The translations under genes and the position numbers were made by a program. Below the pieces are notes generated by a model that was not told the DNA's origin, searched no databases, and saw nothing but the letters and a program-made list of their open reading frames with translations. A DNA stretch of 58,895 nucleotides from positions 1 through 58,895 of the forward strand of contig NZ_WSFU01000054.1 in NCBI RefSeq assembly GCF_016820635.1, read 5' to 3'. Positions 1 through 58,895 of the stretch are shown here, piece after piece. Every line of letters starts with the position of its first letter. Position 1 is the stretch's first letter. Source of the stretch: Anaeromonas gelatinilytica (GTDB lineage: Bacteria; Bacillota; Clostridia; Tissierellales; SIT17).

Positions 1-62
1 GACGGTGCATAATACGTGCACCTGAGCACCCTTCTAATACGGCAGGGGATTTCATCCCCTAC
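1..62. repeat. GC-rich double hairpin at the window edge, possibly the end of a repeat or insertion element
   Basis: Two perfect hairpins follow each other: GGTGCA/TGCACC (positions 4-9 and 17-22, 7-base loop) and AGGGGAT/ATCCCCT (44-50 and 54-60, 3-base loop). The GC content is far above the surrounding DNA. Compact subterminal hairpins of this kind are typical of IS200/IS605 right ends and of their guide-RNA region, but no transposase is visible and the sequence is cut by the window edge. A REP-type repeat is equally possible. Confidence 0.3.
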
Positions 63-167
63 AGCCCCTATTTTTTATTGTCTTCCAATATTTTCTGTAA
101 CTATTAACCCTTGTATTTATCAATACTCTAAAACTTTTATTAAATAAAGTTTCACAATAAAAAATAT

Positions 168-206
168 GTTAAAATGCCAAGATAAATATTTAATCTTGAC
201 ATTATT
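168..206 (-). terminator. Probable weak terminator after pyk
   Basis: On the minus strand a stem with CAAGAT/ATCTTG as its core and a loop of about nine bases follows the pyk stop codon. It is extended by a wobble pair and two more pairs, and is followed by a short T-rich stretch. The stem is AT-rich, so termination may be partial. The rest of 60-211 shows no gene. Confidence 0.45.
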
Positions 207-211
207 TATTA

Positions 212-1969
212 CTATAATACTCTAGCTTTCCCTCTATAAATAAATCCTCTTATACTATCAACTGTAATAAGTTCTCCATCTTTTAATTGTGTTGTAGCAT
301 TTTCCACACCAACAATCACAGGCTTTTCTATATTTAATCCAACTACAGCTGCATGAGAAGTGAGTCCTCCCTTTTCTGTAATTATTGCTGATGCTCTCTC
401 CATATAAGAAACAATATCTCTATCTGTATTTATTGCAACTAATATATCTCCATCATTAAATTTTACCTCTGCTTCTTCTTTATTAGCTACTATACATACA
501 TTACTTATAGCACTTCTATCTCCAATGCCTGTTCCTTTTAAAATAACTTCTCCTACTGTATGAACCTTTAATAAATTAGTAGATCCTGCTTTACCAACTG
601 GAACTCCTGCTGTGATAACTACTAAATCTCCATTATTGATATATTCATTCTCTAATGCCATAGATACTGAATCATCTATTATATCATCTGTAGATGAAGA
701 TTTTTTTGAAAGTAAAGGATTAACTCCCCAAACTAAGCCAAGCTTTCTTCTAACTTTTTCCGATGTAGTTACTGCTATAATAGGAGCCGCTGGTCTAAAT
801 TTAGATACTGCCCTTGCAGTATAACCTGAACTAGTAGCTGTTATTATTGCCTGTGCTTCTAAATCTTGAGCTGTAGTACAGGTAGCATGACTAATAGCAT
901 TTGTTACACTTATTTCTTGTAGCTTAACTCTTGATCTTAATAACCCATCATAATCTAAAGAATCTTCAGTTTTCATGGCTATAGTTGCCATAGCTTTTAC
1001 AGCTTCTACAGGATAATTCCCTGCTGCAGTTTCTCCAGATAACATTATTGCATCAGTACCATCTAATATTGCATTAGCAACATCTGCAACCTCGGCTCTT
1101 GTTGCTCTAGGGTTTCTTATCATTGAGTCTAACATTTGAGTAGCTGTTATGACTGGTTTTCCTGCTAAATTACATTTTTTAATAATCATTTTTTGAACTA
1201 ATGGAACATCTTCTGGTGGTATTTCTACACCTAAGTCCCCTCTAGCCACCATTATACCATCAGATACTTCTAATATCCTATCAATATTATCAACACCTTC
1301 TTGATTTTCAATCTTAGATATTATCTCAATATCATCAGCATTATTGTCTTCAAGAATCTCTCTAATTTCTAATACATCAGATGGTTTTCTTATGAAAGAT
1401 GCTGCTATAAAATCTATATTATTTTTTATACCAAATTCTATATCTTTTCTATCTTTTTCGGTTATAGCTGGTAAATTTACTTTCACTCCTGGAACATTTA
1501 CGCCTTTTTTATTTTTTACCTCTCCAGTGTTTTTTACATTACATTTTATATCTGTATCATTAACTACCTCTATAATTTCCAATTCAATTAATCCATCATC
1601 TATTAATATAGTATCTCCTGAAGATACATCTCTTGGAAGATCCTTATAAGTTATTGGACATGTATTTTTATCTCCTAATATATCCTTAGTAGTTACTATA
1701 CAAGTTTCACCCTCTTGTAATAATACTCTACCATCTTTGAAATTTCTGGTTCTTATCTCTGGTCCTTTTGTATCTAACATAATAGCTACTGGTACATTCA
1801 AATTTTTTCTAATTTTTTTGACTAAATCCATCCTTTGCTTATGTTCTTCATAATTTCCATGAGAAAAATTTTGCCTTGCTACATTTAATCCGTTTTTTAT
1901 TAATTCTGTCAAAATTTCTTCTGTTTCTGATGCAGGTCCTAATGTACATACAATCTTAGTTCTTTTCAT
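212..1969 (-). CDS. pyk: Pyruvate kinase with C-terminal PEP-utiliser domain
   Basis: Converts phosphoenolpyruvate and ADP to pyruvate and ATP, the last step of glycolysis, in the cytosol. The 585-residue product opens with KRTKIVCTLGPAS and contains the barrel motifs KIENQEGVDN, MVARGDLGVEIP and ITATQMLDSM (active site region, about residues 265-285). About 100 extra C-terminal residues contain GGLTSHAAVVG, the phosphohistidine-type PEP-utiliser domain found in Bacillus and clostridial enzymes (about 585 aa) but absent from the 470-residue E. coli form. It follows pfkA by 16 bases, so the two control points of glycolysis are co-transcribed. A GAGTGAGGG ribosome site supports the ATG start. 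Confidence 0.97.
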   Translation of the reverse strand: MKRTKIVCTLGPASETEEILTELIKNGLNVARQNFSHGNYEEHKQRMDLVKKIRKNLNVPVAIMLDTKGPEIRTRNFKDGRVLLQEGETCIVTTKDILGDKNTCPITYKDLPRDVSSGDTILIDDGLIELEIIEVVNDTDIKCNVKNTGEVKNKKGVNVPGVKVNLPAITEKDRKDIEFGIKNNIDFIAASFIRKPSDVLEIREILEDNNADDIEIISKIENQEGVDNIDRILEVSDGIMVARGDLGVEIPPEDVPLVQKMIIKKCNLAGKPVITATQMLDSMIRNPRATRAEVADVANAILDGTDAIMLSGETAAGNYPVEAVKAMATIAMKTEDSLDYDGLLRSRVKLQEISVTNAISHATCTTAQDLEAQAIITATSSGYTARAVSKFRPAAPIIAVTTSEKVRRKLGLVWGVNPLLSKKSSSTDDIIDDSVSMALENEYINNGDLVVITAGVPVGKAGSTNLLKVHTVGEVILKGTGIGDRSAISNVCIVANKEEAEVKFNDGDILVAINTDRDIVSYMERASAIITEKGGLTSHAAVVGLNIEKPVIVGVENATTQLKDGELITVDSIRGFIYRGKARVL

Positions 1970-1985
1970 AAATCCCTCACTCCTA

Positions 1986-2945
1986 TTATATAGATAATAT
2001 TTTTGTTAATTCATACATATCTTTATCTAATTTGCTTTCAACATTTAACGCTTCATCTATGTCCATATTAATTATTCTATTATCTTTTATACCCACTGCT
2101 TTACCCGATTCACCACTCAATAATAATTTCACAGCTTCTGAACCCATCTTACTAGCTAATATCCTGTCAAATGCAGTAGGACTTCCACCTCTCTGTATAT
2201 GACCTAAAATTGTAACTCTCGTTTCAATTCCTGTTTTACTTTCAATTTCTTTACTCAATTCATCAGCTTTTCCTATACCTTCTGCAAGCATAATTATACT
2301 ATGAAGTTTACCCCTGTTTCTTCCCTTTATTATCTTCTGACAAACTTCATCTACATCATTACCTACTTCTGGAATTATAACGCTTTCAGCTCCACCTGCT
2401 AATCCAGAATAAAGAGCAATATCTCCAGAGCTTCTCCCCATAACTTCTACTATATTAGCTCTTCCATGAGATGTAGAAGTATCTCTTATTTTACTTATCG
2501 CATCTAATACTGTATTAATAGCAGTATCAAAACCAATAGTATAATCAGTATATCCTAAGTCATTATCAATAGTTCCTGGTATGCCTATTGTTGGCACTCC
2601 CAGTTTACTAAGCTCTTTAGCACCCCTAAAAGAACCATCTCCTCCTATTACTATAAGACCATCTACATCAAATACTTTTAATATATTTAAGGCTTTTTTT
2701 CTTCCTTTTTCTGTTTTAAATTCTTCAGATCTTGCAGTTCTAAGTTTAGTACCTCCTCTATGTATAATATCAGCCACACTAGATAATCCCATTTCTTCTA
2801 AATTACCATTAATTAGTCCATCATACCCTTTTTTAACTCCCACAACTTTAATCCCATTATATATTGCTGTTCTTACGACAGATCTTATAGATGCATTCAT
2901 ACCAGGTGCATCGCCTCCACTAGTTAATACTCCAATAGTCTTCAT
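1986..2945 (-). CDS. pfkA: ATP-dependent 6-phosphofructokinase
   Basis: Phosphorylates fructose 6-phosphate to fructose 1,6-bisphosphate. At 319 residues it has the standard bacterial PfkA length. Visible motifs are [11 protein letters not shown] (ATP site), GGDGSFRGA (the glycine typical of ATP rather than PPi enzymes), GTIDNDL (catalytic TIDND) and [10 protein letters not shown]. The reading frame extends upstream to a GTG, but that GTG lies inside the ribosome site GAGGAGG, so the ATG at 2945 is chosen; it gives the canonical N-terminus [11 protein letters not shown]. It lies between a small conserved gene and pyk in the dnaE-pfkA-pyk order common in Firmicutes. Confidence 0.97.
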
Positions 2946-3017
2946 ACTATGCCTCCTCACATTTTATCCATGATAGTCAAAAATAGTCCCACACAATTTA
3001 AAAATTATATTTTTTTA

Positions 3018-3209
3018 TTAATACCTTAAATCTATTATAGCACTATGGACTTCATTTGCCTCGAATTCCGGTGCCATTATTTTATATATTATTGTATCCC
3101 CTTCTTTAGAAAAAGGTTTTATTTTTATCAAAAATCCTTCTTTTATTAATTTATCTTTTAATTCTTTTGCTAATTCTTCACCTTCAACTATATGAACCGC
3201 TGTCCACAT
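3018..3209 (-). CDS. Small conserved protein between dnaE and pfkA (DUF2007-like)
   Basis: A 63-residue acidic and basic soluble protein with no cysteines, membrane segment or signal peptide. The N-terminal half (VHIVEGEELAKELKDKLIKEG) resembles the alpha/beta pattern of DUF2007-type putative signalling proteins, in which a residue stretch after a beta strand packs against a helix. A gene of this size is commonly found between dnaE and pfkA in clostridia and has sometimes carried an unsupported glutamate decarboxylase label; nothing here supports that enzyme. A GGAGG site seven bases before the ATG makes translation likely. The function is unknown. Confidence 0.7.
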   Translation of the reverse strand: MWTAVHIVEGEELAKELKDKLIKEGFLIKIKPFSKEGDTIIYKIMAPEFEANEVHSAIIDLRY

Positions 3210-3290
3210 TACAATACCTCCAAAATTTCTTTATAAATACAATATTACAGAGTAATTATACCATAATTTTAAATCGTATAAAATTATATC

Positions 3291-6200
3291 CTAACAAAGT
3301 TTAACACATTCTTCTCCTAAAAGAGTGTTTAACTCTTGAAAAGCAACCTCATTATTAATATCTATCCAAAAATCTCTTTCAGCCATCACTGTTTTTTTAT
3401 TCTTTTCAATATATATATATACAGGAGTTTTTCCTTTGTATTTTTTTAATATATGCTTTATATCTTCCATTTTATTGCTTTCTTGATTTTTTGCTATTTT
3501 TAAATATAACTTATTTTTTTCTCTTTTAATAAGGGGTTTAATAGCTGAACAAATAATCTTTGGCTCATCTTCTTCATTAATTGATAATTTACCCTCTATT
3601 ATGACTATATTATCTTCTTCTATATATTTAGAATATAAATCATATACTTTAGGGAATATAATTAATTCTACTGTTCCAAATAAATCTTCTAATGTTGCAA
3701 AAGCCATCATATTATTATTTTTTGTTATTTTATTCTTCTTTGATAAAATAATTCCACCGATTTTAATTTTACTACCATCCTTATGAACTAAATCCTTATT
3801 TCCAGCATTTGTGCTATCATTTAGTTCAATTATTTCACTAGTATTTAATGTAGATACTATATTTAATTCATTTTCAAAACTAGAAAGAGGATGACCACTT
3901 ATATATATTCCCAACATTTCCTTTTCCATTGATAATATAGTTCTTTCAGGAAATTCCCTTATATCAGGCAAAATATCTTCTTTTATATTATTCCCCTCTT
4001 GTGATGTCATATCATCAAACATATTATATTGTCCCTTTAAATTTCTTTTTTTATCCTGTTGAACTCCTTCTAACACTCTCTCATATATTGCTAATAATTG
4101 AGCTCTATTTCCTTTTATAGAATCAAATGCACCTGCTTTTATAAGACTTTCTATAGCTCTCTTATTTAATGATTGACTTTCGACTCTACTACAAAAATCT
4201 GTAAGACTTAAAAATTTTCCTCCACTATTTCTTTCACTTACTATTGAATCAATAAGAGATGTTCCTACATTTTTAATAGCAGCTAGTCCATATCTAATTT
4301 TTCCATTAGATACTGTAAACTTATCATAGCTTTCATTAATATCTGGAGCTAATATATCTATTTCTAGACTTTTACTCTCATGGATATATAAAGATACACT
4401 ATTAGTATTTCCCATTACACTAGTCAATAGTGCTGCCATAAATTCTACAGGATAATAATATTTAAGCCAAGCTGTTTCATAGGCTAATACAGCATAAGCT
4501 GCAGAATGAGACCTATTAAAAGCATATTTAGCAAAGTCTATCATTTCATCATATATTTTATTAGCATATTCTTCGTCTATTCCATTTCTTACTGCTCCTT
4601 GAATTTCAATGTTTCCTTCTTCATCTTCTTTTCCATATATGAAATGTCTTCTTTCTCTTTCCATAACATCCATTTTCTTTTTTCCCATGGCTCTTCTTAC
4701 TAAATCAGATCTCCCCATAGAATAGCCACCTATATCTCTAACTATCTGCATTACTTGTTCTTGATATACCATACACCCATAAGTTACCTTAAGTATTGGT
4801 TCTAAAGCCTCATGAGTATAATCAATTTTTTCCGGATGATTTTTATTTTCTATATATCTTGGTATTTGCCTCATAGGACCAGGTCTAAAAAGAGAATTTG
4901 CCGCTACTATATTTTCAAATTCGGTAGGTTTAAGTTCTTTTAAGAATTGTCTCATACCAGCACTTTCAAATTGAAAGACTCCTAAGGTTTCTCCTTTGCT
5001 AAACATTTGATATATATTTGAATCATCATAATCTGAATTAGAAAAATCTATTTTCACATTATGATTCTGTTCTATTAAATTCTTTGTATCCCTTATGACG
5101 GTAAGATTTCTTAGTCCTAAAAAATCCATTTTTAATAATCCTAATTCTTCTAGCTCTGTCATTGTATATTGAGTAATTATAGAATCATTATTTCTCCCTA
5201 AAGGAACATATTCCGTAACTGGCAATTTAGAAATAACTACACCTGCTGCATGAGTAGATGTATGTCTAGGCATACCTTCTATATCTTTTGCTGTATCAAT
5301 AATATTTTTTGTATTGCTATCATTTTCATAAGATTCCTTTAATTTTTTATTCATATCTAATGCTTTGTTTATTGTTATTCCTAACTCCATGGGAATTTGC
5401 TTCGCTATATAATCTACTTCTCCATAAGAAATATCTAATGCTCTCCCCACATCTCTTATGACTCCTCTAGCCGCCATTGTACCAAATGTAACTATCTGAG
5501 CTACTCTATCATCACCGTATTTTCTTATAACGTAATCTATGACTTCTTCTCTTCTTTCATAGCAAAAATCTATATCAATATCAGGCATAGTAACTCTTTC
5601 AGGATTCAAAAAACGCTCAAATATGAGATTATATTTAATAGGGTCTATATCTATTATTCCTAAGGTATATGAAACTAAACTCCCAGCAGCAGATCCCCTT
5701 CCTGGACCTACCATAATACCATTATCTTTAGCATATTTAATAAAATCCCATACAATTAAAAAATAATCTACATATCCCATGTCCTTTATAACTTTTATTT
5801 CATATTCAAGTCTATCTTTTATTTCCTGAGTAATATTATCATATCTTTCTTCTAATCCTTTATAACATAATTCATCAAAATAACTCTCATTGGTATAACC
5901 TTCTGGTAAATCAAATTCTGGTAAATGAAGAGTATCAAAATCTAATTTAACATTACATCTATTTGCAATTTTATTAGTATTCTCTAATGCATCTAATTGC
6001 TCAGGAAATAACTGAGCCATTTCTTCATAAGACTTTAAATAAAATTCAGATGAAGGAAATTGCATTCTATTATCTTCATTAATTGTTTTACCCGTTTGTA
6101 TACACAATAGTACATCATGAAACTTTGCATCTTCTTTATTAATATAGTGAACGTCATTTGTTGCAACTAAATCTATATCTAATTCTTTGCTTAATTTAAT

Positions 6201-6770
6201 CAACTCTTTATTTACTAACTTCTGCTCTTTTATCCCATGATCTTGTATTTCTAAAAAATAATTCTTTTTACCAAAAGCATGTTTATATTTTTTAGCAATA
6301 TTCAATCCTTTATCATAATCATTATTAAGGAGAGCCTGTTGAACTTCTCCTCCTATGCAACCACTTAATACTATTATTCCTTCTTTATATTTTTCTAAAA
6401 CAGAGAAGTCTACTCTAGGTTTATAATAAAATCCATTAACAAATCCTTCTGATACTATTTTAATCAGATTTTTATACCCTGTATTATTTTCTGCTAATAA
6501 AACTAGATGGTATTGCTTTTTATCTTTATTAGGATCTTTTCTTGTATATTCTTCCATCGATATATATACTTCACAGCCTATTATAGGTTTTATACCTTTT
6601 TTGATAGCAGATTTATAAAAATTTACAACCCCATACATCACTCCATGATCTGTAATAGCAACACTATCCATACCTTTATCTTTTACTCTATCCATGAGCT
6701 TATCCACTCTAGATGCACCATCTAAAAGGCTATATTCTGTATGAAGATGTAAATGAGTGAATTTTGACAT
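3291..6770 (-). CDS. dnaE: DNA polymerase III alpha subunit, DnaE type
   Basis: Replicative or lagging-strand polymerase of the C family. The 1159-residue product starts with the PHP domain (FTHLHLHTEYSLLDG). The palm motif PDIDIDFCYERR (about residue 395) carries the catalytic aspartates, preceded by GRGSAAGS. A helix-hairpin-helix region (about 800-850) and a C-terminal OB-fold (about 970-1060, IKIGGIILSKK) follow. There is no 3'-5' exonuclease insertion in the PHP domain, which separates it from PolC. The start follows AAGGAG. It sits in the whiA-HPr-dnaE-pfkA-pyk run and its 3' end is 81 bases from the next small gene. Confidence 0.97.
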   Translation of the reverse strand: MSKFTHLHLHTEYSLLDGASRVDKLMDRVKDKGMDSVAITDHGVMYGVVNFYKSAIKKGIKPIIGCEVYISMEEYTRKDPNKDKKQYHLVLLAENNTGYKNLIKIVSEGFVNGFYYKPRVDFSVLEKYKEGIIVLSGCIGGEVQQALLNNDYDKGLNIAKKYKHAFGKKNYFLEIQDHGIKEQKLVNKELIKLSKELDIDLVATNDVHYINKEDAKFHDVLLCIQTGKTINEDNRMQFPSSEFYLKSYEEMAQLFPEQLDALENTNKIANRCNVKLDFDTLHLPEFDLPEGYTNESYFDELCYKGLEERYDNITQEIKDRLEYEIKVIKDMGYVDYFLIVWDFIKYAKDNGIMVGPGRGSAAGSLVSYTLGIIDIDPIKYNLIFERFLNPERVTMPDIDIDFCYERREEVIDYVIRKYGDDRVAQIVTFGTMAARGVIRDVGRALDISYGEVDYIAKQIPMELGITINKALDMNKKLKESYENDSNTKNIIDTAKDIEGMPRHTSTHAAGVVISKLPVTEYVPLGRNNDSIITQYTMTELEELGLLKMDFLGLRNLTVIRDTKNLIEQNHNVKIDFSNSDYDDSNIYQMFSKGETLGVFQFESAGMRQFLKELKPTEFENIVAANSLFRPGPMRQIPRYIENKNHPEKIDYTHEALEPILKVTYGCMVYQEQVMQIVRDIGGYSMGRSDLVRRAMGKKKMDVMERERRHFIYGKEDEEGNIEIQGAVRNGIDEEYANKIYDEMIDFAKYAFNRSHSAAYAVLAYETAWLKYYYPVEFMAALLTSVMGNTNSVSLYIHESKSLEIDILAPDINESYDKFTVSNGKIRYGLAAIKNVGTSLIDSIVSERNSGGKFLSLTDFCSRVESQSLNKRAIESLIKAGAFDSIKGNRAQLLAIYERVLEGVQQDKKRNLKGQYNMFDDMTSQEGNNIKEDILPDIREFPERTILSMEKEMLGIYISGHPLSSFENELNIVSTLNTSEIIELNDSTNAGNKDLVHKDGSKIKIGGIILSKKNKITKNNNMMAFATLEDLFGTVELIIFPKVYDLYSKYIEEDNIVIIEGKLSINEEDEPKIICSAIKPLIKREKNKLYLKIAKNQESNKMEDIKHILKKYKGKTPVYIYIEKNKKTVMAERDFWIDINNEVAFQELNTLLGEECVKLC

Positions 6771-6829
6771 TATAATCTACTCCTTAATTAAAATTCATCT
6801 ATACATATAAAATTAGAACAATAATTTAT

Positions 6830-7102
6830 TTAGATATATTCTTCTTCTAACTTATTTATCAATAAATTTTCTAAATCATCTACAGCCTTTTTTTCATCCT
6901 CTCCAGAAGCAGCTATTATTATTGTATCTCCTTGACATACACCTAAAGCCATAACTCCCATTATACTCTTTCCGTTTATTTTTTTGCCGTCTTTTTCTAT
7001 TGATATTTTACTTAAAAATTTACTTGCTGTTTGAACAAATAATGCCGCTGGTCTTGCATGAAGACCAATCTTATTATTTACAATAACTTCTTTTGACACC
7101 AT
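6830..7102 (-). CDS. ptsH: HPr family phosphocarrier protein
   Basis: A 90-residue HPr protein that can receive phosphate at His15 (in GLHARPAA) from PEP-protein phosphotransferase and at Ser46 (in NGKSIMGVMAL) from HPr kinase. Both phosphorylation residues are intact, so unlike Bacillus Crh, which lacks His15, it could act both in sugar transport and as CcpA co-regulator. Its kinase gene hprK is in the same window at 22082-23002. The ATG overlaps the whiA stop codon by one base (TAATG), which implies translational coupling. In this genomic position (after whiA) the paralogue is often Crh, so the name ptsH is by residue content, not by position. Confidence 0.9.
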   Translation of the reverse strand: MVSKEVIVNNKIGLHARPAALFVQTASKFLSKISIEKDGKKINGKSIMGVMALGVCQGDTIIIAASGEDEKKAVDDLENLLINKLEEEYI

Positions 7103-8064
7103 TATAAATCCCCTCTTTCTTTCTTTAGTTCTTCTGCTATTTCTTCTATTTTTCTCAATCTATGATTAACTCCTGATTTTCCGATCGGAGGCATTAACAT
7201 ATTTCCTAATTCTTTCAAACTTGCTTCTCTATGTGTTAATCTTGCTCTTGCCACTTCTTGAAGATTTTCTGGTAATTCATCAATACCTATGGTACTTTTA
7301 ATATATTCTATATTTTCTACTTGTCTTAAAGCAGCATTGATAGTTTTACTTAGGTTTGCAGTTTCACAGTTCACTATTCTATTAATGTTATTTCTTATAT
7401 CCTTTAAAACCCTAATATTTTCTAATTCTAATAGTGAATTATGAGCTCCTATTATATTTAATAAATCTACAATTTGTTCTCCTTCTTTGATATACACTAC
7501 ATAATTATCTTTTCTTAATACAATCTTTGAATTTAAGTTAAATGAATTTATAATTTTAGATAAATCTTTACCATGTTCTTTATTATGAGTCACAAACTCT
7601 AAATGATAAGTTTTTTCTGGATCACTTAATGATCCTCCTCCAAGAAAGGCTCCTCTTATATATGCTCTCTTACAACACCTTTTTTTAATTATATGCTTGG
7701 GCACCTTATAATTAATATTTAAAATATTATTATCATGTAATTTAAAAAGACCTGTATCTTTTATAATTGCATCTACACTATCTGGATCATGTATAATCAT
7801 AAGATAACTATTATTCTTTTTTAATTGTTTATTTTTCCTAACCATAACCTCTGTTTGAGTATTATGAAGAGTCTTTATTAATGTAAATATCCTTCTAGCT
7901 ATTGCAGCATTTTCAGTAGAAAACTTCAAATTAATTTTTCTACTACCAGTAAGTTGGATACTTCCACTCATTCTTACTAAAGCTGCTAATTCTGCCTTTG
8001 GACAACAAGAATCATTTATTTCTAGTCTTGATAATTTATTTTTAGTTTTAGATGAAAATGACAT
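7102..8064 (-). CDS. whiA: Cell division/sporulation regulator WhiA
   Basis: A 320-residue DNA-binding protein of the WhiA family, with an N-terminal LAGLIDADG-endonuclease-like fold (LAALVRMSGS and the GAFLGGGSLSDPEK segment near residue 130) and a C-terminal helix-turn-helix (LTHREASLKELGNMLMPPIG). It is linked to sporulation in actinomycetes, and to cell division and chromosome segregation in Bacillus. It is normally the fourth gene of murB-rapZ-yvcK-whiA. Here it sits 5.5 kb away from yvcK and is paired with a Nudix gene instead (11-base gap). Confidence 0.96.
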   Translation of the reverse strand: MSFSSKTKNKLSRLEINDSCCPKAELAALVRMSGSIQLTGSRKINLKFSTENAAIARRIFTLIKTLHNTQTEVMVRKNKQLKKNNSYLMIIHDPDSVDAIIKDTGLFKLHDNNILNINYKVPKHIIKKRCCKRAYIRGAFLGGGSLSDPEKTYHLEFVTHNKEHGKDLSKIINSFNLNSKIVLRKDNYVVYIKEGEQIVDLLNIIGAHNSLLELENIRVLKDIRNNINRIVNCETANLSKTINAALRQVENIEYIKSTIGIDELPENLQEVARARLTHREASLKELGNMLMPPIGKSGVNHRLRKIEEIAEELKKERGDL

Positions 8065-8075
8065 TTTATCTACCC

Positions 8076-8492
8076 CTAATCAAAATTAATCTTATTTATA
8101 GCTCTTTTTATTATTTTTCTTTCGTCTTCATATTTAGCAATTGATATTGCTCTATCAATGTGAACAAATCTAGCTTCTATAAATCCTTCTTTCTTTTGTG
8201 GAGAACAATTCATTCTACTAGTTTTCATTAGATACCAATGAACTGTTTTATTAATTAATTTATTTCTAGGATTTCTATTATTTCTAAAATAATAATTTAT
8301 GCTTCCTAAATATTGAATAATTTCTCCTTTAACATTTCCTTCTTCGCATACTTCTCTAATAGCGGCTTCCATTAGAGTTTCATTATCTTCAACTCTTCCT
8401 TTGGGAAGAACCCAATCTCCGTTATATTTCTTTAATAACAATATAGTATTACAAAATACTACAACGCCTCCTGAGCTTATCTCTTTCCTCAT
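8076..8492 (-). CDS. Nudix hydrolase
   Basis: A 138-residue Nudix-fold enzyme. The box is readable as G-R-V-E-D-N-E, seven residues, then REVCEEGNV (about residues 36-58); the acidic metal-binding residues are present, while the last glycine of the consensus (REUxEExGU) is asparagine. Members hydrolyse nucleoside diphosphates linked to another group, often (di)nucleoside polyphosphates or damaged nucleotides; the substrate cannot be read from the sequence. WVLPKGRVE resembles Ap4A/diadenosine-type members. It appears to be the first gene of the Nudix-whiA-HPr-dnaE-pfkA-pyk run. AGGAGA precedes the ATG. Confidence 0.88.
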   Translation of the reverse strand: MRKEISSGGVVVFCNTILLLKKYNGDWVLPKGRVEDNETLMEAAIREVCEEGNVKGEIIQYLGSINYYFRNNRNPRNKLINKTVHWYLMKTSRMNCSPQKKEGFIEARFVHIDRAISIAKYEDERKIIKRAINKINFD

Positions 8493-8585
8493 GTAATCAC
8501 TCTCCTGTATCTATATAATCAAGAGAAGTATTCTTTTTTAACAGTCTATATTATATTATACCATAAATTTTAAAAGTGAAAAAAG

Positions 8586-8613
8586 TTGAATTAAGTACTC
8601 ATTATATTATAAA
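8586..8613 (+). promoter_or_regulatory. Likely sigma-A promoter of the M42 peptidase gene
   Basis: TTGAAT and TATAAA are separated by 16 bases and lie about 45 bases before the start codon of the plus-strand peptidase gene. In this AT-rich DNA similar matches arise by chance, so support is moderate. Confidence 0.5.
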
Positions 8614-8655
8614 ATTATTATATAGTCAAAAAATTCAAAAAGCGAGGTGTTAGTT

Positions 8656-9693
8656 ATGGTTATTGATAAAAATTATGTGAAATATGTTTTGGATAATATT
8701 CTAAAGATCCCTAGTCCTACTGGTTATACAGAAGAAGTCATGAAATTTATGTTAAATGAATTTACTGTTCTTAATATAAATACATATTTCACTCATAAGG
8801 GAGCATTGATAGCTACTATCCCAGGAAAAGATAATAATAATCACAGAACTCTATCTGCTCATGTAGATACTTTAGGAGGAATGGTAAAAGAAATAAAATC
8901 TAATGGTAGATTAAAGTTAACTCAAATTGGAGGATATGATTGGCATTCCATAGAAGGAGAGCATTGTACAATCATCTCTTCTAGCGAAATTAAATATAAC
9001 GGCACTATAGTTCTAGATAAAGCTTCTGTACATGTTCATGGAAGTAAAGCAGACAAATCAAATAGAGATGAAAACTCTTTAGAAGTTAGAGTCGATGAAA
9101 AAGTGAATTCTAAAAAAGATATTGAAAAACTAGGTATAAATATTGGTGACTTTATTAGTTTTGATCCTAGAACCATTATTACAGAAAATGAATTTATAAA
9201 ATCAAGACATTTAGATGATAAGGCAGGAGTTACTATTTTATTAGGTATAGCTAAATATTTAAAAAATGAAAATATAACTCCTAAGTATACTACTCATTTC
9301 TTTATAAGTAATTATGAAGAAGTAGGTCATGGGGCTAGTGCTTCTATCCCAGAAAAAACTTTTGAATTTGTTGCTATAGATATGGCGGCAGTTGGAGAAG
9401 GTCAAACTTCTGATGAATACAAAGTTACTATATGTGCTAAAGATTCTAGTGGACCTTATGATTATAATTTAAGAAAAAATTTAGTTCAATTAGCAAAAGA
9501 AAATGAATTAAACTATGCTGTAGATATTTATCCGCATTATGGTTCAGATGCCAGTGCAGCTTTAAGTGCTGGATGGGAATTTAAACATGGATTAATCGGT
9601 CCAGGAGTAGATAGTTCCCATGGTCACGAAAGATGTCATATGGACTCTATCGAGAACACAATTAAATTAGGAATTGCATATTTAGTAAAATAA
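8656..9693 (+). CDS. M42 family metallopeptidase (deblocking aminopeptidase or endoglucanase-like)
   Basis: A cytosolic di-zinc aminopeptidase of the M42/glutamyl aminopeptidase-cellulase family, 345 residues. Metal ligands are visible in LSAHVDTLGG (His, Asp), SRHLDDKAG (Asp), NYEEVGHGAS (catalytic Glu-Glu) and SSHGHERCH (His). The frame extends to a GTG at 8647, but that codon is part of the GCGAGGTG ribosome site; the ATG at 8656 has the correct six-base spacing. It is the only plus-strand gene between the Nudix and tnaA genes and is convergent with tnaA. It would supply free amino acids from peptides in an amino-acid-fermenting organism (inference). Confidence 0.93.
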   Translation: MVIDKNYVKYVLDNILKIPSPTGYTEEVMKFMLNEFTVLNINTYFTHKGALIATIPGKDNNNHRTLSAHVDTLGGMVKEIKSNGRLKLTQIGGYDWHSIEGEHCTIISSSEIKYNGTIVLDKASVHVHGSKADKSNRDENSLEVRVDEKVNSKKDIEKLGINIGDFISFDPRTIITENEFIKSRHLDDKAGVTILLGIAKYLKNENITPKYTTHFFISNYEEVGHGASASIPEKTFEFVAIDMAAVGEGQTSDEYKVTICAKDSSGPYDYNLRKNLVQLAKENELNYAVDIYPHYGSDASAALSAGWEFKHGLIGPGVDSSHGHERCHMDSIENTIKLGIAYLVK

Positions 9694-9712
9694 GGATGGC
9701 TAAGCCATCCTT
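9692..9712. terminator. Bidirectional hairpin between the convergent M42 and tnaA genes
   Basis: A perfect 9-bp stem (AAGGATGGC/GCCATCCTT) with a 3-base loop starts in the stop codon of the M42 gene and ends 2 bases from the tnaA stop codon. T-rich sequence follows on both strands, although without a long uninterrupted run. Confidence 0.8.
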
Positions 9713-9714
9713 AT

Positions 9715-11094
9715 TTATTCCATTGGTTTCAATTCAGCTATAAAATGCCTTAATACTTTTGGCTCATAAGTAAATTCATAACCTTTTAGTTCATCTTTTC
9801 TTTTATTTATATTTTTAAATGCTTCTACTATAACATCCATATGATTATTAGTATATACCCTTCTAGGAATAGTTAATCTTAATAATTCTAATGGTGATTC
9901 TAACTGTTCATTTGTATCTGGATCTCTACCTAACAAAAATGACCCTATTTCTACAGCTCTTATTCCTGCTTCCCTATATAATTCTACACATAATGCTTGA
10001 GCTGGAAATTGATGATATGGTATATGAGGAAGCATTTTCTTAGCATCAACAAATACAGCATGACCTCCCACAGGTTTTTGAATAGGTATTCCTGCTTCAT
10101 CTAATTTTTTACCTAAATATTCTACTTGGCCTATTCTAGATTGTAAATAATCTTCCTCTATTACTTCTCTAAGCCCTCTAGCTAATGCTTCCATATCTCT
10201 TCCTGATAAACCGCCATATGTTGGAAATCCTTCTATTGGTATGACATTCTGTCTTACTCCACTAAAAAGTTCTTCATCATCTTTAATCGCTATCATTCCA
10301 CCCATATTTACTATTCCATCTTTCTTAGCACTCATAGTAAGTCCTTCTCCATAGAAGAACATCTCTTTAATTATTTCTTTTATACTTTTATTTGCATATC
10401 CATCTTCTCTTTTCTTAATGAAATATGCATTTTCCGCAAATCTAGCCGCATCAAAAAATACTCTTAATCCATATTTATCTGCAATTTTTTTAACATTCTT
10501 TATATTTTCCATGGATACAGGTTGTCCTCCAGCACTATTACAAGTCACTGTTATGATTATGAATGCACAGTTTTCTACACCCTTTTCATTAATAAATACT
10601 TCTAATTTATCTATATCAAAATTACCTTTAAAAGGATGTTCTGTTTGAGTATCATAGGCATCATCAACAACTAAATTTACAGCTCTACCACCTTTTAATT
10701 CAATATGAGCTTTTGTTGTATCAAAGTGCATATTTCCCAAAACATATTGTCCTTTCTTTATTAATAAAGGAAATAAAACGTTTTCTGCACCTCGCCCTTG
10801 ATGAGTAGGAACAAAATAATTATATCCTATTATATCTTTTATATTATCCTTAAGATTATAATAATTCTTACTTCCTGCATAGGCCTCATCTCCTAGCATT
10901 AAACCAGCCCATTGATTATCACTCATAGCTCCAGTACCACTATCGGTTATTAAATCAATGAATACATCTTCACTTTTTAAAGCAAATTGATTATATCCTA
11001 CTTCTTTTATCTTTCTTTCCCTTTCTTCTTTTGATATAAGTTTAATAGGTTCTACCATTTTAATCTTATATGGCTCTGCCATATTTTCATACAT
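9715..11094 (-). CDS. tnaA: Tryptophanase (tryptophan indole-lyase)
   Basis: A PLP enzyme that cleaves tryptophan to indole, pyruvate and ammonia, in the cytosol; 459 residues. The PLP lysine lies in [30 protein letters not shown] and GGQPVS are common to tryptophanase and tyrosine phenol-lyase. The C-terminal segment [17 protein letters not shown] and the [12 protein letters not shown] stretch match tryptophanase; tyrosine phenol-lyase has an arginine-containing, different sequence there. No TnaC-like leader is present in the 112 bases upstream. It follows a sensor kinase gene on the same strand. The start is the ATG after GGGGGAG. Confidence 0.93.
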
Positions 11095-11206
11095 TGGAAC
11101 TCCCCCTTTATTATAATTTTTTAAATATTCTATTATTATGAATATTCTTTCTATACGATTATATTCTATAATTCCTTTAAAACTCCTTTATTTATTAATT
11201 TAAAAT

Positions 11207-13432
11207 TTATATTTGATTTATATCGGAAAATTCTATATTTGTTATGTGTTCCAATTCTTTCTTTGTTCTCTTAACTGTAGCCAACTCTTTACTTTCTATT
11301 TTTTTATCTGGTAAAGATACTATAAACTCTGTACCTTTTCCCTCTACACTATAAACGCTTATTGTTCCTTCCATTTTTTCAACAAGAATCTTTACTAAAT
11401 TAAGTCCTAAACCAGTTCCTTCACCAACCCTTGATAAAGTACTATCTACTATGGTGAACTTTTTGAATATTTTCTTCAATTGGTCTTTTGCAATACCAAT
11501 TCCTGTATCTTTAACAGATATACATATATTATTTTTACTTTTAAAAATATTTACTAATATTTTACCCCCTTCTGGAGTAAATTTAGTAGCATTTGATAAT
11601 AGATTTAATAATATTCTTTCATACTTTTCAACATCTAAAGCGATAATTTTTTCCTCAAATTCAGTATCAAAAATCACTTGAATCTTTTTACTATCAGTTA
11701 AATGAGTAATTGAATTGGCCAATTCTTCAGAAAAACTTACTATATCAAAATTAACCATATTCAATTTTAAATATCCCGCTTCTGATTTTTGTATATCTAA
11801 AAAATTATTTATTAATCTTAACAATCTATATGAATTAATCTGTATTTTCTCAATATGTCCAACAGCATTTAATTTTAATTCTTTTCTATATTTATCTGTT
11901 AGCAATAATTGAGAAGCCGCTATAATTATATTTGCTGGTGATCTTAATTCATGAGAAATTATTGAAAAAAATTGATCTTTAGCTTTAAGAAATTTAAATT
12001 CTTCTGTTATATCTACTCCAGCAATAACAACAGTTTTAAGATTATTATTTTTATCATATAATGGAGTTTCACTCAATTTTAATGTTTTTATAGATCCATC
12101 ACATAATTTAATATCTACTTGTTTTGAATCTAAAAAGTTTTTATGTTTAAATCTACGTATCATAGTATTTATTGCTTCATTATTAAGCTCAAATAAAGTT
12201 TTACTATTAATTTCATCTAAAGATAATTTTTCACCTGCAAACTTATTGATTAATTCTTTACCATACATGTTTATGTACTTAATCTCTAGATTTGGATAAG
12301 TAGTAACAACCACTGGAATATGAAATCTGTCTAAGACATCTACAAATAATTTATCTTTTTCTTTTATCTCTGTAATATCATTTATAGTTTCTAGCCATCC
12401 AACTATATCATGATCTTTTTTAATTGGCTCTACATTTATATTGTAATGTCTTAATTCATCTCCCTTAGATATTGTTGCTACTCCTATTTTTCCTTTTTCA
12501 TCAATTCTTTTTCTTTCTCTTAAATATTCATATACTACTTCTTTTCCATCCCATTTATTATCAAAATGTTTAAACTCCTTATCAATTCTACTTTCGGAGA
12601 CTTCCCTAACTATGTCCACATATTTTTCATTTGCATCAAGAATCGTCTCTCCATCATGAGAATAATAAGCAGTTCCAGTATAGTGTTGATTAAAAGTTGC
12701 ATTTAACAGCATATTTCTATTCTTATATTTTTTAATTAATTTTAAAAATTTATCATTAACAAAAGCATAATCCTCTAAAGATCTACTATATTGATTATTC
12801 ACACTATTATTATCGATATAATCCATTCTTTTCAATTCTCTTTCTGTACCATTACATATCATCACTAATGTATTATAATAATATATTACATTTTCTTTAT
12901 CAGGTATAGTTATATCTAAAATACAAAATAAATTTCCCTTAGCATCATGAATAGGAACGGATATTTGAGATAAATTTTTTCTGTTTTTCAAATATTGTTC
13001 ATATCCTTCAATGATAATAGTCTTATCTAATAAGTAGGCCTCTCCTGGCCCATTAGTTCCCATTACTTTATTTTTCCAACAAGTCCCCCTTATCAATCCT
13101 ATTTCCCTTAAACAGGATATATAGTCTTTATGTCCCCATTGATGAATTAAATAGCATTGTCTATCAAATAAATTAATCGCCAATTGATCACATTCTATTG
13201 AATTAGCCAATAATATATTTGCATAAGAACTAATTATTTTTATAACTTCGTCATATTCTTTCATGATTTTCTTGAATTCTTGTTTAGTATATTCTATTGT
13301 TTTTCCAGAGTCACCACTCTTAATTCCATAAGATTTCGAGCTTGCCCAACTTTTCTTAACTAAAGGATTAATTTCTTTTTCCATTATATTACTTTTTGTC
13401 ATATCTTCACAATTTTGATATTTAGAATCCAT
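11207..13432 (-). CDS. Sensor histidine kinase with AcoR-type GAF and PAS domains
   Basis: A 741-residue soluble kinase with no membrane segment. Residues about 50-190 resemble the GAF sensor of sigma-54 activators such as AcoR/DhaR (GTCWKNKVMGTNGPGEA, then VPIHDAKGNLFCILDI). Two PAS-like regions follow (about 240-370 and 370-490). The H-box is FFSIISHELRSP (about 508-519) and the ATPase boxes are LLNLLSNATKFTPEGG, VKDTGIGIA and GEGTGLGLNLVK. The frame begins further upstream, but the ATG at 13432 is preceded by AGGAGGGATAAA and is chosen. No response regulator is adjacent. It lies 112 bases before tnaA, so the two could share a transcript; the ligand is unknown. Confidence 0.88.
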   Translation of the reverse strand: MDSKYQNCEDMTKSNIMEKEINPLVKKSWASSKSYGIKSGDSGKTIEYTKQEFKKIMKEYDEVIKIISSYANILLANSIECDQLAINLFDRQCYLIHQWGHKDYISCLREIGLIRGTCWKNKVMGTNGPGEAYLLDKTIIIEGYEQYLKNRKNLSQISVPIHDAKGNLFCILDITIPDKENVIYYYNTLVMICNGTERELKRMDYIDNNSVNNQYSRSLEDYAFVNDKFLKLIKKYKNRNMLLNATFNQHYTGTAYYSHDGETILDANEKYVDIVREVSESRIDKEFKHFDNKWDGKEVVYEYLRERKRIDEKGKIGVATISKGDELRHYNINVEPIKKDHDIVGWLETINDITEIKEKDKLFVDVLDRFHIPVVVTTYPNLEIKYINMYGKELINKFAGEKLSLDEINSKTLFELNNEAINTMIRRFKHKNFLDSKQVDIKLCDGSIKTLKLSETPLYDKNNNLKTVVIAGVDITEEFKFLKAKDQFFSIISHELRSPANIIIAASQLLLTDKYRKELKLNAVGHIEKIQINSYRLLRLINNFLDIQKSEAGYLKLNMVNFDIVSFSEELANSITHLTDSKKIQVIFDTEFEEKIIALDVEKYERILLNLLSNATKFTPEGGKILVNIFKSKNNICISVKDTGIGIAKDQLKKIFKKFTIVDSTLSRVGEGTGLGLNLVKILVEKMEGTISVYSVEGKGTEFIVSLPDKKIESKELATVKRTKKELEHITNIEFSDINQI

Positions 13433-13564
13433 TTTATCCCTCCTATACCCCATATAACTAATTATACATAAACATTCAAAAACCCTTTTTATTAACATAA
13501 TTATTCCAAAATTTTTAATGTAAAATGCGAACATAAAAGGTATTATTATGATTTAAAAGACTAA

Positions 13565-13596
13565 AAAAAGATATTAGCTTTTACTAATATCTTTTT
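13565..13596 (-). terminator. Terminator overlapping the end of yvcK
   Basis: On the minus strand AAAGATATTAG pairs with CTAATATCTTT across a short loop, followed by TTTTTTT. The yvcK stop codon lies inside the 3' arm. It closes the murB-rapZ-yvcK transcript and separates it from the histidine kinase gene. Confidence 0.85.
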
Positions 13597-14887
13597 TAAA
13601 ATTCAAGAAATTTAGTTTAGACATTCTACTACCTTGATACAAATTACTTATTATTTCCGTTAATTTTTCAGCATCATGTCTTATATAATCCTTTTTAATA
13701 TCAATTAATTTATCTTCTATTATATTAATATCTTTTTCTTTTAAATATTCTTTATCATCACTATTTAATAAGACAGGAGATGCTCCATCTAATGAATATC
13801 TTTTCAATATATTTTTCGGTAAGCTTTCATTATTTGTTATAACATAATCAATTATTTTTTCACTACTATGTTTAATAATAGCTTCCACATGATCTTTTAC
13901 TGAATATCCATCTGTTTCACCAGGTTGAGTCATAACATTATTTATATATATCTTAGTAGCTTTAGACTTTTCTAATTCTTTAGTTATGTTTTCAACCAAT
14001 AAATTAGGGATTACACTAGTATATAGACTACCAGGTCCTAACAATATAATATCTGCTTCTCGAATTTTATTAATAGTTTCATTCAAAGGTTTAAGTTTCT
14101 GAGGCTTTAAGAACACCTTTTCTATTCTGCTTTTTATTTTTTCATTTGTTACTGTAATATTTGATTCACCCTTAATTACTTTACCGTTTTCTAACTTGGC
14201 ATATAATGTAGTATCTTGTAAAGTCATTGGCAATACTTCTCCAGAAACCGCCAATACATTAGACATTTCTTTCACTGCCATCTCAAAATTACCATATATA
14301 CCATTCATTGCAGCTATAAATAAATTTCCAAAATTCTGCCCCTTTAAATTTCCTTCTGTAAATCTATACTGAATTAATTTTTCCATCGTCGGCTCAGTAT
14401 CTGCCAGTGCTAATATACAATTTCTAATATCACCGGGAGGTAACATACCTAAATCTTCTCTAAGTATTCCTGAACCTCCTCCATCATCTGCAACAGTAAC
14501 TACAGCAGTAATATTCGCAGTATAATTTTTTAGACCCCTTAATAATACAGATAATCCAGTTCCACCTCCTAAAACTACTATCTTAGGACCTTTATCTAAT
14601 ATTTTTTCTTTGTTAATCATATAAGCTACTGAATTCTTACTTAAATCCACTTCATATTTATGTTTATTAACTACTCCTAATATTGTGCTAAGTCCATTTT
14701 TAACTGAAATAATTAAAAAAACAATCCCTATACTACTAATAATTATATAAGTATATGACTTATCCATATTAAGACCTATTCTATTATAAATAGAAGACAG
14801 CCCTAAAGATAATAAAAAAATTCCTATTATACTTAAAACAATCCATCTTTTTAATCCCATTTTTATTTTATTCTTATTTATCTTCAT
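13574..14887 (-). CDS. yvcK: YvcK/CofD-like gluconeogenesis factor
   Basis: A 437-residue protein with two N-terminal membrane segments (about residues 13-55), then a CofD-like Rossmann domain beginning KIVVLGGGTGLSVLLRGLK and containing TVADDGGGSGILREDL, PPGDIRNCILAL and LLGPGSLYTSVIPNLLV. In Bacillus YvcK binds UDP-sugars and is needed for growth on gluconeogenic carbon and for correct cell shape. The frame extends upstream over the rapZ stop, but the ATG at 14887 follows AAGGA at five bases and is one base after the rapZ stop region. It is the last gene of murB-rapZ-yvcK here. Confidence 0.94.
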   Translation of the reverse strand: MKINKNKIKMGLKRWIVLSIIGIFLLSLGLSSIYNRIGLNMDKSYTYIIISSIGIVFLIISVKNGLSTILGVVNKHKYEVDLSKNSVAYMINKEKILDKGPKIVVLGGGTGLSVLLRGLKNYTANITAVVTVADDGGGSGILREDLGMLPPGDIRNCILALADTEPTMEKLIQYRFTEGNLKGQNFGNLFIAAMNGIYGNFEMAVKEMSNVLAVSGEVLPMTLQDTTLYAKLENGKVIKGESNITVTNEKIKSRIEKVFLKPQKLKPLNETINKIREADIILLGPGSLYTSVIPNLLVENITKELEKSKATKIYINNVMTQPGETDGYSVKDHVEAIIKHSSEKIIDYVITNNESLPKNILKRYSLDGASPVLLNSDDKEYLKEKDINIIEDKLIDIKKDYIRHDAEKLTEIISNLYQGSRMSKLNFLNFKKDISKS

Positions 14888-14888
14888 A

Positions 14889-15758
14889 TTATTCCTTCTC
14901 AATAACTTCATTACTATCTCTATGTTTAATCATGGTCTTAAAATTATTATTCTTTAAATGCTGATACAATTCATTAGCTATAGTTACAGACCTATGCTTT
15001 CCTCCAGTGCATCCAATAGCTACAATTAACTGACTTTTTCCTTCCTTCATATAATAAGGAATTAAAAAGGTAATCATATCTGTTAGTTTATCTAAAAAAT
15101 CTTTAGATTGTTTCCAATCCATCACATAATCTCTTACTTTTTTATCATTACCAGTGAGTTCTCTTAGTTTATCTATATAATGAGGATTGGGAAGAAACCT
15201 TACATCAAAAACTAAATCTGCATCTAAAGGTATTCCATGTTTAAATCCAAAGGATACTACTGATGTGGTAAAATTATCCTTTTTCTCACCTTCCATGAAA
15301 ATATTTTTTATTTCTTCCTTCAACATACCCAAAGTAAAGTCACTAGTATCTAAAACATAATCAGATTTTTGTCTGATTTCAGTTAATCTTTCCCTTTCCT
15401 TTTCAATACCATCAACTATTTGTCCATTAGGAGATAGAGGATGTGGTCTTCTTAATTCTTTATATCTTTTAATCAAAATCTCATCAGATGCATCTAAAAA
15501 CATTATTTTATAATTGTATCCATAATTTTTAAGTTTACTTAGATTCTCAAAAAGATCATCAAAAAACTCTCCACCTCTTATATCAACAACTAATGCTACT
15601 TCTTTAACTTTTCCCATAGATTGATAACATAATTCGGCAAATTTAGGAAGTAATGATGGTGGCAGGTTGTCCATACAATAAAACCCTATATCTTCCATCA
15701 CTTTTATAGCTTGACTTTTTCCTGCTCCAGATAATCCTGTAATTATAACAAATCCCAT
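14889..15758 (-). CDS. rapZ: RNase adapter/nucleotide-binding protein RapZ (YvcJ)
   Basis: A 289-residue P-loop protein ([11 protein letters not shown] at residues 5-15) with the conserved C-terminal segment [16 protein letters not shown]. In E. coli RapZ directs RNase E to a small RNA controlling GlmS; in Firmicutes YvcJ hydrolyses GTP and its target is less clear. The ATG at 15758 is preceded by AGGAGGAG; an upstream in-frame ATG lacks a ribosome site. It starts 20 bases after murB and almost touches yvcK. Confidence 0.95.
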
Positions 15759-15777
15759 ATTATCTCCTCCTAAGATG

Positions 15778-16692
15778 TTATTCTTCACCTACTATTAATA
15801 CTTCTCTTTCAAGCTCTACTCCATGTTTATCCTTTACTGTCTTTTGTATTGTTCTTATTAAAGTCAATACATCCTCGCATGTGGCATTCCCTAAATTCAC
15901 AACAAATCCACAATGTTTTTCTGACACTTGAGCATCATTATATCTTACACCTCTTAGACCTGAAACATCTATTAATCTTCCAGCATAATCTCCTTCAGGT
16001 CTTTTAAATGTACTTCCTGCACTAGGAAGATGCAATGGCTGTTTATTATTTCTTCTTTTAGTATAATCATCAATGGATTTTTTTATTTCATCATAATCTC
16101 CCTTTTCAAATTCCATATCTACTTCTACTACTAAAAGTGGCTCTTCATGAATTCTACTATGTCTATATCCAAATTGCATTTCTTCTCTAGAATACACTAT
16201 AATATTTCCATCTCCATCTATACACTTTACCTTTCTTATCACATCCTTAAGTTCATTTCCATAAGCTCCTGCATTCATTGTTACTCCACCACCTAAAGAT
16301 CCTGGAATACCACTAGCTCCTTCTAATCCTGTAAGAGAATTCTGTAAGGCTAATTTTGCAACTTTAGATACTTTGGCTCCAGCTTCAGCAATAATTCTAT
16401 TTCCTTCTACCTTTATATGACTTAAATTCTCATCTATTTTGATAATTACTCCTCTTATACCCTTATCCCTGACTAACAAATTAGTTCCATTTCCTAATAC
16501 AAAATAATCTATATCAGTATCATTACAAAACTTAATTATATTTGATATCTCACTGATGCTCTTTGGAAATATCATTATATCTGCCGGACCACCTATCTTA
16601 AAAAATGTATGCTCTTTCATCAACACATTTCTTTTCATAATCACATTTTTAAATTCTTTATTTAACAGTTCAAATATTTTATCATTATTCAA
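15778..16692 (-). CDS. murB: UDP-N-acetylenolpyruvoylglucosamine reductase
   Basis: An FAD enzyme that reduces UDP-GlcNAc-enolpyruvate to UDP-MurNAc in peptidoglycan precursor synthesis; 304 residues. FAD-binding motifs are [21 protein letters not shown] and [21 protein letters not shown]. The proton-donor serine lies in SAGSTFKRP, and the substrate-binding region is [13 protein letters not shown]. The length and motif order fit the short Gram-positive MurB. A TTG at 16692, nine bases after AGGAG, is the start. It heads the murB-rapZ-yvcK group. Confidence 0.96.
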
Positions 16693-16810
16693 TTATATCA
16701 ACTCCTGTATATAAAATAACAATTATTTTAAATAAATTATTAACTAATCTAAAATAACATAATATAAAATAATTATTTATACGTAACTATTGTACCATAA
16801 AATTTATAAA

Positions 16811-18133
16811 TTAATCTTCCAAAAGTAAATTTATCTGGTTATTAGATTCTTTTAATGCTTCTTCAGATGTCTTTTCACCTATTATAGCTAATCGAATTTG
16901 ATTTTGTATAATTCTATCCATTTCTCTCCATTTTTTATGCCTAGGAACCCCTCTTGAATATTTCATATAATTATTAAATTTCTTCATTTCAGGATTATTT
17001 GGATAGAGATTTTCTATATCTTTTCTTACAGAAAATACTCCCATATTCTTTAATTTTAATTGATTTTCCCTTGCTATAATAGACTTTAATAATTCAACAC
17101 ATAATTCTAATTTTTTTTCTTTTTCTTGTTTTTTTATACCATAGGCTGCTACTGAATTATTTAATAAACTAGGTATTTTATTGTTTCCAATTGGATAATT
17201 AACTACCATAAAATTAAAACCTTCACCAGATTTTTTTAATTCATCTAATATTATACAAGCCCATGAACCAGTAGGATAAGCTGCAATATTTTTATCTTTA
17301 TAAAATTTCGTCCAGCTTTCATTTTCATTATCAATTCCAAAACTTTCAGGTGTTACTTTATATTTATATTTTAAATCTACTACTTTTTCAAGTCCAGATA
17401 ATGCTTTTTCACCATTAAAAACATATCTATTACCTTGTTCGTTTAATACATTTCCTCCATCAGAAAGTAAAAATCCCCATAAATTATACTTATTTGATTC
17501 TATAAAAGAAGTAAAACCATAGTGATCGACTTCCCCATCTTCATCTCCATCAAAAGTAAGCTTCTTCATCTTTTCTACAAATTCTTTATAAGTCCAATTT
17601 CCATCTTTAGGAGGTTTAACTCTCTTTTCAGTAAACAAATCTAAATTAAGATATACTCCATACGTAGTCATCATAAAAGGAATTCCATATATTTCTCCAT
17701 CTTTAGTTACTGCTTCTAAAGTCTGATATCTAAATGTATCTTTTCCAATTTCATCTATATATACATTTAAAGGTTCCAATATATCTTTATCCATATACTC
17801 ATATTCAGTTGCAACTGGAGAAATATCTGGTAATGTAGAAGTATTTAATGCTGCTTCTAATTTTGCTGGGCCTTTTTTCCAGTCCAAAGGTTCAAACTCT
17901 ACATAAACTCCAGGATGGTTTTTCTCAAATTCCTCAATAATATCTGTAATCCAATTGTATCTAGTGCCCTTTTCGATATCTAATCTAGGATAATCCCACA
18001 TTGTTATAATACCTTTCCATGGCTCTTCCCTTTTATGCAAATTTTCATTATCTTTTATTATCAACATATATATAGGCCATATTATAATAAATATTATAAT
18101 TATTAATCTAAATATTTTTTTAGTCCATTTCAA
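16811..18133 (-). CDS. Extracellular solute-binding protein, membrane-anchored and without adjacent permeases
   Basis: A 440-residue family 1 solute-binding protein of the sugar-binding type (TMWDYPRLD, LNTSTLPDISPVA, TGSWACIILDELKKSGEGF, NNSVAAYGIKK). The N-terminus KKIFRLIIIIFIIIWPIYMLII is a single hydrophobic helix with no lipobox cysteine and no clear cleavage site, so it is probably an anchored extracytoplasmic protein. No ABC permease or ATPase gene is near. The TTG start at 18133 follows GGGGGTG. It lies between the PFOR terminator and murB. Its ligand is unknown; a carbohydrate is a guess from family membership. Confidence 0.85.
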   Translation of the reverse strand: MKWTKKIFRLIIIIFIIIWPIYMLIIKDNENLHKREEPWKGIITMWDYPRLDIEKGTRYNWITDIIEEFEKNHPGVYVEFEPLDWKKGPAKLEAALNTSTLPDISPVATEYEYMDKDILEPLNVYIDEIGKDTFRYQTLEAVTKDGEIYGIPFMMTTYGVYLNLDLFTEKRVKPPKDGNWTYKEFVEKMKKLTFDGDEDGEVDHYGFTSFIESNKYNLWGFLLSDGGNVLNEQGNRYVFNGEKALSGLEKVVDLKYKYKVTPESFGIDNENESWTKFYKDKNIAAYPTGSWACIILDELKKSGEGFNFMVVNYPIGNNKIPSLLNNSVAAYGIKKQEKEKKLELCVELLKSIIARENQLKLKNMGVFSVRKDIENLYPNNPEMKKFNNYMKYSRGVPRHKKWREMDRIIQNQIRLAIIGEKTSEEALKESNNQINLLLED

Positions 18134-18189
18134 AATGTTTCACCCCCATATATAAATATTCTATAATAAGGATGTTTATGAAAAGGAAA

Positions 18190-18222
18190 AAGAAAAGGAT
18201 GATGAAATTAATCATCATCCCT
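18190..18222 (-). terminator. Terminator after the PFOR gene
   Basis: GGATGATG and CATCATCC form a perfect stem on the minus strand with an 8-base loop, followed by a T-rich stretch (TTTTCTTTTT). It begins 12 bases after the stop codon. Confidence 0.85.
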
Positions 18223-18233
18223 TAATTTTAGAA

Positions 18234-21200
18234 TTAATATTCCATTTCAGCCATTCTCTTATAATTAGCGTATCTTTCTTTTGCATCTTCCTCAGCATGA
18301 TTAAATAATTCTTCTGCAATCTCTGGGAATGTTTTTGCTAAAGAAGTATATCTAACTTCGCTCATTAAGAAATCTCTAAATGAAGATTTTGGTTCTTTAG
18401 AATCAAGGGTGAATGGATTCTTTCCTTGTTCTTTAAGCTCTGGATTATATCTATATAAATGCCAGTATCCAGCTTCTACAGCATTCTTTTCTTGCTCTTG
18501 GGATTTACCCATACCAGCTTTAATACCATGATTTATACATGGTGCATAAGCAATAATTATTGAAGGTCCATTATAACTTTCAGCTTCAACTAATGCCTTC
18601 ATAAACTGATTCTTATTAGCTCCCATTGCAACTTGAGCAACATATACATAGCCATAAGTTGTTGCTATCATTCCTAAATCTTTCTTCTTAGTTTTCTTGC
18701 CTGAAGCAGCAAACTTAGCAACTGCTGCTGTTGGAGTAGCTTTTGAAGATTGCCCACCAGTATTTGAATATACTTCTGTATCAAATACTAATATATTTAC
18801 ATCTTCTCCTGAAGCAAGTACATGGTCTAATCCACCATAACCAATATCATATGCCCATCCATCTCCACCAACAATCCACATTGATTTCTTGATTAAATAA
18901 TCTTTATTTTCTTCTATTTCAGTTAATATTTCTTTTGCTCTTTCATCTGTAATATTATTAGATTCAAGTATTGAAAGAATTTTTTCTGTTGCCTCTTTAG
19001 AATCATCTGCATTATTCTTTCCTTCAATCCACTCACTCATTACTGATTTAATTTCATCCGAAACATTTAATTCTATAAGCTCTTTCATTAATATCTCTAA
19101 TTTATCTCTTAATTGACTAACTGCTACAGCCATACCATAACCATACTCAGCATTATCTTCAAATAATGAATTTGCCCAAGCAGGTCCTTTACCTTCAGAA
19201 TTCATACAATAAGGAGTTGAAGGTGCTGATCCGCCCCAAATTGATGAACATCCTGTAGCATTAGCTATAATCATTCTATCTCCATATAATTGTGTTACTG
19301 CTTTCGCATAAGGAGTTTCTCCACAACCTGCACAAGCTCCTGAGAATTCTAATAGAGGTTTAGCAAATTGACTTCCCTTTACAGTATTTATATTCATTCT
19401 ATCTTTTTTCTCAGATACAGTCATTGCAAAATCCCAATTTGAAACTTCTTTTTCTGTTTGAGTCTCAATAGGTTTCATAATTAATGCTTTATCTTTAGCA
19501 GGACATATATCTGCACAGTTTCCACATCCAGTACAATCTAAAGTTGAAACCTGAATCTTATATTTTAAATCACTAAACTGCTTACCCATTGCATCAATTG
19601 TTTCAAACCCTTCTGGAGCTCTATCCATTTCGTTCTCATCAGCAAGTACTGGTCTTATAGCTGCATGAGGACAAACAAAGGAACATTGATTACATTGAAT
19701 ACAATTATCAGCTTGCCATTCTGGAACATTTACTGCAATACCTCGTTTTTCAAATGCAGCACTTCCATTTTGGAATGTTCCATCTTCAGCATCAATGAAA
19801 GAACTTACTGGTAGTAAATCTCCTTCTTGTCTATTAATTGGCTCAAGAATATTCTTAATGAAATCTGGAGCCTCTACTCCTGCTGCTACTTGACTTGCAA
19901 CAGTCTCATCTTTCCATTCTTCCTTAACTTCTATTTTTACTAATGAATCTATACCTTTTTTAACAGCTTCTTGATTCATCTTAACTATTTTTTCACCTTT
20001 TTTACCATATGACTTAACAATCGCATCATTTAAATAATCAATAGCATCATCTAAATCAATTACATCTGCTAATTTAAAGAAAGCTGACTGCATTATCATA
20101 TTAGTTCTATTTCCTAATCCTATTTCTTGTGCAATATTAGTTGCATTTATTGCATAAAATTTGATATCATTCTCTGCCATATATTTTTTCATAGTTCCTG
20201 GAAGTTTACTTTCTATTTCTTCTGGTGACCACAATGTATTTAATAAGAAAGTTCCACCTCTTTTTAATCCTTTTAATAAATCATATTTATCAACATAAGA
20301 TTGAGTAGAGCAAGAAATGAAATCTGCTTCATCTATTAGATAAGTTGATTTAATTGGATTTTTACCAAATCTTAAGTGAGATACAGTAACCCCACCAGAT
20401 TTTTTAGAATCATAAGAGAAATATCCTTGAGCATAAAGATTTGTATTATCTCCAATAATTTTTATAGCATTTTTATTAGCTCCAACCGTTCCATCGGATC
20501 CTAATCCCCAGAATTTACATCTAATAGTTCCTTCTGGAGTAGTATTAATTTCTTCTTCTACATTTAATGATGTATGAGTAACATCATCATTAATTCCTAT
20601 AGTAAATCCATTTTTAGGATTTTCTTTATTTAATTCATCAAATACTCTCTTAATTTGTGAAGGAGTAGTATCTTTAGAACCTAATCCATATCTTCCGCCT
20701 ACAATAATAGGTTGATTTTCTTCTTCATAGAATAAAGTTCTAATATCTTGATATAAAGGTTCTCCTAAAGCTCCTGGTTCTTTGGTTCTATCCAATACGG
20801 CTATCTTCTTAACTGTATTAGGTAATGCATTAAAGAAGAATTCTTTGCAGAATGGTCTATAAAGATGTACCTTTATAACTCCAATTTTTTCTCCTTTATT
20901 CATCAAGTAATCTATAGTTTCTTCTATTGTTTCTGTAACAGAACCCATAGCTACAATTACTCTCTCAGCATCTTCTGCTCCATAATAATTAAAAGGTTTA
21001 TACTCTCTTCCTACTACTTTTGACATTTCATTCATATAATCTTCTACTATCTTAGGTAATTCATCATAAAATCTATTTGAAGATTCTCTAGCTTGGAAGA
21101 ATATATCTGGATTTTGAGCAGTACCTCTTGTTACAGGTCGCTCTGAATTTAATGATCTATTTCTAAAAGCTTTAACGGCATCATAATCTACTAATTTAGC

Positions 21201-21773
21201 ATACTCATCATAATCTACTACTTCTATTTTTTGTATTTCATGGGAAGTTCTAAATCCATCAAAGAAATGTACGAAAGGAACTCTAGATTTTATTGCTGAA
21301 AGATGAGCAACCCCAGCTAAATCCATAACCTCTTGTACACTACCAGATGCTAACATAGCAAATCCTGTTTGTCTTGTTGCCATAACATCTGAATGATCTC
21401 CAAATATTGATAGTGCATGACTAGCTACTGCACGAGCACTTACATGAAATACTCCTGGTAAAAGTTCTCCAGCAATTTTATACATATTAGGTATCATAAG
21501 TAATAAACCTTGAGAAGCCGTAAATGTAGTAGTCAATGCTCCTCCCTGTAAAGAGCCATGAACTGCTCCGGATGCTCCTCCCTCAGACTGTAATTCAGTA
21601 ACCTTAACTGGTTGACCAAAAATATTGTTTCTGCCATGAGCCGCCCAATCATCAGCGTACTCAGCCATTGGTGATGAAGGTGTTATTGGATAAATTGCAG
21701 CAACATCTGTAAATGCATAAGATACATGAGACGCAGCTGTATTTCCATCCATGGTTTTCATAACTTTTGCCAT
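18234..21773 (-). CDS. nifJ: Pyruvate:ferredoxin (flavodoxin) oxidoreductase, single subunit
   Basis: Oxidises pyruvate with CoA to acetyl-CoA and CO2, passing electrons to ferredoxin; it is the main pyruvate-consuming enzyme in strict anaerobes. At 1179 residues it has the normal length of the homodimeric enzyme. The N-terminal domain shows AIYPITPSSPMAEYADDWAA. Two 4Fe-4S clusters are bound by CIQCNQCSFVCP and CTGCGNCADICP (about 690-760), with a further cluster region around SGACAGCGETPY. The TPP-binding motif is GDGWAYDIGYGGLDHVL with EVYSNTGGQ. It is a single-gene transcript with its own promoter and terminator. Confidence 0.97.
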   Translation of the reverse strand: MAKVMKTMDGNTAASHVSYAFTDVAAIYPITPSSPMAEYADDWAAHGRNNIFGQPVKVTELQSEGGASGAVHGSLQGGALTTTFTASQGLLLMIPNMYKIAGELLPGVFHVSARAVASHALSIFGDHSDVMATRQTGFAMLASGSVQEVMDLAGVAHLSAIKSRVPFVHFFDGFRTSHEIQKIEVVDYDEYAKLVDYDAVKAFRNRSLNSERPVTRGTAQNPDIFFQARESSNRFYDELPKIVEDYMNEMSKVVGREYKPFNYYGAEDAERVIVAMGSVTETIEETIDYLMNKGEKIGVIKVHLYRPFCKEFFFNALPNTVKKIAVLDRTKEPGALGEPLYQDIRTLFYEEENQPIIVGGRYGLGSKDTTPSQIKRVFDELNKENPKNGFTIGINDDVTHTSLNVEEEINTTPEGTIRCKFWGLGSDGTVGANKNAIKIIGDNTNLYAQGYFSYDSKKSGGVTVSHLRFGKNPIKSTYLIDEADFISCSTQSYVDKYDLLKGLKRGGTFLLNTLWSPEEIESKLPGTMKKYMAENDIKFYAINATNIAQEIGLGNRTNMIMQSAFFKLADVIDLDDAIDYLNDAIVKSYGKKGEKIVKMNQEAVKKGIDSLVKIEVKEEWKDETVASQVAAGVEAPDFIKNILEPINRQEGDLLPVSSFIDAEDGTFQNGSAAFEKRGIAVNVPEWQADNCIQCNQCSFVCPHAAIRPVLADENEMDRAPEGFETIDAMGKQFSDLKYKIQVSTLDCTGCGNCADICPAKDKALIMKPIETQTEKEVSNWDFAMTVSEKKDRMNINTVKGSQFAKPLLEFSGACAGCGETPYAKAVTQLYGDRMIIANATGCSSIWGGSAPSTPYCMNSEGKGPAWANSLFEDNAEYGYGMAVAVSQLRDKLEILMKELIELNVSDEIKSVMSEWIEGKNNADDSKEATEKILSILESNNITDERAKEILTEIEENKDYLIKKSMWIVGGDGWAYDIGYGGLDHVLASGEDVNILVFDTEVYSNTGGQSSKATPTAAVAKFAASGKKTKKKDLGMIATTYGYVYVAQVAMGANKNQFMKALVEAESYNGPSIIIAYAPCINHGIKAGMGKSQEQEKNAVEAGYWHLYRYNPELKEQGKNPFTLDSKEPKSSFRDFLMSEVRYTSLAKTFPEIAEELFNHAEEDAKERYANYKRMAEMEY

Positions 21774-22081
21774 ATATAATTACCCCCTTATATTTGTGTG
21801 TGAACTAAATTACAAAATCACTCAAGTTAAGTATATTAAACAATTCTACCAAAGTCAATAATATACAATTTTTTGTTTTGTTTAAAAAAGTATGTTAAAA
21901 GTTCAAAAAATATTTTTGTATACAATATAATGTTAAATATATTCTAAAATTAAGTTAACTCCAATATCTCATTATTGGTTAATTTAATATAAGATATTAA
22001 ATAAAAAATATTAAAATAAAAGATATTACAAAATTGATAAATTTCGGTTATCTTCATACTAAAAATATAGGTAATTAATGG
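21774..22081. other. 308-base intergenic region before PFOR
   Basis: Very AT-rich. It holds the PFOR promoter near its left end. The remaining part, 21860-22081, shows no ORF with a ribosome site, no convincing hairpin with a T-run and no recognised operator. The 3' end of hprK lies nowhere near; hprK is transcribed away on the same strand after this gap. Confidence 0.6.
21830..21858 (-). promoter_or_regulatory. Sigma-A promoter of the PFOR gene
   Basis: TTGACT (21853-21858) and TATACT (21830-21835) are separated by exactly 17 bases, about 57 bases before the ATG, which is preceded by AAGGGGG. Confidence 0.8.
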
Positions 22082-23002
22082 TTACTTTCTCTCTATTTCT
22101 CCCATTAATTTATTATTAAATTCCACAGCTGCATTATATCCCATCTTTTTTTGTCTATGATTTCTAGCTGCCACTTCAACAATCATAGCAAGATTTCTAC
22201 CTGGCTTCACTGGAACTACAATTTTAGGTATTTCGATTCCTAATATATCATCATATTCTTCATCTAAACCTATTCTGTCATATTCTTTTTTTTCATTCCA
22301 ATATTCCAATTCTATAATTAAATCTATTCCTTTAGAATTTCGTACTGCTCCAACTCCATATAATCGCTTTATATCAAGAATACCTAAACCTCTAATCTCT
22401 AAAAAATGTCGTATTAGCTCTGGAGCCATACCTTTAAGTATTCCATCATCTTTTCTTTTTATTTCCACAGCATCATCTGCTATTAATCTATGTCCTCTTT
22501 TTATTAGTTCTAATGCAGTTTCACTTTTACCAACTCCACTTTTTCCCACTATTAAGACCCCTATACCATAAATATCTACTAATACACCATGAATAGTAGT
22601 ACTTGGAGCTAACATATCATCTAAACAAGTTATTAATTTATTTACAAATTTAGTTGTTGGAAGTCCTGTTCTTAATATTGTCCTATCATATTTTTTTGCT
22701 AAATCAAGAGTTTTTTCAGTAATTTCTAGATTTCTCGTAACTATTAAAGCAGGAATTGGATAAGAAAAGAAAAAATTTAATCGATCATACTTAACTTCAG
22801 TATCTAGCGTTTGAAGATAATTCCATTCAGCCTTACCTATGATTTGTATTCTCTCATGAGCAAAATACTCTTCATAGCCTGCTAATTGTAACCCTGGTCT
22901 ATTTATATCACTTTTTATTATTTTATCATCGCCTCTCTTACTCTCATAAATAACTTCTACATCTAAATCTTTTATTATTCTCTTTATAGATACTGATTCC
23001 AT
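22082..23002 (-). CDS. hprK: HPr kinase/phosphorylase
   Basis: Phosphorylates and dephosphorylates Ser46 of HPr, setting CcpA-dependent carbon catabolite control; 306 residues. The C-terminal catalytic domain has the P-loop GKSGVGKSETALEL (about 152-165), then ADDAVEI and the family signature EIRGLGILDIKRLYG. The N-terminal half is the usual DRTGG-like domain. Its substrate is encoded at 6830-7102. An AAGGGG site precedes the ATG. It follows uvrC by 39 bases and may be co-transcribed with it. Confidence 0.96.
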   Translation of the reverse strand: MESVSIKRIIKDLDVEVIYESKRGDDKIIKSDINRPGLQLAGYEEYFAHERIQIIGKAEWNYLQTLDTEVKYDRLNFFFSYPIPALIVTRNLEITEKTLDLAKKYDRTILRTGLPTTKFVNKLITCLDDMLAPSTTIHGVLVDIYGIGVLIVGKSGVGKSETALELIKRGHRLIADDAVEIKRKDDGILKGMAPELIRHFLEIRGLGILDIKRLYGVGAVRNSKGIDLIIELEYWNEKKEYDRIGLDEEYDDILGIEIPKIVVPVKPGRNLAMIVEVAARNHRQKKMGYNAAVEFNNKLMGEIERK

Positions 23003-23041
23003 ATTTATTCCCCTTCCATTATATTTGATTTAATAAATATT

Positions 23042-24910
23042 CTATTTCTTATTTCTAAAATAGTTATATACTGACTCAGCTGACTTAATATTCATTCCCT
23101 CTACATTCTTTAATTCTTCAATTTCTGCCTTCCTAATCTTATCAATTGATCCTAATTCTCTAAGCAATGCCTTCTTCCTCTTTTCTCCGATTCCAGATAT
23201 ATTATCTAAAACTGATTTAAACATTCTTTTATCTCGTAAACTTCTATGATAACTTATAGCAAATCTATGAGCTTCATCTTGAATTCTTGTAATCAATTTA
23301 AATACTTCACTGTTCTTAGATATTTTAATTTCTTTATTTTTAAATATTAAGCCTCTAGTTCTATGAAAATCATCCTTAATCATACCACATACTGGAATAT
23401 CTAGATTAAATTCTTTCATAACTTTTAACGCAATATTAACTTGTCCTTTACCACCATCCATCATTATTAAATCAGGTAAAACAGAGAAACTCTCAATTCC
23501 AATTTTATTTTCCCTTATCAATTCTCTTTCTTCCATGGCTCTATTAAATCTTCTCCACAATATTTCTTCCATACTCCCATAATCATTAGGCCCTTCTATG
23601 GATTTTATTTTAAATCGCCTATAATCACTACTTTTCTTTTTTCCACCTTCAAAAACAACCATTGATCCAACAGACTCAACCCCTTGAATATTAGATATAT
23701 CAAAGGCTTCTATTCGATTAGGAATATACTCTAAATTTAATATTTTTTTCAATTCTATTAATATTCCCTTACTTTCTGCCATATTTCTCTTTATCCTATC
23801 ACTATATTGATTTAAAGCCTCCAACGCATTTTTTCGTACCATTTCCATTAAATGATTTTTCTCTCCACGTTTAGGCACTTTAATATATACCTTTGAACCT
23901 CTCTTTTGAGTAAGCCATCTAGATACTAATTCAATATCTTCATACTCATCTTCCATTAATATCTCTTTAGGTATATAGGCAGTCCCCATATAAAATTGCT
24001 TTGTAAAGGCAGATAAAATTTCCTTCCTAGATTGTCCCTCAATATCTGTTATTACGAAATGTTCTCTACCAGTTAATTTCCCATTTCTTACAAAGAAAAT
24101 CTGAACAATGGCATCATCTGTACCTTTAGCCATAGCAACTATATCTTGATCTACAATATTTGTTGATACTATCTTTTGTTTTTCTAAAATATGTTGTAAG
24201 GATAATAATTGATCCCTATATCTAGCCGCTTCTTCAAAATCTAAGTTTTTAGAAGCAGTATTCATCTTATTCTTAATTATATCTATTAACTTTTCCTCTT
24301 TACCATTTAAAAACATTATTATCTCATTAATCATTTCCATATACTTATCGTGTTTTACATTCCCCATACATGGAGCCAAACATTTACCAATATAATAGTT
24401 CAAACAAGGTCTTTCTCTAACTTGCTTACCTTCTTCAAGTTTCAACTTACATGTCCTAATAGGATATAGATCCCTTATTATATCTAATGTACTATTTACT
24501 GCTCCACCGCTAGTATATGGCCCAAAATATTTGGCTCCATCTTTTAAAATTTTTCGTGTTTTTATAACTCTAGGATATGATTCATTAGTAGTAATCTTTA
24601 TATAAGGATATTGTTTATCATCTCTTAGCAAAACATTATATTTGGGTTTATGTTTTTTAATTAAATTTGCCTCTAATATCAGTGCCTCTATTTCTGAATC
24701 AGTCATTATATATTCAAATTCTTTAATATGACTTACCATCGTTCTTACCTTAGTTGATTTAACTGATGAAGATTGAAAATATTGTCTAACTCTTTTTTTG
24801 AGACTAATTGCCTTACCTACATATATAATTTGTCCTTTACTATCTTTCATTATATAAACTCCTGGATTATCAGGAAGCTTTTTTAATTCTTCTTGTATAT
24901 GAAAACTCAT
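23042..24910 (-). CDS. uvrC: Excinuclease ABC subunit C
   Basis: Makes both incisions in nucleotide excision repair; 622 residues. The N-terminal GIY-YIG nuclease is NPGVYIMKDSKGQIIYVGKA. The cysteine-containing middle, the UVR motif near residues 205-240 (DFEEAARYRDQLLSL), the RNase H-like endonuclease domain (EAFDISNIQG, MMDGGKGQ) and the C-terminal helix-hairpin-helix (LDNISGIGEKRKKALL) are all present. uvrB and uvrA form a separate transcript, split from uvrC by two plus-strand genes. No LexA box is seen before uvrC. Confidence 0.96.
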   Translation of the reverse strand: MSFHIQEELKKLPDNPGVYIMKDSKGQIIYVGKAISLKKRVRQYFQSSSVKSTKVRTMVSHIKEFEYIMTDSEIEALILEANLIKKHKPKYNVLLRDDKQYPYIKITTNESYPRVIKTRKILKDGAKYFGPYTSGGAVNSTLDIIRDLYPIRTCKLKLEEGKQVRERPCLNYYIGKCLAPCMGNVKHDKYMEMINEIIMFLNGKEEKLIDIIKNKMNTASKNLDFEEAARYRDQLLSLQHILEKQKIVSTNIVDQDIVAMAKGTDDAIVQIFFVRNGKLTGREHFVITDIEGQSRKEILSAFTKQFYMGTAYIPKEILMEDEYEDIELVSRWLTQKRGSKVYIKVPKRGEKNHLMEMVRKNALEALNQYSDRIKRNMAESKGILIELKKILNLEYIPNRIEAFDISNIQGVESVGSMVVFEGGKKKSSDYRRFKIKSIEGPNDYGSMEEILWRRFNRAMEERELIRENKIGIESFSVLPDLIMMDGGKGQVNIALKVMKEFNLDIPVCGMIKDDFHRTRGLIFKNKEIKISKNSEVFKLITRIQDEAHRFAISYHRSLRDKRMFKSVLDNISGIGEKRKKALLRELGSIDKIRKAEIEELKNVEGMNIKSAESVYNYFRNKK

Positions 24911-24959
24911 ATTATATCATCCTTTTACAATTTTCTTTCATAATTATATAATATCATAA

Positions 24960-24988
24960 TTGAAGTAGTCGATAAATTTGGTTATAAT
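24960..24988 (+). promoter_or_regulatory. Sigma-A promoter of the plus-strand membrane gene pair
   Basis: TTGAAG (24960-24965) and TATAAT (24983-24988) have a 17-base spacer and lie about 35 bases before the TTG start of the 229-residue gene, in the divergent gap next to uvrC. Confidence 0.75.
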
Positions 24989-25022
24989 AAGCTTATAAAA
25001 AGAAATATAAGGAGGTTAAAAC

Positions 25023-25712
25023 TTGTTAGGAACTAAACACACCATTTTATTTTTTTTAGCATTTTTCTTAACCATATTTTTAGTTACTATAATAGGAATT
25101 ATATTCTCACCTTTTATTAATAATATTAGTGATTATATTTATTATAATATAGTTTCTCCTATATTATTTACATTTTATTTTTTCACTTTTATAGCATTTC
25201 AAGGAATTATAAGAAAAATATATACTAATAAATATATAAACGAAAATCAAATTTTAATCAAATCAAAAGCAAAAAAATTTCAAATAAATGAAAAATTATT
25301 GATATATTTAGTCATAATATTAATATATTTTAGTTCTATGATAAGAAACTTTTCTATTCAATCAATAACATTACCCAAAGTTTTATTATTCATTTTATCT
25401 ATAATTATTATAGAAATTGCCTTAAAATTTTCATCAAAATCATTATATGGTTATTTTACTAAGGATTATATTATAATATCAGGAATTGATTTAAGAATTA
25501 GTTTACCTATTATTTATGGATCCAATATTTTAAATGATTCTAACGTATATACTTATAATGATATTAAAGAATATTTTACATTTCCTGAAACAATAGAACT
25601 ATACTTGATTGGAGAACAGGGAAAATTAGTATTTAATACAGATAATGAATTATCACGACAATTTCTTGGTATTTTAAAACAAAAGAAAATACCAATGAAA
25701 AAATTTAATTAA
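25023..25712 (+). CDS. Membrane protein of unknown function
   Basis: A 229-residue protein with four predicted membrane segments in its first 145 residues (about 7-30, 40-60, 92-108 and 118-137), then a soluble C-terminal domain of about 80 residues (KDYIIISGIDLRISLPIIYG, ending KKIPMKKFN). The fold resembles small-membrane/PH-like sensor designs, but no family was recognised. The TTG start at 25023 lies seven bases after GGAGG. A promoter with consensus spacing is just upstream, and the next gene starts 22 bases after its stop, so the two are probably one transcript. Confidence 0.75.
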   Translation: MLGTKHTILFFLAFFLTIFLVTIIGIIFSPFINNISDYIYYNIVSPILFTFYFFTFIAFQGIIRKIYTNKYINENQILIKSKAKKFQINEKLLIYLVIILIYFSSMIRNFSIQSITLPKVLLFILSIIIIEIALKFSSKSLYGYFTKDYIIISGIDLRISLPIIYGSNILNDSNVYTYNDIKEYFTFPETIELYLIGEQGKLVFNTDNELSRQFLGILKQKKIPMKKFN

Positions 25713-25734
25713 TTATTTAAAATGGAGGTGAAAT

Positions 25735-26367
25735 ATGCAAGTAGATTTGTTAGAATGGTTAGGATATATAGCATCATTTATAGTATTAGTTTCATTACTT
25801 ATGTCTTCTGTTATTAAGCTTAGATGGATTAATCTATTAGGCTCTTTAATATTTGCAATCTATGGCTTCCTAATTGGAGCATTACCTGTAGGAATTATGA
25901 ATTTAGGTATAGTATTTATTAATATTTATTATTTAATTAAAATATATGGCTCTAAAGATTATTTCAAAATCTTACCTATAAATACAAATACAGATTATTT
26001 TCAATATTTTCTAGAATTTTATAAAGAAGATATTTTAAATTATTTTTCTAGATCAAAATTTGATATTGATGATTCAGTTGTAAATATTTATATATTAAGA
26101 AATATGATACCGGCTGGAGTATTCATAGCATCCGAATATGATTCTAATACCTTAAAAATTGAACTAGATTATGTTATACCCGAATATAGAGACTTCAAGA
26201 TTGGCAAATATCTATTTGAAGACCAAAAAAAGCATTTTTTAAATAAAGGATATAATAAATTCGTAAGTATATCCTTAAATAATAAACATGATAAATATCT
26301 AGAAAAAATGGGATTCACTAAAATAATAGAAGATGGAAATGATTATTTCGTTAAAGAGATAGAATGA
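25735..26367 (+). CDS. YgjV-like membrane domain fused to a GNAT acetyltransferase domain
   Basis: A 210-residue protein. Residues 1-75 form three membrane segments with the pattern of YgjV-type inner membrane proteins (WLGYIASFIVLVSLLMSSVIKLRWINLLGSL broken over segments; GALPVGIMNLGIVFINIYYL). Residues about 90-210 look like a GNAT fold: VIPEYRDFKIGKYLFEDQ is a degenerate acetyl-CoA-binding motif A (R-x-x-x-I-G-K), followed by HDKYLEKMGFTKI, the usual C-terminal strand. GGAGG precedes the ATG. Whether it still binds acetyl-CoA is uncertain because the second glycine of motif A is lysine. The acceptor is unknown. Confidence 0.75.
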   Translation: MQVDLLEWLGYIASFIVLVSLLMSSVIKLRWINLLGSLIFAIYGFLIGALPVGIMNLGIVFINIYYLIKIYGSKDYFKILPINTNTDYFQYFLEFYKEDILNYFSRSKFDIDDSVVNIYILRNMIPAGVFIASEYDSNTLKIELDYVIPEYRDFKIGKYLFEDQKKHFLNKGYNKFVSISLNNKHDKYLEKMGFTKIIEDGNDYFVKEIE

Positions 26368-26394
26368 GTATATCTAGATATACTCATTCTATCT
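26357..26394. terminator. 38-base perfect palindrome between convergent genes
   Basis: A perfect inverted repeat centred on CTAG at 26374-26377 covers the stop codons of both the plus-strand GNAT gene and uvrA. It can form a 17-bp stem in either transcript. T-runs are short on both sides, so it may act mainly as a 3'-end stabiliser or a weak bidirectional terminator. Confidence 0.7.
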
Positions 26395-29214
26395 ATCTAA
26401 TATTTTCTTTAAAAATTTACCAGTATAAGATTGCTTTACTTTTGATACTTCTTCAGGCGTACCTTCAGTTACTATAGTACCTCCACCATCTCCTCCTTCA
26501 GGTCCTAGATCTATAATATGATCGGCTACCTTTATTACATCTAAATTATGTTCAATAACTAATACAGTATTACCACTCTCAACTAATTTATTTAATACCT
26601 TAATAAGTTTATGAATATCAGCAAAATGTAATCCTGTAGTAGGCTCATCTAGTATATACAATGTTTTTCCAGTACTTCTCTTACTTAATTCAGTAGCTAA
26701 TTTAATCCTTTGAGCTTCTCCACCAGATAATTGTGTTGATGGTTGACCTAAATGAATATATCCTAATCCAACATCATTTAATGTCTTTAACTTCCTTTTA
26801 ATTTTAGGTATATTATCAAAAAACTCAACTGATTCTTCTACAGTCATATCTAATACATCAGAAATAGTTTTACCCTTATATTTCACCTGTAATGTTTCTC
26901 TATTATATCTCTTCCCTTTACACACTTCACATGGTACATATATATCAGGTAAGAAATGCATTTCAATTTTAATTATTCCATCTCCACTACAAGCCTCACA
27001 TCTTCCACCTTTAACATTAAAACTAAATCTACCTTTTTTATAACCCTTCATTTTAGCTTCAGGAGTCATTGCAAACAGTTCTCTTATATAATCAAATACT
27101 CCAGTATAAGTAGCAGGATTTGATCTCGGAGTTCTTCCAATCGGTGATTGATCTATGTTTATTACCTTATCTATATTTTCTATTCCCTTTATATCTTTAT
27201 GAGAACCAGGTCTTGCTTTCCTTCTATGAAGTTCTTGCCCCAATCTATTATATAATATTTCATTTACTAATGTACTCTTACCTGAACCAGAAACTCCTGT
27301 TACACAATTAAATACACCCAATGGTATTTTTACATCTATCTTTTTAAGATTATGTTCTTTAGCACCTATTACTTTTATTTCTTTTCCATTACCTTTCCTT
27401 CTTTCACTTGGGATTTCAATCTTTTTCTTCCCACTCAAATATTGACCTGTTATAGATTCTTCATAAGCCATTATTTCTTTCATAGTACCTTGTGCTATTA
27501 TTTTACCACCATTTATCCCTGCTCCAGGACCAATATCCACAATATGATCAGCAGCAGCCATTGTATCTTCATCATGTTCCACTACTAAAAGAGTATTTCC
27601 TAAATCCGTAAGATTTCTTAAAGCTTCTAATAATCTATCATTATCTCTTTGATGAAGTCCAATACTTGGTTCATCTAATACATATAATACTCCGACTAAA
27701 CTTGAACCTATCTGAGTAGCTAATCTTATTCTTTGAGATTCTCCACCAGACAATGTCCCTGCACTTCTAGATAAATTTAAATATTCTAATCCCACATTAC
27801 TTAGAAATTCTAGTCTACTATTTATCTCCTTTAGTATTTGATGAGCTATCATTTCCTCTCTTTCAGTAAGTTTAAGCTTTTTAAAAAATTCTAAACTATC
27901 TTTTATAGACATTTCTGTTATTTCGGCAATATTTTTATCGTTTACTGTAACAGCTAAACTCTCATCCTTTAATCTTGCCCCATGACAATCACTACAAGGT
28001 ATAATACTCATATAACTTTCTATTTTATCCCTCATATAATCGGATCGTGTTTCATTATATCTTCTTTGAAGATTATTTATAATCCCTTCAAAAGGGCCAT
28101 TATACATCTTATGTCCACTAAATCTACTATCAAAAGAAAATTTGATGTTTTCACATTTAGTTCCATATAATAATTCATCTATCATTTCTTTTGAAGCTTC
28201 CTTAATTGGGGTATCTAAATCAAATTTATATTTTTCAACAATGGTCTTAATTATTTGATAATAATAAGTGCCTTCTCCAGCTCCACTATACGGAGCTATT
28301 GCTCCTTGATTTATAGATAAATTTTTATTAGGTATAACTAATTCCCTATCAACTTTCTTATGATTTCCCAATCCGTTACAAGTTGGACACATACCAAAAG
28401 GATTATTAAATGAAAACATCCTTGGAGAAATCTCCTCTAAGGCTATTCCACAATCTGGACAAGCAAAATTTTGACTAAACAATATATCTTTACCACCAAT
28501 AATATTTACTATAGCTAGTCCTTCTGATAATTCCAATGTTGTTTCTAAAGAATCTGCCAATCTCTTTTCTATGTCTTTTTTAATAATTATTCTATCTACT
28601 ACTACTTCAATAGTATGCTTTTTATTTTTTGCTAGTCCATTTAATTCATTTATATCAAATATTTCTCCATCAATTCTAACTCTAACATAGCCTTCTTTTC
28701 TAATATTCTCTAATAACTTTTTATGTTGTCCTTTTTTCCCTCTAATAATTGGTGCTAATAATTGAATCTTAGTCCTTTCTTCTAATTCCATAACCTTATC
28801 AACCATCTGATCTATAGTTTGAGATGTAATCTCTTGTCCACACTTAGGACAATGAGGAATACCAATCCTAGCAAACAATAATCTAAAATAATCATAGATT
28901 TCAGTAACTGTTCCCACTGTAGATCTAGGATTTCTATTTGTTGTTTTTTGATCAATTGAAATAGCAGGAGATAATCCTTCTATATATTCAACATTCGGTT
29001 TTTCCATTTGACCTAAGAATTGCCTTGCATAGGCAGAAAGACTCTCTACATATCTTCTTTGTCCTTCCGCATATATAGTATCAAAAGCTAGGGAAGATTT
29101 TCCTGACCCACTCAAACCTGTTAATACTATAAATTTATCTCTAGGTAACTCTATATCAATATTTTTAAGATTATGTTCCTTGGCTCCTTTAACTATAATT
29201 TTGTTTTTTTCCAT
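26389..29214 (-). CDS. uvrA: Excinuclease ABC subunit A
   Basis: Damage-sensing ATPase of nucleotide excision repair; 941 residues, the usual length. It has two ABC modules ([16 protein letters not shown] and [16 protein letters not shown]) with signatures [13 protein letters not shown] and [13 protein letters not shown]. Zinc-binding cysteines appear as CPKCG, CPDCG with CPTC, and CEACSG with CEVCKG. The frame extends to a TTG at 29241, but the ATG at 29214 follows AGAGGG and is chosen. It directly follows uvrB (27-base gap) under the SOS-box promoter. Confidence 0.96.
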
Positions 29215-29241
29215 TTTATCCCTCTTTCCCATTAGACGCAA

Positions 29242-31206
29242 TTAATTTTCATTAAGCGATGCTATTTTATCCCTTAATTCCGCTGCTCTTTCAAATTGTA
29301 AATTTTCTGCTGCCTCAATCATTTCTGTTTCTAATCTAATAATTATATTTTTAATTTCTTCTTTAGACATATCTTTACTTGTATTATATTTTTCTTCTTC
29401 TTCTGCAATTTTAGTTGCTTCAATAACATCTCGAATAGACTTTCTTATAGTAGTAGGAGTTATACCATGTTCTTCATTATAAGAGATTTGTATACTTCTT
29501 CTTCTATTAGTTTCACTAATTGCTCTATTCATAGAATTAGTTATTTTATCTGCATACATTATAACTTCACCTTGTGAATTTCTAGCTGCTCTTCCTATGG
29601 TCTGTACCATAGAAGTTTCAGATCTTAAAAATCCTTCTTTATCTGCATCTAAAATAGCTACTAAAGAAACCTCTGGTAAATCCAATCCTTCTCTTAATAA
29701 ATTTATACCAACTAAAACATCAAATTTTCCCAGTCTTAAATCTCTTATTATCTCCATTCTTTCAATAGTTTTAATATCTGAATGAAGATAAGTTACCTTT
29801 ATTCCTATTTCTTTAAAATAATTAGTTAAATCCTCTGACATTTTTTTAGTCAAAGTAGTCACTAATATTCTTTCATTCTTCTCAACTCTATTTTTAATTT
29901 CTTTAACCAAATCATCTATTTGATGGTCTGTAGGTCTTACTGTAACTAAAGGATCTAATAATCCAGTAGGTCTAATAATTTGTTCTACGATTTCTTCAGA
30001 TTTCTCAGCTTCATAAGACCCAGGGGTAGCACTTACAAATATCATTTGATTAATATGATTTTCAAATTCATCAAATCTTAAAGGTCTATTATCCATAGCC
30101 GATGGTAATCTAAATCCATAATCTACTAGGGTTTGTTTTCTAGATCTATCTCCAGCATACATTCCCCTTACCTGCGGAATAGTAACATGAGATTCATCCA
30201 CAACTATTAAAAAATCATCTGGAAAATAATCTATCAAAGTATAAGGTTTACTTCCTTTTGATCTTCCACTAATATGTCGTGAATAATTTTCTATTCCATT
30301 ACAATATCCCATTTCCCTTAACATTTCTATGTCATACATTGTTCGTTGTTGCAATCTTTGAGCCTCTAAAAGTTTATCCTCTCTTCTCAATTCTTTTAAT
30401 CTTTCCTCTAATTCATTTTCTATATTTACAATAGCTTCTTCAATTTTATCTTGGGATGTAGCAAAGTGTGAAGCTGGAAATATAGATACATGACTTCTTC
30501 TGCCGATTATTTCTCCAGTCAATGAATTGACTTCCGTGATTCTATCAATTTCATCTCCAAAGAACTCAACCCTTATAGCATTTTCACTTGAAGAAGCTGG
30601 AAATATTTCTACAATATCTCCTCTAACCCTAAATGTTCCCCTAATAAAATTAATATCGTTTCTTTCATATTGAATATCTACTAATTTTCTAACTACTTCA
30701 TCCCTATCTTTATTCATACCAGGTCTTAAAGATACAACTAAATTTTCATAATCTATTGGATCTCCTAAACCATATATGCAAGATACACTTGCAACTATTA
30801 TTACATCTTTTCTTTCAAATAATGATGCTGTAGCTGAATGTCGTAATTTATCTATTTCATCATTTATTGACGCATCTTTTTCTATATAAGTATCACTACC
30901 AGGAACATAAGCTTCTGGTTGATAATAATCATAATAACTTACAAAATATTCTACAGCATTATCAGGAAAAAACTCCCTAAATTCACTAGCCAATTGAGCT
31001 GCCAATGTCTTATTATGAGCTATTACTAATGTTGGTTTTTGAACTTTTTCTATTATATTAGCCATAGTAAAAGTCTTACCAGAACCCGTTACTCCTAATA
31101 AAGTTTGAAACTTTTTATTATCTTCTATTCCTTTTGCTAATTTATCTATAGCCACTGGTTGGTCCCCAGTAGGTTGATATTCTGATTTCAATTTAAATTT
31201 TTCCAT
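29242..31206 (-). CDS. uvrB: Excinuclease ABC subunit B
   Basis: DNA-loading helicase-like subunit of nucleotide excision repair; 654 residues. [15 protein letters not shown] is the Walker A motif, the beta-hairpin region includes [12 protein letters not shown], and other helicase motifs are [16 protein letters not shown] and [10 protein letters not shown]. The C-terminal UVR motif ([23 protein letters not shown] broken at about residues 620-645) contacts UvrC. It is the first gene of uvrBA, with its own promoter and a LexA-type box upstream. Confidence 0.97.
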
Positions 31207-31234
31207 TTTATCACCTCTATATTGCTCTTTTGAA

Positions 31235-31247
31235 GAACACCCGTTCG
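31235..31247 (-). promoter_or_regulatory. LexA/DinR-type SOS box before uvrB
   Basis: The minus-strand sequence CGAACGGGTGTTC matches the Gram-positive LexA site CGAAC-N4-GTTC. It lies just downstream of the -10 element, over the expected start of transcription, where LexA binding would block initiation. Confidence 0.75.
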
Positions 31248-31253
31248 TTACTT

Positions 31254-31282
31254 ATTATATGTTTACTTTTAAATTAAGTCAA
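31254..31282 (-). promoter_or_regulatory. Sigma-A promoter of uvrBA
   Basis: TTGACT (31277-31282) and TATAAT (31254-31259) are separated by exactly 17 bases and lie about 50 bases upstream of the uvrB ATG, next to the SOS box. Confidence 0.85.
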
Positions 31283-31306
31283 TAGATATATTTATATTTT
31301 TACCCT

Positions 31307-32332
31307 TTATTTTTTAATATAATTAGCTATTATAGGAGGAGTATTTATCAATGGTATTATATTTAGTCTATATGAACTCATACTTATATTTCTTATTTTA
31401 TTATCGTTATCAATATATTTTATAGAATAAAATTTATCATATTTTGAAATTATTTTTTTTATATCATTTACATCATTTACTTTACAATTATTAATTTCAA
31501 CTATAATGTCTAAAGGATGCAATAGATTATTCTCATCTATTACATCTAAAACTTTTACTCCCCTTTTCGTATTTAAATATTTAGTATCTTCATAATTTTT
31601 AGTATTATATCTTATAATCAATTCATGTTCGATTATTAAACTTATAGACAATAATATTACTAATCCTTTATTTGGATAAACTAATGAAATAAAAAAAACA
31701 TTAGTAATACCATAAATAAAAGAATTAATTCCATATTTATTAATCCTTTTCTTCACTTTACCACTACTTATTAAATTTCTAAATCCTAATATCAGCGGTA
31801 AAATAATAATATTACCATTGATATTTACGATTATCGGAAGTAACCATAACAAATCAAAATAATAACCTGCCATAATTATCCCTTTTCTTTCTAAATACAT
31901 AGGACTTCTATTTCTATAACCATCCAAATAAATAAGAATTCCTTCTATTAAATGAAATATACCAATCAGATATAAAATATTTATAGACTTATCAATATTA
32001 TCTGTTAAACAAAATACTATTGATACTATACTTCCGCCATAAACTATACATAAAAATCTCTTGTTTATTAAAGACAACATTAAAGAAACGATATACACTA
32101 ACAATATATATACATCAATTTTTATATTAAAATATTTTATTAATAAGCTAGTCATAATTCCCATTAATATACCCAAAATAATGTTGTTCAATAAAATTTT
32201 TTTGCTATTCCTTATCTCACTACCAAATAATAATACTTCATTCTTTCTTTTTCTATTCTCTTTATAACATATAGTTAATATACTTATAATAATTAAAGGA
32301 TTAATTAATAATAAATATTCTATATTCAACAC
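31307..32332 (-). CDS. Polytopic membrane protein with C-terminal PDZ domain (MinJ-like by position)
   Basis: A 341-residue protein with about eight hydrophobic segments in the first 235 residues and a cytosolic or extracytoplasmic C-terminal PDZ-like domain (RGVKVLDVIDENNLLHPLDI, then IVEINNCKVNDVNDI). In Bacillus the gene between ctpB and uvrB is minJ, a PDZ membrane protein that links DivIVA and MinD; the same order here (ctp, this gene, uvrB) suggests a relative, although sequence divergence prevents a firm name. An in-frame stop lies two codons upstream, and the only usual starts (GTG, TTG) overlap or touch the AGGAGG site, so the exact start is unresolved. Confidence 0.75.
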   Translation of the reverse strand: MLNIEYLLLINPLIIISILTICYKENRKRKNEVLLFGSEIRNSKKILLNNIILGILMGIMTSLLIKYFNIKIDVYILLVYIVSLMLSLINKRFLCIVYGGSIVSIVFCLTDNIDKSINILYLIGIFHLIEGILIYLDGYRNRSPMYLERKGIIMAGYYFDLLWLLPIIVNINGNIIILPLILGFRNLISSGKVKKRINKYGINSFIYGITNVFFISLVYPNKGLVILLSISLIIEHELIIRYNTKNYEDTKYLNTKRGVKVLDVIDENNLLHPLDIIVEINNCKVNDVNDIKKIISKYDKFYSIKYIDNDNKIRNISMSSYRLNIIPLINTPPIIANYIKK

Positions 32333-32373
32333 CTCCTATAGTGAGTATTGCCTATAGAACAAATAATTTACAC

Positions 32374-32408
32374 AAAAAGAAAAGATATAGGTAGCCCTAC
32401 ATCTTTTC
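32374..32408 (-). terminator. Terminator at the end of the S41 protease gene
   Basis: AGAAAAGAT pairs with ATCTTTTCT and the inner TAGG with CCTA, followed by CTTTTTG. The stop codon of the protease gene lies inside the 5' arm. Confidence 0.8.
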
Positions 32409-33581
32409 TTTTAGAACCTCTATAGCCTTATTAAGTTGTATATCTTCTTCTATATTTTCAACGCCCCATTCTACATTTTCTGGTAGTTCAACCTCTATAT
32501 CTGGTTTTATTCCTTTTCCATGAATGTTTATTCCATTAGGTGTAAAATATTCTGAAATAGTAAGCTTAAATCCTGACCCATCACTTAATTGTTCTATTCT
32601 TTGTACAATTCCCTTTCCAAACGTAGTAGTTCCTAATATAGTTCCACTATTAGTATCTTTTACTGCTCCAGCTAATATCTCAGATGCACTAGCACTGCCT
32701 TCATTCACTAAAAGAACTAATGGAATATCTAACTTATCCTTATCAGAATTATAATATTCTTTTTCTCCATTTTTTGTTTCAGTATAAACAATGGGAGATT
32801 CTCCTATTAATAAATCAGCAATATCGGCAGTTTGCTGTAATAATCCTCCTGGATTATTTCTTAAATCAATAATTAAACTTTTCATTCCACTATCTTGTAA
32901 TTCAGAAAGATGTTTCTTGAAATCATCATATACTAATTCATCAAATTGAATTATTCTAATATATCCAATATTTCCTTCAAGCATTCGAGAATTAACACTT
33001 ACAAGACGTATTTCTTCCCTAGTTAATGTTAATGTTAATTCTTCTTCCTCTCTTATAATAGTAAGATCAACATCAGTTCCTGGTTTACCCTTCATAACAT
33101 CTACTGCTTTATCCATTTCTTCAGCTAAAAATTCTTTATCATCTACTTTAATTATCTTATCCCCAGGTTTTATACCAGCCTTTTCCCCTGGAGTATCTTC
33201 TATAGGAGATACTACTGTAATATAATTATCCTCTCCTGGAGTAACAATGATTCCCACTCCTCCATAACTTCCCTCTGTTTGATCCATGAAATCACTAAAT
33301 TCATCTTTAGTCATGTACACTGAATATGGATCATCTAAAGATTGGAATAATCCTTTTATTTGTCCATCTAACATTTCTTTTTCTGTAACTTTATTTAAAT
33401 AATTTTGATCAATATATTCTTTAAGATATGCAACCTTATTTGCATTATCTAATTGATTTTTAGGTATTATAACCTTAGAACCTACAGTTAACTGAACCAT
33501 ATTATCTAATAAAAAAGTCCCAGCAGCTGTTAATAAAACTAGTACTAAACCTATTGCAATAGCTTTCTTTTTTGATATCAT
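32397..33581 (-). CDS. C-terminal processing peptidase, S41 family
   Basis: A 394-residue exported serine protease related to Bacillus CtpA/CtpB. An N-terminal membrane segment (about 5-28) is followed by a PDZ domain (YGGVGIIVTPGEDN, KAGIKPGDKIIKVDD) and the S41 catalytic domain with Ser in NEGSASASEILAG and Lys in TTFGKGIVQ. CtpB cleaves the SpoIVFA regulator during Bacillus sporulation; this protein's substrate is not known. The ATG at 33581 is chosen because it lies six bases after GAGGTG; an upstream GTG is part of that site. It sits in the ftsEX-M23-ctp-PDZ-uvrB order. Confidence 0.93.
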   Translation of the reverse strand: MISKKKAIAIGLVLVLLTAAGTFLLDNMVQLTVGSKVIIPKNQLDNANKVAYLKEYIDQNYLNKVTEKEMLDGQIKGLFQSLDDPYSVYMTKDEFSDFMDQTEGSYGGVGIIVTPGEDNYITVVSPIEDTPGEKAGIKPGDKIIKVDDKEFLAEEMDKAVDVMKGKPGTDVDLTIIREEEELTLTLTREEIRLVSVNSRMLEGNIGYIRIIQFDELVYDDFKKHLSELQDSGMKSLIIDLRNNPGGLLQQTADIADLLIGESPIVYTETKNGEKEYYNSDKDKLDIPLVLLVNEGSASASEILAGAVKDTNSGTILGTTTFGKGIVQRIEQLSDGSGFKLTISEYFTPNGINIHGKGIKPDIEVELPENVEWGVENIEEDIQLNKAIEVLKEKM

Positions 33582-33685
33582 TAAATTCACCTCAAGTAAA
33601 TATTCTAATAATTAAGTCTATTAAATACACGTTAACATTATACCACTTAACTATTACCTTTTCAATTTTTGAATTATAACTCAAA

Positions 33686-33720
33686 AAACAGAGTACAAAT
33701 TAAATTTGTACTCTGTTCTT
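33686..33720 (-). terminator. Terminator after the M23 hydrolase gene
   Basis: A near-perfect palindrome ACAGAGTACAAATT/AATTTGTACTCTGT is followed on the minus strand by TTTTTT. It lies 5 bases past the hydrolase stop codon. Confidence 0.9.
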
Positions 33721-33724
33721 TCAA

Positions 33725-34861
33725 TTATTTTAAATATGATATTGGATTCATATACTTTCCATTTTTTCTTACTTCAAAATGCAAATGAGGTCCTGTAGAA
33801 TTTCCAGTACTACCACCAAGAGCTATCGCTTGACCAGCACTAACATTATCTCCTACATTCACTAAAAGCGATTGATTATGTGCATATAAAGTTACCATTT
33901 GTCCTCCATGGTCAATCATAACAGCTTTCCCATAAGTACCCTTCCATCCAGAAAAAATTACCTTTCCACTATTAGCAGCTACCACTGTAGTTCCATACTG
34001 TCCTCCATAACTTATATCTATACCTGTATGGAAACTCTTTGATCCACTAATTGGATGAATTCTATTACCAAAAGGAGAACTAATTCTATTATGTCCAGGA
34101 ACTGGCCATTTATAAACTCCTCCTACATATTCCATAGTAGAACTTTGCAATTTTTGAATTTCACTAGTAATACTATTAGCTTCTTTATTAAGTTGATTTT
34201 CTAATTTTTCTAATTCAGAATACTCTTGTTCTAACTTACTCTTCTTTTTTTGCTTTGATCTATTTGCCAATTGTAATTTTTCTTTTTCTTCTTTAACTCT
34301 ACTTTGTTCATGATTAAACAATTTTTTCTTTGTTTCAAGTTCTTTTTTCTTATCTTCAATTATATCTCTTTGTTCTTGCATATATTTCAAGAGCTCAATA
34401 TCTTGATCTGCTATTCTTTGAACTAAATCTAATCTACTAAGCAAATCAGTAAAACTCTCCGCTCCAAGCAAAACTTCTAAATAACTAACATTACCATTCT
34501 TATACATTACTCTTAATCGTGAATTAAGAGTTTCATCTTTATCCTCTATATTTTTCTGTGCTTTATCTAATTCTTTTTCCGTAACTTTCATCTCATCTTG
34601 TACTTCACTAATCTTACTTTCTATTTTTTTTATCTCTTTTTCAGCTTCACTTATTTCTGTATCCAATTTTTCAATTTCTTTTTTTGCTTCAGATAGTTCG
34701 CTATCTTTATCTTTTAATTCATCTTTTGTATTTTCTAGTTTGCTTTTAACTTCTTTTTGTTTTTCCTTTAATTCATTAGTATTATCTGCATATGCCATAC
34801 TTAGATTAAAGAATATGGTTAAGATAATCACCAATGAAAATACCTTCTTTTTCCTCACCAT
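33725..34861 (-). CDS. Coiled-coil murein hydrolase with M23 (LytM) domain, FtsEX partner
   Basis: A 378-residue secreted protein. A signal peptide ends near residue 25 (SLVIILTIFFNLSMAYA). Residues about 28-245 form a long coiled coil rich in Glu and Lys. The C-terminal M23 domain has intact zinc ligands and catalytic residues (HTGID and HLHFE). In E. coli EnvC and pneumococcal PcsB the coiled coil is moved by FtsEX to activate division hydrolysis; unlike EnvC, whose LytM domain is degenerate, this one looks catalytically intact. It lies 10 bases downstream of ftsX. Confidence 0.92.
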   Translation of the reverse strand: MVRKKKVFSLVIILTIFFNLSMAYADNTNELKEKQKEVKSKLENTKDELKDKDSELSEAKKEIEKLDTEISEAEKEIKKIESKISEVQDEMKVTEKELDKAQKNIEDKDETLNSRLRVMYKNGNVSYLEVLLGAESFTDLLSRLDLVQRIADQDIELLKYMQEQRDIIEDKKKELETKKKLFNHEQSRVKEEKEKLQLANRSKQKKKSKLEQEYSELEKLENQLNKEANSITSEIQKLQSSTMEYVGGVYKWPVPGHNRISSPFGNRIHPISGSKSFHTGIDISYGGQYGTTVVAANSGKVIFSGWKGTYGKAVMIDHGGQMVTLYAHNQSLLVNVGDNVSAGQAIALGGSTGNSTGPHLHFEVRKNGKYMNPISYLK

Positions 34862-34870
34862 AACACCCCC

Positions 34871-35767
34871 TTAGACTTTCAAAAATCTTCTTAAGGATAC
34901 TACACTTCCTATAATACCAATCCCAATTCCAATAGACATAAATATAAGAACTACATCACCAAAAAGATTATAATACGGTATCATATAAACATTAGAAAAA
35001 ACATAAAGTTGTTTACTAGCTACTTCAAATAAATACTTATAACTAAATTCTATTATAAATATTGATACAATGGAGCCAATAATTCCTAATAATATTCCCT
35101 CTACTATAAATGGTCCTCTTATAAAACCATTAGTTGCTCCTACATATTTCATTATATTGATTTCTTTTTTTCTAGCTGCAACAGTTATCTTAATAGTATT
35201 AGAAATAATAAATATAGATATTAATACTAATATACCTATTATAACCAAACCACCATTTCTTACTAATGTCGATATATTTACCATCTTTTCAATAATATCT
35301 CTAAAGTATTTTATATCTTCTATACCTTCCATATTTTTGACACTTTTCACAATTTTTTCTGATTCTTCAATATTATCTATTCGTATAATTAATGAATCTG
35401 GAAATGGGTTCTCCTCTAAATCTTCTAATAAATATGCTTTATCATCCCATTGTTCTTGCATATCTTTCAATGCTTCTTCTTTAGATTTATATCTTATTTC
35501 TGAAATACCATTAATATTCTCCAATTTATCATTTAAATTTTCTATCTGTTCTTTTGTTGCATCTTCAGCAATAAATATTTCTATTTCATCAAACTCTTGC
35601 TCTAACATAACTGCAAGATTATTTACATTCAATACCAATACCAAGATAATACCTAATATAATTAGTGTAGATGTAACTGAACCAATTGATGCTAAACTCA
35701 TCATTCTATTACGCCAAACACCTACTAAACCTTGTTTTAGGGTATATAAGATTGTCCTAAAATTCAT
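34871..35767 (-). CDS. ftsX: Cell division ABC transporter permease FtsX
   Basis: A 298-residue membrane protein with four transmembrane segments (about 24-47, 170-190, 215-240 and 265-290) and a large extracytoplasmic loop between the first two, the domain that contacts the hydrolase. MMSLASIGSVTSTLIILGI and the ATNGFIRGPFIVEGILLG segment are family-typical. The gene overlaps the end of ftsE. Two ATGs two codons apart (35773 and 35767) both follow GAAAGGGTG; the second gives the usual MNFRT-type N-terminus and is listed. Confidence 0.94.
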   Translation of the reverse strand: MNFRTILYTLKQGLVGVWRNRMMSLASIGSVTSTLIILGIILVLVLNVNNLAVMLEQEFDEIEIFIAEDATKEQIENLNDKLENINGISEIRYKSKEEALKDMQEQWDDKAYLLEDLEENPFPDSLIIRIDNIEESEKIVKSVKNMEGIEDIKYFRDIIEKMVNISTLVRNGGLVIIGILVLISIFIISNTIKITVAARKKEINIMKYVGATNGFIRGPFIVEGILLGIIGSIVSIFIIEFSYKYLFEVASKQLYVFSNVYMIPYYNLFGDVVLIFMSIGIGIGIIGSVVSLRRFLKV

Positions 35768-36443
35768 AGTCATAAACACCCTTTCTGTCATCTTTAATAA
35801 CTCTTCCTTTGGATAATGCAATCACTCTCTTCTTCATAATATCAACAATATCCTTAGCATGAGTAGCCATTAAAACTGTTGTCCCTCTTCTACTTATGTC
35901 TTTTAATATACCCATTATTTCCCAAGCGGTATCTGGATCAAGATTCCCTGTAGGCTCATCTGCAATAAGCACAGTAGGTCTATTTACAATCGCTCTTGCA
36001 ATGGATACTCTTTGTTGTTCTCCTCCTGATAATTGACTAGGAAAACTATCAGCCTTATCACTCAAACCTACTAACCCCAATGCATTAGGTACTTGTCTCC
36101 TTATTTCCTTTGGAGTACTGCCTACTATTTCCATAGCAAATGCTACATTTTCATAAGCTGTCTTATTTTCTAATAATCTAAACTCTTGGAAAACTATACC
36201 AATAGAACGTCTTATCTCTGGTATACCTCTATTACTAACTTCTGTTATATCTTTATCATTAAAAATTATTTTCCCTTTATCAGGATTTATTTCTTTCATA
36301 AGTAATTTTATCAAAGTAGATTTTCCAGCTCCACTAGAACCTACCAAAAATACAAAATCACCTTTTTCTATGTCAATATTAATATCATTTAATGCTACAA
36401 CACCTTTTTTATACTTTTTTACAACGTTTTGTAGATGTATCAA
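35757..36443 (-). CDS. ftsE: Cell division ABC transporter ATP-binding protein FtsE
   Basis: A 228-residue ABC ATPase with Walker A GSSGAGKST, signature QLSGGEQQRVSIA, Walker B VLIADEPTGNLD and a C-terminal H-loop (MATHAKD). With FtsX it couples ATP hydrolysis to peptidoglycan hydrolase activation. A GTG at 36452 overlaps the AGGAG site, so the TTG at 36443, eight bases after AGGAG, is chosen; this gives the canonical FtsE N-terminus. First gene of ftsE-ftsX-M23. Confidence 0.95.
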   Translation of the reverse strand: MIHLQNVVKKYKKGVVALNDINIDIEKGDFVFLVGSSGAGKSTLIKLLMKEINPDKGKIIFNDKDITEVSNRGIPEIRRSIGIVFQEFRLLENKTAYENVAFAMEIVGSTPKEIRRQVPNALGLVGLSDKADSFPSQLSGGEQQRVSIARAIVNRPTVLIADEPTGNLDPDTAWEIMGILKDISRRGTTVLMATHAKDIVDIMKKRVIALSKGRVIKDDRKGVYDYEF

Positions 36444-36779
36444 TGTCTTCACTCCTGTCTGGTTTTATAAATCTACAACAATTTATGTTTTTTTATTTAT
36501 TTATTATGACTCAAAATAGTCATATTCTTTTAAATTATCTTCATTGTATTATAAATCATTAACTATAATTAACATTTCCCAAACTCAAAATATATTATTA
36601 AGATAATATTACTTATAAACTATTATAATAAAATTTAAAGGAAATTAAAAGGACTTTTTTCAATAATTTTGTAACCATTTAGAAACATTTTAGAAAAATG
36701 CTCTATTTTTTGTAATTAAATAGTAATATTTAATATTTTTATTTACACTTTTATAATATAATCTTAATCATTAATATAC

Positions 36780-36807
36780 ATTATAACATTTATATGCAAA
36801 TATGCAA
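36780..36807 (-). promoter_or_regulatory. Candidate promoter of the ftsEX operon
   Basis: TTGCAT (36802-36807) and TATAAT (36780-36785) with 16 bases between them. The -35 lies inside the arm of the palindrome at 36800-36843. The leader to ftsE would then be over 300 bases long, so another closer promoter may exist. Confidence 0.4.
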
Positions 36808-36843
36808 AAAACAGAAGAATTAATTCTTCTGTTTTTTGCATAT
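36800..36843. terminator. 44-base perfect palindrome, bidirectional terminator
   Basis: Two 22-base arms are perfectly complementary, with A6/T6 blocks in each arm and AAGAATTAATTCTT at the centre, so the folded RNA carries a T-run whichever strand is transcribed. It can end the PrcB-like transcript. The left flank repeats ATATGCAA, so the inverted repeat can be extended further with a nine-base bulge. Confidence 0.8.
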
Positions 36844-36921
36844 AAATGTTTATATATTAATCCTCTAAAAATTTACTAATTTCATCTGTATAATTAGCTT
36901 TTTATATAATATAAAGTTTTA

Positions 36922-37362
36922 TCATTCCTCAATAAATTTCGTTTCAAGATAAATTCTCTCTGGTAATGCTTCAAGCTCAGTAACAGCTACTATAGTTGGA
37001 TATGTAATCACCTGAGGTACTATCTCATCTGGTTTAGGGTCTTTATATTCTGCATAAACAATTAAATCAAATTTATCTTCATTAGATTTCTTTTCAATCT
37101 TATCTATTGTTACTCTATATCCATCAGTTCTTTTTTCCCCTCTTGTAACAATAACATATATCTTCTTATCTACTTTACAAGCAAGAGCTCTTTCTTCTTT
37201 TTGATACTTAGGCAATAACTGCTGTATTTTATCAGGTATTGCATCTTCTTCGATAACTTTAAAAGCCACTTTTTCATCCCCCCGATCCAACAAAAATTTA
37301 GGGATAAAAATAACACCTAAGATAATTATTAACAAGATAATAATTATCCATAATTTTTTCAT
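36922..37362 (-). CDS. PrcB-like lipoprotein/membrane protein
   Basis: A 146-residue protein with one N-terminal membrane segment (LWIIIILLIIILGVIFIP) and an extracytoplasmic domain with the pattern of the PrcB C-terminal domain (AFKVIEEDAIP, IYVIVTRGEKRTDGYRVTIDKI, VTYPTIVAV-like end). PrcB was described in spirochaetes as a partner of a protease; in Firmicutes its role is unknown. There is no lipobox cysteine. The ATG at 37362 follows a run of seven G bases (AGGGGGGG), which is chosen over an upstream in-frame start. It lies downstream of the YitT-family gene. Confidence 0.75.
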   Translation of the reverse strand: MKKLWIIIILLIIILGVIFIPKFLLDRGDEKVAFKVIEEDAIPDKIQQLLPKYQKEERALACKVDKKIYVIVTRGEKRTDGYRVTIDKIEKKSNEDKFDLIVYAEYKDPKPDEIVPQVITYPTIVAVTELEALPERIYLETKFIEE

Positions 37363-37479
37363 ACAACCCCCCCTATTTAACTTAAAAATCACTGAATATC
37401 CTTTATATTTCTTCCATCTAATAAATAATATTCCATCTATAGAGGGATTATTCTTGTATGTTAATTCATATAGAAATAA

Positions 37480-38343
37480 TTAGTTACTATTAATCTTTTT
37501 AAATCCTTCTCCTAATACTTCATGAATATCTGTTAACATAACAAAAGCTCTATTATCTAATTTATGAATTAATTCTTTAAGTTTTGTAATTACTGCTCTA
37601 TTCACTACACATAATAATGCATCTCTATCTAATCCAGTATACATGCCTTTTCCTTTTAATATAGTTGCTCCTCTATCAATTTCTTTTAATATAGCTTCAC
37701 CTATTTCTTCTGGTTTCTCTGAAATTATCAAGAAAGCTTTAGAATAACTAAGCCCTTCCATAATCTCATCAATTACTTTAACTAATATATATAATGCAAT
37801 TGTAGAATATAGTGCAGTATCAAGCTTTTGATCTACTAACCCTGCAAATACAACTACCATAAAATCAATAACCATCATTAATTTAGCAATACTTAAACTA
37901 GGTATATATTTATGTAATATAGCTCCTGCTAAATCAGTTCCTCCTGTAGTTCCTCCAAATTTAAATACCATTCCTATTCCCATACCTATAAGTAAACCTC
38001 CAAATATTGAGGCTAATAATAAATTAGTCGTAGCTATATTCTTAGGTAAAACTCTTATGAAAAAAGATAGTGTAAGAGTTGCATATAATGTTTTTGCTCC
38101 AAATGCTTTCCCTAAAGTTACTACTCCTATAATAAATAAAGGAACATTGATTAATAAATTAGTTACATAAACCTTTAAAAATCCATTTGTAACTTTTTGT
38201 ATAACTATTCCAAATCCACTAACTCCTCCAGGTGCTATCATGTTTGGTTCTAAAAACATATTTAATGATATCGCCATTATAACCGTACCCATAGCTATAG
38301 CCAAATAATCTATTAAATATCTATACTACTTTTTATCATTCAT
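37480..38343 (-). pseudogene. YitT family membrane protein with an in-frame TAG at codon 6
   Basis: The product is a YitT/DUF2179 membrane protein: about five transmembrane segments (APGGVSGFGIVIQK, FGGTTGGTDLAGAILHKY) and a C-terminal DUF2179 domain (KGKGMYTGLDRDALLCVV). The ATG at 38341-38343 is ideally placed after GGAGGAG, but codon 6 is TAG (38326-38328); the frame is then open and family-like to the end at 37480. Translation downstream of the stop could restart only at a TTG (38304) or ATG (38292) without a ribosome site. Family proteins usually have about 280-290 residues, matching 288 codons from the first ATG. It is either a recent nonsense mutation, a sequencing error or a reduced-expression allele. 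Confidence 0.75.
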
Positions 38344-38548
38344 TGTTATATCTCCTCCTTTATAGTTTACATAAAAAATATATCTATTACATTTATAAAT
38401 GATTCTGCATGTTTATTTTATATTATAATTAACTAAGAAAAAATGTTTTTATTAAATATATAAAAATAATAATATTTCCAAGGAAATTTTGTCGTAATTT
38501 ATTATACCCAACATTGCTTATATTGGATTCGATAAATAAAAGCATTAA

Positions 38549-38580
38549 AAAAGTTAGAAATATAATAATTTCTAACTTTA
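38549..38580 (-). terminator. Terminator after mazEF
   Basis: AAAGTTAGAAAT pairs with ATTTCTAACTTT around a short loop and is followed by a T-run on the minus strand. It lies about 20 bases past the mazF stop. The remaining gap up to 38340 contains only AT-rich sequence. Confidence 0.88.
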
Positions 38581-38598
38581 ATTATTTTTATTAAGTTT

Positions 38599-38955
38599 TT
38601 AGAATTCTACTAATCCCGCACTTATCTTTATACATTCGTTTACCTTATCCATCATATCCTCATCAAAATGTCCTACTTTTTCTCTTAATCTCTTTTTATC
38701 TATTGTTCTTATTTGTTCTAATAGTATAACAGAATCTTTAGTTAATCCGTATTCCGATGCAACTATCTCTATATGAGTAGGTAGTTTAGCCTTATTAATT
38801 TGAGATGTAATAGCTGCAATTATTATAGTTGGACTATACTTATTACCAACATCATTTTGTATTACTAGTACAGGTCTAACTCCACCTTGCTCCGAACCTA
38901 TAACTGGGCTCAAATCAGCATAAAATATATCTCCTCTTTTAATAATCAAAATCAT
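38599..38955 (-). CDS. mazF: MazF/EndoA-type endoribonuclease toxin
   Basis: A 118-residue toxin closely resembling Bacillus EndoA (NdoA), which cleaves mRNA at UACAU-type sites. Characteristic stretches are [32 protein letters not shown] and [16 protein letters not shown], including the conserved Arg and Thr of the active site. The ATG overlaps the TGA of the antitoxin gene (ATGA), so the pair is translationally coupled. Position downstream of alr is the standard Firmicute arrangement. Confidence 0.95.
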
Positions 38956-39227
38956 TCACATCCTGTCAATTTTGCTTCATAATCACAGAGTTCATGATTG
39001 TCTTCTTCTACACCTATTTCAGCTATTGATAAGTTTATATTTCCCATCTCTCTATAACCTATTTTCATTCGCTCTCTGATTTGTACTCTCTTCCTTTCCC
39101 GAATATAAAGTTTCATAGCTTCCCTAATAAATTCACTTCTGTTTTTCTTTTCAATAGAAACAATTCCATCAATTTCTTCTAACATAGTATCAGGAAGACT
39201 AATCATTATTCTTTTTGTTTGAGTCAT
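38952..39227 (-). CDS. mazE: MazE/EndoAI-type ribbon-helix-helix antitoxin
   Basis: A 91-residue antitoxin. The N-terminus ([33 protein letters not shown]) is a ribbon-helix-helix DNA-binding domain; the C-terminal acidic tail ([17 protein letters not shown]) would neutralise the toxin. It has a GGAGG site and its own consensus-spaced promoter at the end of alr. Confidence 0.93.
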
Positions 39228-39316
39228 AAGAGCACCTCCAAAAGAAATTATTAAGATATCATTCCAATTTATATATTTATCTATATTATATTCGTATATA
39301 TAACAGTATATACTAG

Positions 39317-39345
39317 ATTATATATTACAAATAATATATTTTCAA
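39317..39345 (-). promoter_or_regulatory. Sigma-A promoter of mazEF
   Basis: TTGAAA (39340-39345) and TATAAT (39317-39322) have a 17-base spacer. The -35 overlaps the alr stop codon, so mazEF can be transcribed apart from the alr operon. Confidence 0.75.
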
Positions 39346-40523
39346 TTATATAAATTATAATCTTTTATCTCAATAATAGTATCCCCTTTTTTAAATACTC
39401 TTGGCACTCTTTTTCCCATCATACATACAATTTCATAATTAATAGTACCTAATCTATCTGCAACTTCATCAATATGCAATGTATTATTCTCTCCATCACT
39501 AAATAATGTTACAATGTCTCCAATATTAACATTATCTATTTCAGATAAATCAATCATACATTGATCCATACAAATTCTCCCTACTATTTTTACTCTCCTA
39601 TTCTTAATTGTTCCTTCTGCATTTCCACTCAATAACCTAGTAAAACCATCAGCATATCCAATTGGTAATGTACCTATTTTAGATTCCTTGTCTGTACTAT
39701 ATATATGTCCATAACTCAAACCAGTATTTTCTGGTACATTCTTAATATATGATAATTTTGCTCTTAAACTCATAGCTGGCTTTAACTTTACATTATCTTT
39801 GTTTACGTCTTTTGATGGATATAAACCATACAACATAATACCAGCTCTAACCATATCTAAATTATACTCTGGTAAATCAATAATAGCCGCACTATTAGAA
39901 ACATGTTTTATTGGTATATTAATTCCTCTTTTTTCTAATTTCTGAATTATTTCTTCAAACCTGCTAAATTGTATTTTAGTAAATTCTTTATTTTTTTCAT
40001 CAGCTCTTGCAAAATGAGTAAATATACCTTCTATTTCTACATTAGGCAATTTAGAGATTTCTATTATGGTTTCTATACTTTTTTCATTATTTTTTAATCC
40101 TAATCTTCCCATACCAGTATCCAATTTTATATGTATCTTAGATATCTTATTTTTTCTTAATGCCTCATCTGATATTGCTTTCCCTTGATCCAAAGTATAT
40201 ATAGTAGCCATAATATTATAATCAATAATATCCTCCACTTGAGAGTTTGGTGTATATCCTAATATAAGTATAGGTGTATTCAATATCCCACCTTTTCTTA
40301 ATTCGATAGCTTCAGATAAGGTAGCTACAGCTAATCTATCAGCTCCATTCTCTAAAAACACTTTTGATGTTTCTACTGCATCATGTCCATATCCATTTGC
40401 TTTTACTACTGCAGTAACCATTGTTTCTTTTCTTGTGACTCTTCTTACTTCTCGTATATTATTAGCTAAATTATCTAAATTTATCTCCACCCATACAGGT
40501 CTTGTTTTTTCTAATTTAAACAT
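39342..40523 (-). CDS. alr: Alanine racemase
   Basis: PLP enzyme making D-alanine for peptidoglycan; 393 residues. The PLP lysine is in VVKANGYGHDA and the catalytic tyrosine in the C-terminal beta-domain region (GYADGFTRLL and RICMDQCMIDL). The ATG at 40523 follows GGGGTG; an upstream in-frame ATG has no ribosome site. It follows the GerS-like gene by 17 bases. In clostridia an alr-gerS pair is linked to spore germination (established for C. difficile alr2-gerS); whether this racemase has a housekeeping or spore role cannot be read here. Confidence 0.96.
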   Translation of the reverse strand: MFKLEKTRPVWVEINLDNLANNIREVRRVTRKETMVTAVVKANGYGHDAVETSKVFLENGADRLAVATLSEAIELRKGGILNTPILILGYTPNSQVEDIIDYNIMATIYTLDQGKAISDEALRKNKISKIHIKLDTGMGRLGLKNNEKSIETIIEISKLPNVEIEGIFTHFARADEKNKEFTKIQFSRFEEIIQKLEKRGINIPIKHVSNSAAIIDLPEYNLDMVRAGIMLYGLYPSKDVNKDNVKLKPAMSLRAKLSYIKNVPENTGLSYGHIYSTDKESKIGTLPIGYADGFTRLLSGNAEGTIKNRRVKIVGRICMDQCMIDLSEIDNVNIGDIVTLFSDGENNTLHIDEVADRLGTINYEIVCMMGKRVPRVFKKGDTIIEIKDYNLYN

Positions 40524-40540
40524 TTTTTCACCCCATATTA

Positions 40541-41158
40541 TCATTGATTAAACAATTTTTGTTCTGATACATTTACATTATATTTAAATTCTTTATAGTA
40601 TACAATAACCCTTTCTTTTTCATCCTTATCTAATATTACCATCTTATAAGGCTTAAAATTTTTCTTATCAATCCACAGCCTTTGTTTAGCTCTATATATG
40701 TTATTACCAGGCATCTCTAAGGAAATCACGAAATAATCCTTTCCTTTTTGTTTTTCATTTTCCAATTGCATTTCTTCATTCGTTAAGATTAACTGTATAA
40801 AATATCCTATAAAAAAACTTTTATCTTCTTCTGTTTTTTTATTATTTCTTATCACTGAAGATTTATCAATATCAGGATATATCAAATATGTCTTATTCCC
40901 ATCATATGTAATAATTTGTTTTCCATCATCATATTCAATTCTATATTTATTAGGTTTTGAAAATAAATGAGTGGCTGAATACTCTGCTGGACTTTTATTT
41001 CCTATTATTGTTATTTCTGCTTTACACATATAATTATCTATTTCATTAATAGTTTTTTGTAATTCATTAAATAATTCTTCATTTGTCGGTTTTTTTACCT
41101 GACAAGAGGTAACTATTATTAATAATAGAAATATTAAACCCACAAAATTTTTTTTCAC
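40541..41158 (-). CDS. GerS-like/LolA-fold lipoprotein
   Basis: A 205-residue lipoprotein. The signal peptide ends in LLLIIVTSC, with the lipobox cysteine at about residue 19. The mature part shows the LolA/LolB-like pattern of outer-membrane-lipoprotein-sorting homologues (FSKPNKYRIEYDDGKQIITYDG, RAKQRLWIDKKNFKPYKMVI). The position directly before alr matches C. difficile GerS, a lipoprotein needed for spore cortex modification. The identification rests on fold pattern and neighbourhood, so it is called GerS-like. Confidence 0.8.
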   Translation of the reverse strand: MKKNFVGLIFLLLIIVTSCQVKKPTNEELFNELQKTINEIDNYMCKAEITIIGNKSPAEYSATHLFSKPNKYRIEYDDGKQIITYDGNKTYLIYPDIDKSSVIRNNKKTEEDKSFFIGYFIQLILTNEEMQLENEKQKGKDYFVISLEMPGNNIYRAKQRLWIDKKNFKPYKMVILDKDEKERVIVYYKEFKYNVNVSEQKLFNQ

Positions 41159-41177
41159 TTAACTACTCCCTTCCCAT

Positions 41178-41621
41178 TTATAAATGAGTTAGTATATCTG
41201 ATCTAGCTATTATACCTTTTATTTTTCCTTCTTCATCAATCACTGGTACTCTATTTATTCTTTTATCTAACATAAGATTCACTACTTTCCTAACTTCATC
41301 ATCTTCTTCTACCTTTATAGCAGGTGTACTCATTAAATCTTTTACTTTATAGGCAGCTACTTTTTTTAATTCATTTTCAAATTTTTTAACACTGTCTAAT
41401 AAAATAAATCCTCCTAACAATGGTACATAAGATGGTATACTTATATCTTTATCCTTAAATATTAAATCTGTTTCTGTAACAATTCCAACAACTTTATTAT
41501 CTTCATTAACTACTGGTACCCCACTAATCTTATTTTTAATAAGTAGTTTTGTTGCATTTTCAATATTCTCTTCCTCAGATACTGTAATAACTTCTTTAGT
41601 CATTATATCTCTAGCTTTCAT
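41178..41621 (-). CDS. CBS-domain pair protein
   Basis: A 147-residue protein made of two CBS domains (ARDIMTKEVITVSEEENI and KVKDLMSTPAIKVEEDDEV) with the second halves GIVTETDLIF and GIIARSDILTHL. Such proteins bind adenine nucleotides or other ligands and act as sensors. There is no attached effector domain. The ATG at 41621 is seven bases after AGGAGG; an ATG two codons upstream is too close. It overlaps the end of the AcpS-NnrD gene by 11 bases, so translation is coupled. Confidence 0.9.
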   Translation of the reverse strand: MKARDIMTKEVITVSEEENIENATKLLIKNKISGVPVVNEDNKVVGIVTETDLIFKDKDISIPSYVPLLGGFILLDSVKKFENELKKVAAYKVKDLMSTPAIKVEEDDEVRKVVNLMLDKRINRVPVIDEEGKIKGIIARSDILTHL

Positions 41622-42864
41622 CTTCATTCCTCCTTATTTCTTTTATTGTTTTTGGTAGACTATTAATAATGTCTGTTGCTATCAATCCATATTCTCCCTT
41701 TTCTTCTTTAGCATAATCTCCAGATAATCCATGAGTATAAACTCCAATTTTACAAGCATCAAATCCTTCAATGCCTTGGGCTATATACCCTGATATAATC
41801 CCTGTAAGTACATCTCCACTTCCTGCTGTAGCCATTCCAGGATTACCAGTAGAATTAATATATGTTTTTTCTCCATCCGTAACAATTGTATTATACCCTT
41901 TCAATACAGTTATTACATTAAATTTTTTTGAAGTATCAATAGCATATTGAATTCTATCTTTTTCTATATCTTTAACACTTACATCGATTAATCTAGATAA
42001 TTCTCCCATATGAGGTGTTATTATTGTTATACCCTTTCGACACTTTAATATATCAGTATTTTTTGCTAAATTATTTATTCCATCAGCATCTAAGATTAAT
42101 TTTCCGTTGTAATTTTCTATTACATCAATTATAAAACTTCTAGTTTCTTCTTTTTGACCTATTCCTGGTCCTATTGCCAAAACATCATAATTATTTAAAC
42201 TATGAATATCCTTATAACTTTCTTCAATAAAATATCCTTTATTCTTATCTTCTAAAGGTAATGTTATAGTCTCTACTGTTTTTATTTCTAGAATTTTATT
42301 TAATGATTTAGGAATATAAAGATATACTAGTCCACTACCTGTTCTCAATGCAGATATGGATGTTAAATATGCAGCTCCCGTCATGCCCATACTACCAGCT
42401 ATTATCCCCACCCTACCATAAGTTCCTTTATGAGAATTTTTCTTTCTATTAGGAAGAATAGATTTCATCTCCTCTAAAACATATCTGGTCTTACATTCAT
42501 GGCCTTCTCCAATAGCCATAGCTACTGAATAATTCTTCTCATGAGATATTGTTAATGTTATATTTTCTATGCCCTTTTGTTCTGCAATCGTTTTTGCATT
42601 ATCTTTTAAATATACATATGGTTTATTTAAATCATTATGTAGTATTACAATATCCTTCCATTTAAACTTTCTTACTCCTGTACCTATCATTTTGGATATA
42701 GCCTCTTTTGAAGAAAACATCCCGGCTATAGTAGTAACACTACCATTTTTTGTGTTAATATAATCTATTTCTTCCTCAGAAAATAATCTACTTAAAAATT
42801 TATTTGTATTTATTTTATTTATTCTATCTATGTTTAATATATCTATTCCAACACCTATAATCAT
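41611..42864 (-). CDS. Fusion of holo-ACP synthase (AcpS) with ADP-dependent NAD(P)H-hydrate dehydratase (NnrD)
   Basis: A 417-residue fusion. Residues 1-123 are AcpS, which transfers phosphopantetheine to acyl carrier protein (IIGVGIDILNIDRI, MFSSKEAISKMIGTG). Residues about 125-410 are NnrD, which dehydrates damaged NAD(P)H hydrates (GRVGIIAGS, LAIGPGIG, LDADGINNLA, TPHMGELSRL, NPGMATAGSGDVLTGIISG). Usual Firmicute Nnr has an NnrE epimerase in front of NnrD; here AcpS occupies that place and no epimerase motif is present. The frame is continuous with no stop or frameshift at the joint. An AGGTGAGG site supports the start. Confidence 0.9.
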   Translation of the reverse strand: MIIGVGIDILNIDRINKINTNKFLSRLFSEEEIDYINTKNGSVTTIAGMFSSKEAISKMIGTGVRKFKWKDIVILHNDLNKPYVYLKDNAKTIAEQKGIENITLTISHEKNYSVAMAIGEGHECKTRYVLEEMKSILPNRKKNSHKGTYGRVGIIAGSMGMTGAAYLTSISALRTGSGLVYLYIPKSLNKILEIKTVETITLPLEDKNKGYFIEESYKDIHSLNNYDVLAIGPGIGQKEETRSFIIDVIENYNGKLILDADGINNLAKNTDILKCRKGITIITPHMGELSRLIDVSVKDIEKDRIQYAIDTSKKFNVITVLKGYNTIVTDGEKTYINSTGNPGMATAGSGDVLTGIISGYIAQGIEGFDACKIGVYTHGLSGDYAKEEKGEYGLIATDIINSLPKTIKEIRRNEDES

Positions 42865-42887
42865 TATTCCTCACCTAATTAATTATA

Positions 42888-43151
42888 TTATTTACCTAAT
42901 CCTCTAAGTATATCTAAAAGACTTTCATCCATAGGAATTCCAAACCAAATTCCTAAAAGATAGATTCCTCTATATAGAAAATATATGGCCGTACCTAAAA
43001 ATAGTATTACAAATATTAATTTGAATATTATATAAAGTTTACTTTCTTTTTCTCTTTCTACTATTTTATTTAATAATTTACTTATGAATTTGGTGAATAT
43101 TTCTAAAGTACTAACAATAAATATCAGAAATAATACTAGATCAAACGTCAT
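42888..43151 (-). CDS. Small membrane protein
   Basis: An 87-residue protein with two membrane segments (about 3-20 and 43-63) and a short C-terminal tail. No family was recognised. The ATG has a GGGG site upstream and the gene ends 23 bases before the AcpS-NnrD start, so it is probably the first gene of that transcript. Confidence 0.65.
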   Translation of the reverse strand: MTFDLVLFLIFIVSTLEIFTKFISKLLNKIVEREKESKLYIIFKLIFVILFLGTAIYFLYRGIYLLGIWFGIPMDESLLDILRGLGK

Positions 43152-43211
43152 AATAATACCCCACTTATATATTTTTACATTCCTTTATTCTATTTTACTA
43201 CAAATCTCGTA

Positions 43212-43246
43212 TAAAAAAAAAGAAATGTTTAAACATTTCTTTTATT
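43212..43246 (-). terminator. Terminator after the coiled-coil gene
   Basis: AAAGAAATGT and ACATTTCTTT pair around TTAA and are followed by a nine-T run on the minus strand. The hairpin starts at the stop codon of the 201-residue gene. Confidence 0.85.
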
Positions 43247-43847
43247 CAAAGAATTCTTTATCTAATTTTTCTATTTCATTTTTTCCTATCATTCCATGAA
43301 GATATGTATATATTTTATGTATGGTTTCCTCATAATCATTTTTTTCTTCTATCAATGATTTAAGTCTATTCCTTAATTCTTCTATTTCATCATTTATGAA
43401 ATCCATTTTGCTCTCTCTTTCTCTTAACTCCTTATAAGCTACTTTAATTGTTGCTTTTAATAATTCATAATTTTCTTCACGAATATCTTTAGGAATAGAC
43501 TCTAATTTAAATGTAATATCTTTTATCTCATCATTAATTTCAATTATCTTATTCTTAGAGTCATCTAAATTTTCTAAAGCCGTATTATCATCCTTATTCA
43601 CTCTATAAGATAAATTAACTATATTAACCATTGCATCTCTTTTTTCTCTTTGTAATTTCTTTAATTTTCTATTATAATTTTTCTCTTCTCTTAATAATTC
43701 TAATAATTTTTCCTTTTCTATATTTATTTCTTTATCATTCGAATCCCCAAATAAATCTTTCCAATCAGGATTATTCACAAGCAATGGAATATTATTCTTT
43801 AAAATAATATTATAATCTATATCTATATCTTTATCCTTAGACAACAT
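43242..43847 (-). CDS. Coiled-coil protein of unknown function
   Basis: A 201-residue, highly charged protein, mostly helical: about residues 45-85, 90-115 and 120-190 show heptad-like patterns (EKLLELLREEKNYNRKLKKLQ and LRERESKMDFINDEIEELR, both shortened). There is no signal peptide or membrane segment. It starts with an ATG after GGGAGGGG and has its own terminator. No known family was recognised. Confidence 0.7.
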   Translation of the reverse strand: MLSKDKDIDIDYNIILKNNIPLLVNNPDWKDLFGDSNDKEINIEKEKLLELLREEKNYNRKLKKLQREKRDAMVNIVNLSYRVNKDDNTALENLDDSKNKIIEINDEIKDITFKLESIPKDIREENYELLKATIKVAYKELRERESKMDFINDEIEELRNRLKSLIEEKNDYEETIHKIYTYLHGMIGKNEIEKLDKEFFE

Positions 43848-43945
43848 AATACCCCTCCCTTATATTATTATACTAGATTTTAATAATTAAAAAAATAATA
43901 TTATATAACTAATTGATGATATTAATCATAAATTAGTATAGGGAG

Positions 43946-44072
43946 GAATATATTTTTCTCCTGGAACTAGATGTATAAGCTCTAAAGTAAAATTAATAGT
44001 TCTTATAATTCCAACAACTCAAATAGCCTTTAAGATAGTCTTAGATAATAATGGTGTAACAGATACAGTTTA
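43946..44072 (+). pseudogene. Possible plus-strand gene remnant with no start codon
   Basis: About 42 codons are open in one plus-strand frame, ending in TAA at 44070-44072. Third-position composition resembles coding DNA and the translated stretch (YFSPGTRCISSKVKLIVLI, VLDNNGVTDTV) looks protein-like, yet there is no ATG, GTG or TTG and a TAG lies just before it. GGGAGG precedes it. It may be the 3' remnant of a lost gene. No family was recognised. Confidence 0.3.
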
Positions 44073-44080
44073 ATATTATT

Positions 44081-45901
44081 TTAGCTAATCGAATTAATCT
44101 CTTCTTCCTTAAATTGATTAGTATAAAGATCATAATAATAACCTTTGTTTTTAATCAATTGTTTGTGTGTTCCTTCCTCTATTATCTTTCCTTTCTTTAT
44201 GACTAATATTCTATCTGAATTTACTATTGTTGACAATCTATGAGCTATTATAAAACTGGTCCTATCTTGTAATACTTTTTCAATTGCATCTTGTATTTTC
44301 TTTTCTGTTTCTGTATCAATCGATGAAGTAGCTTCATCTAAAACAAATATTCTGGGATTAGATACAATTGCTCTAGCAAAAGAAATCAATTGTTTTTGAC
44401 CCGTTGATAATTTTCCTCCACCTTCTCCAACTTGAGTATCATATCCCTTATCCAATTTTGTAATAAATTCATGAGCATTAACTAATTTAGATACTCTAAT
44501 AACATCCATTTCTGTAATATTATTACCACCATACTTTATATTCTCCATTATTGTTCCACTAAAAAGATGTGGACTTTGTAAAACATATCCAATATTAGAA
44601 TGAAGCCAAGATAGAGATCTCTTTCTATAATCTATACCATCTATTAATATTTCTCCTTCACTAGGCTCATAAAATCTACAAACTAAATTAACTATTGTAC
44701 TTTTCCCAGATCCAGTTTCTCCTACTAATGCAATAGTTTCACCAGATTTTATTTTAAGATTAAACTTCTCTAATACTTTTTCACCATTTTCATACTTAAA
44801 TACTACATTTTTATACTCTATATCCCCTTTTAAATCTTCCCAATTGTCTTCCTTGGGATTAAGTATATCTCCATATTCCCTTCTAATACCTTCATTATCT
44901 TTTATATCTGGTTCCATTTCTACTAAAGATATAACTCTTTCAGCAGAGGCTTGAGCAGCTTGAAGCTCAGCAAACACTCTTGCTATTTCTCTAACAGGCT
45001 CAAAAAACAATGTGGTATAAGATAAAAACGCAACTAATGTACCATAACTGATGTTTTCTGTTAATACTCCATTACCTCCAAACCATAAAGCCAAACCAGT
45101 ACCTAAGCTTCCTAATGTTAATACTATAGGTAAGAACAAAGCTGAAAAAATAGCTGCTCTTATAGATACATATCTCATAGATCCAGTTAAATCTGTAAAC
45201 TCTTTTAGATTTTCCTCTTCTCTAACTAATGTTTTTGTAGTCTGTGCCCCACTTATACCTTCATTAAAACTTCCTGTTATTTTTGAATTAATTTTCCTTA
45301 CATCCCTATATGCCTTTAATATTTTCTTTTGAAAATACATGCTCAATATAGCTAATATCGGAACAACAGATAAAGTAATTAGAGCTAGTTTAAAATTAAG
45401 TACTAAAAGTACCACTGCGACACCAAACATAAAAGTTAATCCCCAAGCAGAATCTACTAAACCCCAACTTATTGTTTCTCCTAGCCTTCTAACATCTGAA
45501 GTCATCCTAGCCATTATCCATCCAATAGGTGTTTTATCATAGTATGTGAAAGATAATTCCTGTAATTTTTTAAAGCCTAATTTTCTAATATCATATTGAA
45601 TTCCCATTTCAATTTTTCCAGCTAAGGCTATAAATAATCCTACATTTACAACTTGAAATAAGATCAATAATACATAAACAATTGTAAACCTACCTAGACC
45701 ATTAACATTGCCCGGAACAACAAAGTTATCTATTGCTCTTCTAGTCATCAAAGGGAATATTAAATCTATTCCTGCCACTGACACCATAACAAAGCCTAAA
45801 ATTATTAAATACTTTTTATAGTTTCTCATATATTTAAATATTCGTTTCCATATACTTAAATCTAATTTACTACTATAATCCTGCTCTTCAAATCCTGTCA
45901 T
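44081..45901 (-). CDS. Multidrug ABC exporter subunit with canonical ATPase site (BmrD-like)
   Basis: A 606-residue half-transporter: six membrane helices (about 30-320) fused to an ABC ATPase (Walker A GETGSGKST, Walker B IFVLDEATSSID with catalytic Glu, H-loop IIAHRLST). The signature is altered (KLSTGQKQLISFA). Together with the next gene upstream it forms a heterodimer of the TM287/288-BmrCD type, in which one composite ATP site is degenerate. The ATG at 45901, eight bases after AGGAG, is chosen. It lies 19 bases downstream of its partner and has no obvious terminator. Confidence 0.94.
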   Translation of the reverse strand: MTGFEEQDYSSKLDLSIWKRIFKYMRNYKKYLIILGFVMVSVAGIDLIFPLMTRRAIDNFVVPGNVNGLGRFTIVYVLLILFQVVNVGLFIALAGKIEMGIQYDIRKLGFKKLQELSFTYYDKTPIGWIMARMTSDVRRLGETISWGLVDSAWGLTFMFGVAVVLLVLNFKLALITLSVVPILAILSMYFQKKILKAYRDVRKINSKITGSFNEGISGAQTTKTLVREEENLKEFTDLTGSMRYVSIRAAIFSALFLPIVLTLGSLGTGLALWFGGNGVLTENISYGTLVAFLSYTTLFFEPVREIARVFAELQAAQASAERVISLVEMEPDIKDNEGIRREYGDILNPKEDNWEDLKGDIEYKNVVFKYENGEKVLEKFNLKIKSGETIALVGETGSGKSTIVNLVCRFYEPSEGEILIDGIDYRKRSLSWLHSNIGYVLQSPHLFSGTIMENIKYGGNNITEMDVIRVSKLVNAHEFITKLDKGYDTQVGEGGGKLSTGQKQLISFARAIVSNPRIFVLDEATSSIDTETEKKIQDAIEKVLQDRTSFIIAHRLSTIVNSDRILVIKKGKIIEEGTHKQLIKNKGYYYDLYTNQFKEEEINSIS

Positions 45902-45920
45902 TTCAGTCACTCCTTTCGTC

Positions 45921-47720
45921 CTATACTATATTGCCAATCTCTGATTCTATGTTATTTTGTATAGTCCATATTCTTTTATATAATCCTGTTTTCTTTATCA
46001 ATTCTTCATGAGTTCCTACTTGAACTATCTCACCATCTTTCAAAACTATAATTTTATCAGCTCCTGCAACTGTAGACACTCTATGAGAAATTATAAATGT
46101 TGTTACTCCTTTTTTCCTTTCTTCTAAGGCTCTTCTTATTGCTAAATCAGTTTCAGCGTCTACTGCACTCAAAGAATCATCAAATACTAAAATTGGACTA
46201 TTATTTATCAATGTTCTAGCTATAGCTATCCTTTGTTTTTGACCTCCTGATAATGTAACTCCTTTTTCTCCCACCTTAGTATCATATCCTCTTTCAAAAT
46301 CCTCAATTACATTATGAATAGCTGCCACTCTAGCAGATTCAATTATTTCTGCATCCTTTGCCTCCATCCTTGCGATACTAATATTATCTTTTATACTCCT
46401 TGAAAATAAAAATGGTTCTTGTAAAACTATACCTACATTTTTTCTTATCCATTTTCGTTGTATATCTTTAAGCTCTACACCATCTATTTTTATGGATCCA
46501 CACCTATAATCATATAACCTCGCTAATAAATGAATTAAAGATGACTTTCCTGAACCAGTTTGACCCATGATAGCTATAGTTTCCCCTTCTTTTACTTCAA
46601 AGGATATATTTTTTAATATTTCATTACCATCACCATAATCAAATGAAACATTTTCAAATTTAATATGTCCTTTAATGTTTGGAGTTAATTCATTAGATTT
46701 CACTTCTTCTATAGGTGACTCTAAAATTTCTTCTATTCTCTCCAAAGATACTAAAGATTTACCTAAATCTGTTAGTATACGACCTAACTGTCTAACAGGC
46801 CATAATAACATTCCTTCATAACTAGTAAATACTACTAATGTTCCTAATGTTATATTTCCAGTAGTTGCCCAATAAGTACCTAAAATTAAAACTGCTCCTA
46901 TTTGAAGTAAACATAACAAATCTGATAATGCCCAATATCCTGCTAATAATTTTATTAATCTATAGGACAAATATCTATAAGTCTCATTTTTTTCCTCAAA
47001 TTTATCAATTTCAAATTTTTCTTTATTAAAAGCTCTAACAACTCTTACACCACTTAAATTTTCCTGTAACACAGTAGACATATCTGCCTCTGCCTCATCA
47101 GATAATCTAAATGCCTTTTTCACTTTAAGAAAAAATACAATAGCAAATGTAAATATAATAGGTACTACAGCTATTGATACCAATGCCATTTTAAAATCTA
47201 ATGAAAACATAATAACAGCTACAAATGATATCATAAATATTGCTCTGCCTATCTCTACAAATTGTATCGACAAAAACTTTCTTATAGTGTCAACATCTGA
47301 AGTACAACGTTGGATTAAATCTCCTGTTTCTGATTTAACATGATAACCATAAGGTTGATGTTGAATATGATCATATAAACTTTCTCTTATATTCTTAGCA
47401 ATAGACTCTGCTGCTTGAGCTGACCATTTTCCTTTAGCATATAAAAATATTCCTTGAATAATTGTAAGTATAACTAGTACTAATGCACTTAAATATAAAT
47501 TCCTTTCCAAAAACTCTACTCCACCTATTCTATTTATTCCATCTATAATAAAATCAGGTGCCTCTAAAGCTTTATTACCAATCACTGAATCAATTGATAT
47601 CTTTAACACTAATGGATTAATTATTGAAGCAAATGTTGCTAACCCAATACTTAATATAGCTCCCAAATATATCAATCTATTCCCTCTCATAAATTTCCAT
47701 AATAATTTTAATCTATTCAT
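45921..47720 (-). CDS. Multidrug ABC exporter subunit with degenerate Walker B (BmrC-like)
   Basis: A 599-residue half-transporter with six membrane helices and an ABC domain: Walker A GQTGSGKSS, intact signature TLSGGQKQRIAIA, and Walker B ILVFDDSLSAVD, in which aspartate replaces the catalytic glutamate, as in BmrC. The two subunits therefore complement each other: this one supplies the good signature, its partner the good Walker B. It starts with ATG after GAGGAGG. In Bacillus, bmrCD is induced by ribosome-targeting antibiotics through the BmrB leader; the long leader here suggests the same. Confidence 0.94.
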   Translation of the reverse strand: MNRLKLLWKFMRGNRLIYLGAILSIGLATFASIINPLVLKISIDSVIGNKALEAPDFIIDGINRIGGVEFLERNLYLSALVLVILTIIQGIFLYAKGKWSAQAAESIAKNIRESLYDHIQHQPYGYHVKSETGDLIQRCTSDVDTIRKFLSIQFVEIGRAIFMISFVAVIMFSLDFKMALVSIAVVPIIFTFAIVFFLKVKKAFRLSDEAEADMSTVLQENLSGVRVVRAFNKEKFEIDKFEEKNETYRYLSYRLIKLLAGYWALSDLLCLLQIGAVLILGTYWATTGNITLGTLVVFTSYEGMLLWPVRQLGRILTDLGKSLVSLERIEEILESPIEEVKSNELTPNIKGHIKFENVSFDYGDGNEILKNISFEVKEGETIAIMGQTGSGKSSLIHLLARLYDYRCGSIKIDGVELKDIQRKWIRKNVGIVLQEPFLFSRSIKDNISIARMEAKDAEIIESARVAAIHNVIEDFERGYDTKVGEKGVTLSGGQKQRIAIARTLINNSPILVFDDSLSAVDAETDLAIRRALEERKKGVTTFIISHRVSTVAGADKIIVLKDGEIVQVGTHEELIKKTGLYKRIWTIQNNIESEIGNIV

Positions 47721-47761
47721 TTTAAATCCTCCTCTAGTATTAATAAATAATATTTAAACTA

Positions 47762-47824
47762 TTAGGGATCATATAAATATCTCTCCTTCAGCATTAATAT
47801 TTTTTTCATTTTTCTAAAAAACAT
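47762..47824 (-). CDS. Short leader ORF 2 (20 codons) directly before the exporter genes
   Basis: ATG at 47824, seven bases after a perfect GGAGG, followed by 19 more codons and TAA at 47762. The peptide is basic and hydrophobic (begins MFFRKMKKILML). It lies after both terminators and ends 41 bases before the exporter ATG, so it could couple translation or act as a stalling peptide. Expression is likely given the site, function unknown. Confidence 0.5.
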   Translation of the reverse strand: MFFRKMKKILMLKERYLYDP

Positions 47825-47840
47825 ATTATAACCTCCTAAA

Positions 47841-47906
47841 TTATTTATAGATTGAAAATCTACTTAAAAAAGCCATGGATTTATAAATCCATGGCTTTAA
47901 ATGCAT
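47841..47906 (-). other. Short ORF through terminator 2 (21 codons), doubtful
   Basis: ATG at 47906 is seven bases after AGGA, a weak site, and reads through the whole terminator 2 hairpin (peptide begins MHLKPWIYK) to TAA at 47841. A translating ribosome would melt that hairpin. It may be fortuitous. Confidence 0.25.
47864..47898 (-). terminator. Attenuator terminator 2
   Basis: A 30-base perfect palindrome (AAAGCCATGGATTTA and its complement, 47869-47898) followed on the minus strand by further T bases (six in a row counting the end of the stem). It lies between leader ORF 1 and the exporter genes. Confidence 0.8.
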
Positions 47907-47949
47907 AATATTATCCTAATATGTATAAATTTATACTAAAATTAGACAA

Positions 47950-47981
47950 TAAAAAAACCATAGATACCCATACCTATGGTT
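47950..47981 (-). terminator. Attenuator terminator 1
   Basis: AACCATAG (47974-47981) and CTATGGTT (47957-47964) form a perfect 8-bp stem with a 9-base loop, followed by seven T bases on the minus strand. It starts 18 bases after the stop codon of leader ORF 1. Confidence 0.8.
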
Positions 47982-47999
47982 AAAGTCAAATTTAAAAAA

Positions 48000-48080
48000 T
48001 TATAAATAACTCCCATAGGCCGATTTGATAAAATCAGATTTAATTGATAATTTATTTAACACATTCATTAAAGTTTTCAT
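48000..48080 (-). CDS. Leader peptide ORF 1 (26 codons) of the ABC exporter
   Basis: ATG at 48080, seven bases after a perfect GGAGG, gives a 26-residue peptide (starts MKTLMNVLNKLS, ends KSAYGSYL) with TAA at 48000. It sits between a consensus promoter and terminator 1, and codons 21-23 (Ala-Tyr-Gly) contain the antiterminator segment. This is the layout of Bacillus BmrB, the leader peptide that controls bmrCD by ribosome-mediated attenuation; length and sequence differ, so the link is by architecture. Confidence 0.75.
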   Translation of the reverse strand: MKTLMNVLNKLSIKSDFIKSAYGSYL

Positions 48081-48117
48081 TTTACGACCTCCTTCTTTTG
48101 AGTTATTTTACTAACTA

Positions 48118-48146
48118 ATTATAATATATATTTCAGAAAATTTCAA
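48118..48146 (-). promoter_or_regulatory. Sigma-A promoter of the exporter leader
   Basis: TTGAAA (48141-48146) and TATAAT (48118-48123) with exactly 17 bases between. It lies about 38 bases before the ATG of leader ORF 1. Confidence 0.88.
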
Positions 48147-48177
48147 GTACTTTTTTTATAAAAATTCTTCTGAAATA

Positions 48178-48642
48178 TTAATCAACTTCTTTTACCTCAA
48201 TATATAACTCTAAAATATCACTTAATAATACTTTTCTTACCTTTAACTTATACGATGTTTCCTCAAATTTCATTATTCTATTATCTACTATTTCTGATAT
48301 CATATTTATATCAATATCCTTTATTTCTTTTCCTATAAGATCAATATATTTTTCTTTTATATGTTTATTTAATTCCATCTCATCAATCTCATCATTAAGA
48401 TTTTCTATTTTTATATTTATATCCTTTAAAATATATTTATTACTATTTATAGATTCCTCTATTTTTTTTAATTTTGAATCCTTTTCTTCCAATAATGAAT
48501 AATAAGTATTCATTTTTTGATAATACTCATCAATTTTATAAGATGCAAATATAGTTATTGCTATTGCTCCTATTATCATACCTATTATAATTCCTAATGT
48601 TATGGTTATAAAATATTTATTTATATCTTTCATTCTAACCAT
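48178..48642 (-). CDS. YtrI-like sporulation membrane protein
   Basis: A 154-residue protein with one N-terminal membrane helix (ITLGIIIGMIIGAIAITIF) and a coiled coil of about 70 residues, then a short end domain. In Bacillus ytrI follows ytrH and both are needed for efficient sporulation; YtrI has the same helix-plus-coiled-coil layout. The name rests on position and layout. The first ATG overlaps the ytrH stop (ATGA-type coupling); an ATG three codons later is an alternative. Confidence 0.65.
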   Translation of the reverse strand: MVRMKDINKYFITITLGIIIGMIIGAIAITIFASYKIDEYYQKMNTYYSLLEEKDSKLKKIEESINSNKYILKDINIKIENLNDEIDEMELNKHIKEKYIDLIGKEIKDIDINMISEIVDNRIMKFEETSYKLKVRKVLLSDILELYIEVKEVD

Positions 48643-48965
48643 AATCGACTAATTCTCCCAAGATATTTTAACAAAGCATACCCACAATTAGCACCTATTA
48701 AAGCTGAAATAATATATAATACTTGTTTTATTAAACTTATCATTTCTCTTTTAAGTATACTTTTTTCCAAAATTTCAAAGGATGAAAAAGTTCCTCCTAA
48801 AGATATAGCTATTGCCCATATCTTTATATTTCTACCTATATCAATCATGGTTTTCAACGGAGGATGATTTAATAATAAAGCTGCTAAACCAGCAAAAAAG
48901 CAAGATCCCAACATTACTCCAAAAGCAATAAAAAAATTATATATGATTTTACTTAAAGCATCCAT
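48630..48965 (-). CDS. ytrH: Sporulation membrane protein YtrH
   Basis: A 111-residue protein with three membrane segments (about 8-32, 47-65, 80-102) and typical YtrH sequence (FFIAFGVMLGSCFFAGLAAL, ISLGGTFSSFEILEKSI, each shortened). In Bacillus it is made in the mother cell under sigma-E. It supports the conclusion that the organism forms spores. Confidence 0.88.
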   Translation of the reverse strand: MDALSKIIYNFFIAFGVMLGSCFFAGLAALLLNHPPLKTMIDIGRNIKIWAIAISLGGTFSSFEILEKSILKREMISLIKQVLYIISALIGANCGYALLKYLGRISRLWLE

Positions 48966-49023
48966 ATCATCAACCCTTATTTTTTATTATTATGCAATTA
49001 AAATAATTTTTAGAATCCTTTCA

Positions 49024-49052
49024 TAAAAAAGAAGAGTTAATAACTCTTCAAT
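49024..49052 (-). terminator. Terminator after recX
   Basis: GAAGAGTT pairs with AACTCTTC around a 3-base loop, followed by TTTTTT on the minus strand, a few bases past the recX stop. Confidence 0.85.
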
Positions 49053-49056
49053 ATTT

Positions 49057-49701
49057 CTAATAATCATTATAATCTGTATTCATTACTTTCGATATAGCTT
49101 TTTTAATAATATCATATTCAAAACCCTTGTAAGATAAATGTCTTGCTAATTTTTGGAATTTTTTATTATTCTCCTCATCTTTTATTTTATTAATTTTTTT
49201 TCTGGCTAATATTATAGCATTTTCTAATTCTATATTCTTATCTTCTAATTTATCAATTTCATTTTGAGCTAAATCTTTATCTATTCCTTTCTTAAGTAAC
49301 TCATAATAGATCATATTTTTTCCAAACTTTTTTATTGCTCTTTTATCTTTAATTATACTATTAGCTAATCTCTGATCATCAATTAGATTATATTCCTTTA
49401 AACTATTAATCACAGAATTTATAATATTTTCTTCAAACCCATATTTTTGTAATTTATATTTTAAATTTTTTTCACTCTGTGAAGCTCCATTAATTATCTG
49501 TAGTGCTTTATTTTTACATTTTATAGTATCTTCCTTTACTATTATCCTATTCAAAGTCCTTCTATCTATTTTTTTTCCTGAATATAAATTTAAATTAAAA
49601 CTAATTTCTTTCAGTGTAGATTTAAAATACTCTCCATCAACATATATGTGTACTTTATTAATATCTTTATTATCAGATTTTATTTCACTTATTATAGCCA
49701 T
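49057..49701 (-). CDS. recX: Regulatory protein RecX
   Basis: A 214-residue RecX protein, which modulates RecA filaments. It consists of repeated three-helix units: IINGASQSEKNLKYKLQKYGF, LIDDQRLANSIIKDK and KLARHLSYKGFEYDIIKKAI (shortened). The ATG at 49701 is eight bases after AGGAG; another ATG two codons earlier is too close. No recA gene is in the window and no SOS box is seen here. Confidence 0.88.
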   Translation of the reverse strand: MAIISEIKSDNKDINKVHIYVDGEYFKSTLKEISFNLNLYSGKKIDRRTLNRIIVKEDTIKCKNKALQIINGASQSEKNLKYKLQKYGFEENIINSVINSLKEYNLIDDQRLANSIIKDKRAIKKFGKNMIYYELLKKGIDKDLAQNEIDKLEDKNIELENAIILARKKINKIKDEENNKKFQKLARHLSYKGFEYDIIKKAISKVMNTDYNDY

Positions 49702-49792
49702 ATTCATCTCTCCTATAATTTAAATTATCTCATAAATACATGTTTTAAAAAAGTATATATTTTTCTATACAAAAAAATATTTAAATTTATTC

Positions 49793-49821
49793 TTGACATT
49801 ATTTAAGTAAAAGATTATACT
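49793..49821 (+). promoter_or_regulatory. Sigma-A promoter of the met operon
   Basis: A perfect TTGACA (49793-49798) and TATACT (49816-49821) with a 17-base spacer, about 36 bases upstream of the riboswitch. Confidence 0.88.
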
Positions 49822-49856
49822 TTTATTTAGTATAAAATAAAAACTTAATAATGAAA

Positions 49857-49957
49857 CTCTTATCTAGAGAGGTGGAGGGACTGGCCCTATGAAACCCGGC
49901 AACCAATACTTAAAGTATATGGTGCTAATTCCAGCGGTAAATACCGAAAGATGAGAG
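49857..49957 (+). ncRNA. SAM-I (S-box) riboswitch
   Basis: The conserved core is directly readable: CTCTTATC (P1 5' side), AGAGAGGTGGAGGGACTGGC, GATGAAACCCGGCAACC-type segment (here CTATGAAACCCGGCAACC), GGTGCTAATTCC and GAAAGATGAGAG (P1 3' side). It binds S-adenosylmethionine and folds the downstream terminator when methionine is plentiful. It controls metNIQ. Confidence 0.97.
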
Positions 49958-49967
49958 AGGTTATTTA

Positions 49968-49996
49968 AAAATCCTCTTTCATAGAGGATTTTTTTT
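49968..49996 (+). terminator. Riboswitch-controlled terminator
   Basis: AATCCTCT pairs with AGAGGATT around a 5-base loop and is followed by eight T bases. AGAGAGG just upstream, at the 3' side of P1, can pair with CCTCT and act as the antiterminator. Confidence 0.93.
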
Positions 49997-50022
49997 ATTA
50001 TTCAAAACAGGAGGTATCAAAT

Positions 50023-51045
50023 TTGATAGAACTAAAAAACATTTATAAATCTTATCATACTAAAAACGATAAGATTACAGCTTTAAAAAATATTAATTTA
50101 AGAATCAATAAAAATGAAATCTTTGGAATAATAGGATTGAGTGGAGCTGGTAAATCTACTCTTATTCGTACAATCAATGGATTAGAAAAAATAGATCAAG
50201 GTACTATTCTAGTCGATAAAATAAACATAACAAATTTAAATAAAAAAGATTTATTAAAGGAAAGAAAAAATATTGGTATGATATTCCAACATTTTGATTT
50301 ACTAAACTCAAGAACAGTATATAGAAATGTTGCATTTCCCCTTGAAATCTCTAAAGTAGATAAGAAAATTATTGCTGAAAGAGTAAATGAATTATTAGAT
50401 TTAGTAGGTCTTGCAGATAAACGAGATACCTATCCATCACAACTTAGTGGTGGTCAAAAACAAAGGGTAGCAATAGCTAGAGCTTTAGCAAATAACCCCA
50501 AATTATTATTATGTGACGAAGCTACATCTGCTCTAGATCCAGAAACTACTAAATCGATATTAGCACTATTAAAAAAATTACAACAGACTTTAGACTTAAC
50601 TATTATAATGATTACTCATCAAATGGAAGTAGTAAAAGAAATTTGTGATAGAGTTGCAGTAATAAATAATGGAGAAATTGTGGAACTAGGTAATATAGAA
50701 GAAATATTTTTCAATCCAAAATCTAAAGTAACTCAAGGTTTTATTAACTCGATACATTCAAATGATATTAAGGATATTACTATTCCAAATAAGGAAAACT
50801 CCAAATTAATAAAACTTACTTTTATAGGAGAATCATCAAAAAAACCTATTATTTCTTCATTAATTAAAAATAATAATGTAGAAATCAATATTATTTCAGG
50901 AAACATAGATAAATTAACTTCTACAAACATAGGTAATTTAATTATTCAAATTAGTGGAAATTCTAATGAAATTAAGAATTCAATTAATTATCTTAATGCA
51001 GAAGGAATCAAATGGGAGGTGATCAATAATGATAAATCAATTTAG
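50023..51045 (+). CDS. metN: Methionine ABC transporter ATP-binding protein
   Basis: A 340-residue ATPase with Walker [10 protein letters not shown], signature QLSGGQKQRVAIA, Walker B LLLCDEATSALD and a C-terminal NIL/ACT-type regulatory domain (about 265-335). It powers methionine uptake. TTG at 50023 is the start, seven bases after GGAGG. First gene of metNIQ, under a SAM-I riboswitch; it overlaps metI by 17 bases. Confidence 0.96.
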   Translation: MIELKNIYKSYHTKNDKITALKNINLRINKNEIFGIIGLSGAGKSTLIRTINGLEKIDQGTILVDKINITNLNKKDLLKERKNIGMIFQHFDLLNSRTVYRNVAFPLEISKVDKKIIAERVNELLDLVGLADKRDTYPSQLSGGQKQRVAIARALANNPKLLLCDEATSALDPETTKSILALLKKLQQTLDLTIIMITHQMEVVKEICDRVAVINNGEIVELGNIEEIFFNPKSKVTQGFINSIHSNDIKDITIPNKENSKLIKLTFIGESSKKPIISSLIKNNNVEINIISGNIDKLTSTNIGNLIIQISGNSNEIKNSINYLNAEGIKWEVINNDKSI

Positions 51046-51682
51046 TTTCTTAATAAATCCTCTTTTAGAAACTTTATACATGGTTTTTTTATCAGGAATT
51101 TTTGGTTTAATAATTGGATTCCCTCTAGGTATAATGTTTTATGCAACCGAAAAAGAAGGTCTTTGGGAAAATAGATTTTTAAACAGTATTTTAGGAGTCT
51201 TAATCAATATAGGTAGATCTTTCCCTTTTATTATTTTAATGATAGTACTTTCGCCTATATCCAGAGTAATAATAGGAAGTTCAATAGGAACTACAGCAAG
51301 TATAGTACCATTATCCATAGCTGCTGCTCCTTTCTTTGCTAGAATTGTAGAAAACTCTTTAAAAGAAGTAAATCCAGGTGTTATTGAAGCATCATTAGCT
51401 ATGGGAGCATCTAATTTCCAAATTATATTTAAAGTTCTTATTCCAGAAGCATTACCTTCTCTAGTATTAGGAACTACATTGACTGTTATAAATCTTATTG
51501 GATATTCAGCAATGGCAGGGGCTATAGGTGGAGGAGGTCTAGGAGACTTAGCTATTAGATATGGATTTTATAGATTTCAAGGTGATATAATGATTATTTC
51601 TGTTATAGTTATAATTATTTTAGTCCAAGGCGTTCAATTATTAGGCAATAAAATTGCAATAAGTTTAAATAAAAATCGTTAG
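51029..51682 (+). CDS. metI: Methionine ABC transporter permease
   Basis: A 217-residue permease with five predicted membrane helices and the coupling (EAA) motif VIEASLAMGASNFQIIFKVL. FPFIILMIVLSPISRVIIG and GAIGGGGLGDLAIRYGF are typical of MetI. It forms a complex with MetN and the MetQ lipoprotein. Coupled by overlap to metN. Confidence 0.96.
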   Translation: MINQFSFLINPLLETLYMVFLSGIFGLIIGFPLGIMFYATEKEGLWENRFLNSILGVLINIGRSFPFIILMIVLSPISRVIIGSSIGTTASIVPLSIAAAPFFARIVENSLKEVNPGVIEASLAMGASNFQIIFKVLIPEALPSLVLGTTLTVINLIGYSAMAGAIGGGGLGDLAIRYGFYRFQGDIMIISVIVIIILVQGVQLLGNKIAISLNKNR

Positions 51683-51693
51683 GAGGAATTTAA

Positions 51694-52488
51694 ATGAAAA
51701 AAATATTATTTACATCATTATTAATAGCATTAATTATTTTAAGCGCTTGTGGAAATGATACTACTGATCAAAACACTTTAAAAGTAGGAGCTTCTCCATT
51801 ACCTCATGGAGAAATTCTAGAACAAATTAAGGAAGATTTATCTGAAGAAGGAATAAATCTAGAAATTGTTGAATTTACTGATTATGTTAAGCCTAATTTG
51901 TCATTATCTGAAGGCGAATTAGATGCTAACTTCTTTCAACATTCTCCGTACTTAGAAGATTTTAATAAAAATAACGATACTGATCTCATTTCATTGGGAA
52001 GCATTCACTTAGAGCCTTTAGGTGTATATTCAAATAATATAGAAAACATAGATGACATTGAAGAAGGAAATAGTATCGCAATACCTAGTGATCCAACTAA
52101 TGGAGGTAGAGCTTTATTGTTATTAGAAAATAATGGATTAATAAAGCTAGATGAAAATGCTGGTCTATTAGCAACAGAAGAAGATATAATTGAGAATCCT
52201 AAAAACTTAGAATTTAAGCCTCTTGAAGCAGCGCAAATTCCTAGATCTTTAAATGATGTAGATTTAGCTGTAATAAATGGAAATTATGCTTTAGAGGCAA
52301 ACTTAACCCCTACCGAAGATGCAATAATATTAGAAAAAGAAGATTCTCCATATGGAAATATATTAGCAATAAGAAATGGAGACGAAGATAGAAAAGATTT
52401 AAAACTTTTAATTGAAGCTCTGCAAAGCGAAAAAGTAAAGAACTTTATTGAAAACAATTATGAAGGTGGCATAATTCCAACATTTTAA
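51694..52488 (+). CDS. metQ: Methionine-binding lipoprotein
   Basis: A 264-residue NlpA/MetQ lipoprotein with lipobox LILSACG (cysteine about residue 19) and typical NlpA motifs (VGASPLPHGEILE, DANFFQHSPYLEDFN, IPSDPTNGGRALLLLE). It captures methionine outside the membrane for MetNI. It follows metI by 11 bases, with AGGAGG before the ATG. Confidence 0.96.
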   Translation: MKKILFTSLLIALIILSACGNDTTDQNTLKVGASPLPHGEILEQIKEDLSEEGINLEIVEFTDYVKPNLSLSEGELDANFFQHSPYLEDFNKNNDTDLISLGSIHLEPLGVYSNNIENIDDIEEGNSIAIPSDPTNGGRALLLLENNGLIKLDENAGLLATEEDIIENPKNLEFKPLEAAQIPRSLNDVDLAVINGNYALEANLTPTEDAIILEKEDSPYGNILAIRNGDEDRKDLKLLIEALQSEKVKNFIENNYEGGIIPTF

Positions 52489-52630
52489 AAGGCTCCATCC
52501 ACTACATGACTAAAAATAACTTTCATACCTAATAAGTCTTTTATCTTATTTACTAATGTATATTTCTTAGAACTAGTATTTATTCTTTTATATGTTTCCT
52601 TCCTACCTACTAAAACATAAGGTCCACATA
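52485..52630 (-). pseudogene. Possible minus-strand gene remnant between metQ and fbp
   Basis: About 47 codons are open on the minus strand and end in a TAA that overlaps the metQ stop. The translated piece looks protein-like (GPYVLVGRKETYKRI, LVNKIKDLLGMKVIFSHVV), but no start codon is found and the frame begins in the region of the T-rich hairpin. It may be the 3' end of a gene whose front has been lost. Confidence 0.3.
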
Positions 52631-52636
52631 TTAAAC

Positions 52637-52680
52637 AAAAAAACAAGAAATTTTCTTAAAATAGAAAATTTCTTGTTTTT
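52637..52680. terminator. Bidirectional terminator between metNIQ and fbp
   Basis: AACAAGAAATTTTC and its complement form a 14-bp stem with an 8-base loop. T-runs follow on both strands, so it can serve convergent metQ and fbp. Confidence 0.92.
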
Positions 52681-52712
52681 ATCAACTTTACTAATAACCT
52701 AAATTTAAGTTT

Positions 52713-54701
52713 TTATTCTATATCTTCATTTATAAGTCCCATTCTATAAGCAGCTAATAATTTTTTTAAATATTTCACTCTGTCATTAAGTTCCTTACCT
52801 TTATCTGTATCATAAATATATTTTCTCTTATCCATCTTTTCAAGTACTTCTAAGGTAGATAATATATCCGTTTCTTCAACAATGGCTCTCTCCTTAGATT
52901 CAAATGGATCATGAGAAGCTAATCTTATTCCATAAGAATTGTATATTAATGTATAACCTGCCAATCCAGTTTTAGATTGATAAGCTTTTGAAAAACCTCC
53001 ATCAATAACTAATAATTTACCATCCCCTTTTATTGGACTCTCGCCTTTTGAAGCTTTAACAGGAACATGACCATTTATTATATGAGACACTTCTGGATTT
53101 AGTCCAAATTCTCTTAATATATTATCTAATATGATTTCATTATCTCTAAATTTATAATACGGATCTTTAATTTCTATATGAGTACTCTTATCATCTATAA
53201 AATATCTTTCAAAAGTAGTCATCCTATTTTTCCCAAATAATGGTGAATCACCATTACACCATAAATACCACATAATATCTTGTCCATATAATTTTTTATC
53301 TAAATCTCCATTATTGAAATATGACATTCTTACCAAAAAATCTAATTTATCAAAAAGAGTCTTACCATATAATTTCTCATTCCCTAAATTAACTTTTCTA
53401 AAACTTCCTTCTTCAGTCATTGGCACACAACTATGGTATAAAAGATTAGAATTATATTTTAAATACATACTTCCATTTGAATAAAGGAATTTTATATGTT
53501 TTTGAAGTTTATCACTACCTAAAAAACACTCCCTGATTCTATTTATTATTCTTTCTTCCTCTTCAGTTAACCTATATGGATTATTTTTATCTACTGTAGG
53601 AAATTTTGTATCATTCAATTTATATTTCTGATTATTTACTTCAATAGTATTTTCTCGATAATTAATTTTATCTAATAATAATCTATCATCCATATCATAA
53701 TTTGGACTATTTTTAATGATCTGTCCTTCTATTTTAAATTGAATTATTGATATTGCTTTATGCATTTTTGATATTAATTCTAAATCTTTCTCTTGATAAT
53801 AATTTTCTATAGGCTTCTTAGGAATAAAACTATTACATTCATCATCTTTATAAGTATTAAGAGCAAATGTAGCTAATGGTAATAAATTAATACCATACCC
53901 TTCCTCTAATGTAGATAAATTCGCATATCTTAATGCTATTCTTACTACATTAGTTATACAAGCTAAAGAACCACTAGCTGCTCCCATCCACAAAATATCA
54001 TGATTACCCCATTGTAAATCTACAGAATTACTTCTATCAATTAAATCATCTAAGATTTTATGAGCATAAGGCCCTCTATCATATATATCTCCTACTATGT
54101 GTAATCTATCAATAGCTAGTCTTTGTATTAAATTTGCTATAGCCACTATAAAATCATCAGCCCTATCTATTTCAATAATAGTATCTATTATATTATTGAA
54201 ATAGTCATGTTTGTTTAATCTCTCTTCTTCTTCATGTAGTAATTCTTCAATTATATATGCAAAATCTTTAGGTAATGTTTTTCTCACCCTAGATCTAGTA
54301 TACTTTGAAGAAACTACCCTACATATTTTAATTAATTGTACTAAAGTATTCTTATACCATCTATCTAAATCAGATATCTCCTTTTTTATTAAATCCAATT
54401 TTTCTTCGGGATAGTATAATAATGTAGCTAATTTTCTTTTTTCCTTACAATTTAATTCACCATCAAATAAATCATCTATCTTGAATTTTAATACCCCTGA
54501 AGCATTTCTTAATACATAGCTAAATGCCTCATATTCACCATGAAGATCTGTTAAAAAATGTTCTGTCCCCTTTGGTAAGTTTAAAATAGCATTTAAATTT
54601 ATAATTTCAGATGTAACCGAGGATATTGAAGAATATTCTTCAGATAATAATTTTAAATAATCTATATCCTTCATTAGTTGATTAATAGTGATATTTTTCA
54701 C
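52713..54701 (-). CDS. fbp: Fructose-1,6-bisphosphatase, class III
   Basis: Gluconeogenic enzyme hydrolysing fructose 1,6-bisphosphate to fructose 6-phosphate; 662 residues, the typical length of the Firmicute-specific class III. Metallophosphatase motifs are TDLHGEYEAF, VGDIYDRGP, WGNHDILWMG and INGHVPVK, with GGFSKAYQ near the end. A GTG start at 54701 follows GGGGGAG. In Bacillus class III fbp is constitutive; here no operator was recognised. It opposes pfkA in the same window. Confidence 0.95.
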   Translation of the reverse strand: MKNITINQLMKDIDYLKLLSEEYSSISSVTSEIINLNAILNLPKGTEHFLTDLHGEYEAFSYVLRNASGVLKFKIDDLFDGELNCKEKRKLATLLYYPEEKLDLIKKEISDLDRWYKNTLVQLIKICRVVSSKYTRSRVRKTLPKDFAYIIEELLHEEEERLNKHDYFNNIIDTIIEIDRADDFIVAIANLIQRLAIDRLHIVGDIYDRGPYAHKILDDLIDRSNSVDLQWGNHDILWMGAASGSLACITNVVRIALRYANLSTLEEGYGINLLPLATFALNTYKDDECNSFIPKKPIENYYQEKDLELISKMHKAISIIQFKIEGQIIKNSPNYDMDDRLLLDKINYRENTIEVNNQKYKLNDTKFPTVDKNNPYRLTEEEERIINRIRECFLGSDKLQKHIKFLYSNGSMYLKYNSNLLYHSCVPMTEEGSFRKVNLGNEKLYGKTLFDKLDFLVRMSYFNNGDLDKKLYGQDIMWYLWCNGDSPLFGKNRMTTFERYFIDDKSTHIEIKDPYYKFRDNEIILDNILREFGLNPEVSHIINGHVPVKASKGESPIKGDGKLLVIDGGFSKAYQSKTGLAGYTLIYNSYGIRLASHDPFESKERAIVEETDILSTLEVLEKMDKRKYIYDTDKGKELNDRVKYLKKLLAAYRMGLINEDIE

Positions 54702-54761
54702 TGAAACTCCCCCTATTTGTATATAATATATACTCTTATTAATATATCATAATTATTCAAA

Positions 54762-54800
54762 AAATAGATGAATGAATTTCATCTATTTTTTGAATAAACT
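54762..54800 (-). terminator. Terminator overlapping the end of the 69-residue gene
   Basis: CAAAAAATAGATGAA pairs with TTCATCTATTTTTTG around a short loop, giving a T-run in the 3' arm. The stop codon TAG lies inside the 5' arm. Confidence 0.8.
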
Positions 54801-54992
54801 TCTAAATAGTCCTTTTTTCTTTTCTTTCTTTTTAAGAAAATCTTCTTCCTTTAAAAAATCCCAAGTTTTTTTAGAATGTTCCTCTCCTCCAACACATGTA
54901 TTTCCTTCAATATAATATTTATTGTCTTCTTTATGAAGAGTTATAAAACAATTTCTTCCACAACCATTGCATTGCGTCTTGTTACTTTCCAT
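54783..54992 (-). CDS. Small cysteine-motif protein
   Basis: A 69-residue protein with Cys at positions 8, 11, 15 and 33 (CNGCGRNC, then NTCVGG) and a very basic end (KKKEKKKGLFRSLFKK). Four cysteines in a C-x2-C-x3-C...C arrangement could hold zinc or an iron-sulfur cluster. It starts with ATG after GGAGG. No family was recognised. It sits near the iron-transport genes but is separate from them. Confidence 0.7.
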   Translation of the reverse strand: MESNKTQCNGCGRNCFITLHKEDNKYYIEGNTCVGGEEHSKKTWDFLKEEDFLKKKEKKKGLFRSLFKK

Positions 54993-55059
54993 TATAATCG
55001 TATCCTCCTATTAGATATCTAAATTATTATATCATAATTCATGATTTAATTAACACAAT

Positions 55060-55098
55060 AAAAAAGATAGGATAAATAACATTAACCCATCTTTTTAA
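55060..55098 (-). terminator. Likely terminator of the feoAB-zinc-ribbon transcript
   Basis: The minus-strand sequence has AAAAGAT...ATCTTTT arms with imperfect GC pairs inside and is followed by TTTTTT. The 5' arm overlaps the stop codon of the 51-residue gene. Confidence 0.6.
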
Positions 55099-55237
55099 AA
55101 ATACTACAATCTTTACACTCCGAACATTTCTTTAATAATATAGTATTACATCTTGGACACCTAATCAAATTAGGATCCTTTATTTTATTGTTGCATTGGG
55201 AACATATTCTTACACCTTCTGTAGTATTGCAATTCAC
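55082..55237 (-). CDS. Small zinc-ribbon protein downstream of feoB
   Basis: A 51-residue protein that is easily missed because it starts with GTG (55237), eight bases after GGGAG. It has eight cysteines at positions 3, 12, 15, 27, 30, 38, 41 and 44, grouped as CSQC, CPRC and CSECKDC. The first two CxxC pairs look like a zinc ribbon; the last group is a triple-cysteine cluster. It begins 12 bases after the feoB stop, so it is co-transcribed with feoAB. It is not the usual FeoC or the short membrane FeoB-associated Cys-rich protein. Confidence 0.7.
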   Translation of the reverse strand: MNCNTTEGVRICSQCNNKIKDPNLIRCPRCNTILLKKCSECKDCSIFKKMG

Positions 55238-55249
55238 TCAATCATCTCC

Positions 55250-57103
55250 CTATGCTATAAATTCTAATATTCTATATAATATTCCTCCAGTAACAAAAGC
55301 TATTATCCAACTTGATACCCAAATTGCAACCGATTCTGTTTTAGTTCTTTCCTTAAGCATAATCAACATAGCTGCTATACATGGAACAAATAATGTAATT
55401 GTAACTAGAGCTACAATAGTTTGATTTGCAGTCATAGCTAATGAACTTAATCCTGCAGCTCCAAAATCACGTCTAACTATTCCCATTATAAAAGCTGTAG
55501 CAGCTTCTTTTGGTAAACCTAACCATCCTACTGTAATAGGTTTCACTGCATTTTGTATAAAAGTTAATATACCACTATATTGAAGTACTGTTATTATTAT
55601 AGCACCAATCACAAATATAGGACCTGCCTCTTTTATAAATGATATTGATTTTATATATGTCTTCTTCAATACATTACTTATTCTTGGCATTCTCAACGGA
55701 GGTAAATCAATTAATAAATCGGTTGATTCCCCAGGAAGTATTTTATTTAATACAGTTCCCGATAACACATATACTATAAATATTGATAACGCATATATTA
55801 TTAAATATTTAGATCCTAAAGGTGCAATAAGTCCCACAATAACTCCTATTTGAGCTGAACAAGGAATTGCTAATCCTAATAAGAATACCGCTATTATCCT
55901 TTCTCTTTTAGAACCTAATAATCTAGTAGTTACAGTAGCCATAGTTACACAACCAAATCCTAATATCATAGGTATTACTGCTCTACCATTTAATCCTATA
56001 GACGTTAGTAATCTATCAACTAAAGCCGCTATTCTTGGTAAATAACCTGAATCTTCTAGTATTGATAAGAACAAATAAAAACCTATTACTAATGGTAGTA
56101 ACAATCCAAAGGTATATGTTATTGACATAGTTAATACTCCAAATTCACCAATAAGAAGTTGCCCTATGAATGAAGTTTCCGATACTAAATTACTTATTAT
56201 TCCTCTAATAAAAGGTTCATAGGTATCAGCAAAAATAAATCCTTCGGTAAAATCTACTACTGTTTGAGCAATAAATACACCAACAAATTCATATAATAAA
56301 TACAATGCAACCAACAACATAGGTATACCAGTTATCGGTTTAAGCATGAGTCTTCCTAATTTTGTTCCAAAACTTATACTATCAGTAGTCTCTGTAACAA
56401 TTTTATTAATTATATTATTAACTCTTTCTCTTCTATCTAAGTATATTTTATCTCTATAATCTATATCACCAATATTATTTTTAGCCGAAACATGGGGGTC
56501 TCCTTCCATTATCAATACAGCTTCAGCTTTATTTGTAGATTTTTCAGTTAAATCCTCTAATTCTTCAGTCAACTTAATACTACTATTACCTATTTTAGCT
56601 AAATGTAATGAATTCTTTACCTCTTCTAACCCTTGTCCCTTTGGAGCAATTGTAGGAATAACAGGTACTCCCAACTCATTACTCAATTTGTCTATATCAA
56701 TTTTTAATCCCTTTTTCTCTGCTTCATCCATCATATTAATTGCTACTATAGTAGGTATATCCATATCTATTACTTGTTGAGTCAAGAATAAATCCCTTTC
56801 TAAATGCACTGCATCTACTACATTTACTACAATATCGGCTGATGCAATTGCATCCCTAGCAACAATCTCCTCATCATTAAAAGATGATACTCCATATACT
56901 CCAGGAGTATCTATTATTATATAATCTTTAAATTTTCCAGAACTAATATCTAACGTTGTTCCTGGAAAATTAGATACATCTACATATATACCGGTAAAAG
57001 AATTAAAAAATATTGATTTCCCGACATTAGGATTTCCTGTAAGTACTACCTTCTTTACTCCTTCTGGAATATCTATCTGATGACTTATATTACAACAATC
57101 CAT
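55250..57103 (-). CDS. feoB: Ferrous iron transport protein B
   Basis: A 617-residue GTP-gated Fe(II) transporter. The G domain shows LTGNPNVGKSIFFN (G1), VDVSNFPGTTLDIS (G2), DTPGVYG (G3) and NMMDEAEKKG (G4); the membrane part has two Gate regions (GFGCVTMATVTTRLLGSKRE, FVPCIAAMLIMLKERTK, shortened). The N-terminus is short but complete, and the total is somewhat less than the 650-700 common in clostridia. Start after AGGAGG. It is coupled to feoA and followed by the zinc-ribbon gene. Confidence 0.95.
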   Translation of the reverse strand: MDCCNISHQIDIPEGVKKVVLTGNPNVGKSIFFNSFTGIYVDVSNFPGTTLDISSGKFKDYIIIDTPGVYGVSSFNDEEIVARDAIASADIVVNVVDAVHLERDLFLTQQVIDMDIPTIVAINMMDEAEKKGLKIDIDKLSNELGVPVIPTIAPKGQGLEEVKNSLHLAKIGNSSIKLTEELEDLTEKSTNKAEAVLIMEGDPHVSAKNNIGDIDYRDKIYLDRRERVNNIINKIVTETTDSISFGTKLGRLMLKPITGIPMLLVALYLLYEFVGVFIAQTVVDFTEGFIFADTYEPFIRGIISNLVSETSFIGQLLIGEFGVLTMSITYTFGLLLPLVIGFYLFLSILEDSGYLPRIAALVDRLLTSIGLNGRAVIPMILGFGCVTMATVTTRLLGSKRERIIAVFLLGLAIPCSAQIGVIVGLIAPLGSKYLIIYALSIFIVYVLSGTVLNKILPGESTDLLIDLPPLRMPRISNVLKKTYIKSISFIKEAGPIFVIGAIIITVLQYSGILTFIQNAVKPITVGWLGLPKEAATAFIMGIVRRDFGAAGLSSLAMTANQTIVALVTITLFVPCIAAMLIMLKERTKTESVAIWVSSWIIAFVTGGILYRILEFIA

Positions 57104-57114
57104 TATGTTTCCTC

Positions 57115-57372
57115 CTATCTAGCTATAACTGTCTTGCCTATAGATTTTTGCGTTTGTAGTTCATCCACAGTTATCTTTTTTGCTAATTTTCTTCCTACTG
57201 CAATCTCTTGTAAATTTTTTTTTAGGATTATTGGACCTCCAGGTATCTTTTCAACACATTCTACTGTTGACCCTTCAGAAATACCAAATCTTAATGTTTT
57301 AGCCCTTACCATTGTATCAGGGATATTTATTATTTTAAACTTATCTCCTCTATTTACTTCAGCTAAATTCAT
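57115..57372 (-). CDS. feoA: Ferrous iron transport protein A
   Basis: An 85-residue SH3-like FeoA protein (AEVNRGDKFKIINIPD, LRFGISEGSTVECVEKIPGGP) that supports FeoB-dependent Fe(II) uptake. Start at ATG after GGGGG. First gene of feoAB-zinc ribbon. It is preceded by a consensus promoter whose start region overlaps a Fur-like box. Confidence 0.92.
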   Translation of the reverse strand: MNLAEVNRGDKFKIINIPDTMVRAKTLRFGISEGSTVECVEKIPGGPIILKKNLQEIAVGRKLAKKITVDELQTQKSIGKTVIAR

Positions 57373-57483
57373 TGATGATTCCCCCTTTTATAATAACTAT
57401 ATTCGTTTTCTCTTGAAATCTATTCTCATTATAACACGAAAAAAAATATATTAAATGATTTCAATCACATTTTAGTGTTTAGG

Positions 57484-57498
57484 TGATAATAATTTTCA
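57484..57498 (-). promoter_or_regulatory. Fur-like box before feoA
   Basis: Plus strand TGATAATAATTTTCA matches the 7-1-7 Fur site TGATAAT-N-ATTATCA at 14 of 15 positions counting the free one. It begins eight bases past the -10 element of the feoA promoter, where a repressor would block transcription when iron is sufficient. Confidence 0.65.
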
Positions 57499-57505
57499 CT
57501 ATTTT

Positions 57506-57534
57506 AGTATAAATCGTTATTAGATATTTGTCAA
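57506..57534 (-). promoter_or_regulatory. Sigma-A promoter of feoAB
   Basis: TTGACA (57529-57534) and TATACT (57506-57511), 17-base spacer, about 130 bases before feoA. Confidence 0.85.
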
Positions 57535-57545
57535 TTATTCTCTAT

Positions 57546-57592
57546 AAAAAACAAAATAAAAGCCTATGGATTTATTCTCCATAAGCCTTTAC
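57546..57592 (-). terminator. Terminator at the end of the serine hydrolase gene
   Basis: AAAGGCTTATGGA pairs with TCCATAGGCTTTT around a short loop (one mismatch/wobble), followed by T-rich sequence. The stop codon lies in the loop region. Confidence 0.75.
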
Positions 57593-58351
57593 AAAATAAT
57601 TATATACTTTTTCAGAAATATCCCCTATAATTTTTCTTCCGTATATATTATCTATTCCATCCCATGTTAACATACAAAACAGATAATCTTTATTTCCTAG
57701 TGATACTATTCCTGCATCATGATTTAAATTAGATAAATTTCCAGTTTTATGATATATCTTTGTCTTACTTTTATCTATATTTCTTGCCATCATTCTATTA
57801 TCTACTTGTTTCCCCATTATATTCATAATCTCATCACAATAATCACTATTATATAAATCTTTATAATATATTTTTTTTAATATATATATTATATCTCTTG
57901 ATGAAGTAGTATTATCAAATCCTTGTTCTAATTTATCAAAATCCATCATTTTTCTATTTATTACTGTTTCCTTTAATCCATGTTTGTGAATAAAATTATT
58001 TATGTTTTCCATTCCTAATATATCTATCATTTCATTAGTAGCTGTATTATCACTTAAATTCATCATTAAAAATATAATATCTTTTATAGAATAACAATAA
58101 CTAGACAAATTTTTTATCAAACTTCCAGATACAATATTCTCATGTTTTATTCTCACTGTTTTTTCTATCATAAATTTATCTTGAAAGATCTGATTAAATG
58201 CCTCTGCCAATATAAATATTTTAATCATACTGGCAGATGGTACTGATTTTTTCGTGTTAATATTTAATAAAACTTCATTATTATTCAAATCCTCAACATA
58301 TAAGCTATATTTTATTTTATTTTTATCTATAAGCTTATCAATATCTAACAT
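57572..58351 (-). CDS. Serine hydrolase of the class A beta-lactamase fold
   Basis: A 259-residue protein with the three active-site elements of class A beta-lactamases: SMIK (Ser41, Lys44), SDN in NLSDNTATNEMIDILG and KTG in YHKTGNLSN. There is no N-terminal signal peptide or membrane segment, so unlike secreted beta-lactamases it appears cytosolic, and the omega-loop catalytic glutamate is not obvious. It may be a peptidase, esterase or cell-wall-related hydrolase rather than an antibiotic-resistance enzyme. Start ATG after AAGGAG. It lies 15 bases downstream of the M20 remnant. Confidence 0.85.
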   Translation of the reverse strand: MLDIDKLIDKNKIKYSLYVEDLNNNEVLLNINTKKSVPSASMIKIFILAEAFNQIFQDKFMIEKTVRIKHENIVSGSLIKNLSSYCYSIKDIIFLMMNLSDNTATNEMIDILGMENINNFIHKHGLKETVINRKMMDFDKLEQGFDNTTSSRDIIYILKKIYYKDLYNSDYCDEIMNIMGKQVDNRMMARNIDKSKTKIYHKTGNLSNLNHDAGIVSLGNKDYLFCMLTWDGIDNIYGRKIIGDISEKVYNYFVKAYGE

Positions 58352-58366
58352 TATTACACTCCTTGT

Positions 58367-58822
58367 TTATATATTTAATACATTCAATACTTGAAGAGCA
58401 ACTCCAATTGGTAAGCAGTCTTCATCTATATTAAATCTATCATGATGTCCATCATAAATTATTCCCTTTTCTTCATTTCTACATCCTAATCTATAATAAG
58501 CCCCTTTTATTTCCTTTAAAAAATATGCAAAATCTTCTACTCCTAGACTAGGTTCTTTTATCTCAATAACATTTTCTTTTCCCAATAAACTATATCCATT
58601 ATTTCTTACTAAATCTACCATATCATTATGATTTATCAATGAAATATAACCTTCTTCTCGAAAAAATTCTCCCCTTCCTCCTAATGTCTTAGGAATATTA
58701 TCTACTATATCTTTTATTCTAATTAAAACCAATTCTCTTGTTTCTGAAAAAAATGTCCTTAGAGTACCTTTCATTTTCACAGAGTTTGCTATAATATTAT
58801 GCTGAGTTCCGTTGCATAAAAT
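58367..58822 (-). pseudogene. 5'-truncated M20 amidohydrolase/peptidase
   Basis: The 3' part of an M20-family metallopeptidase is readable: GTQHNIIANSVKMKGTLRTF marks the lid domain, EPSLGVEDFAYFLKE and GHHDRFNIDEDCLPIG the C-terminal catalytic metal site. Homology stops abruptly at the glycine codon at 58808-58810; upstream the frame meets TAG at 58823-58825 within a few codons, and the sequence turns into AT-rich repeats with AAAAACCTATAAA-like units. An internal ATG (58774 or 58780) cannot restore the missing catalytic half. The gene was cut by an insertion or rearrangement, or the window ends in a repeat. Confidence 0.75.
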
Positions 58823-58895
58823 CTATAATTGCCTATAAAAACCTTATAAAAACCTATAAATTTTAATTTTGATTATCATTTCTAATAATCTTCCC
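58823..58895. repeat. AT-rich short-repeat sequence at the right edge
   Basis: The stretch contains CCTATAAAAACC and near-copies (CTTATAAAAACC, CCTATAAATT) in tandem and abuts the broken M20 gene. It may be the end of an inserted element. No gene is seen. Confidence 0.35.

Follow-up and report, generated by a model that had tools for sequence, protein, structure and literature searches.

Behind an RNA leader on the minus strand (47721-48146) of a 58,895-nucleotide stretch of DNA from an Anaeromonas-genus genome (order Tissierellales; the whole stretch is called the window here), there is a gene pair for a heterodimeric ABC exporter, and the leader contains a small upstream open reading frame (uORF) followed by two predicted terminators. 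This locus raises the question of whether two terminators in series could be governed by a single decision, taken by one ribosome on the uORF. A first-pass annotation had proposed that they are, through a chain of five segments in which each pairing excludes its neighbours. Having compared this leader with those of related genomes and folded them, we consider that it probably attenuates transcription through two terminators that are linked to each other and gated by a ribosome.

Anatomy of the leader and its exporter

Both exporter proteins match heterodimeric exporters with solved structures, among many other matches, and these include YheH of B. subtilis BmrCD, TmrAB, and TM287/288. In the protein sequences, the residue after the Walker B aspartate is Asp in one subunit and Glu in the other, a split that we take to be a mark of heterodimeric exporters. 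A BmrCD-like exporter therefore stands downstream of the leader, as in the bmrB/bmrCD type and as the first-pass annotation had claimed. The full-length leader DNA is single copy in its own genome, and the stretch from the promoter to the second terminator is kept in three other Anaeromonas genomes (four with the window). Elsewhere in the window, a SAM riboswitch (49857-49957, plus strand) precedes an ABC importer operon of opposite orientation, and a match to the Clostridiales-2 sRNA family (1-76, minus strand) is cut by the window end.

The other parts that had been listed for the leader were recovered as well (Table 1), namely a promoter with 17-base spacing, a 26-codon reading frame with a good ribosome site, an antiterminator segment inside it, two terminator hairpins with a U tract after each, and the pairings 1:2, 2:3, 3:4, and 4:5, all of which are present on folding. 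The chain was incomplete, however, since a pairing of the uORF Shine-Dalgarno (SD) region with segment 1 (0:1) and a second small reading frame, ORF2, had been overlooked. Promoter-like hits at the loose threshold of our scan were no commoner than in shuffles (6 versus 8.3), and thus the promoter call rests on the quality of the site and on its conservation in four Anaeromonas leaders, one of which has TATACT. The first terminator, T1 (-11.2 kcal/mol), starts 18 nt past the uORF stop and was the only terminator-like hit of a simple scan of 47500-48400 (shuffles, 0.1); the second, T2 (-17.7 kcal/mol), is absent from the list of that scan. The whole leader folds with a z score of -3.49, and none of 100 shuffles was as good. 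A uORF with an SD overlaps a mutually exclusive antiterminator and terminator, as in ribosome-mediated attenuators of the uORF type. No family of Rfam release 15 reached its gathering score in the leader, the sub-threshold hit being the trpB-motif at 47861-47937 (24.7 bits against a gathering score of 59, E = 0.31).

Table 1. Predicted features of the leader and the genes behind it, in window positions.
Feature	Positions	Strand	Description or basis
Promoter	48118..48146	-	TTGAAA-17-TATAAT; 11/12 positions match; conserved in genus
Segment 0a	48101..48110	-	Able to pair with 48003-48011; folding
Segment 0	48084..48093	-	uORF Shine-Dalgarno region (AGGAGGTCGT); able to pair with segment 1
uORF1	48000..48080	-	26 codons, SD AGGAGG; ORF list and SD
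Segment 1	48013..48022	-	CGGCCTATGG; inside uORF; partner is segment 0 or segment 2
Segment 1b	48003..48011	-	Partner of segment 0a; folding
Terminator T1 (predicted)	47956..47981	-	Segment 2 (47971-47981), segment 3 (47956-47966), then U tract
Spacer hairpin	47910..47950	-	Between T1 and T2; in the window and G002, not aligned in G001 and G003
Terminator T2 (predicted)	47869..47898	-	Segment 4 (47885-47898), segment 5 (47869-47882), then U tract
ORF2	47762..47824	-	20 codons, own SD; possible second leader
ABC exporter subunit	45921..47720	-	599 aa; protein comparison
ABC exporter subunit	44081..45910	-	609 aa; protein comparison

Small reading frames of the ORF2 type, with their own SD, precede the exporter in 15 of the 18 leaders in which at least 70 nt separate T2 from the exporter (for G002, the 150 nt before the exporter were used in place of this gap). 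They were found upstream of the exporters of the window, L113, L117-L125, L127, L136, L140, and G002; in 14 of the 15 the last residue is Gly, Thr, or Pro, and the stop lies 39-71 nt from the exporter start. ORF2 is possibly a second leader peptide that acts on translation. A third tiny ORF of 10 codons in the window (47740-47772, minus strand), with a purine-rich SD of its own, overlaps the end of ORF2.

Relatives and the covariation of the segments

A search of 249 genomes of the order Tissierellales (E <= 1e-150) returned 93 matches to the exporter in 92 genomes, and the upstream DNA of 70 of them was examined (L109-L178). Of these regions, 69 were counted: L143 covers a sequence region already represented by L142 and was omitted, and the place of L111 was taken by the G002 leader located ahead of two inserted genes. 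Nine of the 69 (L132, L154, L163, L164, L172, L173, L175, L177, and L178) were dropped before the uORF count, either because of a contig end or because matching hairpins were fewer than two or absent, and four of the remaining 60 were without a second hairpin. The uORF, T1, and T2 are thus found together in 56 of 69 upstream regions, belonging to 16 families, and all 56 have the two adjacent predicted terminators of the ermK type; the hairpins of 15 leaders were set by hand, those of seven were trimmed to the last two, and T1 of L166 is doubtful. The exact pattern of SD plus segment 1 matches 26 of the 249 genomes, although two of these matches are a palindromic sequence and not this leader. 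Among 391 genomes sampled from the class, five have it; four of these lie outside the order and one within it. Three of the four outside leaders directly precede the same exporter (58% identity for one); both hairpins are visible in L210, and L208 has unread bases in the T2 region. In the fourth genome, G451, the leader is present and the exporter was not found within the 6 kb read behind it.

Some individual leaders deserve mention. In G451 (L245/L211), a case that weighs against our preferred reading, the two-hairpin leader precedes short ORFs (about 60 aa) similar to one another. In A. frigoriresistens (G002, L032:5617-7169), T2 and the exporter are separated by two genes, DJ-1/PfpI and GNAT by type, and the leader may control a larger operon there. 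L229 (G038), with a T1-like hairpin, a decayed segment 1, no uORF SD, and no full exporter of the type matched there, looks like a relic after gene loss. Distant exporters in an unclassified MAG and in Dielma fastidiosa (L037 and L040) have, as judged by eye, a uORF-like start and U-tracted hairpins upstream.

The relatives also bear on the position of segment 1. In 53 of 60 leaders, 16-30 nt separate the start of its core from the end of the uORF stop codon, and a ribosome terminating there would thus cover it, as the first-pass annotation had supposed; the geometry agrees with that claim. As regards what a ribosome on the uORF might sense, R-P codons are conserved around segment 1 in many leaders, and one could propose that the uORF codons report on one amino acid or encode one arrest peptide, instead of responding to translation inhibitors generally. 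Nevertheless, of the 48 leaders with a CGRCC element, 36 read it in frame 0, 9 in frame 1, and 3 in frame 2. This indicates that where the two diverge it is the RNA, not the peptide, that has been conserved, and for this reason peptide-specific sensing was dropped. The uORF of the window has no single-codon run, moreover, and the downstream gene is an exporter, and thus we find sensing of this kind very improbable. We give similarly little credence to a trans-acting RNA-binding antiterminator that would recognise the paired hairpins, with the uORF only tuning access. Similar tandem hairpins are indeed widely conserved, but their loops vary in length and sequence, and no protein is needed to explain why segment 1 lies near the uORF stop and is complementary to both the SD and segment 2.

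In the window, the SD can pair with segment 1, and segment 0a with segment 1b. Across relatives, the 0:1 duplex of a leader's own segments averages -14.2 kcal/mol against -11.8 kcal/mol for between-family pairs, and is the better one in 53 of 56 leaders and in all 16 families, an excess that must be read with the caveat that segment 1 was itself placed where it gave the best 0:1 energy with the SD. The helix occurs in exchanged forms, among them GGTCGTG:CACGACC, GGCCATG:CATGGCC, and GGTTGCG:CGCAACC.

For covariation, we used an alignment (A4) of 44 of the 56 leaders, leaving out 12 divergent ones. On A4 the OFF helices are 96.1% paired with 74 double-change cells (0/500 shuffles), and they also exceed shuffles in the numbers of pairs (1/500) and types (0/500). 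The pairing that would link the terminators, 3:4, joins the 3′ arm of T1 to the 5′ arm of T2; it is 94.5% paired with 28 double-change cells, each matched by 0/500 shuffles, and has a covariation score of 0.278 versus 0.211 (0/500). On the two measures least inflated by relatedness, however, 3:4 shows no excess over shuffles, neither in pairs with a double change (322/500) nor in further pair types (426/500). The control was 2:5, which joins the 5′ arm of T1 to the 3′ arm of T2 and which plain copying of a hairpin should favour equally with 3:4. It is 89.1% paired (9/500), with only three double-change cells (318/500) and a score reached by 125/500 shuffles.

A similar picture is obtained when the leaders are collapsed into 26 clusters of less than 75% identity. 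In that test 3:4 stands out (p = 0.001 for pairing, 0/2000 for double changes), as does 1:2 (p = 0.006 on both measures, with pair 193:254, paired in 3/44, omitted), whereas 2:5 (p = 0.09 and 0.76) and 1:4 (p = 0.41 and 1.0) do not; the 0:1 helix was not significant either in these clusters of A4, from which the divergent leaders are left out (p = 0.05 and 0.24). Own-family duplexes have better energies than other-family ones in 11 of 16 families for 1:2, 16 for 2:3, 15 for 3:4, and 16 for 4:5; 2:5 likewise shows such an excess, in 11 of 16 families, and 1:4 shows none beyond 0.2 kcal/mol. Since 1:4 has neither covariation nor an own-family excess, direct action of segment 1 on T2 was dropped as a candidate. 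A break of 3:4 in G001 and G003 was also considered and rejected, as folding gives an interrupted helix of 12 pairs (-10.9 and -11.1 kcal/mol, weaker than T2 at -14.7 and -14.4 kcal/mol).

The compensatory changes that had been predicted for all five segments are thus supported by the alignment in that 1:2, 2:3, 3:4, and 4:5 covary while 2:5 and 1:4 do not; the pair and type counts for 3:4 and a test on the cores do not support that link. In that test, the 7-nt cores of 58 leaders do not separate 3:4 (92.4% paired) from 2:5 (92.1%). This matters for an alternative that we regard as unlikely, if by no means negligible, in which an ordinary uORF attenuator at T1 is followed by an unlinked T2 that arose by local duplication of T1 and was kept as a fail-safe or attenuating step. 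The complementarity of T1 and T2 would then come only from copying, gene conversion would keep the hairpins alike, and the imperfect efficiency of T2 would limit readthrough on induction. It agrees with the near identity of the cores of T1 and T2 in most leaders and with the equal pairing of the 3:4 and 2:5 cores, and a comparison of duplex energies does not decide against it, 3:4 being stronger than 2:5 in 36 of 56 leaders and, by family, in 10 of 16 (p = 0.13). It does not account for covariation that is present in 3:4 and absent from 2:5 and 1:4 in the same alignment, nor for the 12 leaders that keep 3:4 below -10 kcal/mol with a weaker 2:5, none showing the reverse (a count made by eye with a cut-off chosen afterwards). 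Another explanation for the likeness, that the hairpin is a common terminator of these genomes, was rejected, as it is rare elsewhere: CCATAGG..CCTATGG followed by a T tract was found at 40 places in 80 genomes, 33 within these leaders and 7 outside, with the context checked for some of the 40.

Folding energetics and a candidate mechanism

Taken on their own stretches, the antiterminator pairings form readily on folding. When only the RNA that spans segments 3 and 4 is folded, the optimal structure contains 3:4 in 55 of 56 leaders, with a median of 11 bp; when the RNA ends with segment 2, it contains 1:2 in 51 of 56. With the competing arm present, the antiterminator minus terminator difference has a median of +0.9 kcal/mol for T1 (23 of 56 leaders favour the antiterminator or tie) and +2.4 kcal/mol for T2 (20 of 56 favour 3:4 or tie). 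In the other 36 leaders T2 thus prevails over 3:4 at equilibrium, which is what an unlinked T2 would lead one to expect, although such a T2 would also hold the exporter down even when induced. In the window, the T1 antiterminator is favoured by 4.8 kcal/mol, and T2 is favoured over 3:4 by 6.6 kcal/mol at equilibrium.

The first-pass annotation had suggested comparing folds with and without 48000-48030 masked. In models that start the transcript at 48111 and represent the ribosome by a mask of 31 nt, 1:2 reaches about 7.6 expected pairs before segment 3 emerges in every state but that of a ribosome on the stop codon, where it is abolished because the mask excludes segment 1. Once T1 is complete and the 5′ end is free, however, 0:1 together with T1 outcompetes 1:2, which has no more than 1.6 expected pairs in any of the ribosome states tried, and thus a stalled ribosome would need either to keep the 5′ partner away or to act early enough. 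When the 5′ end is left out of the fold, 1:2 accounts for 5.3 pairs and 2:3 for 3.7. As for the second switch, 3:4 has 11.6 expected pairs when segments 1 and 2 are taken and segment 4 is out, and it falls to 0.04 once T2 is complete. Given that T2 beats 3:4 and that 0:1 with T1 beats 1:2 at equilibrium, the switch, if it works, must be kinetic, depending on order and timing.

On our preferred reading of linked terminators, three situations can be envisaged. Without a ribosome, the SD region would pair with segment 1, 1:2 would be blocked, and T1 would form. A ribosome finishing the uORF would sit on segment 1 at the stop codon, so that 1:2 would again be prevented and T1 would form, with T2 catching what leaks through. 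A ribosome held inside the uORF, or a queue of ribosomes, would keep the 5′ partner away and leave segment 1 free, 1:2 would form once segment 2 emerges, and T1 would be lost; the free segment 3 could then capture segment 4 before segment 5 is made, whereupon T2 would be lost or delayed and the exporter transcribed. We infer that both terminators work and that antitermination proceeds through kinetic capture by 3:4, and, by analogy with BmrB/bmrCD, the signal would be slowed translation.

Because the matching pieces of the two terminators evolve together, the sequences suggest that one stalled ribosome could disarm both at once. In its fullest form, the proposal is that of a domino attenuator, in which one decision of the uORF ribosome passes along six segments (0:1, 1:2, 3:4), a single stall disarming two terminators and a single finished translation arming both, which would make a tighter and sharper switch than one terminator; we judge its chances to be slightly better than even. 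If this is true, a single translational event would set two serial terminators, multiplying repression in the off state without loss of induction, and the retention of two matching terminators ahead of the exporter in 16 families would be accounted for. A BmrCD-type exporter of Tissierellales would also be placed under a translation-sensing leader that has no Rfam match. The leaders further offer a covarying and widely conserved set of natural sequences for measuring how fast strands exchange during transcription and what a tandem attenuator gains over a single one.

Comparison with known systems

The ermK attenuator of Bacillus licheniformis was reportedly described by Kwak in 1991. The ermK leader has two adjacent intrinsic terminators (PMC4335068), as the present one does, but it precedes an rRNA methylase gene (erm) instead of an ABC exporter; a linkage between its terminators may exist. 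Tandem terminators as such are thus known, and the novelty that the first-pass annotation had claimed is confined to the linked relay, of which none was recognised by title or start of abstract in a literature search whose coverage leaves out most subscription papers, including the primary ones on ermK. The passages seen of two surveys of bacterial structured RNAs (PMC8632094, PMC11109978) contain no such motif. A second tandem terminator, an inverse motif, and a potential antiterminator have been noted for the rimP-leader in several Gammaproteobacteria (PMC2965389); that leader belongs to another gene and clade, and a uORF is not mentioned in the passage on it.

Other parts of the design recall the leaders of vmlR (PMC9226507) and cplR (PMC10201436), for which a uORF in an anti-antiterminator hairpin, an antiterminator, and a terminator are reported, and anti-SD elements are discussed for cplR (PMC10201436). 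According to the same passages, those leaders have one terminator, ABCF genes, very short uORFs (MIN, MRI), and sequestering of the SD of the main gene, which sets them apart from the present leader.

The closest parallel in gene content is the bmrB leader of bmrCD in Bacillus subtilis, for which Reilman et al. (2014; PMC4191407) describe three alternative stem-loops and a terminator inside the 53-aa bmrB ORF, as well as induction of bmrCD by lincomycin, erythromycin, and chloramphenicol that needs bmrB translation. Both leaders place a leader ORF before a multidrug ABC exporter pair, and bmrB has a terminator, an antiterminator, and a predicted anti-antiterminator. In contrast to bmrB as described there, where the terminator lies within the leader ORF, the present leader has two terminators after the uORF stop, its SD region can itself pair with segment 1, and its two terminators are complementary to each other. 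What distinguishes this leader is a protector built on the uORF's own SD and a covarying bridge between two terminators.
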